A stretch of 36,151 nt of DNA from Bacteriovorax sp. (GTDB lineage Bacteria; Bdellovibrionota; Bacteriovoracia; Bacteriovoracales; Bacteriovoracaceae), in contig JACMRM010000210.1 in the NCBI GenBank assembly GCA_014376445.1, forward strand, positions 1 to 36,151, in the 5' to 3' direction. The position numbers were made by a program, and so were the translations under genes. Numbering within the stretch: position 1 is the first letter of the stretch; each line of letters starts with the position of its first letter. This document shows positions 1-36,151 of the stretch, in pieces. The notes under the pieces were generated by a model that saw only the letters and a program-made list of their open reading frames with translations, had not been told where the DNA came from and searched no databases.

Positions 1-22
1 ATTGTGAAAAAGCGACGAAACT

Positions 23-565
23 TTATTCGCAGCGAAAGCTTTCTATCATTTTATTCATAGTAGGTGCCCATTTTTCAATATGTTCCACTTGAATCAGGGT
101 TTTAATGTGGAAAGTCTCCTTTTTACAATTAATGTAATAAGACTTCTCCTCCAAATTAACATTGTTAAAAATATACAAATGTCCAAACTGGTGAATCTCT
201 ATTTTTTTGCCATCTGTAGTAAAAGTTTTTAAAGGAAGAAAGGTAATAGATTTACCATTGAATTGCTGAAGCCAGGCCAGTCTACTTAACTTGTAACTTT
301 CTTCGGCCTTGGTTTTATCATCTAAAACTAGTTTTTCATTTTTTAGATCTACTGGCACAAAAAGAAGAACTGGCCTCTGGTCTTCATATATCGGCCCTAA
401 TAACTTGAGTGGAATTCCTACATCTTTATTCACTGTCTGCCAGTCAGAAGGCACATCGAAAGAAACTTTCTTATTAAGAACAGTAAACTTAGTTAATCCT
501 GCCCAACCCGGGGTTACAGACATTGCTAAGACGGTAAGTGTAATCAAAGTTTTTATTTTATTCAT
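23..565 (-). CDS. Small exported protein of unknown function
   Basis: I do not recognise a family. From the second ATG (position 565) the protein is 180 residues and opens with a good Sec signal peptide: a short Lys-containing start, a hydrophobic core, and a probable cleavage after PGWA near residue 22. An ATG three codons upstream (574) is also possible; neither has a convincing ribosome-binding site. The mature part is mixed alpha/beta in character, with a motif around SFDVPSDWQ near the start that resembles many small secreted proteins of unknown function, and only two cysteines, both near the C-terminus. It is probably periplasmic. It is transcribed divergently from the large redox protein gene across about 100 bp, so the two may share control. 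Confidence 0.7.
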   Translation of the reverse strand: MNKIKTLITLTVLAMSVTPGWAGLTKFTVLNKKVSFDVPSDWQTVNKDVGIPLKLLGPIYEDQRPVLLFVPVDLKNEKLVLDDKTKAEESYKLSRLAWLQQFNGKSITFLPLKTFTTDGKKIEIHQFGHLYIFNNVNLEEKSYYINCKKETFHIKTLIQVEHIEKWAPTMNKMIESFRCE

Positions 566-636
566 AAAAGTCATATCGGAAAATTATTTTTGGGGCCTTA
601 GATGCCTTCTTCAAAACAAAACAGTCGGGAATAGGT

Positions 637-674
637 TCAAGCTTAATACATTCTGTAAAATGCCGATCAAGCTT
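637..674. repeat. 8-bp direct repeat TCAAGCTT before the 1502-residue gene
   Basis: The octamer TCAAGCTT occurs at 637-644 and again at 667-674, 30 bp apart start to start (about three helical turns). The second copy abuts the ATG of the large redox protein gene. The spacing would suit a protein binding on one DNA face, but AAGCTT is self-palindromic and common in AT-rich DNA, so chance is quite possible. No clear Shine-Dalgarno sequence precedes the ATG at 676. Confidence 0.3.
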
Positions 675-675
675 T

Positions 676-3600
676 ATGAAAAAAATAAAATATTTTATTC
701 TCATTGCTCAATTATTACTATCTTCGCTTAATGTTGCGTACACTGCACCAGCTGTTGAAGTCGGTGTGGAAGTAAAGACTGCATTAGTAGATTTAAAAAA
801 CTACTGTGAAGATGTTTCACAACATCCTATTAATTATGCAAAAAATTCTAAAGATAAATCAGTTCTTTCAGTTCCGGTGGAAACTGCACCAGGTGTAGTG
901 AAATACGATACCTTTATAAAGGTTGATCATCCAAACGGACCAAGTTACATATCATGCTTTCAAAATTTCAAAACTCCATTTAAGCCAATCTCATTGGCAA
1001 AAGCAATCGCACTTGAAGAAGAAAAACTTCGTACCTGCACTGATTGCAGAAGAGGGAGCTCTGAAGCTACGATCGACAAAACCAGCAAGAATGTAAAAAA
1101 GATTACAGAAAAAATGATGTGTGAGGAGTCTAAAAAGACTTCTCTTCCTCAATGTGCGAACGACTTAGCTTATTGTGGACTTGAAAATCTGCACCTGACT
1201 AAGGCCATTGATATTCCAAAATCTAGAGACCTTAAGTGTGGAACAATGCTCGACGGTCAAAAAGACCTCGGCCAATGTATGGCGATATTTATACGAGGTG
1301 CTTTTAACGAAATTACAGACACATTGAAGCTACTGGTTGTTGATGGTCCAAAATGGATTTACAACAAAACTCTTGGATCATGGTTTCAAGAACCAGCTGT
1401 AAAACAAATGGAAAACGTTGGTAGTATGGAAGCTATCGCTTCAAGTACTGCAACCGACAAACAAATTAAACAAGAAATTGCTGAACCAAAAAAAGCACTG
1501 ATGGAAAAGATCAGTACGTTTGCTCAAAATTTGATTCTTGAAAAAGGTGTGGCGGAATTTGGATGTTCTGAGTGGTCGACTGGTGTACCAGGAATTGGAA
1601 AATGTGTTTCTCCACCTGCAAGTTGGGAATGTTCAAGCTGTAAACAGAAGGCCATGACTCTTTGTGGAGTGGCTGGTTACGCTACAGGAATGGTTGTCGA
1701 AACGGCCGTACTCGCCGCTCCGATAGGAGTTATTGCTGGTTCTGGTCTTGCCGTAATAGGAGTTGTTTCAAAAACAGCAAAGGTTGCAAAAGTTACTAAG
1801 GCCCTGAAAGTTGGAGAAATTTTTAAAGGAAGTGAAATAGCTAGCGCTGCTAAAAATGTGACTAAAGTTGGTGTAGACGTATCTAAAGCGGCCATTAAAT
1901 TACTCGCGCCGATCGCCAGCACAGGTTATAAAATTGGTAAAGGAACTGTAGAAGTTTTAAAACTTATTCCTGGTGTTGAACTTACTGCAAAGGTTTTGAG
2001 CACCCCATTTAAATTATGGATGAAGGCAGATGATATTTTAATATCAAAAGTTTGGAGCTTAACTTATCACGGGTCGGCCGCTTATACGCAGACACTAATG
2101 AAAACAGGAGATATTGTACTTGCTGCAAAATCTGCACAAACCGCTTCGAAATTAAATCAAGCAGAGAAGGCCGGAGAAGCTCTTCTAAAAACTCAATCTG
2201 AACTAAAAGTTGCAGAAGAAAAGCTGGCGACAGCTACAGAGAAGAAAGAAGCCAAAGTAGCTAAAGAAAATCACGCAAAACTTCAACTTACATTAACGGC
2301 TCAACAAAAACGTTACACTGCTTTAAATAAAAGTATTACTCCGGCAGAAATTAATAGCGCAAAACTTTTAGAAAGTGAGCATACTGAGAAGTTAGTTTTA
2401 GATTATAATAAAGTTCAAGCAAGCATTCTTGAAAGGTCTCCAGCAAAAGTAGAAGAAGTAGTTGTAGCGGAACAAGCAGTAAAAGCTGAAACCTTAGCTG
2501 AAACGACTGAAGCTGGTTTAGTTGCAGGACCTACTCTAAAATTTACAACGAGAGAAGAAAGTGCAGATGCACTTGCAAAGATTATTGCTGTCGATGAAGA
2601 GATGCAAAAACTTATCTCTGATCCAATTATTGCACAATATATTTATTTAAATCACTTTGCTCCAGTCAAAGAGCAAAATGAATTAAAAATTGCCTTACAG
2701 GATATAGTAAACTCTTCAGAGCATAAAGAATTGGATCTTTTCGATCTGGTCAACAAGAAACTGGAAAGTAAAATAAAAGATCCTGCAATTCAGGCAAAAG
2801 TAAAAGCGGCTTTTGAAGGAAGTGATAAAGGATTAAGACCAACTAAATTGAACGCAAATTTATATGAAATTAAATCTAAAATGAATTTGATCGCAAAAAT
2901 GCCATGGACGATTTCAAGAATTAAAAAATTAACAGATGAAGGTTTCGCACTAGAAGTTATGGATGAAGGTCTATTTCACTTTTACGGTGCAACTCAGTTA
3001 GGTTTACGAGAATCACAAATGAGACCATGGGAGCTTATCCCTGGAGGTTTCAGTGCAATCAGACCAGGACAAATTGAAGACATGTCTCCAGAGTTTTGGG
3101 CGGGAATGGCGCGGTTTGCTTCTGAAACAGAGGCTCCAATTCACGGTTACTCAACAAACAGTGGTGATGCTCTCAGAGGTTTAATTCCTTCAATTTCCCG
3201 CTTTATGGGAAAAAATGAAGAAGAGTATGGTGCCTTTAATAAAGCTGTAGAAGAAACAATGGCGAAAGGTGGAAAAGAATCTGATGTAGGCCAGTTCTGT
3301 ACCAACGTCTGGTGTGGTGAAGAAAATCGTCACGAAAATGCTGTTGAACAATTCGCTAACCAGGTTTCAGGACAGAAAAAAGAAGGACCTAAAACTTACG
3401 AAGCAGATAAGCGTGGGGATTACATGGATCCCGAATATGGTCTGAAACATTTAGTTGGAAGAAATTCCAGCGAGTGGAATGCTAACTCAATTTACATTTA
3501 TATGAGATCTCACTCGAATGGGGCAGCTAACAAGTGGGTTGATCAGGTTCGCCAGGATGAGACGAAACATATGGCGATTTTCGCTTCAGCCTTTAAATAC

Positions 3601-5184
3601 TTTTACGGTGACCAGCCGGGAGTAAGAACTAAAGGGATGATCGATAAAATTATGGACCTGAAAAAACAAGCAGCAACAAGTAATAGTTCTGGTGATATTT
3701 TATCAGGCAACGCCCCCGTTCTCTTGGAGCTTGGAGTAACTCACTTATTCGTAGAAAATAAAGTTCGTCAGTTTATGAAAAGCGTTCCATTAAAGACAAT
3801 GGAAAAAATATTTGATTCACCGGTAAAAACGCTGAGAGATTTGGATACGCTTCCTTTAACAGCAGAAAAGAAAGTGGCCATTCTTGAAATGAACGAACGA
3901 GAACTTGCAAACCGTGCAAAGCTTTCGAGATGGACTCCGAAGGAAAGAGGTCTTTATCTTTCTCTGAAAAAAGTTGAAGAAGAAAAAGGTGAGCTGATTG
4001 GAAGTCTTATTGAAACTTTATTCGATGGTTTCAGAGGAGCCGAAATTCCTGAATCTGCAGCATCGAAAGCAATGATCGCACAGATTGAAAAACTTAAAAC
4101 TGGTCTTGATCCTAAGACAAATGCTCTTATTCAAATGTCTTTGAAAGAGACTATGCGTGATTATCAAATTATGAACAATAAGTTTGTTCGTAACTCAGAC
4201 AATTTAAAAGTTAAATTTAAGAATGCTAGAGAAGGATTCATTGTTGAGAAAAAAGGACCGGGGGAAGCAGCAGTAATAAAAACTGAAAAGCTGACTGACT
4301 CTACTATTTTATTGCGAGTGAAAAAACCTGCTGACATGATGGACTTAAAACCTGGTCAAGGTATCAGCGTTGCTATTAAAACTGCAGATGGAATTGAGAA
4401 GCGTGTGTTTTCTCTGGCAAGCAATCCAGATAAAGATTATGTTGAATTTGGTATTGGTCTTTCTGATACAGAATTTAAAAAATCATTACAAAAACTTAAG
4501 CCAGGTGAAACTGTTACTCTAACTAAAACTCCAGCAGGAATGGATTTCTTCACAGACAAACCAGCGATCATGATTGCCGGTGGTGTCGGTATCACTCCAT
4601 TCAGAAGTATGATGCAATATGCGAAGGATAATAAATTAAAAACTCCGATGCATCTTTACTACTCTAACCGTAGCCAAATCCCATTTGGAAAAGAATTTAG
4701 TGAAATGGCCGCAACGACACCTGAGCTTAACGTAACAAATATTTTAAGTAAGGCCGATGATTCATGGGCCGGAAAACGCGGAAGAATTGATGAACCATTC
4801 TTAACAGAAGAAATAAAAACTCTTCCGAAAGATTCGAAGTATTACGTAGTCGGACCCCCGGCAATGGTTATTGGTACAAAAGATAACCTGATCAAGTTAG
4901 GAGTGAAGCCGGAAGATATACAGATTGAATTTTTTGAAGCGCCTAAGCAACCTGAACGTGCTACAGCAGCCACCGACAAAGGAGCTGACGTTGCTCCTGC
5001 AACAGATAAAACAGTTTGCCACTGTTTCAGTGTACCTGAATCAAAAATCATTCAGGTCATCAAAGGTGGAGCGACAACACTTGACGATATCGCCAGCCAG
5101 ACAGGTGCGAGCCGTGGTTGTGGTAAATGTGCATGTAGCGTAAGTGATGTACTTACTTGTGAAATGAAAAAGATGGGCAAGTAA
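676..5184 (+). CDS. Multidomain membrane-tethered redox protein: Cys-rich exported domain + acyl-ACP-desaturase-like diiron domain + FNR module + BFD [2Fe-2S] domain
   Basis: The protein has 1502 residues. Residues 1-23 form a signal peptide (MKKIKYFILI start). Residues 24-330 hold 14 cysteines. Residues 343-364 are an uninterrupted hydrophobic stretch followed by a Lys-rich segment, a likely transmembrane helix with the C-terminal part inside. Residues 370-620 are Ala/Lys/Glu-rich helices, with probable coiled coil near 495-560. Residues 740-990 resemble acyl-ACP desaturases: EENRH (E882, E883, H886) and DETKH (D961, E962, H965) match the two EExxH/DExxH diiron motifs, a MDP motif lies between them, and E819 is a candidate for the first ligand. 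Residues about 1177-1420 are a ferredoxin-reductase-like module with RVFS (1243-1246, FAD), GGVGITP (1302-1308, NAD(P)H) and VVGPPAM (1391-1397). Residues 1446-1500 are BFD-like, with C1448, C1450, C1482 and C1485. Inferred role: NAD(P)H-driven desaturation or oxygenation with built-in electron transfer. The substrate is unknown. The reading frame is open throughout. Confidence 0.8.
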   Translation: MKKIKYFILIAQLLLSSLNVAYTAPAVEVGVEVKTALVDLKNYCEDVSQHPINYAKNSKDKSVLSVPVETAPGVVKYDTFIKVDHPNGPSYISCFQNFKTPFKPISLAKAIALEEEKLRTCTDCRRGSSEATIDKTSKNVKKITEKMMCEESKKTSLPQCANDLAYCGLENLHLTKAIDIPKSRDLKCGTMLDGQKDLGQCMAIFIRGAFNEITDTLKLLVVDGPKWIYNKTLGSWFQEPAVKQMENVGSMEAIASSTATDKQIKQEIAEPKKALMEKISTFAQNLILEKGVAEFGCSEWSTGVPGIGKCVSPPASWECSSCKQKAMTLCGVAGYATGMVVETAVLAAPIGVIAGSGLAVIGVVSKTAKVAKVTKALKVGEIFKGSEIASAAKNVTKVGVDVSKAAIKLLAPIASTGYKIGKGTVEVLKLIPGVELTAKVLSTPFKLWMKADDILISKVWSLTYHGSAAYTQTLMKTGDIVLAAKSAQTASKLNQAEKAGEALLKTQSELKVAEEKLATATEKKEAKVAKENHAKLQLTLTAQQKRYTALNKSITPAEINSAKLLESEHTEKLVLDYNKVQASILERSPAKVEEVVVAEQAVKAETLAETTEAGLVAGPTLKFTTREESADALAKIIAVDEEMQKLISDPIIAQYIYLNHFAPVKEQNELKIALQDIVNSSEHKELDLFDLVNKKLESKIKDPAIQAKVKAAFEGSDKGLRPTKLNANLYEIKSKMNLIAKMPWTISRIKKLTDEGFALEVMDEGLFHFYGATQLGLRESQMRPWELIPGGFSAIRPGQIEDMSPEFWAGMARFASETEAPIHGYSTNSGDALRGLIPSISRFMGKNEEEYGAFNKAVEETMAKGGKESDVGQFCTNVWCGEENRHENAVEQFANQVSGQKKEGPKTYEADKRGDYMDPEYGLKHLVGRNSSEWNANSIYIYMRSHSNGAANKWVDQVRQDETKHMAIFASAFKYFYGDQPGVRTKGMIDKIMDLKKQAATSNSSGDILSGNAPVLLELGVTHLFVENKVRQFMKSVPLKTMEKIFDSPVKTLRDLDTLPLTAEKKVAILEMNERELANRAKLSRWTPKERGLYLSLKKVEEEKGELIGSLIETLFDGFRGAEIPESAASKAMIAQIEKLKTGLDPKTNALIQMSLKETMRDYQIMNNKFVRNSDNLKVKFKNAREGFIVEKKGPGEAAVIKTEKLTDSTILLRVKKPADMMDLKPGQGISVAIKTADGIEKRVFSLASNPDKDYVEFGIGLSDTEFKKSLQKLKPGETVTLTKTPAGMDFFTDKPAIMIAGGVGITPFRSMMQYAKDNKLKTPMHLYYSNRSQIPFGKEFSEMAATTPELNVTNILSKADDSWAGKRGRIDEPFLTEEIKTLPKDSKYYVVGPPAMVIGTKDNLIKLGVKPEDIQIEFFEAPKQPERATAATDKGADVAPATDKTVCHCFSVPESKIIQVIKGGATTLDDIASQTGASRGCGKCACSVSDVLTCEMKKMGK

Positions 5185-5192
5185 ATTTTTTT
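5154..5192 (+). terminator. Weak possible terminator at the end of the large redox gene
   Basis: TACTTG (5154-5159) and CAAGTA (5178-5183) can pair, and a run of seven T follows at 5186-5192. The stem is only 6 bp, the loop is 18 nt, and the hairpin overlaps the last codons. The converging oxidoreductase gene ends at 5191, leaving only 6 bp between genes, so some termination signal is expected here. Low confidence. Confidence 0.25.
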
Positions 5193-6222
5193 AACACTTT
5201 AAAACAATCTTACCTGTCGTCTGTCCGGACTCAATTGCTTTATGGGCCTCTCCAACATTTTCGAAGGCGAAACTTGTTGTCTGTGGGCCTGTAATTTTCC
5301 CAGTTTCCAAAAGCTCAACCAAATGAATAATTGCAGCTCTAAAAATATCTTTTTTATCAAATAAAAAAGACAGATTGAATGTAACCAAACTTTTATTCTT
5401 GTTGGTCATATCCAGTGGGTTAAATCGTGGTGTCTTAAAATAAGTCCAGATCAGCTGAAGATAATTTAGCCTTCCTCCGCTTTTTGGAAGCATTGAATGA
5501 AATCCATACACCATTAGCTTTCCCGAAGGCGCCAGATGCTCGTAGCTATGTTTAAGCGTCGAAGCTCCATTGGCATCAAGGATCACATCATAACCTGCTG
5601 GAGAAATCTTTTCTACCTCTTTCCATAAGTCCTGTGTCGATTTATCTATAACATGATTAGCTCCAAGTTTTTTTGCAACTTCAACTTTATGAGACGAACC
5701 TACAATTCCTATCGACTCATAACCCATGTATCGGCAAAGTTGTAAAAGAGCGCTACCTACTCCGCCTGCGCAAGAATGAATAAGGATCTTTGCATTTTTT
5801 TGAATAACAATATTATGAAAGAGTGCATGATAGGCCGTAAGATAAACGGCAGGAAAAGCAGCTGCTTGTTCCAGCGTTAAATTTTTTGGCAGATGAAAAA
5901 CAAAATCTTCAGGAAGAGCGATGTGTGTGGTGTAAGCACCAAATCGAGTAACTCCAAAAACTTTATCGCCAGCTTTAAAACCAGTAACCATGCTTCCAAC
6001 TTTTTCTACAACACCTGAAAGCTCAAATCCTGGAGTGATAGGCCATCCAACGTATTCTTTTGCCGATGAATAAACTCCCCAGCGAATAAGAACATCAGCG
6101 TAATTAATTCCGATAAAGCTTACTTTAATTAATACTTCATTGTCCTGAGGCTCAGGTGTAGCACTTTCTTCAATTGCAAGTTGTTTATAATCACCTGGTT
6201 TATGAATAACGATTTTTTTCAT
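5191..6222 (-). CDS. Zinc-independent MDR-family oxidoreductase, VAT-1/quinone-oxidoreductase-like
   Basis: The protein has 343 residues, the normal length for medium-chain dehydrogenases/reductases. An N-terminal GroES-like fold (about 1-125) contains INYAD (40-44) and PGFELSG (64-70). The Rossmann fold has the nucleotide-binding motif AGGVGS (152-157). The catalytic and structural zinc ligands of alcohol dehydrogenases are absent, as in the quinone oxidoreductase branch. A distinctive segment about 238-290 (GFHSMLPKSGGRLN, then TPRFNPLDM and NKSLVTFNLSFLF) is typical of the VAT-1 homologue group. Expected reaction: NADPH-dependent reduction of a quinone or enone; substrate unknown. AAGG lies 5 nt before the ATG. 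It follows polA on the same strand after 73 bp, so it may be cotranscribed or have its own promoter; a TATAAT lies just upstream of the AAGG. Confidence 0.85.
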   Translation of the reverse strand: MKKIVIHKPGDYKQLAIEESATPEPQDNEVLIKVSFIGINYADVLIRWGVYSSAKEYVGWPITPGFELSGVVEKVGSMVTGFKAGDKVFGVTRFGAYTTHIALPEDFVFHLPKNLTLEQAAAFPAVYLTAYHALFHNIVIQKNAKILIHSCAGGVGSALLQLCRYMGYESIGIVGSSHKVEVAKKLGANHVIDKSTQDLWKEVEKISPAGYDVILDANGASTLKHSYEHLAPSGKLMVYGFHSMLPKSGGRLNYLQLIWTYFKTPRFNPLDMTNKNKSLVTFNLSFLFDKKDIFRAAIIHLVELLETGKITGPQTTSFAFENVGEAHKAIESGQTTGKIVLKC

Positions 6223-6295
6223 TTGGACCTTATTATATATTAATCAATCTTAGAAAAAATTATGTCAGAATAGCAAAATGGAAACAAGTAAAATG

Positions 6296-8956
6296 CTATT
6301 TTAAATCATACCAGTTGATTCCGATTCCCATATCAACCTTTAATGGTACGCGAAGATCGACAACATTTTCCATTCCTTCGCGGACGATTTCTTTCATTAC
6401 CGTTAATTCATCTTCTTCAACTTCAAAAATAAGTTCATCGTGCACCTGAAGAAGCATCTTTGATTTTAATTTTTTCTCGGTCATTTCCTGATCAATCTTA
6501 ATCATGGCAAATTTGATAATGTCAGCAGCAGTCCCCTGAATAGGACTGTTAATCGCCATTCTTTCGGCCTGCGCTTTAATCGTTCTGTTTTGTGAATGAA
6601 TATCGGGAAGAAATCTTTTTCTTCCGTGATAAGTTTCAGCGTAACCAGTCTGCTCAGCCTTATCTTTCAGCGTATCAAGGAAAGTTTTAATTGAACTGAA
6701 TCTTGCAAAATATTTATCGATATATTGTTTCGCTTCCGTTCTTGAAATTTTTAATGTTGAAGCAAGCCCGAACGAAGACTGTCCGTACATTAAACCGAAG
6801 TTGACAGTCTTTGCCATCGAACGCTCAACTTTGGTTACTTGATTAATTGGAATGTCCATCACTTCCGCAGCTGTCTGAACGTGAATATCAATATCGTCCT
6901 GAAAGGATTTTAGCATTGTCGGGTCTTCTGAAAAGTGAGCAAGAAGTCTTAGCTCAACCTGAGAATAATCGGCAGATAATAGAAGTTTTCCTGGCCTCGC
7001 AATAAAAGCTTTACGAACTTTTTCACCCATCGGGCTTCTCACTGGAATGTTTTGAAGATTCGGGTTGGTAGAAGAAAGTCTTCCTGTCGCTGCAACTGTT
7101 AGATTATAATTTGTGTGAATTCTTTTTGTTTCTTTGTTCACCAGCTCGGGAAGCGCTTTAACGTAAGTCGATTGAATTTTTCCATACTCCCTGTGAGTCA
7201 AAAGCAGTCCTGGAATTTCGCTGATGTTCATTCCATCGAGTTCTTCTAAAACTTCAGCATCTGTCGAATAGCCTGTTTTAGTTTTTTTAACCGGAGGAAG
7301 CTGAAGTTTTTCAAATAATAAAACTCCCACTTGTTTTGGAGAATTTAAATTAATTTCTGATCCTGCAATTTTAAAAACTTTTTCTTCAACACGTTTAATT
7401 TCTGTGCCAAGATCAACTTCAAACTCTTTCAGGAAATTAACGTTTAAAGAAACACCTTCTTTTTCCATTTTTCCCAGAACCGAAATAATGTTAAGATCGA
7501 TTGAATCGTAAATCGCCTGGACATTTAGCTCTTTCATTTTCTCTTTGAACATTCTTGCTAAAACAAAGAGACCGTAAGCTCTTTCGGCATTGGCATAATG
7601 CTCATCTGCACCTGCTTCCATATCAAGATAAGCTTTCATGAGCGTATCAAGATCGTGACGATTACTTGAATCAACATTAAAGTGAGCTAGAGAAATATCA
7701 AACATATTTGAAGCAAACGGCAAATTATTTACCAGAGAATAAACATAATCTCGCTTTAAGTTCTCCCCGACAATTTCAACATCCGGATGATTCCATAGTT
7801 TTTTAATCGCGTCTTCGACTAGATTGTGATCGACCGTGTAGGCATGAGTTTCGTTGAAGGCAAAATAAATGCGCGTGATTTTTCTCGCATAAATATCTTC
7901 ATTGTCAAAAAGACTGTGAAGCGAGACTGACTTTGCATCAGTTGCCATTGCCATGATTTCATCAAAATTATTTTCATCAACTTCAACCAATGTAATCGAG
8001 ACGGTTTTTTTCGGTTGATTAAAAAGTGTACTGTCTAAAACTTCGTCCGGCAATCCATCAGGACGCTTGCTCACTTCACGGGCCAGGCTGTGCTGAAAAC
8101 GCATTTCTTGCAACTTTAGAAGAATCGTTTTAAATCCTAAGTTCCCTAAAAATTCGCTCAATTCATTCGTAGGATAAAAAGAAACAGCTGTTTCTTCTGG
8201 AGAATGTCCCAAATCAATATCCGTTACAATCTGAACCAGCTTTTTTGAGAGAAGCCCAAGCTCGAGGTGATCGGTGAAAGCTTCAATTGTCTTTTTACCT
8301 TTCAGTTTATCAACGTTAGCAATGATATTTTCCAGTGTGCCATACTCTTTTAAAAGCTTTGCGGCACCAACAGCACCAATCCCTTTCATCCCGGGAATGT
8401 TATCAGAAGTATCACCGACGATTGATAAATAATCTACGATCTGCTCTGGGCGAACACCCATTTTTATTTCAACATCGTCAGGAGAATAAATTTTATCCTT
8501 CATCGTATCGAGAAGTTTTGTATTTCCGTGAACAAATTGCATTAAGTCTTTATCACCTGAAGCAATAAAAATTTCGTCGAACTGATCTTTCCATTGCACG
8601 CAAGCTGATCCGATAATATCGTCGGCTTCATAATTGTCGTGTGAAAAAGTGGGTAGGTTCATTTGTTTAATTAATTGATCGATCAACGCAAATTGCGGAA
8701 TCAGATCTTCCGGGGGTGCGCTCCTGTTTGCTTTATACAGATCATAAAGTTCATTTCTAAACGAACCACCTTTCGTATCCCGAGCAAGAAAAACGTGAGT
8801 CGGTCTGTGATCTGATAAGAGTTTTAAAAGCATCGTCAGCATTCCGTAAACGGCATTTGTTGGAATTCCTTCCGGAGAATGCATTGGTCTGATGGCGAAA
8901 AAAGCACGGAAAATAAAATTCGAGACGTCGACGATGATCAAACGCTTTTTTGACAT
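6296..8956 (-). CDS. polA: DNA polymerase I
   Basis: The protein has 886 residues. Repair and Okazaki-fragment polymerase. The N-terminal 5'-3' exonuclease (about 1-290) retains its acidic sites, for example YEADD (109-113), SGDKD (133-137) and GDTSDN (181-186). The C-terminal polymerase (about 490-886) has motif A DYSQVELR (663-670, D663), the O-helix motif around K716 and F720 (ERSMAKTVNFGLMYG), and motif C QVHDEL (837-842, D840). The middle 3'-5' exonuclease region (about 315-475) has lost motif residues: where E. coli has DTE there is SVSLHS, and the terminal YxxxD is replaced by YANAE/R, so proofreading is probably absent, as in Taq and Bacillus enzymes. AGGA precedes the ATG by 5 nt. 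The gene lies 23 bp after the RDD protein gene and is probably in one operon with it. Confidence 0.97.
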   Translation of the reverse strand: MSKKRLIIVDVSNFIFRAFFAIRPMHSPEGIPTNAVYGMLTMLLKLLSDHRPTHVFLARDTKGGSFRNELYDLYKANRSAPPEDLIPQFALIDQLIKQMNLPTFSHDNYEADDIIGSACVQWKDQFDEIFIASGDKDLMQFVHGNTKLLDTMKDKIYSPDDVEIKMGVRPEQIVDYLSIVGDTSDNIPGMKGIGAVGAAKLLKEYGTLENIIANVDKLKGKKTIEAFTDHLELGLLSKKLVQIVTDIDLGHSPEETAVSFYPTNELSEFLGNLGFKTILLKLQEMRFQHSLAREVSKRPDGLPDEVLDSTLFNQPKKTVSITLVEVDENNFDEIMAMATDAKSVSLHSLFDNEDIYARKITRIYFAFNETHAYTVDHNLVEDAIKKLWNHPDVEIVGENLKRDYVYSLVNNLPFASNMFDISLAHFNVDSSNRHDLDTLMKAYLDMEAGADEHYANAERAYGLFVLARMFKEKMKELNVQAIYDSIDLNIISVLGKMEKEGVSLNVNFLKEFEVDLGTEIKRVEEKVFKIAGSEINLNSPKQVGVLLFEKLQLPPVKKTKTGYSTDAEVLEELDGMNISEIPGLLLTHREYGKIQSTYVKALPELVNKETKRIHTNYNLTVAATGRLSSTNPNLQNIPVRSPMGEKVRKAFIARPGKLLLSADYSQVELRLLAHFSEDPTMLKSFQDDIDIHVQTAAEVMDIPINQVTKVERSMAKTVNFGLMYGQSSFGLASTLKISRTEAKQYIDKYFARFSSIKTFLDTLKDKAEQTGYAETYHGRKRFLPDIHSQNRTIKAQAERMAINSPIQGTAADIIKFAMIKIDQEMTEKKLKSKMLLQVHDELIFEVEEDELTVMKEIVREGMENVVDLRVPLKVDMGIGINWYDLK

Positions 8957-8979
8957 AAGAATCCTAATATTTATTTAAG

Positions 8980-9483
8980 CTAGATAGAACCAGGTGTATC
9001 CGAAGCCCACCAACTTGTCTTTCTATTTTTTACTCCAGCGAAGTTGTCATCGTTGGCCATAACGGACGTATCCGCCATTACATCACCTAGCCGATGTCCG
9101 GAGTCGAGATTGTACAAAAGATAAAGTTCGAAGCCAATAAGCACGACACCGAGAATTGCGCCTAAAATCCAGCCAATAATCGGAAGAAGAAGTGCGACTA
9201 AAAGCGGTAAAGTAAATGGAAGATTTCTAATGACTGATTGCTTGTATGAACACGGAGATCCGTCTTCGAGGGACTTCACCGCGAAGCCCATAAATTTTTT
9301 TCCAGCAGACTGCCCGTTACTCATACCGTCGCAAATCGACATGTAAATAATTCCGAGAACAACTCCTAGCGGATAAAACCAAATAGAAAAGCATGCAACG
9401 ATAAACAAATCGATCGCTTTTGCTATGAGCCTGGTTAACTTTGCGACACGAATCGCTTTTTCTAAAAGATACTTTCTATCCAT
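8980..9483 (-). CDS. RDD family integral membrane protein
   Basis: The protein has 167 residues. It matches the RDD family layout: hydrophobic segments at about 25-51 and 88-125, the conserved NGQSAGKKFMGFAV stretch (about 56-69), an Arg-containing loop before the second hydrophobic region (IRNLPF), and the C-terminal LDSGHRLGDVMADTSV motif (about 126-141) with the Asp/Arg/Gly residues that define the family. It sits in the inner membrane. Family members are mostly uncharacterised; some have been linked to ion or proton antiport, but the sequence does not decide this. It is first in a likely operon with polA and divergent from trxA. Confidence 0.85.
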   Translation of the reverse strand: MDRKYLLEKAIRVAKLTRLIAKAIDLFIVACFSIWFYPLGVVLGIIYMSICDGMSNGQSAGKKFMGFAVKSLEDGSPCSYKQSVIRNLPFTLPLLVALLLPIIGWILGAILGVVLIGFELYLLYNLDSGHRLGDVMADTSVMANDDNFAGVKNRKTSWWASDTPGSI

Positions 9484-9591
9484 AAATCAATTCTAGTGAT
9501 ACCACTCGTAAAATGCAAAGAAAAACCCCCTGTTAACCCTTAGAGTTACCAATAAGATGCCTCTACAAGTGCCATGCATAATTTTTTTAAG

Positions 9592-9620
9592 TTGGAACGT
9601 TGTCCCGATATATGTAGTAT
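9592..9620 (+). promoter_or_regulatory. Putative sigma-70-type promoter for trxA-gmhA
   Basis: TTGGAA (9592-9597) and TAGTAT (9615-9620) are separated by exactly 17 bp, a good -35/-10 arrangement. The -10 ends 28 bp before the trxA ATG, and a strong AAAAGGAG ribosome-binding site lies 6 nt before that ATG. The remainder of the 165-bp divergent intergenic region with the RDD gene shows no other structure I can support. Confidence 0.5.
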
Positions 9621-9648
9621 TAATCTTACACACTAAAAGGAGTTCCTT

Positions 9649-9972
9649 ATGGGATCAGTTAATAAAACAGACGAAGCACATTTTGAATCAGACGTATTAA
9701 AAGCAGAAACACCTGTACTAGTAGATTTCTGGGCAGAGTGGTGTGGACCATGTCGTGTACTTGGACCAATACTTGATGACGTTGCTAAAGAATTAGGTGA
9801 AAAAGTTCAAATCGTAAAAGTTAACGTTGATGACAATCCTGAGTTGGCCCAGAAATATGGTATCCGCGGGATCCCGACTATGATCTTTTTCAAAAACGGC
9901 CTGGCTGCTAAAACACTTGTTGGTGTTCAGGCAAAAGATGAGATTAAGAAATCTCTTGAAGAGCTAGCATAG
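9649..9972 (+). CDS. trxA: Thioredoxin
   Basis: The protein has 107 residues, standard for a single-domain cytoplasmic thioredoxin without a signal peptide. The active site is WCGPC (C32 and C35), preceded by VDFWAEW. The cis-proline motif GIPT (P76) and the C-terminal GVQAK region are also present. It reduces protein disulfides using electrons from thioredoxin reductase. The start is fixed by AAAAGGAG just upstream. gmhA follows after 4 bp, so the two genes are very likely cotranscribed. Confidence 0.97.
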   Translation: MGSVNKTDEAHFESDVLKAETPVLVDFWAEWCGPCRVLGPILDDVAKELGEKVQIVKVNVDDNPELAQKYGIRGIPTMIFFKNGLAAKTLVGVQAKDEIKKSLEELA

Positions 9973-9976
9973 TTCG

Positions 9977-10552
9977 ATGTTTGCACTTCACTCGCTTCAA
10001 GAAGCACAAAAAGTTTTGAATTCGTTTATCGAAAATAAAACAAACATTAATAATATAAATTCGGCCATCTCTGTGATGGTCGATTCTTATAAAAATAACG
10101 GACGTATGTTTAGTTGTGGAAACGGCGGATCTATGTGCGATGCTATGCACTTCGCTGAAGAGCTGACTGAAAGATTTAGAAAAGAAAGAAAACCTCTTGC
10201 CGCCATGGCAATCAATGACCCTTCTCACCTTACCTGTGTTTCAAATGACTATGGATATGATGTTGTGTTCTCACGATACGTTGAAGCCTGGGGAAACAAA
10301 GGCGATGTCCTGCTGGCAATTTCGACGTCTGGCAACTCACCTAATGTTCTTCTTGCAGTTGAAGCTGCAAAGAAAAAAGGAATGAAAGTTGTAGGTCTTC
10401 TTGGTAAAGACGGCGGGAAGTTAAAAGATATGGTCGATGTCGCTTTAGTTGTTGATTCGCCAATCAGTGATCGTATTCAGGAAGTGCACATCAAATGCAT
10501 TCACATTTTCATTGAAGGGATTGAGAGAAGTCTTTTCCCCGAGAACTATTAA
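9977..10552 (+). CDS. gmhA: Sedoheptulose-7-phosphate isomerase (phosphoheptose isomerase)
   Basis: The protein has 191 residues, one less than E. coli GmhA. It converts sedoheptulose 7-phosphate to D-glycero-D-manno-heptose 7-phosphate, the first step to ADP-heptose for the lipopolysaccharide inner core. It is a SIS-fold protein with the phosphate-binding SCGNGGS (46-52) and STSGNS (116-121) loops. The catalytic and metal residues align: H58 and E62 in MHFAEELTERFR, Q168 and H176 in QEVHIKCIHIFIEGIE. Its presence suggests a heptose-containing LPS core. It starts 4 bp after trxA without an obvious ribosome-binding site, suggesting translational coupling, and ends 6 bp from the converging membrane protein gene. 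Confidence 0.95.
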   Translation: MFALHSLQEAQKVLNSFIENKTNINNINSAISVMVDSYKNNGRMFSCGNGGSMCDAMHFAEELTERFRKERKPLAAMAINDPSHLTCVSNDYGYDVVFSRYVEAWGNKGDVLLAISTSGNSPNVLLAVEAAKKKGMKVVGLLGKDGGKLKDMVDVALVVDSPISDRIQEVHIKCIHIFIEGIERSLFPENY

Positions 10553-10558
10553 TCAAAA

Positions 10559-11008
10559 TCAATTAATGAACGCACCAATAACAATCAAAAGCGCCGCCAT
10601 ATTGGTGAACAGCAGCCATTTCCTCGATTGAGTTTGTCGGTAATTCACGAAAGCATCAAGCAGAAATACCTGTGCCCACAAAACAAACCCTAATCTATAA
10701 ATAAATGATCTGGTTGTATCGGCAACATTAAATCCATCCAGAAGAAATGGAAGAGTAAACAGCACTAAAAAAATCAGTGACATCACGGAGCGCTTCACTC
10801 GCTCGTCGTGATAAAAAATCATGTCCGGGCGTTTGATCTTAATATATAAATCATTCAAAAATAAAATGTAAACGAATGCGATTAGATAATCATCAAATGA
10901 TCTGAAACCTATGAAAAATTGAAATAGCATCAGGGCACTGAACGATAAAAGAAGCGCAAGCTTGATCCTCGTAAGGTGAATACCTGAAAGTCCTTTTAAA
11001 ACATTCAT
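10559..11008 (-). CDS. Small multi-pass membrane protein of unknown function
   Basis: The protein has 149 residues. No family is recognised. Hydropathy by eye gives four to five membrane segments: about 16-36, 41-53, 73-91, 104-119 and 130-148, with a basic loop at 54-72 (KIKRPD, HDERVKR). It probably lies in the inner membrane. There is no Shine-Dalgarno sequence before the ATG, but a TATACT hexamer lies 6 nt upstream, so translation may be leaderless. It converges on gmhA with 6 bp between the stop codons and stands apart from the TPR operon upstream by about 110 bp. Confidence 0.65.
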   Translation of the reverse strand: MNVLKGLSGIHLTRIKLALLLSFSALMLFQFFIGFRSFDDYLIAFVYILFLNDLYIKIKRPDMIFYHDERVKRSVMSLIFLVLFTLPFLLDGFNVADTTRSFIYRLGFVLWAQVFLLDAFVNYRQTQSRKWLLFTNMAALLIVIGAFIN

Positions 11009-11014
11009 GCAATT

Positions 11015-11043
11015 AGTATAACCGATGAACCAATTTGACCTAA
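11015..11043 (-). promoter_or_regulatory. Possible promoter giving a leaderless transcript
   Basis: On the minus strand TATACT (11020-11015) lies 6 nt before the ATG at 11008, with a poor -35 candidate TTAGGT (11043-11038) 17 bp further upstream. If used, transcription would begin at or next to the start codon. The absence of a ribosome-binding site fits this, but the -35 is weak. Confidence 0.25.
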
Positions 11044-11120
11044 ATTAAGCTTTTAGATTCGGTTAAATAGCTGATTTACATAAACCAAGCTTAAGCCCTG
11101 TATGCCAAAAAAGCATGCCA

Positions 11121-11399
11121 CTAGCGGACGCGCTCGATTCCTTTCTTGATTTCTACAGTAAAGGACTTCCTATAAGGAAGTCTGTTCGTAAAACGCTTCT
11201 CGTGAATAGGAGAAATCGAGATGTCACTCGGTGATCCTGTATCCCCTTCAATATTTAAGTCATCGAAGTCGAATTTTTCATACTGCTTATAAGTATAAAT
11301 AACTTTTTTACCGCCCACTTTAGTTTCTTGCCCATCGACAAAATCCTGAGCGTGCGCGATTGATGAAATAAAAAGTGCTACCATAAGAAAAGTTTTCAT
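11121..11399 (-). CDS. Small exported protein, last gene of the TPR/outer-membrane operon
   Basis: The protein has 92 residues. A signal peptide (residues 1-17, cleavage after AHA) precedes a mature chain of about 75 residues with no cysteine. An acidic middle (FDFDDLNIEGD) is followed by a basic C-terminal part (about 68-92). No family is recognised. It starts 2 bp after the stop of the TPR lipoprotein gene, so it is almost certainly part of the same operon and probably acts in the periplasm or at the outer membrane with the TPR proteins. The function is unknown. Confidence 0.65.
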   Translation of the reverse strand: MKTFLMVALFISSIAHAQDFVDGQETKVGGKKVIYTYKQYEKFDFDDLNIEGDTGSPSDISISPIHEKRFTNRLPYRKSFTVEIKKGIERVR

Positions 11400-11401
11400 A
11401 A

Positions 11402-12334
11402 TTAATTCCTGATAAATTTATCTACTTTCTGTGCATACTCAGAGATCGCTCCAGTACTCGCCGTGACATTGCCCAGAACAGTCTGAGCATCCACAGGACG
11501 GTTAAGAAGCTTCAATGCTACAGCATAGTTTAATCCAACTGAAGGCATTGCCAGTGTTGCCTTATCAAAGCGTGAATAAATATCTACTGCCGATTGATAA
11601 TCACCTTTAATTAAATTTGCTGAGGCCAGCGCTGAACCTACATCTATATCCTTCGGACTTCTTTTTAAAAGACCCTGAAAAATAGGAAGAGCTTTTCCAA
11701 CAGTACCGAAACGCAGATATAACTGTGCAAGGTTGTAGGTTGGAGTGACGGCAAAAGTATTTAAATCAGCAGCTAGCTTAAAAGCAGCAAGGGCCTTCTG
11801 AAATTTTCCCTGCTTCTGATAGACCACTCCAAGGTTATTGACCGGTGGGATATACTTGCTGTCGAGATCGCGTGATTTGTTATAAAAAAGAATCGCTTTT
11901 GCGTAGTCTGATTTTAAGAAGTAACAAGTTCCCAGCTGATTCCAGTAACTCGTGTTTGTTCTATATTTTACGTATTGATCATCAGCAATTTTTAGTGCTT
12001 CATCAAATTTGCCCTGATAGCATTTAATGTTAATCTTCATAATCGGATCATCTGTCTTCCCTGCTGTCTCTTCCAGTTTTGCAGCAGGAAGTGAAGAAAG
12101 AGATTCTTTAATCAAAGCATGTGCAGATTCATCAGTTGATGAAAAATCGAATTCATCTTTGTCCGCACGGTATTTCTCTTCAGATTTTTTGCCGAAGTCC
12201 AGTTGCTCTACCCAGCCAAAATCATCTTCGCCAACGCTCACTTCTTTTTTAGCTGAAGCGATTTCTCTCGAAGGATAATTTGTTGCTGTTGAACAAGCAG
12301 ATAATAATATTATAAGTGGTAATAGTCTCTTCAT
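11402..12334 (-). CDS. TPR-repeat lipoprotein
   Basis: The protein has 310 residues. It begins with a lipoprotein signal ending in the lipobox LLSAC (lipidated C14). After an acidic, Ser-rich linker (about 25-110), tetratricopeptide repeats fill about 120-300: motifs such as WNQLGTCYFLKSDYAKAILFYNKS, VNNLGVVYQKQGKFQKALAAF and YNLAQLYLRFGTVGKALPIF are typical A/B helices. It is likely a periplasm-facing outer-membrane lipoprotein and scaffold. The start codon overlaps the stop of the preceding gene (ATGA), showing tight coupling. The order beta-barrel, TPR, TPR, TPR lipoprotein recalls Glt-type motility complexes of myxobacteria and Bdellovibrio, in which a TPR lipoprotein (GltE/AglT type) is a component. 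That assignment is inference. Confidence 0.8.
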   Translation of the reverse strand: MKRLLPLIILLSACSTATNYPSREIASAKKEVSVGEDDFGWVEQLDFGKKSEEKYRADKDEFDFSSTDESAHALIKESLSSLPAAKLEETAGKTDDPIMKINIKCYQGKFDEALKIADDQYVKYRTNTSYWNQLGTCYFLKSDYAKAILFYNKSRDLDSKYIPPVNNLGVVYQKQGKFQKALAAFKLAADLNTFAVTPTYNLAQLYLRFGTVGKALPIFQGLLKRSPKDIDVGSALASANLIKGDYQSAVDIYSRFDKATLAMPSVGLNYAVALKLLNRPVDAQTVLGNVTASTGAISEYAQKVDKFIRN

Positions 12335-15216
12335 TTTGAACCCGCCTTATCCATCAGCACATTTCCGTTGTCATTAAAGTATTCCGGGATAATCGCATCG
12401 TTTTTAACCAGGAACCATCCGTTATCGCTCGACAGTATGTTTTCCTTTTCAATTTTTTTAATTGCTGTGTGTCTGAAATCTTGTGATTGTTTTTCCAGGG
12501 GAGCTGCAAGTTTCTGCATCCCTTTGTGAAATGAAGCCACGTACTCAGCAGATTTTCCTTCCGGTGAGAATGCTAGTACTTCACTTTGAAGAGACTCATG
12601 TCCTTCCACTAAAAGTCTGTATGCTCTAACGATACCGATTCCTGAACCAAGCTCTGCTATAGAGATGGCTTCAGTTGTGATCTTATCCAGCATCTGAAAT
12701 TTCATTTTCAAATTTTTATTGTACTCTGCTTCGGGAAAGCTAAGTTTTACAGCTTTAAGATTCTTTACTTGTACTTCAAGACCTGCAAGACGAATCAATG
12801 AAATGGCATCAAGCCCTTCAAGAGGAACATCCATTTTAGATTTTTTTGCAGCCTCATAATAAGTCAGCATTTTATTTCTGACCTTCTGGGCATCTTCAGC
12901 TCTTCCAAGATTTTCCAGCTCATTTGCCAAGAGGCTTGAAGGATAAATTAACTGAGGCCACATCTCTTTTGAGGCTTCCAGTTTCTTTATAACTTCACTG
13001 AATGATCCCCATTTGCTTGCAGCTGCAAGTTCATTTAAATGGTCCAGATACCCGGGAAGAACCACATCATTTCCAAGTCCGCATTTTGGGGCCTTGCCTA
13101 AAATATTTAAGCTTTTATCAAACTGTTTGTCTGCCAGATAAATTACGTTCGCATTCTTGAAAAACGTTTTAATATTTTTTGAATTTGTCGTGCAGATTTT
13201 ATCAAAAATCTTTTCACTTAAAGCAGCGGATTCAGCAAACTGGCGACGCTGGAAAAGATCTGTGGTGAAAAGAATAAAATCTTTTTCAAACTTATTAAAT
13301 TCGACAGCTCCCATCATTGTCACTGTTCGGTCTGCCCATCCATACATCTGCTTCCAGTCACCTGTTTCATAAAATAAAACAGCGATGTTATAGGCAGCAG
13401 TCTTCTTGGCTTCGTTGTCGGTCTCAGGAGATTTGTAGATTTGCAAGTATCCTTTCAATGCCCCACGCTTGTCACCTTTTACACTTGCCTGTTCAACTTT
13501 TTCGAACTGCATTCCCAGAACTAAAGTTTTTACTTTGGCAGCGTATTCAGGACTGACTTTAAATTCATTTGTTTCAACTCTCTTCGCCCACTCTCCCAAA
13601 GCCACCTTATTGCCTGTGTCTTTGTGATAGTCCATAACCTGGGCCAGCATCTTCTCCTGGGTTTCTTTTTCACCGGGAAAACTTGCTTTGTATTTCAATA
13701 ATATTTTTTCAGCTTCACTAATATTCTTTTTACCCATTTGAGTTGAGAAAAGACGTTGATAAACGACGCTTGATTTCTCACCTTTAGGGTCAACTGCCAG
13801 AAAGCCTTCATAGGCAGGTATTAAGTAATCTTCTGAAGTTTTTTTGCTGACATTCTTTCCTAGAGAAACCATAAGAGCGTTGCTTGCCTGTTCTTCAGTT
13901 TTTTTATCTTTGTTAGTCTGAGATCTTTTAATCGCTTCTGCATAGAGAGGAACGGCTTTATCAAACTGACCGATTGCAAAATAAGTTTCACCCGCATGAA
14001 AGTAAGATGACTGTGAAAGTGCCGGGTTAATTACCGCACCCATCATAAAATATTCATTGGCCGCTGCTGCTTTTTCTTCGCGTGTCTTCGCTGCATTTTC
14101 ATAAGTTTTTGCAACCAGCTGCTGCTGAATTAAACCCGCCATTTTTTCGACGTTGAATTTTAAAATCTCAGTCTGCTCAGGAGTTAAATTTCCTTTGGAA
14201 AACTGTGAAGTTAAAGCACGACTTGTTTCAAGATGTTTTTGATCACGTCCGAATTTCTCATATAAGCTGATAAGCTCAATATTAATGTCAACTTCTTCTT
14301 TTTCACTCGATTTATACTGAAGTGCTTCGCTAAGAGTTTTTTCAGCTGCTGAAAACTTTCCCTGAGTTTTAAGATATTTCCCTACTTTCAGCATAACTTC
14401 AGAAATGCTTTTTCCATTTTTCTTGTAAAAAGCAATTGCTTCATTTCCTCTTCCAGCTTCCGTGTAGAAGAAGGCAAGGTCGCGCTCGATACTTTTCGAC
14501 ATATCAATGTATTCAGGCTTTTTTGAAAGCTCGTAAGACTCATTCATCGTATCGATGGCCTTGTCATACTTACCCATTTTGAAATATGACCATGCAAGGT
14601 TGAACGAATCTTTTGTCCACCATTTATCGCGTTTATTCTTCAAGGCAGCTTCGTAAAGTGCCATTGATTTATCAAATGAACCCTTGTTGAAGTAAAGTTC
14701 GGCAAGTGCAATACGGGACTTGTCAGCAATCACAGAACTAGGCTTTGATTCATCCAGCGCTTTCTGGAAAAATTTCTTTGATTGTTCTTCCTGCTTCAAC
14801 TCTTTTGCATTGTAGGCAAGGATATAATAAGCGTCGCCTTTTTCATCAAATTTTTTAAATTTTTTAAGCAGCACTAAAACTGTTTTTTGGGCCTGGTCAA
14901 AATAACGGCGTGACTCTTTAAAGTATTCGTCCTTATTTTTCTCTCTTTTATCTGCCGGAGCTTCCAGATATTTCTGGTTCTCCTGATCTTTTAGAAGTCT
15001 TGCTTTCTCAAGAAGAACTTGTGCCATACGAAGCATAAGATCCGGTCTTTGTGCACCGACTTGTTTATTCAAACGTGTTACTTCACGAAGCTCTTCATCA
15101 AGAACTTTGATCAACTCAACTCTTCTTTGCTCTACATCAGCATGTGCAGACTGAACAATAATCGAGTTTGCCAATAGTAATCCAAGACAAAATGATAAAA
15201 ACGTATTTCTTTTCAT
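12331..15216 (-). CDS. Large exported TPR-repeat protein
   Basis: The protein has 961 residues. A signal peptide (residues 1-27, cleavage after SAHA) is followed by TPR helices through most of the chain. Clear units include AYNAKELKQEEQSKKFFQKA (about 135-154), RIALAELYFNKGSFDKSMALYE, AWSYFKMGKYDKAIDTMNES, GKYLKTQGKFSAAEKTLSEA and HAGETYFAIGQFDKAVPLYA (about 405-424). The C-terminal third is less regular but still helical. It is probably a periplasmic scaffold binding the partner proteins of this operon. It lies 2 bp after the upstream TPR gene and overlaps the downstream lipoprotein gene by 4 bp. Similar multi-TPR proteins are encoded in deltaproteobacterial gliding clusters; orthology cannot be settled from this reading. 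Confidence 0.8.
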   Translation of the reverse strand: MKRNTFLSFCLGLLLANSIIVQSAHADVEQRRVELIKVLDEELREVTRLNKQVGAQRPDLMLRMAQVLLEKARLLKDQENQKYLEAPADKREKNKDEYFKESRRYFDQAQKTVLVLLKKFKKFDEKGDAYYILAYNAKELKQEEQSKKFFQKALDESKPSSVIADKSRIALAELYFNKGSFDKSMALYEAALKNKRDKWWTKDSFNLAWSYFKMGKYDKAIDTMNESYELSKKPEYIDMSKSIERDLAFFYTEAGRGNEAIAFYKKNGKSISEVMLKVGKYLKTQGKFSAAEKTLSEALQYKSSEKEEVDINIELISLYEKFGRDQKHLETSRALTSQFSKGNLTPEQTEILKFNVEKMAGLIQQQLVAKTYENAAKTREEKAAAANEYFMMGAVINPALSQSSYFHAGETYFAIGQFDKAVPLYAEAIKRSQTNKDKKTEEQASNALMVSLGKNVSKKTSEDYLIPAYEGFLAVDPKGEKSSVVYQRLFSTQMGKKNISEAEKILLKYKASFPGEKETQEKMLAQVMDYHKDTGNKVALGEWAKRVETNEFKVSPEYAAKVKTLVLGMQFEKVEQASVKGDKRGALKGYLQIYKSPETDNEAKKTAAYNIAVLFYETGDWKQMYGWADRTVTMMGAVEFNKFEKDFILFTTDLFQRRQFAESAALSEKIFDKICTTNSKNIKTFFKNANVIYLADKQFDKSLNILGKAPKCGLGNDVVLPGYLDHLNELAAASKWGSFSEVIKKLEASKEMWPQLIYPSSLLANELENLGRAEDAQKVRNKMLTYYEAAKKSKMDVPLEGLDAISLIRLAGLEVQVKNLKAVKLSFPEAEYNKNLKMKFQMLDKITTEAISIAELGSGIGIVRAYRLLVEGHESLQSEVLAFSPEGKSAEYVASFHKGMQKLAAPLEKQSQDFRHTAIKKIEKENILSSDNGWFLVKNDAIIPEYFNDNGNVLMDKAGSK

Positions 15217-15218
15217 AA

Positions 15219-16637
15219 TTACTTACATTCCGATTTTAGCGAGAATACATAGTCACCTAATTCATCGGCCCAGAACTCGCCATTAAAAGTCCAAAAATAT
15301 TGTTTGTCAGATCGTTGAAGGTGAGCAACGTCCCCTCTCTTTGCATTGGGATCGCGGAGAGAGACGTCATCATATAGCTCAGTTTTTTTCTTGCTTAAAA
15401 CTTCCAGCTTAATATAACTCATATCTTCAAATGATCTTACAACTTGAGCAGCATTTAGCTGAAGCTGTCCGCGAATATAACTTCCGATAAGATTTCGTTG
15501 AAGGCCTAGTGACTCACGAAGGTTGTCATTCAAAGCGCCTTTTAAAGCATCGTTTGGAAGACTTTTTAAGCGCTCAATTTCTTCACGCCCGTCATTGAAA
15601 GAGTTATAAAGTTCTAGATAAGCAGGATCTCTTCCAATTTGCGCAAGAGCAGTGCTTAGAATTTTGTTTTCTCTATATTTTCCTTCAGCGCGGTCTTTTA
15701 CCAGTAAATAATACTGGCGGTAATCCTTCCCTAAAGAATCAATAAATTTCTTGAATCCGATATTGTCATTTTCATAGTTAGCATAAAAATCATCAACCGT
15801 TTTATTTGAATCCTTCCAAAGACACATTTCCATATAAGAAAGCGCTTTTAGAACTTCAATTTCAGGGTTAAAAGTATAATTGAAAACAGGTGCCTTATAA
15901 GTTACAAGCTTTCCAAGTGTTCTATTGTAGTCCTTCAGATAGAAACTGTTCCATGCTTCTTCAAAAAGAATTTCCGGCCAGATATAAGAAGACTTTGGCA
16001 GGTCAAGATAAGTTGAATAAGCTTCAGTATACTTTTGAAGAGCAAATTGAGCGCGAGGAATACCCACAACACAATAGTCTCTTGTAATCTGCAGCTGTCT
16101 AATGCGGTCTTTATTGCTTTCTTTTTTAATCTGCGAGTCTGCAACATCAATACATTCTTTGAAAAATACTGCTGCTTTATCTTCTCTCTTGCTGACTGCA
16201 TACGCACTGCCTTCAAGTAAAAGAGCAAAAGGCTTCACCGGGTGCCAGTCTTCAATTTTTTTATCCAGATATTTCAATGCCTGATCATACTTTCCTAAAC
16301 GAAAAGCTTTTCTTGCCAGGATATAGCGGATCGTCGGTGCATTTGATCTCTCCAGGATATTTGCCGGCAATACTTCAAATTGTTTTACACCAACTTGAGT
16401 AATCAATTCATCCAGGACTTTATCAAGAACTGCATCGTTCACTCTGGTATTTGATGCCATATATTCTTTTACAAAAGGAATTGCACTGAAATACATTTTA
16501 TCCTGAACGAGTTCAGCGGCCATCTGCGGATAGTGAGTTTTATCACCCACTTGATATATTTTTCTCGCAGCTTGAATTGAAGCTTGTGCACTCATTCCAA
16601 ATGTCAGCAAGAAAAGTATTAAGCATGAATTTTTCAT
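15219..16637 (-). CDS. Exported TPR-like protein
   Basis: The start is placed at 16637, not at the upstream ATG at 16688. The strong ribosome-binding site GGAGAAG lies 5 nt before it, and the protein then begins with a proper signal peptide (MKNSCLILF start, cleavage after SAQA at residue 20). This gives 472 residues. Helical repeats of TPR/Sel1 character appear at RLGKYDQALKYLDKKIED, AVSKREDKAAVFFKEC, ALQKYTEAYSTYLDLP and FYLKDYNRTLGKLV. The C-terminal part (about 330-472) is helical then beta-like and ends in a Trp-rich stretch (YFWTFNGEFWADELGDY). It is likely periplasmic. It starts 16 bp after the outer-membrane beta-barrel gene and ends 2 bp before the next TPR gene. Confidence 0.78.
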   Translation of the reverse strand: MKNSCLILFLLTFGMSAQASIQAARKIYQVGDKTHYPQMAAELVQDKMYFSAIPFVKEYMASNTRVNDAVLDKVLDELITQVGVKQFEVLPANILERSNAPTIRYILARKAFRLGKYDQALKYLDKKIEDWHPVKPFALLLEGSAYAVSKREDKAAVFFKECIDVADSQIKKESNKDRIRQLQITRDYCVVGIPRAQFALQKYTEAYSTYLDLPKSSYIWPEILFEEAWNSFYLKDYNRTLGKLVTYKAPVFNYTFNPEIEVLKALSYMEMCLWKDSNKTVDDFYANYENDNIGFKKFIDSLGKDYRQYYLLVKDRAEGKYRENKILSTALAQIGRDPAYLELYNSFNDGREEIERLKSLPNDALKGALNDNLRESLGLQRNLIGSYIRGQLQLNAAQVVRSFEDMSYIKLEVLSKKKTELYDDVSLRDPNAKRGDVAHLQRSDKQYFWTFNGEFWADELGDYVFSLKSECK

Positions 16638-16653
16638 TTTACTTCTCCATAAA

Positions 16654-17367
16654 TTAGAATGTGTAGCCAAGAGACAATGTCGTATCAAAGTTTGACTTCA
16701 TACTTGTTCCTGCAGTTGCGATGTTATTTGCACTGTAGTGGACGGCAGTTAAATCCGTTCTGATGTTAAAGCTTTCATTGATATAAAACTTAAGACCAGC
16801 TTCCCACATGACACCGCTATGTGATTCTGACGTTTCGATTCCTTCTGCAGCTGCACCGTCAGTAAAACGAAGCTTATTATTTTTTTCTTTTAGCTGAGCG
16901 TACCCAACACCAAAAATCCAATCCATATATACAATCTTATTAAATGTATTGATCTTGCTGTAAAACGGTGACCAAAGGAGCATTGCTCCAGTGTAGCTTT
17001 CTACAATTCTTCTGAATGGAGTTGTACCTGTACCACCTCCGCCAGAATTGCGGACACCTTTTGCAGTATTATTTTCTTTTCCTGAATTCTTCGCATAAAT
17101 GGCTTCAAGGCCCCAGTCCTCAGAGAAAAAATAACCAATGCGCCCTTGAATCGAAGTCGCATCAACAAATGCTCCAGAAGTAGTAATACCACCGCCAACG
17201 TTCACATACACATGATCTGCTTTTCTGTACTTTCTATTTTGAAGAACGAATACTTCTTTGTCTGGATCAAGCCATGAGAATTCGTAAATGTCTTTTTCAT
17301 TAGCGAATAAATTTGTCGTAAAAACTAACATGAATAGAACTAAAGAAGCCAAAACTTTTGATTTCAT
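16654..17367 (-). CDS. Outer-membrane beta-barrel protein (myxobacterial-type OMP family)
   Basis: From the ATG at 17367 the protein has 237 residues. AGGA lies 5 nt before that codon, while the ATG at 17373 is directly adjacent to the same site. The signal peptide (MKSKVLASLVLF..., cleavage near LFA) is followed by a region with WLDPDKEVFVLQNRKYRK and alternating amphipathic strands (YVNVGGG, GRIGYFF, GLEAIYA, GLKFYI). The C-terminus LSLGYTF ends in phenylalanine, the usual outer-membrane assembly signal. This resembles the outer-membrane beta-barrel domain family common in myxobacteria and Bdellovibrio (GltA/B/H-like), by recollection of the conserved N-terminal motif. It is first in the envelope operon, so its promoter should lie in the AT-rich 17374-17448 gap. 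Confidence 0.8.
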   Translation of the reverse strand: MKSKVLASLVLFMLVFTTNLFANEKDIYEFSWLDPDKEVFVLQNRKYRKADHVYVNVGGGITTSGAFVDATSIQGRIGYFFSEDWGLEAIYAKNSGKENNTAKGVRNSGGGGTGTTPFRRIVESYTGAMLLWSPFYSKINTFNKIVYMDWIFGVGYAQLKEKNNKLRFTDGAAAEGIETSESHSGVMWEAGLKFYINESFNIRTDLTAVHYSANNIATAGTSMKSNFDTTLSLGYTF

Positions 17368-17448
17368 ACGCATCCTGCTTTATGAGTGTCATCAACCACT
17401 AAGGTTTAGAATTTAATATAATTTTAACACAGGAAGGCCTGCTCGCAA

Positions 17449-20400
17449 CTAATGAGCAGAAGTTTCAGCATAGAGACAAATTGATGAGTATTCACAGTGT
17501 GGACAGTGTTTCAAATTAACCTGATTAAGTGACTCAGTCTTTGACCAGTTCTCGAATAGAGATTGCGATATTTGGGCCAGAGATAAGGTTTTGGTCACTA
17601 ACTTTTTCTCATCAACATAAATCAAACTCAGGGGTATCATTTTTTCCGGAGTAAAATGCTTCAGATTAGCATATGCGTATCCATAACACATTAACTGGAA
17701 CCAATATGAATCTTCAGTTGCCTCATCTCTTAGTCCCGTTTTGAAGTCCCATACGATAATTTCATCACCACTTTCAAAGACTAAATCCGGTGTTCCTGAA
17801 ATCATCTGACCGAAAAATAAAAACTTTAAAATTTTTTCACTGATAAGATTTTTTCCTGCAGAAATCTTATTCGCTTCAATGAACGCCCATTCAATTTTAT
17901 CTTTGTCGTCTTTTATGTCTTCTAGAGACATATCGCCCGTCATGAGCTTTGAAAGAGTTGCATGAACTTTTATACCACGCTCTTTTGATGAATAAAACAT
18001 TTCTTCCAGTTCAACAATTTCTTCTTCATCCCCTCTGATAAAATCGACAGGGTTGATTGCAGGAGGTGTGATCTTGCAGATATTTGAAAGATAAAACTTA
18101 AACGGGCATTGTGATAACTGTGCAAGCTTCGTTACAGATGTGTCTGCAAAAACTCCCAGTTTGCTATTGCCACCCAGAGGAATTATTCCAAGCGAGTCTT
18201 TAAGAATGAGAGGGATTTCAACGTTTTGATGATCTATCTTCGGTGAAATCTGAATATTTTTTTCGGTATGTTCTAGATTAAGGCCAAGTCGCATGGCCTT
18301 GATCCAGTGATTGGACTCACTGCTTAGCTTCGGAAGTATTTTTTCTTCTTCTTTGATCGTTGCCCATAAATCAATCCATGCCAGGTATTTTACGGCGCGC
18401 GTGCATGCTACATAAAGAAGTCTTTTGCTTTCTGAGAATTCTTTCGCTTTATCCATCTCAGCTTCGAGGTAATAGTTAGGCGACTTAAAAAACTTTTTCT
18501 GATTGAAAGCTTTTTTCCAGCGGAAACTTTTCGGAAATTTTCCAATGGTCGCCCTGTTCCCCATATTAGTGCCATTGTTATTAATTCCGCCCAAAAGAAT
18601 AGCATCAAATTCCAACCCTTTTGAAGCATGGGCAGACATGATGATGACACGTTTTGCCCGCCCGCCATTCATCAACTCCAGCGAGTACTGTTCGTCACTT
18701 TCACTTGAGAGTAAATGAAAAACTTTAATCGGATCTTCGTTGCAGACTCTGCAGATAGAATCGATAAGTTTGCTGTTTTCCTGGTACTGGGAATTGCTGA
18801 TCCCTATCGAGTACATCAGTTTATGAAAAGCAAGACGAAGCCCGAGGATTTCAAAATCTCCCAGGAAATTTTCTTCAATGTCTTTGCTCTGAACTTTCAA
18901 GTGCAAAACTTCAAACAATGAATTAAGCAAAAAATGTGTCGAACTTAATTTCTTAAAGTCATTTCGATTAAGTTTTAACTCGATCGCTCTTAAAAATAAA
19001 TTAATAATCGGGTCTTCCCCGTACTCAATTTTTACCTGTGCACTAAAGGCCACTTCATTCTCTGCAAGCAGATCCAGCAAAAGAGCACTTGGTCTCAGTT
19101 TTCTATAGAGAACACAAATACTTTCAATATCATCTCTGACTAATAGTACTTTAATCGTTTCATATAATGCTTCTGCTTCATAGAAATCCAGGTCGAGTTT
19201 TTTATCACTTTCAAGTCCTGTGATTTCTGTTCTGATTCTTTCAACTTCGCCGCTTTTGTCTTTTTTAGCAGGTACATTCTGCGCTTCCATCAAAACACTA
19301 TTCGGATCGAGTCCTTCAAACCCTGTTCCCAAAGGAAAAACAATCGTAAAAAAATTATTGTTAAAATCAATGACTTTTCCGTCAGAGCGAAAATTGTTTT
19401 TCAGCCAGATATTATTTTGAGTTCCCAACATTTCAGAGGCCTGATTGAAAACCAGTAGCTCGCCGCCGCGGAAACCATAGATCGCCTGTTTTTTATCCCC
19501 AACACAAAATAATCTTTGATGATTGTCACCAACCAGATGCTGAATAATTTCGTACTGAACTGAAGATGTATCCTGAAATTCATCCACAATAAAATAATCA
19601 TAGTTCTTTTTAATTTTTTCCCTGATTACAGGATTTCTCAGACCGACACATACAAAATAATCAAGATCGGAGAAAGCAAAACCTTTTTCGAGAAAATAGT
19701 TGTAATCGATAAAATTATAAACTTCTTTAAAAATCTCTACCCATGACCAGTACGTGTCATAGTGATCGATAAAATTAATAAAATCCTCCTGGATTTCTCT
19801 AAGCTCTCTCACAAACAGCTTTAGATTCTCAAGAGTTTCTTTCTGATTTTCGTTCATAGACTTAGCTGCAGTAGGAAGCCTTCCGATACTATTGGCCCAC
19901 TCAGCATATTCTTTAAAATTTTGAGCAGAAAAATTTCCATTTGAATTTTTAGTGGCTTCAAAACTTTGTAGAAAACTAAACCAGCCTTTAGTCTGCTCTT
20001 TTGCATCAGCACTTAAGTCCACAGGTTTCTCAAGGGCTTCACTAAGATTCAGATCGCTGATCATTTTTTCGATATAAGGAGCAAGTTCTCTGGCAGCTGT
20101 CGTTTTCACAGATGGCTCTTTCCATAGAAGTCTAAGCTCCGGTGATTTATAAATTTCAATCATTGCACCAATCAAAGCTGTTGAGTTTGCTTCAAAGACC
20201 TGACTAAGATTATTCGTTTTAGAAATAAACCAAAGATTGAATAAATTTGAAATTTTATTTTTAAATTCTACATTGGAAAGAATTTCAACATCATTGCCTA
20301 CTTCGGAAAAATACCCCTGACTGATCAACTGATGACAGAATGAAGAAATCGTAGTGATATTCATCATCGTCAGATACTGTCTTACTATATGCCAGAATTC

Positions 20401-20706
20401 ATTTTCTTTTTCGTCATCAAGAATCAAACATAAGTCATCAATACGTTTCATCATACGAATCGACATTTCACCTGCTGCTTTTTTAGTGAATGTCATCAGA
20501 ACAACTTTAGGAAGCTGGAAAGGTATAACCTGAAGCCACTCACTATGTGGAGTCTTGATTCTTAAGTTGTCCAGCCACTTAATAATATGCTCTATAAGAA
20601 CATACGTTTTGCCTGATCCGGCACCGGCCGAAAGAATTTTTCCGCCCAGATGATTGATCGCCACCAGCTGTTCAGCATTAGGAGTTTTTTTGGTATTGTT
20701 ACTCAC
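17449..20706 (-). CDS. addA: AddA-like UvrD-family helicase/PD-(D/E)XK nuclease with four-cysteine Fe-S motif
   Basis: The protein has 1085 residues with a GTG start. The ribosome-binding site AGGGAGG lies 5 nt upstream, and the gene overlaps the addB-like gene by 8 bp. Superfamily-1 motifs: Walker A SAGAGSGKT (K33), motif II VDEFQD (D375, E376), motif III GDKKQAIYGFRGG, motif V SAHASKGLEFD and motif VI LLYVACTRA. The C-terminal nuclease has TPD (D974) and WDFKTG (D987, K989). A cysteine at 867 and CPHC-x5-C (1068, 1071, 1077) form the iron-staple pattern. The expected role is double-strand-break end resection before RecA loading. In Bacillus AddAB the Fe-S staple is described for AddB; here AddA also appears to have one. 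The symbol is by function; adnA-like naming would also be reasonable. Confidence 0.85.
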   Translation of the reverse strand: MSNNTKKTPNAEQLVAINHLGGKILSAGAGSGKTYVLIEHIIKWLDNLRIKTPHSEWLQVIPFQLPKVVLMTFTKKAAGEMSIRMMKRIDDLCLILDDEKENEFWHIVRQYLTMMNITTISSFCHQLISQGYFSEVGNDVEILSNVEFKNKISNLFNLWFISKTNNLSQVFEANSTALIGAMIEIYKSPELRLLWKEPSVKTTAARELAPYIEKMISDLNLSEALEKPVDLSADAKEQTKGWFSFLQSFEATKNSNGNFSAQNFKEYAEWANSIGRLPTAAKSMNENQKETLENLKLFVRELREIQEDFINFIDHYDTYWSWVEIFKEVYNFIDYNYFLEKGFAFSDLDYFVCVGLRNPVIREKIKKNYDYFIVDEFQDTSSVQYEIIQHLVGDNHQRLFCVGDKKQAIYGFRGGELLVFNQASEMLGTQNNIWLKNNFRSDGKVIDFNNNFFTIVFPLGTGFEGLDPNSVLMEAQNVPAKKDKSGEVERIRTEITGLESDKKLDLDFYEAEALYETIKVLLVRDDIESICVLYRKLRPSALLLDLLAENEVAFSAQVKIEYGEDPIINLFLRAIELKLNRNDFKKLSSTHFLLNSLFEVLHLKVQSKDIEENFLGDFEILGLRLAFHKLMYSIGISNSQYQENSKLIDSICRVCNEDPIKVFHLLSSESDEQYSLELMNGGRAKRVIIMSAHASKGLEFDAILLGGINNNGTNMGNRATIGKFPKSFRWKKAFNQKKFFKSPNYYLEAEMDKAKEFSESKRLLYVACTRAVKYLAWIDLWATIKEEEKILPKLSSESNHWIKAMRLGLNLEHTEKNIQISPKIDHQNVEIPLILKDSLGIIPLGGNSKLGVFADTSVTKLAQLSQCPFKFYLSNICKITPPAINPVDFIRGDEEEIVELEEMFYSSKERGIKVHATLSKLMTGDMSLEDIKDDKDKIEWAFIEANKISAGKNLISEKILKFLFFGQMISGTPDLVFESGDEIIVWDFKTGLRDEATEDSYWFQLMCYGYAYANLKHFTPEKMIPLSLIYVDEKKLVTKTLSLAQISQSLFENWSKTESLNQVNLKHCPHCEYSSICLYAETSAH

Positions 20707-22984
20707 ATGAACCTCCCTTTAAGCAAAAGAGGTTTACTGAACAATAATGGCAGACTTTAGATTCACGAGGAGCAGGAATATAATCGATAATTTGCTGAAT
20801 ATCATTAATAGCTTTCACAATAATTTCCTGTGCAGTCGCCATTGAAGAACTCAAAAGTTTTTGAGTATCATCTGTTTCAAAAATTAAATTAGTATCTGCC
20901 AGATCACTCAAGTTTAAATATCCAAATGATTCAATCTCAAAACCTTGATTTCTTAGAGCAAGAAGATAAACCCACATCTGGATTTTTCTGAATTCCATTG
21001 TCTCAGTTTTAGTTCCCGCTGCTGCGCTTGAACGCTTAAAATCGATAACAATAATTTTATTATCATTAAGCTCTAAAATGCAGTCTACTGACCCTACAAG
21101 ATTCCATGGATTAGAATTAAGCTGAACTTCAAACTTAATGCTTCTGCTATTTTTTACTTTCATTAAGTCGATCAGATAAACAATACCATTCCATGAATAA
21201 TGCATAATCTCATTATAGGCCCTGGCTTTTTCAGTTTCACTTAAAATTAGTTTCCCTGTTGTGAGATGACTATTAAACACTTCTAGGCAAATTTTGCGGT
21301 GAAAACTTAAATCAATTTCATCTGATTTATTGGGATTTTTATCAAAGTAACTGGCAATAATTTCGTGCTCCAGGTTTCCAAGCTCATCAGGGCTTAAGCT
21401 CGCACGCTCTTCCGGACGATTATCAATTTTATCAATGTAGCTAAAATAGAATTTTTGTGGGCAGTCAATGAATGCCTGAAGCTTTGAAGCAGAATAATTT
21501 TTCTGGACAAATGGACCTGTTTTTCTTTTCGGTGTTAAGTAATCTTGAATCTTCTTGATCGAATACTTGATTCCTAAATCAAAATCGACCGCTTCAAAAT
21601 TCTTTAAAATCTCACGCCATGAAAGATCTGTTTCTAAAACCTGCTCTTCAATCAAAAGTGCTGCCTCTTTTTTTGCAAGAATAGAAAGCAGTTCATATTT
21701 ATGGAAATGAAAATCCAGACCAGCTCTTTTAATCGGCCCGATGCTTCTCAATGCTTTAGTCATGGCTTCGCTCAGGATCTTCTCATTGGCCCTAAATCCT
21801 CCCATGCTTCCTGTTGCCAGAAGAACTGTAGGTTTTTCATCGTCACGAAAATCCAGATCGCTTACATCGAGAAAAGATCTTTCAATATTTTTCTCGAGTG
21901 ATAAAAGCGACACGCGTGGAGCATTCAGGCGGATTATGACCTGAAAAATATCAAAGGCGAAACTATCTATACTTGTCTGAAATTCAGAATAATCTTTAAC
22001 TGCAATTTCAGTGAGTTCGATAATCTTATATTTTCGATACTCTCCCTTTTTACTGGCTTCAATTTTTTTCGCCAGCAGCATCCCAAGCATTTCATCGATA
22101 TTAATTTGCTTTTTTTCTTTCAGGATTTTTTTCAATTCAATAAATAGAATTTCAATCTCTACTGTAAATAAATCTTCTGACGTTTTAAAAAATGACTTTT
22201 CTTTCTGTGCTTCCTGGAATGAGACCAGACTTGCCTGAGTACTAGCGAGAACCAGATCATAATTACTGTGCGTTTCAAAAAATTTCTTCAGAATAATATT
22301 GGCTTTGCCTTTAGGCAAAACGGCCACTCGGATATTTCCCTTCAGATCATTATCAACAGATTTTTTTGGCTCTTCTTCTGTCATCCACCCGATCCAATCA
22401 TTAGGAAGTGATTCCTGAAATACAGGTCGTGGGAAAAAAACTTCCACTTCATACTCTTCACTTAATACTTTCAACATATCGATTTGAACACCACTCATGT
22501 GCTTAAAACCAATAAACCACATCGCACGGTGAAGCTTTGACTCCGCTACCTTTTTGTAACTTAAATGCTCATCAATGATTTTTTCCTGATCCAGGTAGGT
22601 CCAGAAAACCAGAACAGATTTTACGATTACTTCATCGAGCTCTTTAAAAAATTCAGCGAGAAGTTCGAGGTTCAATGTATAGGATCTGAGTTCTGTGAAA
22701 AGCTCAAAGGCTTCAAGAAATAATGCAGTTTTCTCATTGGGAAAATAATGCTTCCAGACGGCGGAAAGCTTAATCATTAACTCGGACTTTCTCGAACGTT
22801 TGAGTCCTAATTTTTTTAGATGGTCTGAAATCCATTTTGAAATAGTAATAACTTCGAGCTCAGGCACGAGGCTTCTTAAATTGTCCGCGACTTTAGGGCT
22901 GGGGCAAATGATAAGCGGGGTATTTCCGGCCTTTAATTGCTCCAGTAAATCCTGATTGGATTCAAAAAAGATCACTTCTAGCAC
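20699..22984 (-). CDS. addB: AddB-like PD-(D/E)XK nuclease with Fe-S staple
   Basis: There is no ATG near the start. The GTG at 22984, preceded 9 nt by GGAG, is preferred; a TTG at 22999 (766 residues) has no ribosome-binding site. The N-terminal region lacks a Walker A motif, so it is an inactivated helicase-like part. The C-terminal nuclease begins with YSASKLQAFIDCPQKFYFSY (first cysteine at about 508), continues with GSVDCILEL and IVIDFKRS (catalytic D and K), and ends with C-x2-C-x5-C (about 745, 748 and 754). At about 760 residues it is clearly shorter than Bacillus AddB (over 1100), so part of the helicase-like region is reduced. It is immediately upstream of, and coupled to, addA; together they should form a two-nuclease recombination complex. 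Confidence 0.78.
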   Translation of the reverse strand: MLEVIFFESNQDLLEQLKAGNTPLIICPSPKVADNLRSLVPELEVITISKWISDHLKKLGLKRSRKSELMIKLSAVWKHYFPNEKTALFLEAFELFTELRSYTLNLELLAEFFKELDEVIVKSVLVFWTYLDQEKIIDEHLSYKKVAESKLHRAMWFIGFKHMSGVQIDMLKVLSEEYEVEVFFPRPVFQESLPNDWIGWMTEEEPKKSVDNDLKGNIRVAVLPKGKANIILKKFFETHSNYDLVLASTQASLVSFQEAQKEKSFFKTSEDLFTVEIEILFIELKKILKEKKQINIDEMLGMLLAKKIEASKKGEYRKYKIIELTEIAVKDYSEFQTSIDSFAFDIFQVIIRLNAPRVSLLSLEKNIERSFLDVSDLDFRDDEKPTVLLATGSMGGFRANEKILSEAMTKALRSIGPIKRAGLDFHFHKYELLSILAKKEAALLIEEQVLETDLSWREILKNFEAVDFDLGIKYSIKKIQDYLTPKRKTGPFVQKNYSASKLQAFIDCPQKFYFSYIDKIDNRPEERASLSPDELGNLEHEIIASYFDKNPNKSDEIDLSFHRKICLEVFNSHLTTGKLILSETEKARAYNEIMHYSWNGIVYLIDLMKVKNSRSIKFEVQLNSNPWNLVGSVDCILELNDNKIIVIDFKRSSAAAGTKTETMEFRKIQMWVYLLALRNQGFEIESFGYLNLSDLADTNLIFETDDTQKLLSSSMATAQEIIVKAINDIQQIIDYIPAPRESKVCHYCSVNLFCLKGGSCE

Positions 22985-23019
22985 AACGCTTTTCTCCAAG
23001 ACAAAGCTATGAAACTTTG

Positions 23020-23035
23020 ATAGAAATTATTCTAT
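23020..23035. repeat. 16-bp palindrome covering the hslO start codon
   Basis: ATAGAA-ATTA-TTCTAT is a perfect 6-bp inverted repeat with a 4-bp centre, overlapping the first two bases of the hslO ATG. A second inverted repeat, CAAAG (23002-23006) with CTTTG (23015-23019), lies beside it. Both sit in the roughly 50-bp gap between the divergent hslO and addB genes. They could be an operator or a start-occluding RNA hairpin, or chance in AT-rich DNA. Confidence 0.3.
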
Positions 23036-23870
23036 GCTTCCAGAAAGTCGATTGTATAGTTTTATTGATCAAAAAGAAGGCTTCACGCTGCACTTTTTAG
23101 AAGGCCAAAAGTTAATTCATGACTTGGCCGTTATCCACTCTGTGATTGGTGGTGGCTTCCAATATTTCCGTGATGCGATTTTATCATTTCAACCGATGAT
23201 TTCATTTTTAAAACCTGGAGAAGGACTCGGTGTTTATATTGATTCTGAAGAGCCTTACTTTCGATTAAAAATTGAGATGAGTGAAATTGGACAAATGAGA
23301 ACTCTTCTTTTACCTGAAGATTTTAATCAGTTTCCCAGAAAAATTTCTGGAAAATGTCGTATTGTAAAACTTCTTCCAGGTGAGCTGCAGCCCTACACTT
23401 CAATTATTAATCTTGATGATATTGATTTTCACCAGGTTGTTAACAAAATTCTTATTGAATCATATCAGTCAAACAGCGAAGTTTTTTTGAGCCAGGATTC
23501 TGACCAAAGTCTAATGATCATGAAACTTCCTGAAATTAATGTTAATAAAATTCAGACCAACTATATAATGAGTATTGAGCAGTATTGGAAAACAATCGAA
23601 GCGAAAACGCATAAACTTTATGAAATGGGCACTACTGAGCAGACAGATATTCAGAAACATTTTGAGAACGAAGGAATGCTTTTCTTAGGATCTAAAGAAA
23701 TTAAATTCAAATGTACTTGCTCTCGAGAAAGAATGTTTGAAGGCGTGAGATCTTTAGTATGGTCAAGTGGCATTGAAGTCGTTTTTGAACCTCATGAAAA
23801 AACTATTGAAACGAAATGCGATTACTGCAAAACCAGTTATCTTCTAACAAGGCAAGAGTTCGAAGGCTAA
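23034..23870 (+). CDS. hslO: Hsp33-family redox-regulated chaperone
   Basis: The protein has 278 residues, close to E. coli Hsp33 (292). The C-terminal zinc/redox switch is intact: KCTCSRERM supplies C227 and C229, and KCDYCKTSY supplies C262 and C265, the canonical CxC...CxxC arrangement. The N-terminal domain includes the segment around IHSVIGGGFQYFRDAILSF and GLGVYIDSEEPYFRLKIEMSEIGQMR, fitting the Hsp33 fold although diverged. It is a cytoplasmic holdase that activates on oxidative unfolding and zinc loss. The gene is divergent from addB and its last 4 bp overlap the end of the converging lipoprotein gene. The start is the ATG in a small palindrome; the ribosome-binding site is weak. Confidence 0.88.
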   Translation: MLPESRLYSFIDQKEGFTLHFLEGQKLIHDLAVIHSVIGGGFQYFRDAILSFQPMISFLKPGEGLGVYIDSEEPYFRLKIEMSEIGQMRTLLLPEDFNQFPRKISGKCRIVKLLPGELQPYTSIINLDDIDFHQVVNKILIESYQSNSEVFLSQDSDQSLMIMKLPEINVNKIQTNYIMSIEQYWKTIEAKTHKLYEMGTTEQTDIQKHFENEGMLFLGSKEIKFKCTCSRERMFEGVRSLVWSSGIEVVFEPHEKTIETKCDYCKTSYLLTRQEFEG

Positions 23871-24904
23871 AACGGATTAATCACATCTGAGTTAAAAATT
23901 TTTCCTTCGGGTCTGTAGATTATTCTTTTCATCATTTCAGATTCATCAAAAATTCCGCAGAAATTTTCAGACATTGCACCTGTTGCTAAAACTGGTGACA
24001 TCAGAGAAGAAGTTTTATAAATGATATTTTTTCCACTTTTTTCAAAGTCAGACCATGGTTTCCCTTGGGCCGGAAATTCAATGGGCAATGACTCTGCTCC
24101 GCTGACAATAATAAGAAGCTCAGATGATTTGCTTTTATCAATCACAGAAATTAAGCGGTCTATTTCCTGGAGAGCTTCTTTTGCCAAGCCTATATCTTTT
24201 CTCTTTAAAGCATTCTGAAAATTAAAATCACGGACGATCACAAAAGTTTTTGAGTTGTCTTTATTAATCAGATTCCACATTGTTTTAAAATTGTTTGAAA
24301 GAGTTGAATAACAAATTCCTTTCTGGCATGAACGATCATAATAAAGTCCAGGTTGAACTGTCGCTCGCGATTGCTCAGGAGAATCCTGATAATGAAAAGT
24401 TTTTTGAGATGCACTGGTTGCATCTGGACCCATTTTCCAGTAACGCATTTTCGCCAGATCAATTGTTTTATTGTTTGAGCATCCTAACGAACTTTCCAAT
24501 GACTGCTCTTTGCTTGCACCGTTTTCTAAAACTCCAACGCTGTAGCCTATATCCTGAAGATATGACCATGTTGGTAGGCTCTCGTAATCCTCACATGTTC
24601 CTTTGATATTTTTTGATCCGTTGATCTGCGATATAAAACTTTTCGCTGCATCCGGGCGCAGCTGATAAAGATTGTAGTTCCACATTTTCCCTACGCAATC
24701 CACCTGCTCCAGGTTCGTTTTACGAGCGGCTTCAGAGACATTGAATCGTAAAAGTGGGATATGTTCTTCAGAAAATCCTGCAACCTGAATCCATAAAACC
24801 CGTTGAGGTCTTTCTGAATAATTATGAGATACCATATTCAGTGTTTGAACTCTTGCACAGCTCATAAGTAACAATGCACACAACGGAATTAAAAATCTAT
24901 TCAT
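23867..24904 (-). CDS. Exported lipoprotein, possible degenerate phosphatase/sulfatase-like fold
   Basis: The protein has 345 residues. The signal ends in the lipobox LLMSC, giving a lipidated C16. No catalytic signature is clear. The segment VLWIQVAGFSEEHIPLLRF (about 40-58) and a later LLIIVSGAESLPIEF followed by ATGAMSENF resemble the order of conserved strands in alkaline-phosphatase-superfamily proteins, but the metal-binding Asp/His residues are not evident, so it may be an inactive relative or unrelated. Six further cysteines lie between about 69 and 205, and one more near the C-terminus, consistent with a periplasmic location. It ends 4 bp inside hslO and is divergent from the Fe-S oxidoreductase gene across 150 bp. 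Confidence 0.6.
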   Translation of the reverse strand: MNRFLIPLCALLLMSCARVQTLNMVSHNYSERPQRVLWIQVAGFSEEHIPLLRFNVSEAARKTNLEQVDCVGKMWNYNLYQLRPDAAKSFISQINGSKNIKGTCEDYESLPTWSYLQDIGYSVGVLENGASKEQSLESSLGCSNNKTIDLAKMRYWKMGPDATSASQKTFHYQDSPEQSRATVQPGLYYDRSCQKGICYSTLSNNFKTMWNLINKDNSKTFVIVRDFNFQNALKRKDIGLAKEALQEIDRLISVIDKSKSSELLIIVSGAESLPIEFPAQGKPWSDFEKSGKNIIYKTSSLMSPVLATGAMSENFCGIFDESEMMKRIIYRPEGKIFNSDVINPF

Positions 24905-25054
24905 ACAAACGTTCCAAGAAATTGATACTGAATTTTATTATGCCCGAATTAACTAAATTTCTCATTTAATTCTTTTGGATTCTCCTCTATTCTATATTTG
25001 AACAATACATTAATAGTAGATCATTTTACTCTAGAATTTTTAAGGGGAATTATT

Positions 25055-27082
25055 ATGGGAGATGTTGCAACACTCGCCACCAGAGAAATCATGTGGAACA
25101 TTCCGCATTCTTTTAAACTCATCATGTACGCAATGCTTTTTGTGAGCATTGGTATTTTCGTTAGAGGAATGTATGGAAAATTTATGTTCATTACAAAAGA
25201 TCAGGGGTTCACAGGCCTTCATAATCTTTTGCCAAAAGAACTTAACTGGACAAAGTTTCTTCACACCTCTCTACTGACAGGAAAAGTTCCTCGTTTTAAA
25301 TACGTTGGTTTCTTCCACAGCTTAATTTTTTATGGTTTTCTTGTTCTGTGGGTTGCAACAGATGTTGTTGCTATTCACTATGATACGCCGTTGAAGATCT
25401 TTCAGGGACAGACATATATAATTATTTCTTTCCTGGCCGATATCGCGGGCCTCATGATTCTTGTAGGGATCGGCTTTGCTTTCCATCGCCGCTATATTGT
25501 AAAGCCTTCTTACTTAGCTGCCACACGACCAAAACAAGAGCTTTTCATGTATGGAATGCTGATCAGTTTAGTTCTTGCCGGATATTTGATTGAAGGATTA
25601 AGAATTTTAGGAACTGGAATGCCTGCTGGTGAAGCCGGATGGTCTCCGGTCGGATGGGCGCTTGCAGGACTTTTTGGACATGCAGGATTTTCAGATGTGT
25701 TCATGGCATATGGCTATCGCTCACTTTGGATGTTCCATATGCTAAACACAATGGTTTTTATAGCGAGTATTGCATATTCAAAATTTTCTCACATCATTCT
25801 TCTGCCTTTTGAAGCACTGGTGACTCCACCACGCCGTGGGGCCGTTTTAATGCCGATGAACTTTGAAAATGAAAATGCTGAAACATTTGGTTTAGGAAAA
25901 CTTTCTGAATTATCAATGAAAAATAATTTTGATTTATTAAGCTGTGTTGAGTGTGGCCGCTGTACTCAGGTTTGTCCTGCCAATCTTGCTGGAAAAATTC
26001 TAGATCCAAAAACGATCATCACTAAAACTCGCGACCTTGCATATGCGACTGCTGCCAAAGGTGAAAAAGATGCCGAGATCTGGGGAGACACTCCAATCTT
26101 TTCTCCAAATGAACTTGATGCATGCACAACTTGTGGTGCATGCATGGAAGAATGTCCTGCGAATATCGAGCATGTTAATATCATCATGGAAGCTAAACGG
26201 TATAAAGCTTTAACTCTCGGTGATATTCCTCCTGCAGCTGCAGATGCTATCAACAAAATTAAAAACCAGGGTAACCCATGGGGAATTGCTCAACACGATC
26301 GTTTCAAGTGGGCAGATGGACTTGATATTCCTGTGATTGAAGCCGGAAAAAAAGTAGATTATCTATACTATGTTGGTTGTGCTGGCTCATACGATGGATC
26401 GAACCAAAAAGTTGTAAAAGATACAATTTCTTTGATGAAAAAAGCCGGCGTCAGTTTCGCAGTCATGGGTAAAACCGAAAAATGTAATGGTGATCCTGTA
26501 AGAAGATTCGGTGACGAGTATTCATTCAACGAAATCGCCATCGAAAATATCGCAAACATGAGACAGTATGAATTTGGAAAAGTTGTCACTCACTGCCCTC
26601 ACTGTCTTCATACAATTGGTAAAGAATATGGAAAATTCGAAGATGGGGCTTTCGAAACAGTTCATCACACAGAACTTTTAGCTGAGCTGATTGATACTGG
26701 GAAAATCCATCCTTCGAAACCAATCAATGAGGAGCTTACTTTTCACGATCCATGTTATTTAGGTCGTCACCACGGTCAGTATAGTGCTCCCCGTGCAATT
26801 TTAAATTCAATACAGGGATTGAAGCTTAAAGAAATGGTGAGAAGCAAAGATAAAGCTCTATGCTGTGGAATGGGTGGAGGAAACATGTGGTATGAACTTC
26901 CGGAAGGAGAGCATATCGCGAATAACCGACTTAAAGACATTGGTGAAAAAGAAGTTAACAAATTGGCGACAGCTTGTTCTTATTGTATGATTAACTTTAA
27001 TTCGTCTAAAGCTCACGTTAAGGAAACGGAAAACCTTGAAGTTGAAGATATCGCTTCCATTCTGGCCAAATCAGTTTTGTAA
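25055..27082 (+). CDS. Membrane-bound Fe-S oxidoreductase, FadF/EMO type (probable ETF:menaquinone oxidoreductase)
   Basis: The start is placed at 25055: AAGGGG lies 8 nt upstream and the in-frame upstream codons lack a ribosome-binding site. This gives 675 residues. The N-terminal NarI-like part has about five to six membrane helices (near 20-38, 84-105, 121-142, 163-182, 198-212 and 224-250), with histidines such as H88 and H228 as possible haem b ligands. Two [4Fe-4S] motifs follow: C297/C300/C303/C307 and C357/C360/C363/C367. Two CCG-type domains come last: C442, C477, C514, C517 and C567, C603-C604, C641, C644. Architecture and the EKCNGDPVRRFGDEY segment match Bacillus FadF and the EMO family, which pass electrons from electron-transfer flavoprotein to menaquinone during fatty-acid oxidation. 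No etf genes are in the window. Membrane location is clear; the exact donor is inferred. Confidence 0.85.
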   Translation: MGDVATLATREIMWNIPHSFKLIMYAMLFVSIGIFVRGMYGKFMFITKDQGFTGLHNLLPKELNWTKFLHTSLLTGKVPRFKYVGFFHSLIFYGFLVLWVATDVVAIHYDTPLKIFQGQTYIIISFLADIAGLMILVGIGFAFHRRYIVKPSYLAATRPKQELFMYGMLISLVLAGYLIEGLRILGTGMPAGEAGWSPVGWALAGLFGHAGFSDVFMAYGYRSLWMFHMLNTMVFIASIAYSKFSHIILLPFEALVTPPRRGAVLMPMNFENENAETFGLGKLSELSMKNNFDLLSCVECGRCTQVCPANLAGKILDPKTIITKTRDLAYATAAKGEKDAEIWGDTPIFSPNELDACTTCGACMEECPANIEHVNIIMEAKRYKALTLGDIPPAAADAINKIKNQGNPWGIAQHDRFKWADGLDIPVIEAGKKVDYLYYVGCAGSYDGSNQKVVKDTISLMKKAGVSFAVMGKTEKCNGDPVRRFGDEYSFNEIAIENIANMRQYEFGKVVTHCPHCLHTIGKEYGKFEDGAFETVHHTELLAELIDTGKIHPSKPINEELTFHDPCYLGRHHGQYSAPRAILNSIQGLKLKEMVRSKDKALCCGMGGGNMWYELPEGEHIANNRLKDIGEKEVNKLATACSYCMINFNSSKAHVKETENLEVEDIASILAKSVL

Positions 27083-27089
27083 GATAGCC

Positions 27090-28928
27090 ATGCTTATATG
27101 CCTTACCAGTATATCTGGTAAGGCTTTTTCTGAAGAATCAAAAACTCCCGGAATAATTGAGAGCCTTGAGCGCTTGCTTGACCTCCATAAAGACCAATAT
27201 CAGAAAAATAAATCAAGCATTCAATCCAATCTTAAAGTAGTCTCGGATCTTACTTCGTATACTGACATCAAACTCGACCCTCAGTACATGAAGTCGATTA
27301 TTTTTCACTCTGACGAGCGTTTTTTAAAGCTTGCCCAGAAAAACGAATGTTTTTTTCTCTCAGTTCTTGAAACAAATCTTTTTAAAACAGCTGAAGGAAA
27401 TATCGACAGCATTCTTATCGCCTATAAAAATAAAGATGGCACAACCAGTTCTGCGACAATGCTGAAGGATGATTTTTTTGACCAGATATATAAAAAGAAA
27501 TGTTTAAACAATAGAGAGTATTCAATTCTCTTCAGCGAAACCAATACGCAAAAAACAGTTGAAGGAATTAAGTTCAGCATCCCGAGAAATAAATCTGAAT
27601 GCAGTAATATTCACAAAGAATGGCTGGACAATCCATTTACCCCTTATCTTTGCCGTATCCAACAGCTATTTAAAAAACCTGGATTAAAGAAGCAAGCTGA
27701 CTTCTACAAAGAGCGCATTCCTCTTATGCAGAGAATTTATTTAGATAACTTATGTAACTCCATTAGCAACCCTGAAATGTTCTGCATGAATTATTTAAAG
27801 AGTGATGTATGGAATAAAATTTTAAACTCTGAGCTGCCTGATTACAAGATGAGCTACAAGTGCCAGCAAATGTTTAATAAAAAAGAAAAACTTACAACGC
27901 AGGAAATGAAAAACTGCGCGAGTAAGCTTGCGAGCGATAGTACCTTCTGCGAAACGCGCGGAAATCTTGACTACCCTTCAAATTTTCCTCTTCAAAACTG
28001 CAATAATATTTCACTAGCACTCAATAAATCAAAACTTGTTAATGATTATCATGATTGCCCGGGAAATATCGACAATGAAGCCCTGACTAATATTCATAGG
28101 ATCGTAAATCACTTTGCTCCTCGTAAAATCGTGACCAACAAAGAGACTTGTAGCGGTGAAGCCAATTACACACTCGCAAAACTTGATCTGGAAGTAAAAC
28201 ATGAAGCAGGCTGGCCGCTGAAGGTTTGTTACCTGAACCGTATTGATAATAAGCAGGCATGCACAACTTATATTCCAGGCTCACGCGCTGGTGAGCCACT
28301 AAGCGAAGACCAGGTTGTTGCAAAAATTTTATACACACAAAAAGGTGCTCCTCAAAAAACGACCTGTAGAATTGTAGATTCAAAAACCTACAATCCGCTT
28401 CGCTCTGAATTCAAATTTGGATGTTATATCGTCTATAGTGCCGAAAGCTGCTCAGCAGTTTCATGCGATAAAAAAGTTATATGGGAAGAAAAACTTCAGC
28501 CTGACATCAAATTTACAGGTATTCCTATTTTTGATTATTTTCCGACAAACTTCATGAGTGAGCGCTACTCATTCACAAGTCTTATTGATGAAGTAAAAAG
28601 AACTCAAGAACGAGTGATCAAAAATCTTACTGATCTAAAATACTACCTGGATAAAATGCCCAATGGGATTATCCACGGAATTGGTTGCGCTGAGGATATG
28701 CTTCCCGAGCAATTCCAAAGAATCGCCATCAATCAATGCCATCCGATGCCTTTTATCATTGACGGCCACATTGAAAAAAATAATGAAACACTTTTGGTGT
28801 CACGCCTTGCTATAGATGATGTTCACACTCCTCGATTAATAACATGGCCTCATATATTTAATGCTGTGAGTGCTTACCAGGACCTTCAACCGTTGAACAC
28901 ATGGACTTTGAATGGCATTAAAAAATAA
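27090..28928 (+). CDS. Cysteine-rich exported protein of unknown function
   Basis: From the ATG at 27090 the protein has 612 residues. The N-terminus (MLICLTSISGKAFSEES) is hydrophobic and signal-like but short and without a basic start. A TTG at 27036, inside the upstream gene and near an AGGA/GGA, would add KLKISLPFWPNQFCKIA and make a more normal signal peptide, so the true start is uncertain. The remainder contains 20 cysteines spread along the chain, an even number fitting a disulfide-rich periplasmic or surface protein. No domain is recognised. It begins 7 bp after the Fe-S oxidoreductase gene and its end overlaps the next exported-protein gene by 17 bp. Confidence 0.65.
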   Translation: MLICLTSISGKAFSEESKTPGIIESLERLLDLHKDQYQKNKSSIQSNLKVVSDLTSYTDIKLDPQYMKSIIFHSDERFLKLAQKNECFFLSVLETNLFKTAEGNIDSILIAYKNKDGTTSSATMLKDDFFDQIYKKKCLNNREYSILFSETNTQKTVEGIKFSIPRNKSECSNIHKEWLDNPFTPYLCRIQQLFKKPGLKKQADFYKERIPLMQRIYLDNLCNSISNPEMFCMNYLKSDVWNKILNSELPDYKMSYKCQQMFNKKEKLTTQEMKNCASKLASDSTFCETRGNLDYPSNFPLQNCNNISLALNKSKLVNDYHDCPGNIDNEALTNIHRIVNHFAPRKIVTNKETCSGEANYTLAKLDLEVKHEAGWPLKVCYLNRIDNKQACTTYIPGSRAGEPLSEDQVVAKILYTQKGAPQKTTCRIVDSKTYNPLRSEFKFGCYIVYSAESCSAVSCDKKVIWEEKLQPDIKFTGIPIFDYFPTNFMSERYSFTSLIDEVKRTQERVIKNLTDLKYYLDKMPNGIIHGIGCAEDMLPEQFQRIAINQCHPMPFIIDGHIEKNNETLLVSRLAIDDVHTPRLITWPHIFNAVSAYQDLQPLNTWTLNGIKK

Positions 28929-30006
28929 TTTATTAATGGCATTGGTCATATTTATGACATCATCAGTTCAATCGAAGATTATTCTGCCAGAATTGTTGGC
29001 AAAACAAGCCGTGAGTAACATCCGTTACCTGAGCCAGGATGGAAAGTTTACTTACTATCAAAAACGCTCGGGTAGTCTGCTTTTTTCCAGCAACTATAAA
29101 GTTTTTGAAATGGTTAAAGGTGAAATCGGAACTCAATACACAGTGATCGGAACTCCTGCGAGAAAAAAAATCATTGTTATGCAAAATGAAACTTTTCATA
29201 GTTTTTATTCATTAAGAGCAAAGGAAAAAATCTTTCTGGTGGATTTCGGCGGAACAACACTTAAAGAAATGGGCAAAGGCTCTTCTGCCAAACTTCATCT
29301 GGATGATACGTGGCTTTCATATTATGACTTTTATGAAAAAACTTTGTATTTTGAAAATACTACAAACACAGCATTAAAATTCTCTATAAAACTTAACAAT
29401 AGAATTAATCCTTATTTTTCTCCACAAGTGATCATGAGCGACGACAACACCGTTTATTATACTGACTTAAGCGAAACAGGTGCACCCGGACTTCTTCAAT
29501 TCAAGCGCAATCTCTCAAAAGCAGAAATAATATTCAAAGCATCTACCCCAATGGTTAAAGCTGAAATCTGTCTGCATAATGACAACTTAATCCTCGGGAT
29601 TTTTGGAATAAATTTCTCAAAAGAGGGGTCGGTGATCTCTAAAGCCAAACTCCCAATGACAGATTTTTCGAAGAGAGAGTCTATTTACACCTCTTCGGTC
29701 AATGATATTGGTCAGCTAATTTGTGACTATGACAAAAGTAATATTACTTTTATTAAAAATTACGGGACAACTGAAGTGGCCAGCACGGATCTTGTAGATC
29801 TGAATCCTGAAACCAAAGCACTTACTCCTCTAAGTGAAATGAAAACTATTACAAGCATTATTAATATGGATGGAACTTTGCTAGCTCTCGATAAAGGCAA
29901 ATATTTTATTGTTAAAGGAACACTGGATTACAAGAATGTTGACTCACTTAAGGCACTTCCGCCTTCTGGCGCAGCAGAAACCATAAAACAGATTGATAAA
30001 AAATGA
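28912..30006 (+). CDS. Exported beta-rich protein of unknown function
   Basis: The protein has 364 residues. Signal peptide residues 1-21 (MALKNNLLMALVIF..., cleavage after SVQS). The mature chain is strongly beta-strand in character, with repeated short hydrophobic strands alternating with turns (ISLSxDGK-like YLSQDGKFTYY, VIMSDDNTVYYTDLSETG, LICDYDKSNITFIKN, INMDGTLLALDKGKYF). This spacing suggests a beta-propeller, but I cannot assign a family. The start overlaps the upstream gene by 17 bp, and the stop overlaps the next start as ATGA, so the three exported-protein genes are translationally coupled. Confidence 0.65.
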   Translation: MALKNNLLMALVIFMTSSVQSKIILPELLAKQAVSNIRYLSQDGKFTYYQKRSGSLLFSSNYKVFEMVKGEIGTQYTVIGTPARKKIIVMQNETFHSFYSLRAKEKIFLVDFGGTTLKEMGKGSSAKLHLDDTWLSYYDFYEKTLYFENTTNTALKFSIKLNNRINPYFSPQVIMSDDNTVYYTDLSETGAPGLLQFKRNLSKAEIIFKASTPMVKAEICLHNDNLILGIFGINFSKEGSVISKAKLPMTDFSKRESIYTSSVNDIGQLICDYDKSNITFIKNYGTTEVASTDLVDLNPETKALTPLSEMKTITSIINMDGTLLALDKGKYFIVKGTLDYKNVDSLKALPPSGAAETIKQIDKK

Positions 30007-30905
30007 TTAAACGATTGAAGGCATTCATCGCTACTATCACAATTGTGTTTATGTACAATTCGAATGCTTATGCTCAGAAAACAATTATTGGGACAAGAGA
30101 AATGCCGCTTGAATTAAATCTTCTGATCGATAACTACCAGGCCATGTCACCTGAGAATTATGCAAAAATTCTTCCGATAATCATGAATATTGATATTTAC
30201 GCCCGCAATATGACTAAAGAGGATATTTTCTTCATTGGCAAAATAGAAATTTATAAAACCCTGCTAAAAAACTACGATGCTCCAATAAAATTACCGGTTG
30301 ATGGAACAACCATTGCAACTCTTCATGCGGCCCTCGCTAAAGCAAACGATAACTTCACAAAATGGTTCCTCCAGGCTTTATTAAAGGACTCTCAGGATTT
30401 GATCGATAGCCCAGTTTACAAAGAGTATTTATTACAAAAAAACAGCAACACAAAAATTGAAAAAGTCGAATATAGAAAGCTGGAAAAAAAAGCTGAACTC
30501 CTGCAGTATTGGATTGCTAAAATTAATCCTGAATCGCAGGACTATAGTAACACTTTAAGGAACGACCTTGCCCCCAAAATGCTGGAGGCTTTAAAAAATA
30601 TTCAGAACAGCTTTTACTTTGTGGCCAAAGAAGCCAACCTTTCTCCAATGCCCCCTGCTCTCAAAGATGAAACCGAACTAAAGTTTTTTGCTGTGAACGA
30701 TACAGCTCCTCTGGCCTCACCGAGAGCAAAAGATTCAGATTCATCAAAGTCGGTTGACGATATTCTCGCCCCACTTACCGATCAGGCACCTTCTGTTCTT
30801 CCACGGCCGAGTCAGGAAAATTGGCTGGAAGATGAAAATGCTCCTGCTTCACTTCAAAATCTTCCAAAACCTAGCAATGACGCTGACTGGTTACAAGACT
30901 TCTAA
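30003..30905 (+). CDS. Exported helical protein with acidic Pro/Ser tail and repeated WL(E/Q)D motif
   Basis: The protein has 300 residues. The signal peptide (residues 1-24, cleavage after AYA) precedes a helical domain at about 30-215. The last 80 residues are low-complexity, rich in Ser, Pro, Asp and Asn, and contain two short matching motifs: NWLEDEN (about 271-277) and DWLQDF at the very C-terminus (295-300). Two tethered copies of a Trp-containing motif at the end of a disordered tail suggest docking to a partner. The family is not recognised. The start overlaps the preceding stop (ATGA). hisS begins 69 bp downstream with its own ribosome-binding site. Confidence 0.65.
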   Translation: MIKRLKAFIATITIVFMYNSNAYAQKTIIGTREMPLELNLLIDNYQAMSPENYAKILPIIMNIDIYARNMTKEDIFFIGKIEIYKTLLKNYDAPIKLPVDGTTIATLHAALAKANDNFTKWFLQALLKDSQDLIDSPVYKEYLLQKNSNTKIEKVEYRKLEKKAELLQYWIAKINPESQDYSNTLRNDLAPKMLEALKNIQNSFYFVAKEANLSPMPPALKDETELKFFAVNDTAPLASPRAKDSDSSKSVDDILAPLTDQAPSVLPRPSQENWLEDENAPASLQNLPKPSNDADWLQDF

Positions 30906-30974
30906 CTCACTTTGTGATAACTTTTACCTCTGAAAATACCCATTTTCGCAAATGACTTTTTTGAGGATTTATCC

Positions 30975-32285
30975 ATGGCGCTTAATAAACAGCCCTACCG
31001 AGGAACCCGTGACTTTTTTCCAAAAGATAAAAGAGTTCGTGACTATTTGTTTTCTGTAATGACAAAAACTGCTGAGAGCTTCGGTTACGAATCTTACGAC
31101 GGTCCATTATTAGAAGAAGTCGAACTTTATAAAGCAAAATCCGGTGAAGAGTTAATTAACGAACAAATTTATTCTTTCGTCGATCGTGGAGAAAGATTTG
31201 TCGCAATCAGGCCAGAGATGACTCCTACGCTTGCACGCATGGTTGCTCAGGTTCATCGTGAGCAAAGTAAACCGTTGCGCTGGTTTTCTATTCCCAACTT
31301 AATGAGATACGAAAAACCTCAGCGTGGAAGAGTGCGTGAGCACTGGCAGTTAAATTGTGATGTATTCGGAGCTCCAGGAAGAATGGGTGAAGTAGAAATA
31401 CTACAAGTTGCTGTTGAGCTTTTTGAAAATTACGGTGCGAACAATTCTCACTTCGAAATTTTATTAAACGATAGAGCTATCGTTGATGCTGTTTTCAAAT
31501 CAATGATGAAGACAACAGATGAGCAGACTTATCGTCTTTATAAAATTGTTGATAAGGCAAAAAAAGTAAATGAAGAAGGCCTGAAGAAAATGGTCGGCGA
31601 AGTTGGATTAGACTCGCTTGCTGAAAATATTTTTTACAGTTATCTACAATTAAATTCTTTTGATGACGTCAAAACCTTCCTTGCAAAAAATGGACAGTCT
31701 GAAATCGCAGACCTGTTTAATAACTTTATTGAACAAACAAAGAAGACTGGATTAAACGAATATATTACTTACGATCCAACAATCGTAAGAGGACTCGACT
31801 ACTACACAGGAATTGTTTTCGAAATTTTCGACAAGCACCCTGACAACCGCCGTGCTCTTTGTGGTGGTGGAGCTTATGCCAATCTTCTACAAATCTTCAA
31901 CGAAGACCAATTGTCTGGGGTAGGTTTCGGTTTAGGCGATGTAACGTTAAAAGACTTCCTGGAAGTTCATAACCTTCTACCTAATCTCGAAAATCCAGTC
32001 AACGATGTCCTTATCACTTTCCAGGAGGATGATGGATTAGATGCTTCATTGAAACTCGCACGAGCTCTAAGGAAAGAGGATCTTAAAATTGTTACTAGCC
32101 TCGAAGCTCTGAAATTCAAAAAAGTCTTCCCGACAGCAGAGAAAAAAGGTGTCCGTTTCGTCACATTAATGGGAAGCGATGAATTTGCAAAAAATCAAAT
32201 TCAACTTAAGAACCTGGAGACGAAAGAACAACACACACTGGATTTAAATGATTTTGAATCAATACTGAAAATAATCAAGGCATAG
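30975..32285 (+). CDS. hisS: Histidyl-tRNA synthetase
   Basis: The protein has 436 residues. Class II aminoacyl-tRNA synthetase that charges tRNA-His. Visible hallmarks: RGTRDFFP (9-16), motif 2 with RYEKPQRGRVREHWQLNCDVFG (about 111-131; catalytic Arg and Glu), the histidine-specific RGLDYYTG (272-279), motif 3 GVGFGLGDV, and a C-terminal anticodon-binding domain (about 340-436). GAGG lies 8 nt before the ATG. valS follows 2 bp after the stop, so the two synthetase genes form an operon. Confidence 0.97.
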   Translation: MALNKQPYRGTRDFFPKDKRVRDYLFSVMTKTAESFGYESYDGPLLEEVELYKAKSGEELINEQIYSFVDRGERFVAIRPEMTPTLARMVAQVHREQSKPLRWFSIPNLMRYEKPQRGRVREHWQLNCDVFGAPGRMGEVEILQVAVELFENYGANNSHFEILLNDRAIVDAVFKSMMKTTDEQTYRLYKIVDKAKKVNEEGLKKMVGEVGLDSLAENIFYSYLQLNSFDDVKTFLAKNGQSEIADLFNNFIEQTKKTGLNEYITYDPTIVRGLDYYTGIVFEIFDKHPDNRRALCGGGAYANLLQIFNEDQLSGVGFGLGDVTLKDFLEVHNLLPNLENPVNDVLITFQEDDGLDASLKLARALRKEDLKIVTSLEALKFKKVFPTAEKKGVRFVTLMGSDEFAKNQIQLKNLETKEQHTLDLNDFESILKIIKA

Positions 32286-32287
32286 TT

Positions 32288-34960
32288 ATGACAACACCAA
32301 TTGCGACTGAAGATATCTCAATAACCTACTCTCCAACGGAAGTTGAAGCAAAATGGTATAAAAAATGGGAAGATGGAAAATATTTCAAACCCAAAAAAGG
32401 TAAAGCCAATAAATCTTACTGCATTATCGTTCCTCCACCAAATGTAACAGGAAAACTGCACGCTGGTCACGCTCTCGACATTACAACTCAAGATTCACTG
32501 ATCCGTTTCAAAAGAATGAAAGGATACGAAACTTTATTTTTACCCGGACTAGATCACGCTGGTATTTCAACTCAATCAGTAGTTGAAAAAATGGTATTTG
32601 AGCAAGAAAAGAAAACTCGCCGCGATTTCTCGCGCGAAGATTTCGTAAAAAAAATCTGGGCATGGAAAGAAGAATACGGTGGCCATATTCTCGATCAACA
32701 AAGAGCAATGGGTGCAAGTTGTGACTGGGACTATTTAACTTTCACACTAGATAAAATTCCCAACATGGCCGTAAAAAAATTCTTTGTTGATATGTACAAC
32801 CAAAAATTAATTTATCAAAGTGACTATATCGTTAACTGGGATCCAATGCTTCAATCAGCAGTCTCAGACCAAGAAGTTAACCACAAAGATGTTCAGGGTA
32901 ATTTCTTTCACATCAAGTACGCGATCAAAGGCTCAGATGAGACTCTAGAAGTAGCAACAACAAGACCAGAAACTCTTTTCGGGGATACAGCTGTTGCTGT
33001 TAATCCAAACGATGAACGCTACAAACATTTAATCGGAAAAATCGCTATTATTCCTCTATGTAACCGTGAAGTTCCAATCATCGGCGACGAGCACGTTGAC
33101 TTAGAAAAAGGAACTGGATGCTTAAAAGTAACTCCAGGTCACGACTTCAACGATTTCGAAATCGGTAAACGCCACAACCTTCCAATCATCAACATGCTGA
33201 ACATTGATGGAACGTTAAATGATTACGGAATGGAATTCAAAGGCTTAAGTACTAAAGTGGCGCGCAACGTAGTTTCAAAAAAACTAGAAGAGCTTGGATT
33301 ACTATTAGATAAAAAAAGTCACATGCATCCGGTAGGTCACGGAGAACGTTCAGGTGTTCCAATCGAACCAATGGTTTCGAAACAATGGTTCGTAAATGTT
33401 AATCATATGAGTAAGCGTGCTGTTGAAGCTGTTGAAAATGGCGATATGAAATTCTATCCAAAAGAATGGGAAAATACTTACTACTCATGGTTACGAAATC
33501 CAAAAGACTGGTGCATCTCCCGCCAATTATGGTGGGGACATCAAATTCCAGTTTTCTATTGTGACAATAATCACCAATGGGCAAGTGAGAGACACGAAAC
33601 AGAATGCCCAATATGTAAATCAACTAAGGTTCACCAAGACCCGGACGTTTTAGATACTTGGTTTTCATCTGGTCTATGGCCGATGTCGACACTTGGATGG
33701 CCAGATCCAAAAGCGATGGAAGAGAAAAAATTCTCAACATTTTTTCCAACAACCGTTTTAATTACTGGGTACGATATTATTTTCTTCTGGGTTGCTAGAA
33801 TGATGATGATGTCTCTCCAAACTCAAAATCAAGTTCCTTTCACTGACACTTATATTCACGCGATAGTTCGCGATAAGCTCGGAAGAAAAATGAGTAAGTC
33901 ATTAGGAAACGGAATCGATCCATTTGATATAATTGCTCTATACGGAACAGATGCTTTTAGATTTGCTCTGGCATCAGGTGCCGGTTACAACCGTAACATC
34001 AATCTGGACCCTGAAAGAATCGGCGGCTTTAGAAACTTCATCAACAAAGTATGGAACGCATACCGCTTCATAGCTCCACATCTGGCAAATGGATCAGCTC
34101 AAATTGCAGACATGTCAAAACTGGATCACCATGAGCGCTGGATTCTTTCAGAATTAAACTCAACTTCAAAAATCATGAATGAGTCCATGGAAGTTTATCG
34201 TTATGACGAAGCCTGTGCGGCCGTTTACGCTTTCGTTTATGACAAGTACTGCTCATGGTTCATCGAACTTTCAAAAAATATTTTAAACGGTGAAGATGCT
34301 GCTACAAAGGCCCGTAGAATTTCTGTTCTAAAATTCGTATTTAAAAAGATGCTGGCACTTCTTCACCCTGTCACTCCATTCATCACTGAAGAATTATGGT
34401 CATATCTAAAAGATGCCAACGAAGATCTTCTGATTGCTCAGGAATACCCTGAGTACGATTCGAAATTGGAATTCAAAGAAGACCAGGATCAAATGAACAA
34501 GTTCGTTGAAGTTGTAACAAGTATCAGAAACCTTCGCGCCAGCGTTAACATCAAACCAAAAGATGAAGTAAGTGTTGAGCTCTTCACTGACAATCAGGAC
34601 CTGATTAAATACTTCCGCGCCAACCTGATCAACTTTCAGGAACTCGCCCGAGTAAAGAATCTGTCTGTCGGAAACAAAGAATTAAACCGTCCCAATAAGT
34701 CGATTGTGAACGTTCTGACTCACACTGAAGTCTTCGTTCCTCTTGATGGAGTTATCGATTTAAAAGAGCAAGTTGCGCGCTTAGAAAAAGAGCTGGCAAA
34801 AACCAATGCTGATTACCAAAAATATGTTTCAAGAATGAATAATGAAAACTTTATGAAGAACGCGCCAGAAAATGTTCGAGCTGAAGTTATTGAGGGTGAG
34901 CGAACTCTAAGAGAAAAAGTACAATCACTCGAAGAAAACCTAATCCAATTCAGATCGTAA
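32288..34960 (+). CDS. valS: Valyl-tRNA synthetase
   Basis: The protein has 890 residues. Class I synthetase for valine. The HIGH signature appears as PPPNVTGKLHAGH (H58 and H61) and KMSKS at 534-538 (DKLGRKMSKSLGN). The editing domain (about 190-340) contains TTRPETLFGDTAVAV. The anticodon-binding domain follows the catalytic core, and the chain ends with the ValRS-type coiled-coil arm (about 825-890, VARLEKELAKTNADYQKY onward). A CPIC motif near 440 probably binds zinc. It is cotranscribed with hisS and ends at a strong terminator. Confidence 0.97.
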   Translation: MTTPIATEDISITYSPTEVEAKWYKKWEDGKYFKPKKGKANKSYCIIVPPPNVTGKLHAGHALDITTQDSLIRFKRMKGYETLFLPGLDHAGISTQSVVEKMVFEQEKKTRRDFSREDFVKKIWAWKEEYGGHILDQQRAMGASCDWDYLTFTLDKIPNMAVKKFFVDMYNQKLIYQSDYIVNWDPMLQSAVSDQEVNHKDVQGNFFHIKYAIKGSDETLEVATTRPETLFGDTAVAVNPNDERYKHLIGKIAIIPLCNREVPIIGDEHVDLEKGTGCLKVTPGHDFNDFEIGKRHNLPIINMLNIDGTLNDYGMEFKGLSTKVARNVVSKKLEELGLLLDKKSHMHPVGHGERSGVPIEPMVSKQWFVNVNHMSKRAVEAVENGDMKFYPKEWENTYYSWLRNPKDWCISRQLWWGHQIPVFYCDNNHQWASERHETECPICKSTKVHQDPDVLDTWFSSGLWPMSTLGWPDPKAMEEKKFSTFFPTTVLITGYDIIFFWVARMMMMSLQTQNQVPFTDTYIHAIVRDKLGRKMSKSLGNGIDPFDIIALYGTDAFRFALASGAGYNRNINLDPERIGGFRNFINKVWNAYRFIAPHLANGSAQIADMSKLDHHERWILSELNSTSKIMNESMEVYRYDEACAAVYAFVYDKYCSWFIELSKNILNGEDAATKARRISVLKFVFKKMLALLHPVTPFITEELWSYLKDANEDLLIAQEYPEYDSKLEFKEDQDQMNKFVEVVTSIRNLRASVNIKPKDEVSVELFTDNQDLIKYFRANLINFQELARVKNLSVGNKELNRPNKSIVNVLTHTEVFVPLDGVIDLKEQVARLEKELAKTNADYQKYVSRMNNENFMKNAPENVRAEVIEGERTLREKVQSLEENLIQFRS

Positions 34961-34970
34961 TTTTAGACCA

Positions 34971-34998
34971 AAAAAAGGCTCCCCAAGGAGCCTTTTTT
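34971..34998. terminator. Bidirectional rho-independent terminator between valS and tig
   Basis: A perfect 12-bp stem AAAAAAGGCTCC / GGAGCCTTTTTT with a CCAA loop. Read rightward it gives a GC stem followed by T6 for hisS-valS; read leftward it gives the same structure for the converging trigger factor gene, whose stop codon is at 35008. Confidence 0.93.
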
Positions 34999-35007
34999 AT
35001 TTTCAGA

Positions 35008-36151
35008 TTATGAAATCTTTAATTTCTTTTTTAGTGCTTCGAAAGTCTTCTCTTCACGAATCGCATACATCATATTGCTCTTGATCTTCTCATTGGAAGA
35101 ATAATATTTCTTGACCGTCTCAACATCAATTCCAGCAGTCTTTGCAGACTCTTCGAGCTTGTTGTTGAAGTCAGTTTCAGTTGTTTCAATCTTAAACTCT
35201 TGGGCCAGATGATCCAACACAAGTCCTGATCTAACTTGGAACTCAGCCTTAGTGTGAATATCTGCTTTCCACCTTTCGAAGTATTCAGCAACCATTGATT
35301 CATTGAAGCCTTGAGACTTAAGGTTCTTAGCAAGATCATCCTGAAGATATTTTTCCTGATTTTGAACAAGTGTCGCAGGGACATCAAATTTATTTTCGTT
35401 GACAAGTTTTTCAAGAATGTCTGAGTGAAGTTTTTCAGCAGCAGTTCTTTCTTTTTGAGCCACTAATTGCTTCTTATTTTTTTCGTTAAAGTCAGCAACA
35501 GACTCGTATCCGAATTCTTTTGCCAGCTCATCATTAAGCTCTGGGTATTTTTTTTCTTTGATTTCCAGAAGCTCAACTTCGAAAGTTACTTTCGCGTTTT
35601 GTAGATCAGAAGCATGATAATCAGCTGGGAAAGTTAATACGATATTTTTCTTATCACCCTTCTTTAAACCAATCATTCCATCTTCGAATCCTGGAATAAA
35701 TTGCCCTGAACCTATTTCAAGAAGGTATTCAGAACCTTTCATGTTTTCTGGTTTTGTTCCATCTGGCTTAATACCTTCGAAGTTAAATACAGCAAAGTCA
35801 CCTTTTTTAAGAGCGTGAGTAGTTGACGTCACTTCAGTCATTTCAGCTTTTGAACCAAGATAGTTGTTAGACATTTTATCCATATCATCTTTTGAAACTT
35901 CTGCACTTTCTTTTTTGAATGAGAAAGATGAGTAATCACCAAGTTTGATTTCTGGGAATACTTCAACAACAGCATCGAAAGAAACAGATTTACCTGCATC
36001 GTATTTTACGTTTTCGAAGGCCGGGTATCCAACAGTTTTGAATTTTTCTTTTGTCACTGCTTCGAAAAGTTGTGATTGAACGAATTGATTAAGAGCATCT
36101 GATTGGATTTGTGGCCCGTAAACTTGCTCAACCATTGATAGAGGAGCTTTG
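35008..36151 (-). CDS. tig: Trigger factor (5' end outside the window)
   Basis: The reading frame stays open past the internal ATG at 36135 to the right edge, reading ...KAPLS-MVEQVYG, which matches the family's GKVP-x-x-V-x-Q-x-YG segment of the ribosome-binding domain, so the gene is truncated by the window, not short. Visible parts: the end of the N-terminal domain, including SFDAVVEVFPEIKLGDY; the FKBP-type peptidyl-prolyl isomerase domain (KGDFAVFNFEG..., GSGQFIPGFEDGMIGLKKGD); and the helical C-terminal chaperone arms (from about PELNDELAKEFG to the end). It binds nascent chains at the ribosome exit. The gene probably precedes clpP/clpX-type genes elsewhere, but nothing here shows this. 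Confidence 0.95.
   Translation of the reverse strand, partial: KAPLSMVEQVYGPQIQSDALNQFVQSQLFEAVTKEKFKTVGYPAFENVKYDAGKSVSFDAVVEVFPEIKLGDYSSFSFKKESAEVSKDDMDKMSNNYLGSKAEMTEVTSTTHALKKGDFAVFNFEGIKPDGTKPENMKGSEYLLEIGSGQFIPGFEDGMIGLKKGDKKNIVLTFPADYHASDLQNAKVTFEVELLEIKEKKYPELNDELAKEFGYESVADFNEKNKKQLVAQKERTAAEKLHSDILEKLVNENKFDVPATLVQNQEKYLQDDLAKNLKSQGFNESMVAEYFERWKADIHTKAEFQVRSGLVLDHLAQEFKIETTETDFNNKLEESAKTAGIDVETVKKYYSSNEKIKSNMMYAIREEKTFEALKKKLKIS

What the first reader, a model, noticed from the sequence alone, without database searches (positions are those of the whole stretch)
676..5184. Single-chain diiron desaturase-like enzyme fused to its own FAD reductase and [2Fe-2S] domain
Acyl-ACP desaturases are normally separate soluble proteins that receive electrons from ferredoxin and ferredoxin reductase. 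Here one 1502-residue frame carries the EENRH and DETKH diiron motifs (residues 882-886 and 961-965, about 80 apart as in plant stearoyl-ACP desaturase), a MDP segment between them as in that enzyme, an FNR-like FAD/NAD(P)H module and a BFD-like 2Fe-2S domain. The sequence shows each motif directly. That they form a complete electron path NAD(P)H to FAD to 2Fe-2S to diiron is inference. I know of no described enzyme with this domain order.
Basis: partly seen in the sequence, partly recalled or inferred. Interest (0 to 1): 0.8.

Follow-up and report, generated by a model that had tools for sequence, protein, structure and literature searches.

The report
Self-powered diiron enzyme of predatory bacteria
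A bacterium from a group known for preying on other bacteria encodes one large, apparently exported protein that joins an iron-based oxidising domain to its own electron supply, behind a front end that its relatives attach to many different enzymes, so it may be one of a kit of proteins that predators aim at prey.

Summary
The 1502-aa frame is real: a 61%-identical homologue of the same length in a second genome of the genus rules out frame-joining. FNR (1196-1425) and BFD [2Fe-2S] (1446-1493) domains are confirmed. Residues 720-1190 look like a divergent ferritin-like diiron domain, found in 7 of 368 Bdellovibrionota genomes: six candidate ligands (E819, E883, H886, E933, E962, H965) are invariant in 7 of 7 and lie on four predicted helices. 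Kinship to acyl-ACP desaturases could not be shown. Four of seven members carry the FNR-BFD fusion; their FNRs form one clade among 32. Best reading: an exported, self-sufficient NAD(P)H-driven diiron oxidase/oxygenase, here mounted as one payload of a polymorphic effector-like family. Cofactors, chemistry, export route and prey target are inferred.

The parts
676..5184 (+). the whole gene, 1502 aa
   Evidence: homologue of the same length at 61% identity
676..747 (+). signal-peptide-like segment, residues 1-24 (cleavage site estimated by eye)
   Evidence: hydropathy; crude signal-peptide rule met by 7 of 7 diiron proteins
748..2085 (+). Cys-rich N-terminal module shared with many other large proteins, residues about 25-470
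   Evidence: single-sequence matches E 1.5e-9 to 1.5e-6; profile hits in 81 of 368 genomes; core motif in 59 of 69 ORFs
1657..1788 (+). hydrophobic stretch of the module, residues 328-371, possible membrane segment or hairpin
   Evidence: KD mean up to 2.16 over 19 residues
2086..2832 (+). helical linker, residues 471-719; its end can be aligned with some of the plain relatives
   Evidence: alignment; 50% identity to G001
2833..4245 (+). ferritin-like diiron domain, residues 720-1190
   Evidence: 7 of 368 genomes; AF2 pLDDT 85.3, pTM 0.86; 52 invariant columns in 7 sequences
3130..3132 (+). E819, candidate iron ligand
   Evidence: invariant 7 of 7
3298..3315 (+). C875-x4-C880, invariant cysteine pair before the first ExxH, candidate disulfide
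   Evidence: invariant 7 of 7; cysteine lists
3319..3333 (+). EENRH 882-886: candidate ligands E883 and H886
3472..3474 (+).
   Evidence: invariant 7 of 7
3556..3570 (+). DETKH 961-965: candidate ligands E962 and H965
4261..4950 (+). FNR-like FAD/NAD(P)H reductase domain, residues 1196-1425
   Evidence: fused FNRs one clade among 32
5011..5154 (+). BFD-like [2Fe-2S] domain, residues 1446-1493, C1448/C1450 and C1482/C1485
   Evidence: Fer2_BFD E 3.1e-10; cysteine list
5191..6222 (-). partner gene: VAT-1-like medium-chain reductase, 343 aa, no signal-peptide-like start
   Evidence: a relative adjoins the diiron gene in 7 of 7 loci; best solved relatives VAT-1 homologues, E 3.2e-51
23..574 (-). 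divergent 183-aa gene, in the same place in the second genome; belonging to the system uncertain
   Evidence: 57% identity with L032:14224-14772; no Pfam match

Best explanation
It is an exported, self-sufficient diiron oxidase/oxygenase. Residues 1196-1425 take hydride from NAD(P)H onto FAD, the BFD domain passes single electrons through a [2Fe-2S] cluster, and a ferritin-like helical domain with six carboxylate/histidine ligands activates O2 on an unknown, probably hydrophobic, substrate. It works with a VAT-1-like NAD(P)H reductase encoded next to it. In this genus the enzyme sits behind a Cys-rich module that Bdellovibrionota fuse to many different C-terminal parts, so it is most likely one payload of an effector-like family meant to act outside the predator, possibly in prey. 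Shown: FNR and BFD domains, ligand conservation, a common ancestry of the fused FNRs within the set tested, gene neighbourhood, the shared module and the variety of its C-termini. Inferred: bound cofactors, metal site geometry, electron path, O2 chemistry, true export, prey target.
For: FNR and BFD domains. Six candidate ligands invariant in 7 of 7, on helices 805-832, 878-898, 919-945 and 949-977 (one search agrees except that the first helix breaks at 819/821). The more probable of the weak Foldseek matches are ferritin-like diiron proteins: 3ez0, R2lox, ADO, AurF, PaaA/C. Fused FNRs one clade, 100/98, among 32. A medium-chain reductase gene adjoins in 7 of 7, in 5 of 7 co-oriented and within 17 bases; close orthologues of the window's one in only 44 of 368 genomes. 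Signal-like N-terminus 7 of 7; partners at their first start codon 0 of 7. Module in 81 of 368 genomes; 67 tails in 23 BLAST clusters; Fic and PI3/4-kinase-like payloads. Those use ATP-type cofactors (recalled) and this one NAD(P)H, all cytosolic, which would fit action inside another cell.
Against: No significant sequence or fold match of the diiron domain to any solved enzyme: none with E <= 0.001 among 224, and the row with the best E-value is a transporter (E 0.16, probability 0.23). Three of seven members lack FNR-BFD. Loading FAD and a [2Fe-2S] cluster onto a Sec-exported chain is awkward. The stretch 328-371 could turn the C-terminus back to the predator's cytosol. The partner reductase has no signal-like start. 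Only 2 of 14 genomes of the genus carry the protein. The signal rule is crude: 42 of 107 control ORFs pass, and with internal starts allowed 1 of 7 partners passes. The number of tail clusters depends on the threshold: 23, 21, or 7 at E up to 1, where chance links join most tails, the window's included. 17 of 22 module proteins scanned show no recognisable payload.
Confidence: 0.5

Rival explanations
1. Inner-membrane enzyme facing the predator's own cytosol: the signal peptide is cleaved, residues 25-327 are periplasmic, 328-371 crosses the membrane, and the diiron-FNR-BFD part stays in the cytosol and modifies the predator's lipids or quinones.
For: Hydrophobic stretch up to KD 2.16; NAD(P)H and Fe-S loading are then trivial; the partner reductase lacks a signal-like start.
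Against: The five plain relatives show no hydrophobic segment beyond the N-terminal one at the threshold used, so the same enzyme there would lie outside. In the other module proteins with the core motif the stretch is less hydrophobic (0.85-1.94).
Confidence: 0.22
2. Iron-mobilising or ferritin-reducing enzyme: FNR and BFD feed electrons to a ferritin-like domain as FPR and Bfd do for bacterioferritin (recalled pathway), releasing or handling iron rather than oxidising an organic substrate.
For: Fer2_BFD match; weak matches to solved bacterioferritin-associated ferredoxins, E 0.07-0.25; weak Pfam rubrerythrin matches in 2 of 7 members, best E 0.023.
Against: No ferritin-family match over a cut-off (an unrelated family, DUF3877, scored better, E 0.0023); the domain is about 470 aa with extra helices; three members lack FNR-BFD.
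Confidence: 0.13
3. True acyl-ACP desaturase with fused reductase, making unsaturated fatty acids for the predator.
For: EExRH and DExKH motifs; distance between the two motifs 77-81 against 86 in three and 81 in two PF03405 proteins of the phylum; the weak HHalign match to the five-row set lines up both ExxH motifs; FA_desaturase_2 E 0.086.
Against: Below the Pfam cut-off; HHalign probability 3.5-3.7% (2.1% against AurF-like proteins, 0.1% against the unrelated partner set); no desaturase among the 50 listed fold matches; acyl-ACP is cytosolic (recalled) while all seven members begin with a signal-like segment.
Confidence: 0.1
4. Assembly or frame-joining artefact.
For: The source is a fragmented genome assembly, 87.8% complete, 284 contigs.
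Against: Homologue of the same length in another assembly, codon-position pattern, diiron-FNR-BFD also in G269 and G216.
Confidence: 0.02

Closest known systems
AlkB fused to ferredoxin and ferredoxin reductase (PMC8918992, passages seen)
   Same: A diiron oxygenase with its electron-transfer partners in one polypeptide.
   Different: AlkB is an integral-membrane enzyme; here the iron domain is predicted as a soluble helical bundle, the 2Fe-2S domain is BFD-type, and an export-like module stands in front. The same review, citing a 2001 paper, says that no ferredoxin-fused desaturase had been found.
FA_desaturase_2 (PF03405), acyl-ACP desaturases
   Same: E, ExxH, E, ExxH ligand order (recalled for the family), a WxxEExxH-like string and a similar distance between the two ExxH motifs (77-81 against 81-86).
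   Different: No significant profile match, no listed fold match, export-like signal, fused reductase.
Aldehyde-deformylating oxygenase, R2lox, AurF, PaaA/C
   Same: Among the more probable of the weak fold matches; ferritin-like diiron bundles.
   Different: E 0.3 or worse, TM-score by target length 0.25-0.44; none has fused FNR and BFD (recalled).
FPR-Bfd-bacterioferritin (recalled)
   Same: NAD(P)H to FAD to BFD 2Fe-2S to a ferritin-like protein.
   Different: Separate proteins and a haem-bearing cage; here one chain and no ferritin family match over a cut-off.
Polymorphic toxins and effectors
   Same: One conserved N-terminal module with many alternative C-termini, a few of them Fic or kinase-like.
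   Different: No immunity gene, toxicity or delivery route shown; this payload is a multi-cofactor redox enzyme.

Membership tests
FA_desaturase_2 / acyl-ACP desaturase | profile score over the Pfam gathering cut-off | tested here: not met
   12.1 bits against 22.7; listed for 1 of 7 members, E 0.12
FA_desaturase_2 / acyl-ACP desaturase | fold match to solved stearoyl-ACP desaturases | tested here: not met
   none among the 50 rows listed of 224 matches; no match of any kind with E <= 0.001; rows 51-224 were not shown
FA_desaturase_2 / acyl-ACP desaturase | profile-profile kinship to known members | tested here: inconclusive
   HHalign 3.5-3.7%, but desaturase and AurF sets recognise each other at only 5.4% (three rows) or 55.9% (five rows), so power is limited
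FA_desaturase_2 / acyl-ACP desaturase | desaturates acyl-ACP | not testable with these tools
   needs biochemistry
ferritin-like diiron superfamily | E, ExxH, E, ExxH ligands conserved | tested here: met
   E819, E883/H886, E933, E962/H965 invariant 7 of 7
ferritin-like diiron superfamily | ligands on four helices that meet at one metal site | tested here: inconclusive
FNR-type reductase | FAD- and NAD-binding domains | tested here: met
   NAD_binding_1 69.9 bits against 22; FAD_binding_6 below cut-off, 15.4 against 21.1; Foldseek E down to 2.2e-12 with proteins that bear an FNR domain
BFD-like [2Fe-2S] | profile match and four cysteines | tested here: met
   40.7 bits against 26; C1448, C1450, C1482, C1485
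polymorphic effector/toxin family | shared N-terminal module with variable C-termini | tested here: met
   81 of 368 genomes; 67 tails in 23 BLAST clusters, 21 at a looser threshold
polymorphic effector/toxin family | export signal | tested here: inconclusive
   64 of 67 module proteins against 42 of 107 control ORFs by a crude rule; no trained predictor was available
polymorphic effector/toxin family | cognate immunity gene, toxicity, delivery into another cell | not tested
   no immunity candidate was sought beyond the immediate neighbours

The most novel reading that the evidence does not exclude
Bdellovibrionota possess a large, unnamed family of exported polymorphic effectors with a common Cys-rich delivery module. 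One payload is a complete NAD(P)H-driven diiron oxygenase that becomes active only after entering prey, where NAD(P)H and Fe-S assembly are available, and oxidises prey lipids or metabolites.
Probability: 0.25. Interest if true: 0.85.

Novelty: new variant of a known kind. Interest (0 to 1): 0.62.

Why it matters
A soluble diiron enzyme carrying its whole electron chain in one polypeptide would be a new natural self-sufficient oxygenase and a possible biocatalyst. More broadly, the shared module with swappable C-termini gives a concrete, testable candidate set for how Bdellovibrionota act on prey contents; a review of Bdellovibrio lists access to prey cytoplasmic contents as an open question (PMC10225642, passages seen).

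Tried and rejected
Desaturase membership: Pfam; sequence search against solved structures (best E 0.29; best E 0.0047 to a mechanosensitive channel; no diiron protein in either); HHalign against three and five PF03405 proteins of the phylum and twelve AurF-like proteins (one search was the same with wrongly extracted rows and is superseded); Foldseek. Not accepted as shown kinship.

Artefact: rejected.

Partner as a constant companion wherever it occurs: rejected. Close orthologues (E <= 1e-80) occur in 44 of 368 genomes, six of them diiron carriers. In 20 inspected of the 38 others the flanks vary and hold no diiron gene by profile. The seventh carrier, G364, has a more divergent neighbour (30-34% identity to the rest); only the window's partner was compared with solved structures.

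Other searches: no match in plasmids (query the 612-aa G288 protein); none in the defence-system library. RNA folds at two places and a promoter/terminator scan: nothing above shuffles.

Literature: nine searches. Judged from titles and starts of abstracts, no listed paper concerns this enzyme or the module family; one search listed 12 of 21. Passages were seen of three papers: PMC8918992, PMC12419801 (it describes other predicted secreted proteins of Bdellovibrionota) and PMC10225642.

Full report
Observation. The frame 676-5184 (+) encodes 1502 residues from an ATG, with EENRH at 882-886, DETKH at 961-965 and MDP at 917. The window is contig C127 of a genome of 3.41 Mb in 284 contigs, 87.8% complete. 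Pfam finds NAD_binding_1 (E 3.5e-19) and Fer2_BFD (E 3.1e-10); FAD_binding_6 is below its cut-off. A homologue of 1499 aa sits in one other genome of the genus, G001 (907 of 1498 aligned columns identical). A contig of the same length with the same match, titled a Bacteriovoracaceae genome, came from the named collection; that it is the same record as G001:C37 is my inference. Identities to it by part are 60% (module), 50% (linker), 72% (diiron), 61% (FNR) and 56% (BFD); codon positions are 0.697, 0.797 and 0.460 identical. The gene is real and its sequence constrained.

The diiron domain. A two-sequence profile of it finds 7 of 368 held Bdellovibrionota genomes: the two above and five from four other families. 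The five relatives are 599 to 870 aa: two carry FNR and BFD (G269, 832 aa; G216, 870 aa) and three do not (G276, G288, G364). No FNR or BFD lies in the 10-20 kb held around those three by tblastn (best E 0.64); the rest of their genomes was not asked. Of 52 invariant columns, six form the pattern E819, E883xxH886, E933, E962xxH965. Two cysteines just before the first ExxH (875, 880) are also invariant in 7 of 7. Invariant H1023, E1027 and R1031 lie one helix turn apart each on a later helix. The seven include one close pair (window and G001), so six independent lines at most.

Fold. AlphaFold2 with only seven rows gave pLDDT 75.1, pTM 0.64 for residues 620-1502 and pLDDT 85.3, pTM 0.86 for 720-1190. 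The top 50 Foldseek rows for the whole model are proteins with an FNR domain. The diiron model alone has no match with E <= 0.001 (224 up to E 10, 50 listed); the more probable rows are ferritin-like diiron proteins (3ez0 with probability 0.89, ADO up to 0.75, R2lox up to 0.51, AurF 0.28, PaaA/C up to 0.20), mixed with transporters of low probability, of which one has the best E-value (0.16, probability 0.23). So it looks like a divergent ferritin-like diiron domain, not demonstrably a desaturase. FA_desaturase_2 proper was found in 5 of 358 genomes of the phylum and not in G000 or G001. HHalign against these gives 3.5-3.7%, against AurF-like proteins 2.1% and against the unrelated partner set 0.1%, although the five-row desaturase comparison lines up both ExxH motifs. 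The desaturase and AurF sets recognise each other at 5.4% (three rows) or 55.9% (five rows), so this test has limited power.

The fusion. In a tree of 32 FNR domains (the four fused ones and one from each of 28 loci that one search had brought in by likeness to the window protein) the four diiron-fused ones form one clade with 100/98 support; the program warns that long branches meet, G216 and G269 among them. On the diiron tree the presence of FNR needs three changes, at least two forced by well-supported branches (G216 is a long branch). One origin of the fusion followed by losses is the simplest reading, not proven. Where FNR-BFD is absent another reductase would have to serve.

Partner gene. 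All seven diiron genes adjoin a gene for a medium-chain reductase. In five genomes it follows in the same direction, 17 bases away or less or overlapping by one base; in the window and G001 it is convergent. Six of the seven partners are 43-79% identical to each other; that of G364 is 30-34% identical to the rest. The window's one has VAT-1 homologues as best solved relatives (E 3.2e-51). Its close orthologues exist in 44 of 368 genomes, six of them diiron carriers. In 20 inspected of the 38 other genomes no diiron gene flanks it. Neighbourhood in 7 of 7 is therefore informative about a shared function.

The N-terminal module. Residues up to about 470 match other large proteins of the phylum already by single-sequence search (G017 E 1.5e-9, G029 3.9e-9, G018 2.7e-7 and 5.1e-7, G028 1.5e-6, per genome). 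A profile of seven rows, taken from the window, G001 and these, reaches 81 of 368 genomes at E <= 1e-4, 70 of them in the window's family; the six source genomes are among the 81 by construction. I fetched 60 further regions besides the seven first seen, not every match listed; 69 module ORFs resulted. A CxxW...C...CxxC...C core, followed by a more or less hydrophobic stretch, is present in 59 of 69. The parts after the module (67 of 69 that are 60 aa or longer) fall in 23 BLAST clusters at E 1e-4: sizes 21, 8, 6, 6, seven of 2 and twelve of 1; at E 0.01 there are 21, and at E 1 chance links leave 7 and draw the window's tail into a cluster of 58. Clusters are not proof of different functions. 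Of 22 such proteins scanned with Pfam (the window and G001 aside), five show a recognisable enzyme domain after the module: Fic in three (two over cut-off), PI3_PI4_kinase in one (over cut-off), GNAT in one (just below cut-off); 17 show none. One Fic domain resembles those of XopAC and AnkX in NCBIfam, far below their full-length cut-offs. This is a polymorphic architecture.

Export. A crude rule (basic start, hydrophobic core, small residues at a cleavage site; any of the first six start codons) is met by 64 of 67 module proteins with a closed 5' end and 7 of 7 diiron proteins, against 42 of 107 other ORFs of at least 250 aa. Partners: 0 of 7 at the first start, 1 of 7 (G364, an internal start) when the same six starts are allowed. 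The plain diiron relatives show no further membrane-like segment at the threshold used. This creates a puzzle: an export-signalled enzyme that needs FAD, NAD(P)H and a [2Fe-2S] cluster. Two solutions are open: action inside another cell, which would also suit Fic and kinase-like payloads, or, for the module-bearing proteins only, a second membrane passage at 328-371 that returns the C-terminus to the predator's cytosol. That the window's organism is itself a predator is inferred from its family, not shown.

Mechanism. Inferred chain: NAD(P)H to FAD to [2Fe-2S] to diiron, O2 activation, oxidation of an unknown substrate, with the VAT-1-like reductase acting on a related substrate or product. 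None of the chemistry is shown.

Known relatives. AlkB exists naturally fused to a ferredoxin and its reductase, and the same review states, citing 2001 work, that no ferredoxin-fused desaturase had been found (PMC8918992, passages). I know of no soluble ferritin-like diiron enzyme with fused FNR and BFD (recalled); nine searches of open-licence papers listed none that I could recognise from titles and abstract starts (one search listed 12 of 21), which covers neither most subscription journals nor preprints. Verdict: a new variant of a known kind (self-sufficient oxygenase) joined to what looks like an undescribed polymorphic family.

Noticed in passing
L111:1464-5855 (G072:C316): Module protein of 1464 aa whose C-terminus matches PI3_PI4_kinase (E 2.8e-7, over cut-off): a eukaryote-like kinase payload.
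   Followed up: partly
L033:7336-12105, L037:899-7588, L094:1361-5746: Module proteins with Fic domains, members of the largest tail cluster (21 of 67). By eye the tails of L033 and L037 look ADP-ribosyltransferase-like; that was not tested.
   Followed up: partly
L099, L116, L133, L139: In some module ORFs the profile match lies in the middle of the frame rather than at the start, with several hundred residues before it.
   Followed up: no
window:17449-22999 (-): Adjacent UvrD-helicase/PDDEXK and PDDEXK/Cas4-like genes, an AddAB-like pair by domain content (the name is recalled).
   Followed up: no
window:11402-16688 (-): Run of TPR-repeat proteins of 310, 961 and 489 aa; in the last the TPR matches are below cut-off.
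   Followed up: no
window residues 1023, 1027, 1031 (3742-3768): Invariant H-x3-E-x3-R on one helix of the diiron domain, possibly a further functional site.
   Followed up: no
L023 and G053:C3:270859-271626: Proteins of another family in the phylum that match the window's FNR and run into its BFD part, in a genome without a diiron hit; possibly related to the source of the fused reductase.
   Followed up: no
window:23-574 (-): Divergent 183-aa gene with a signal-like start by eye, in the same place and 57% identical in G001; no Pfam match.
   Followed up: partly
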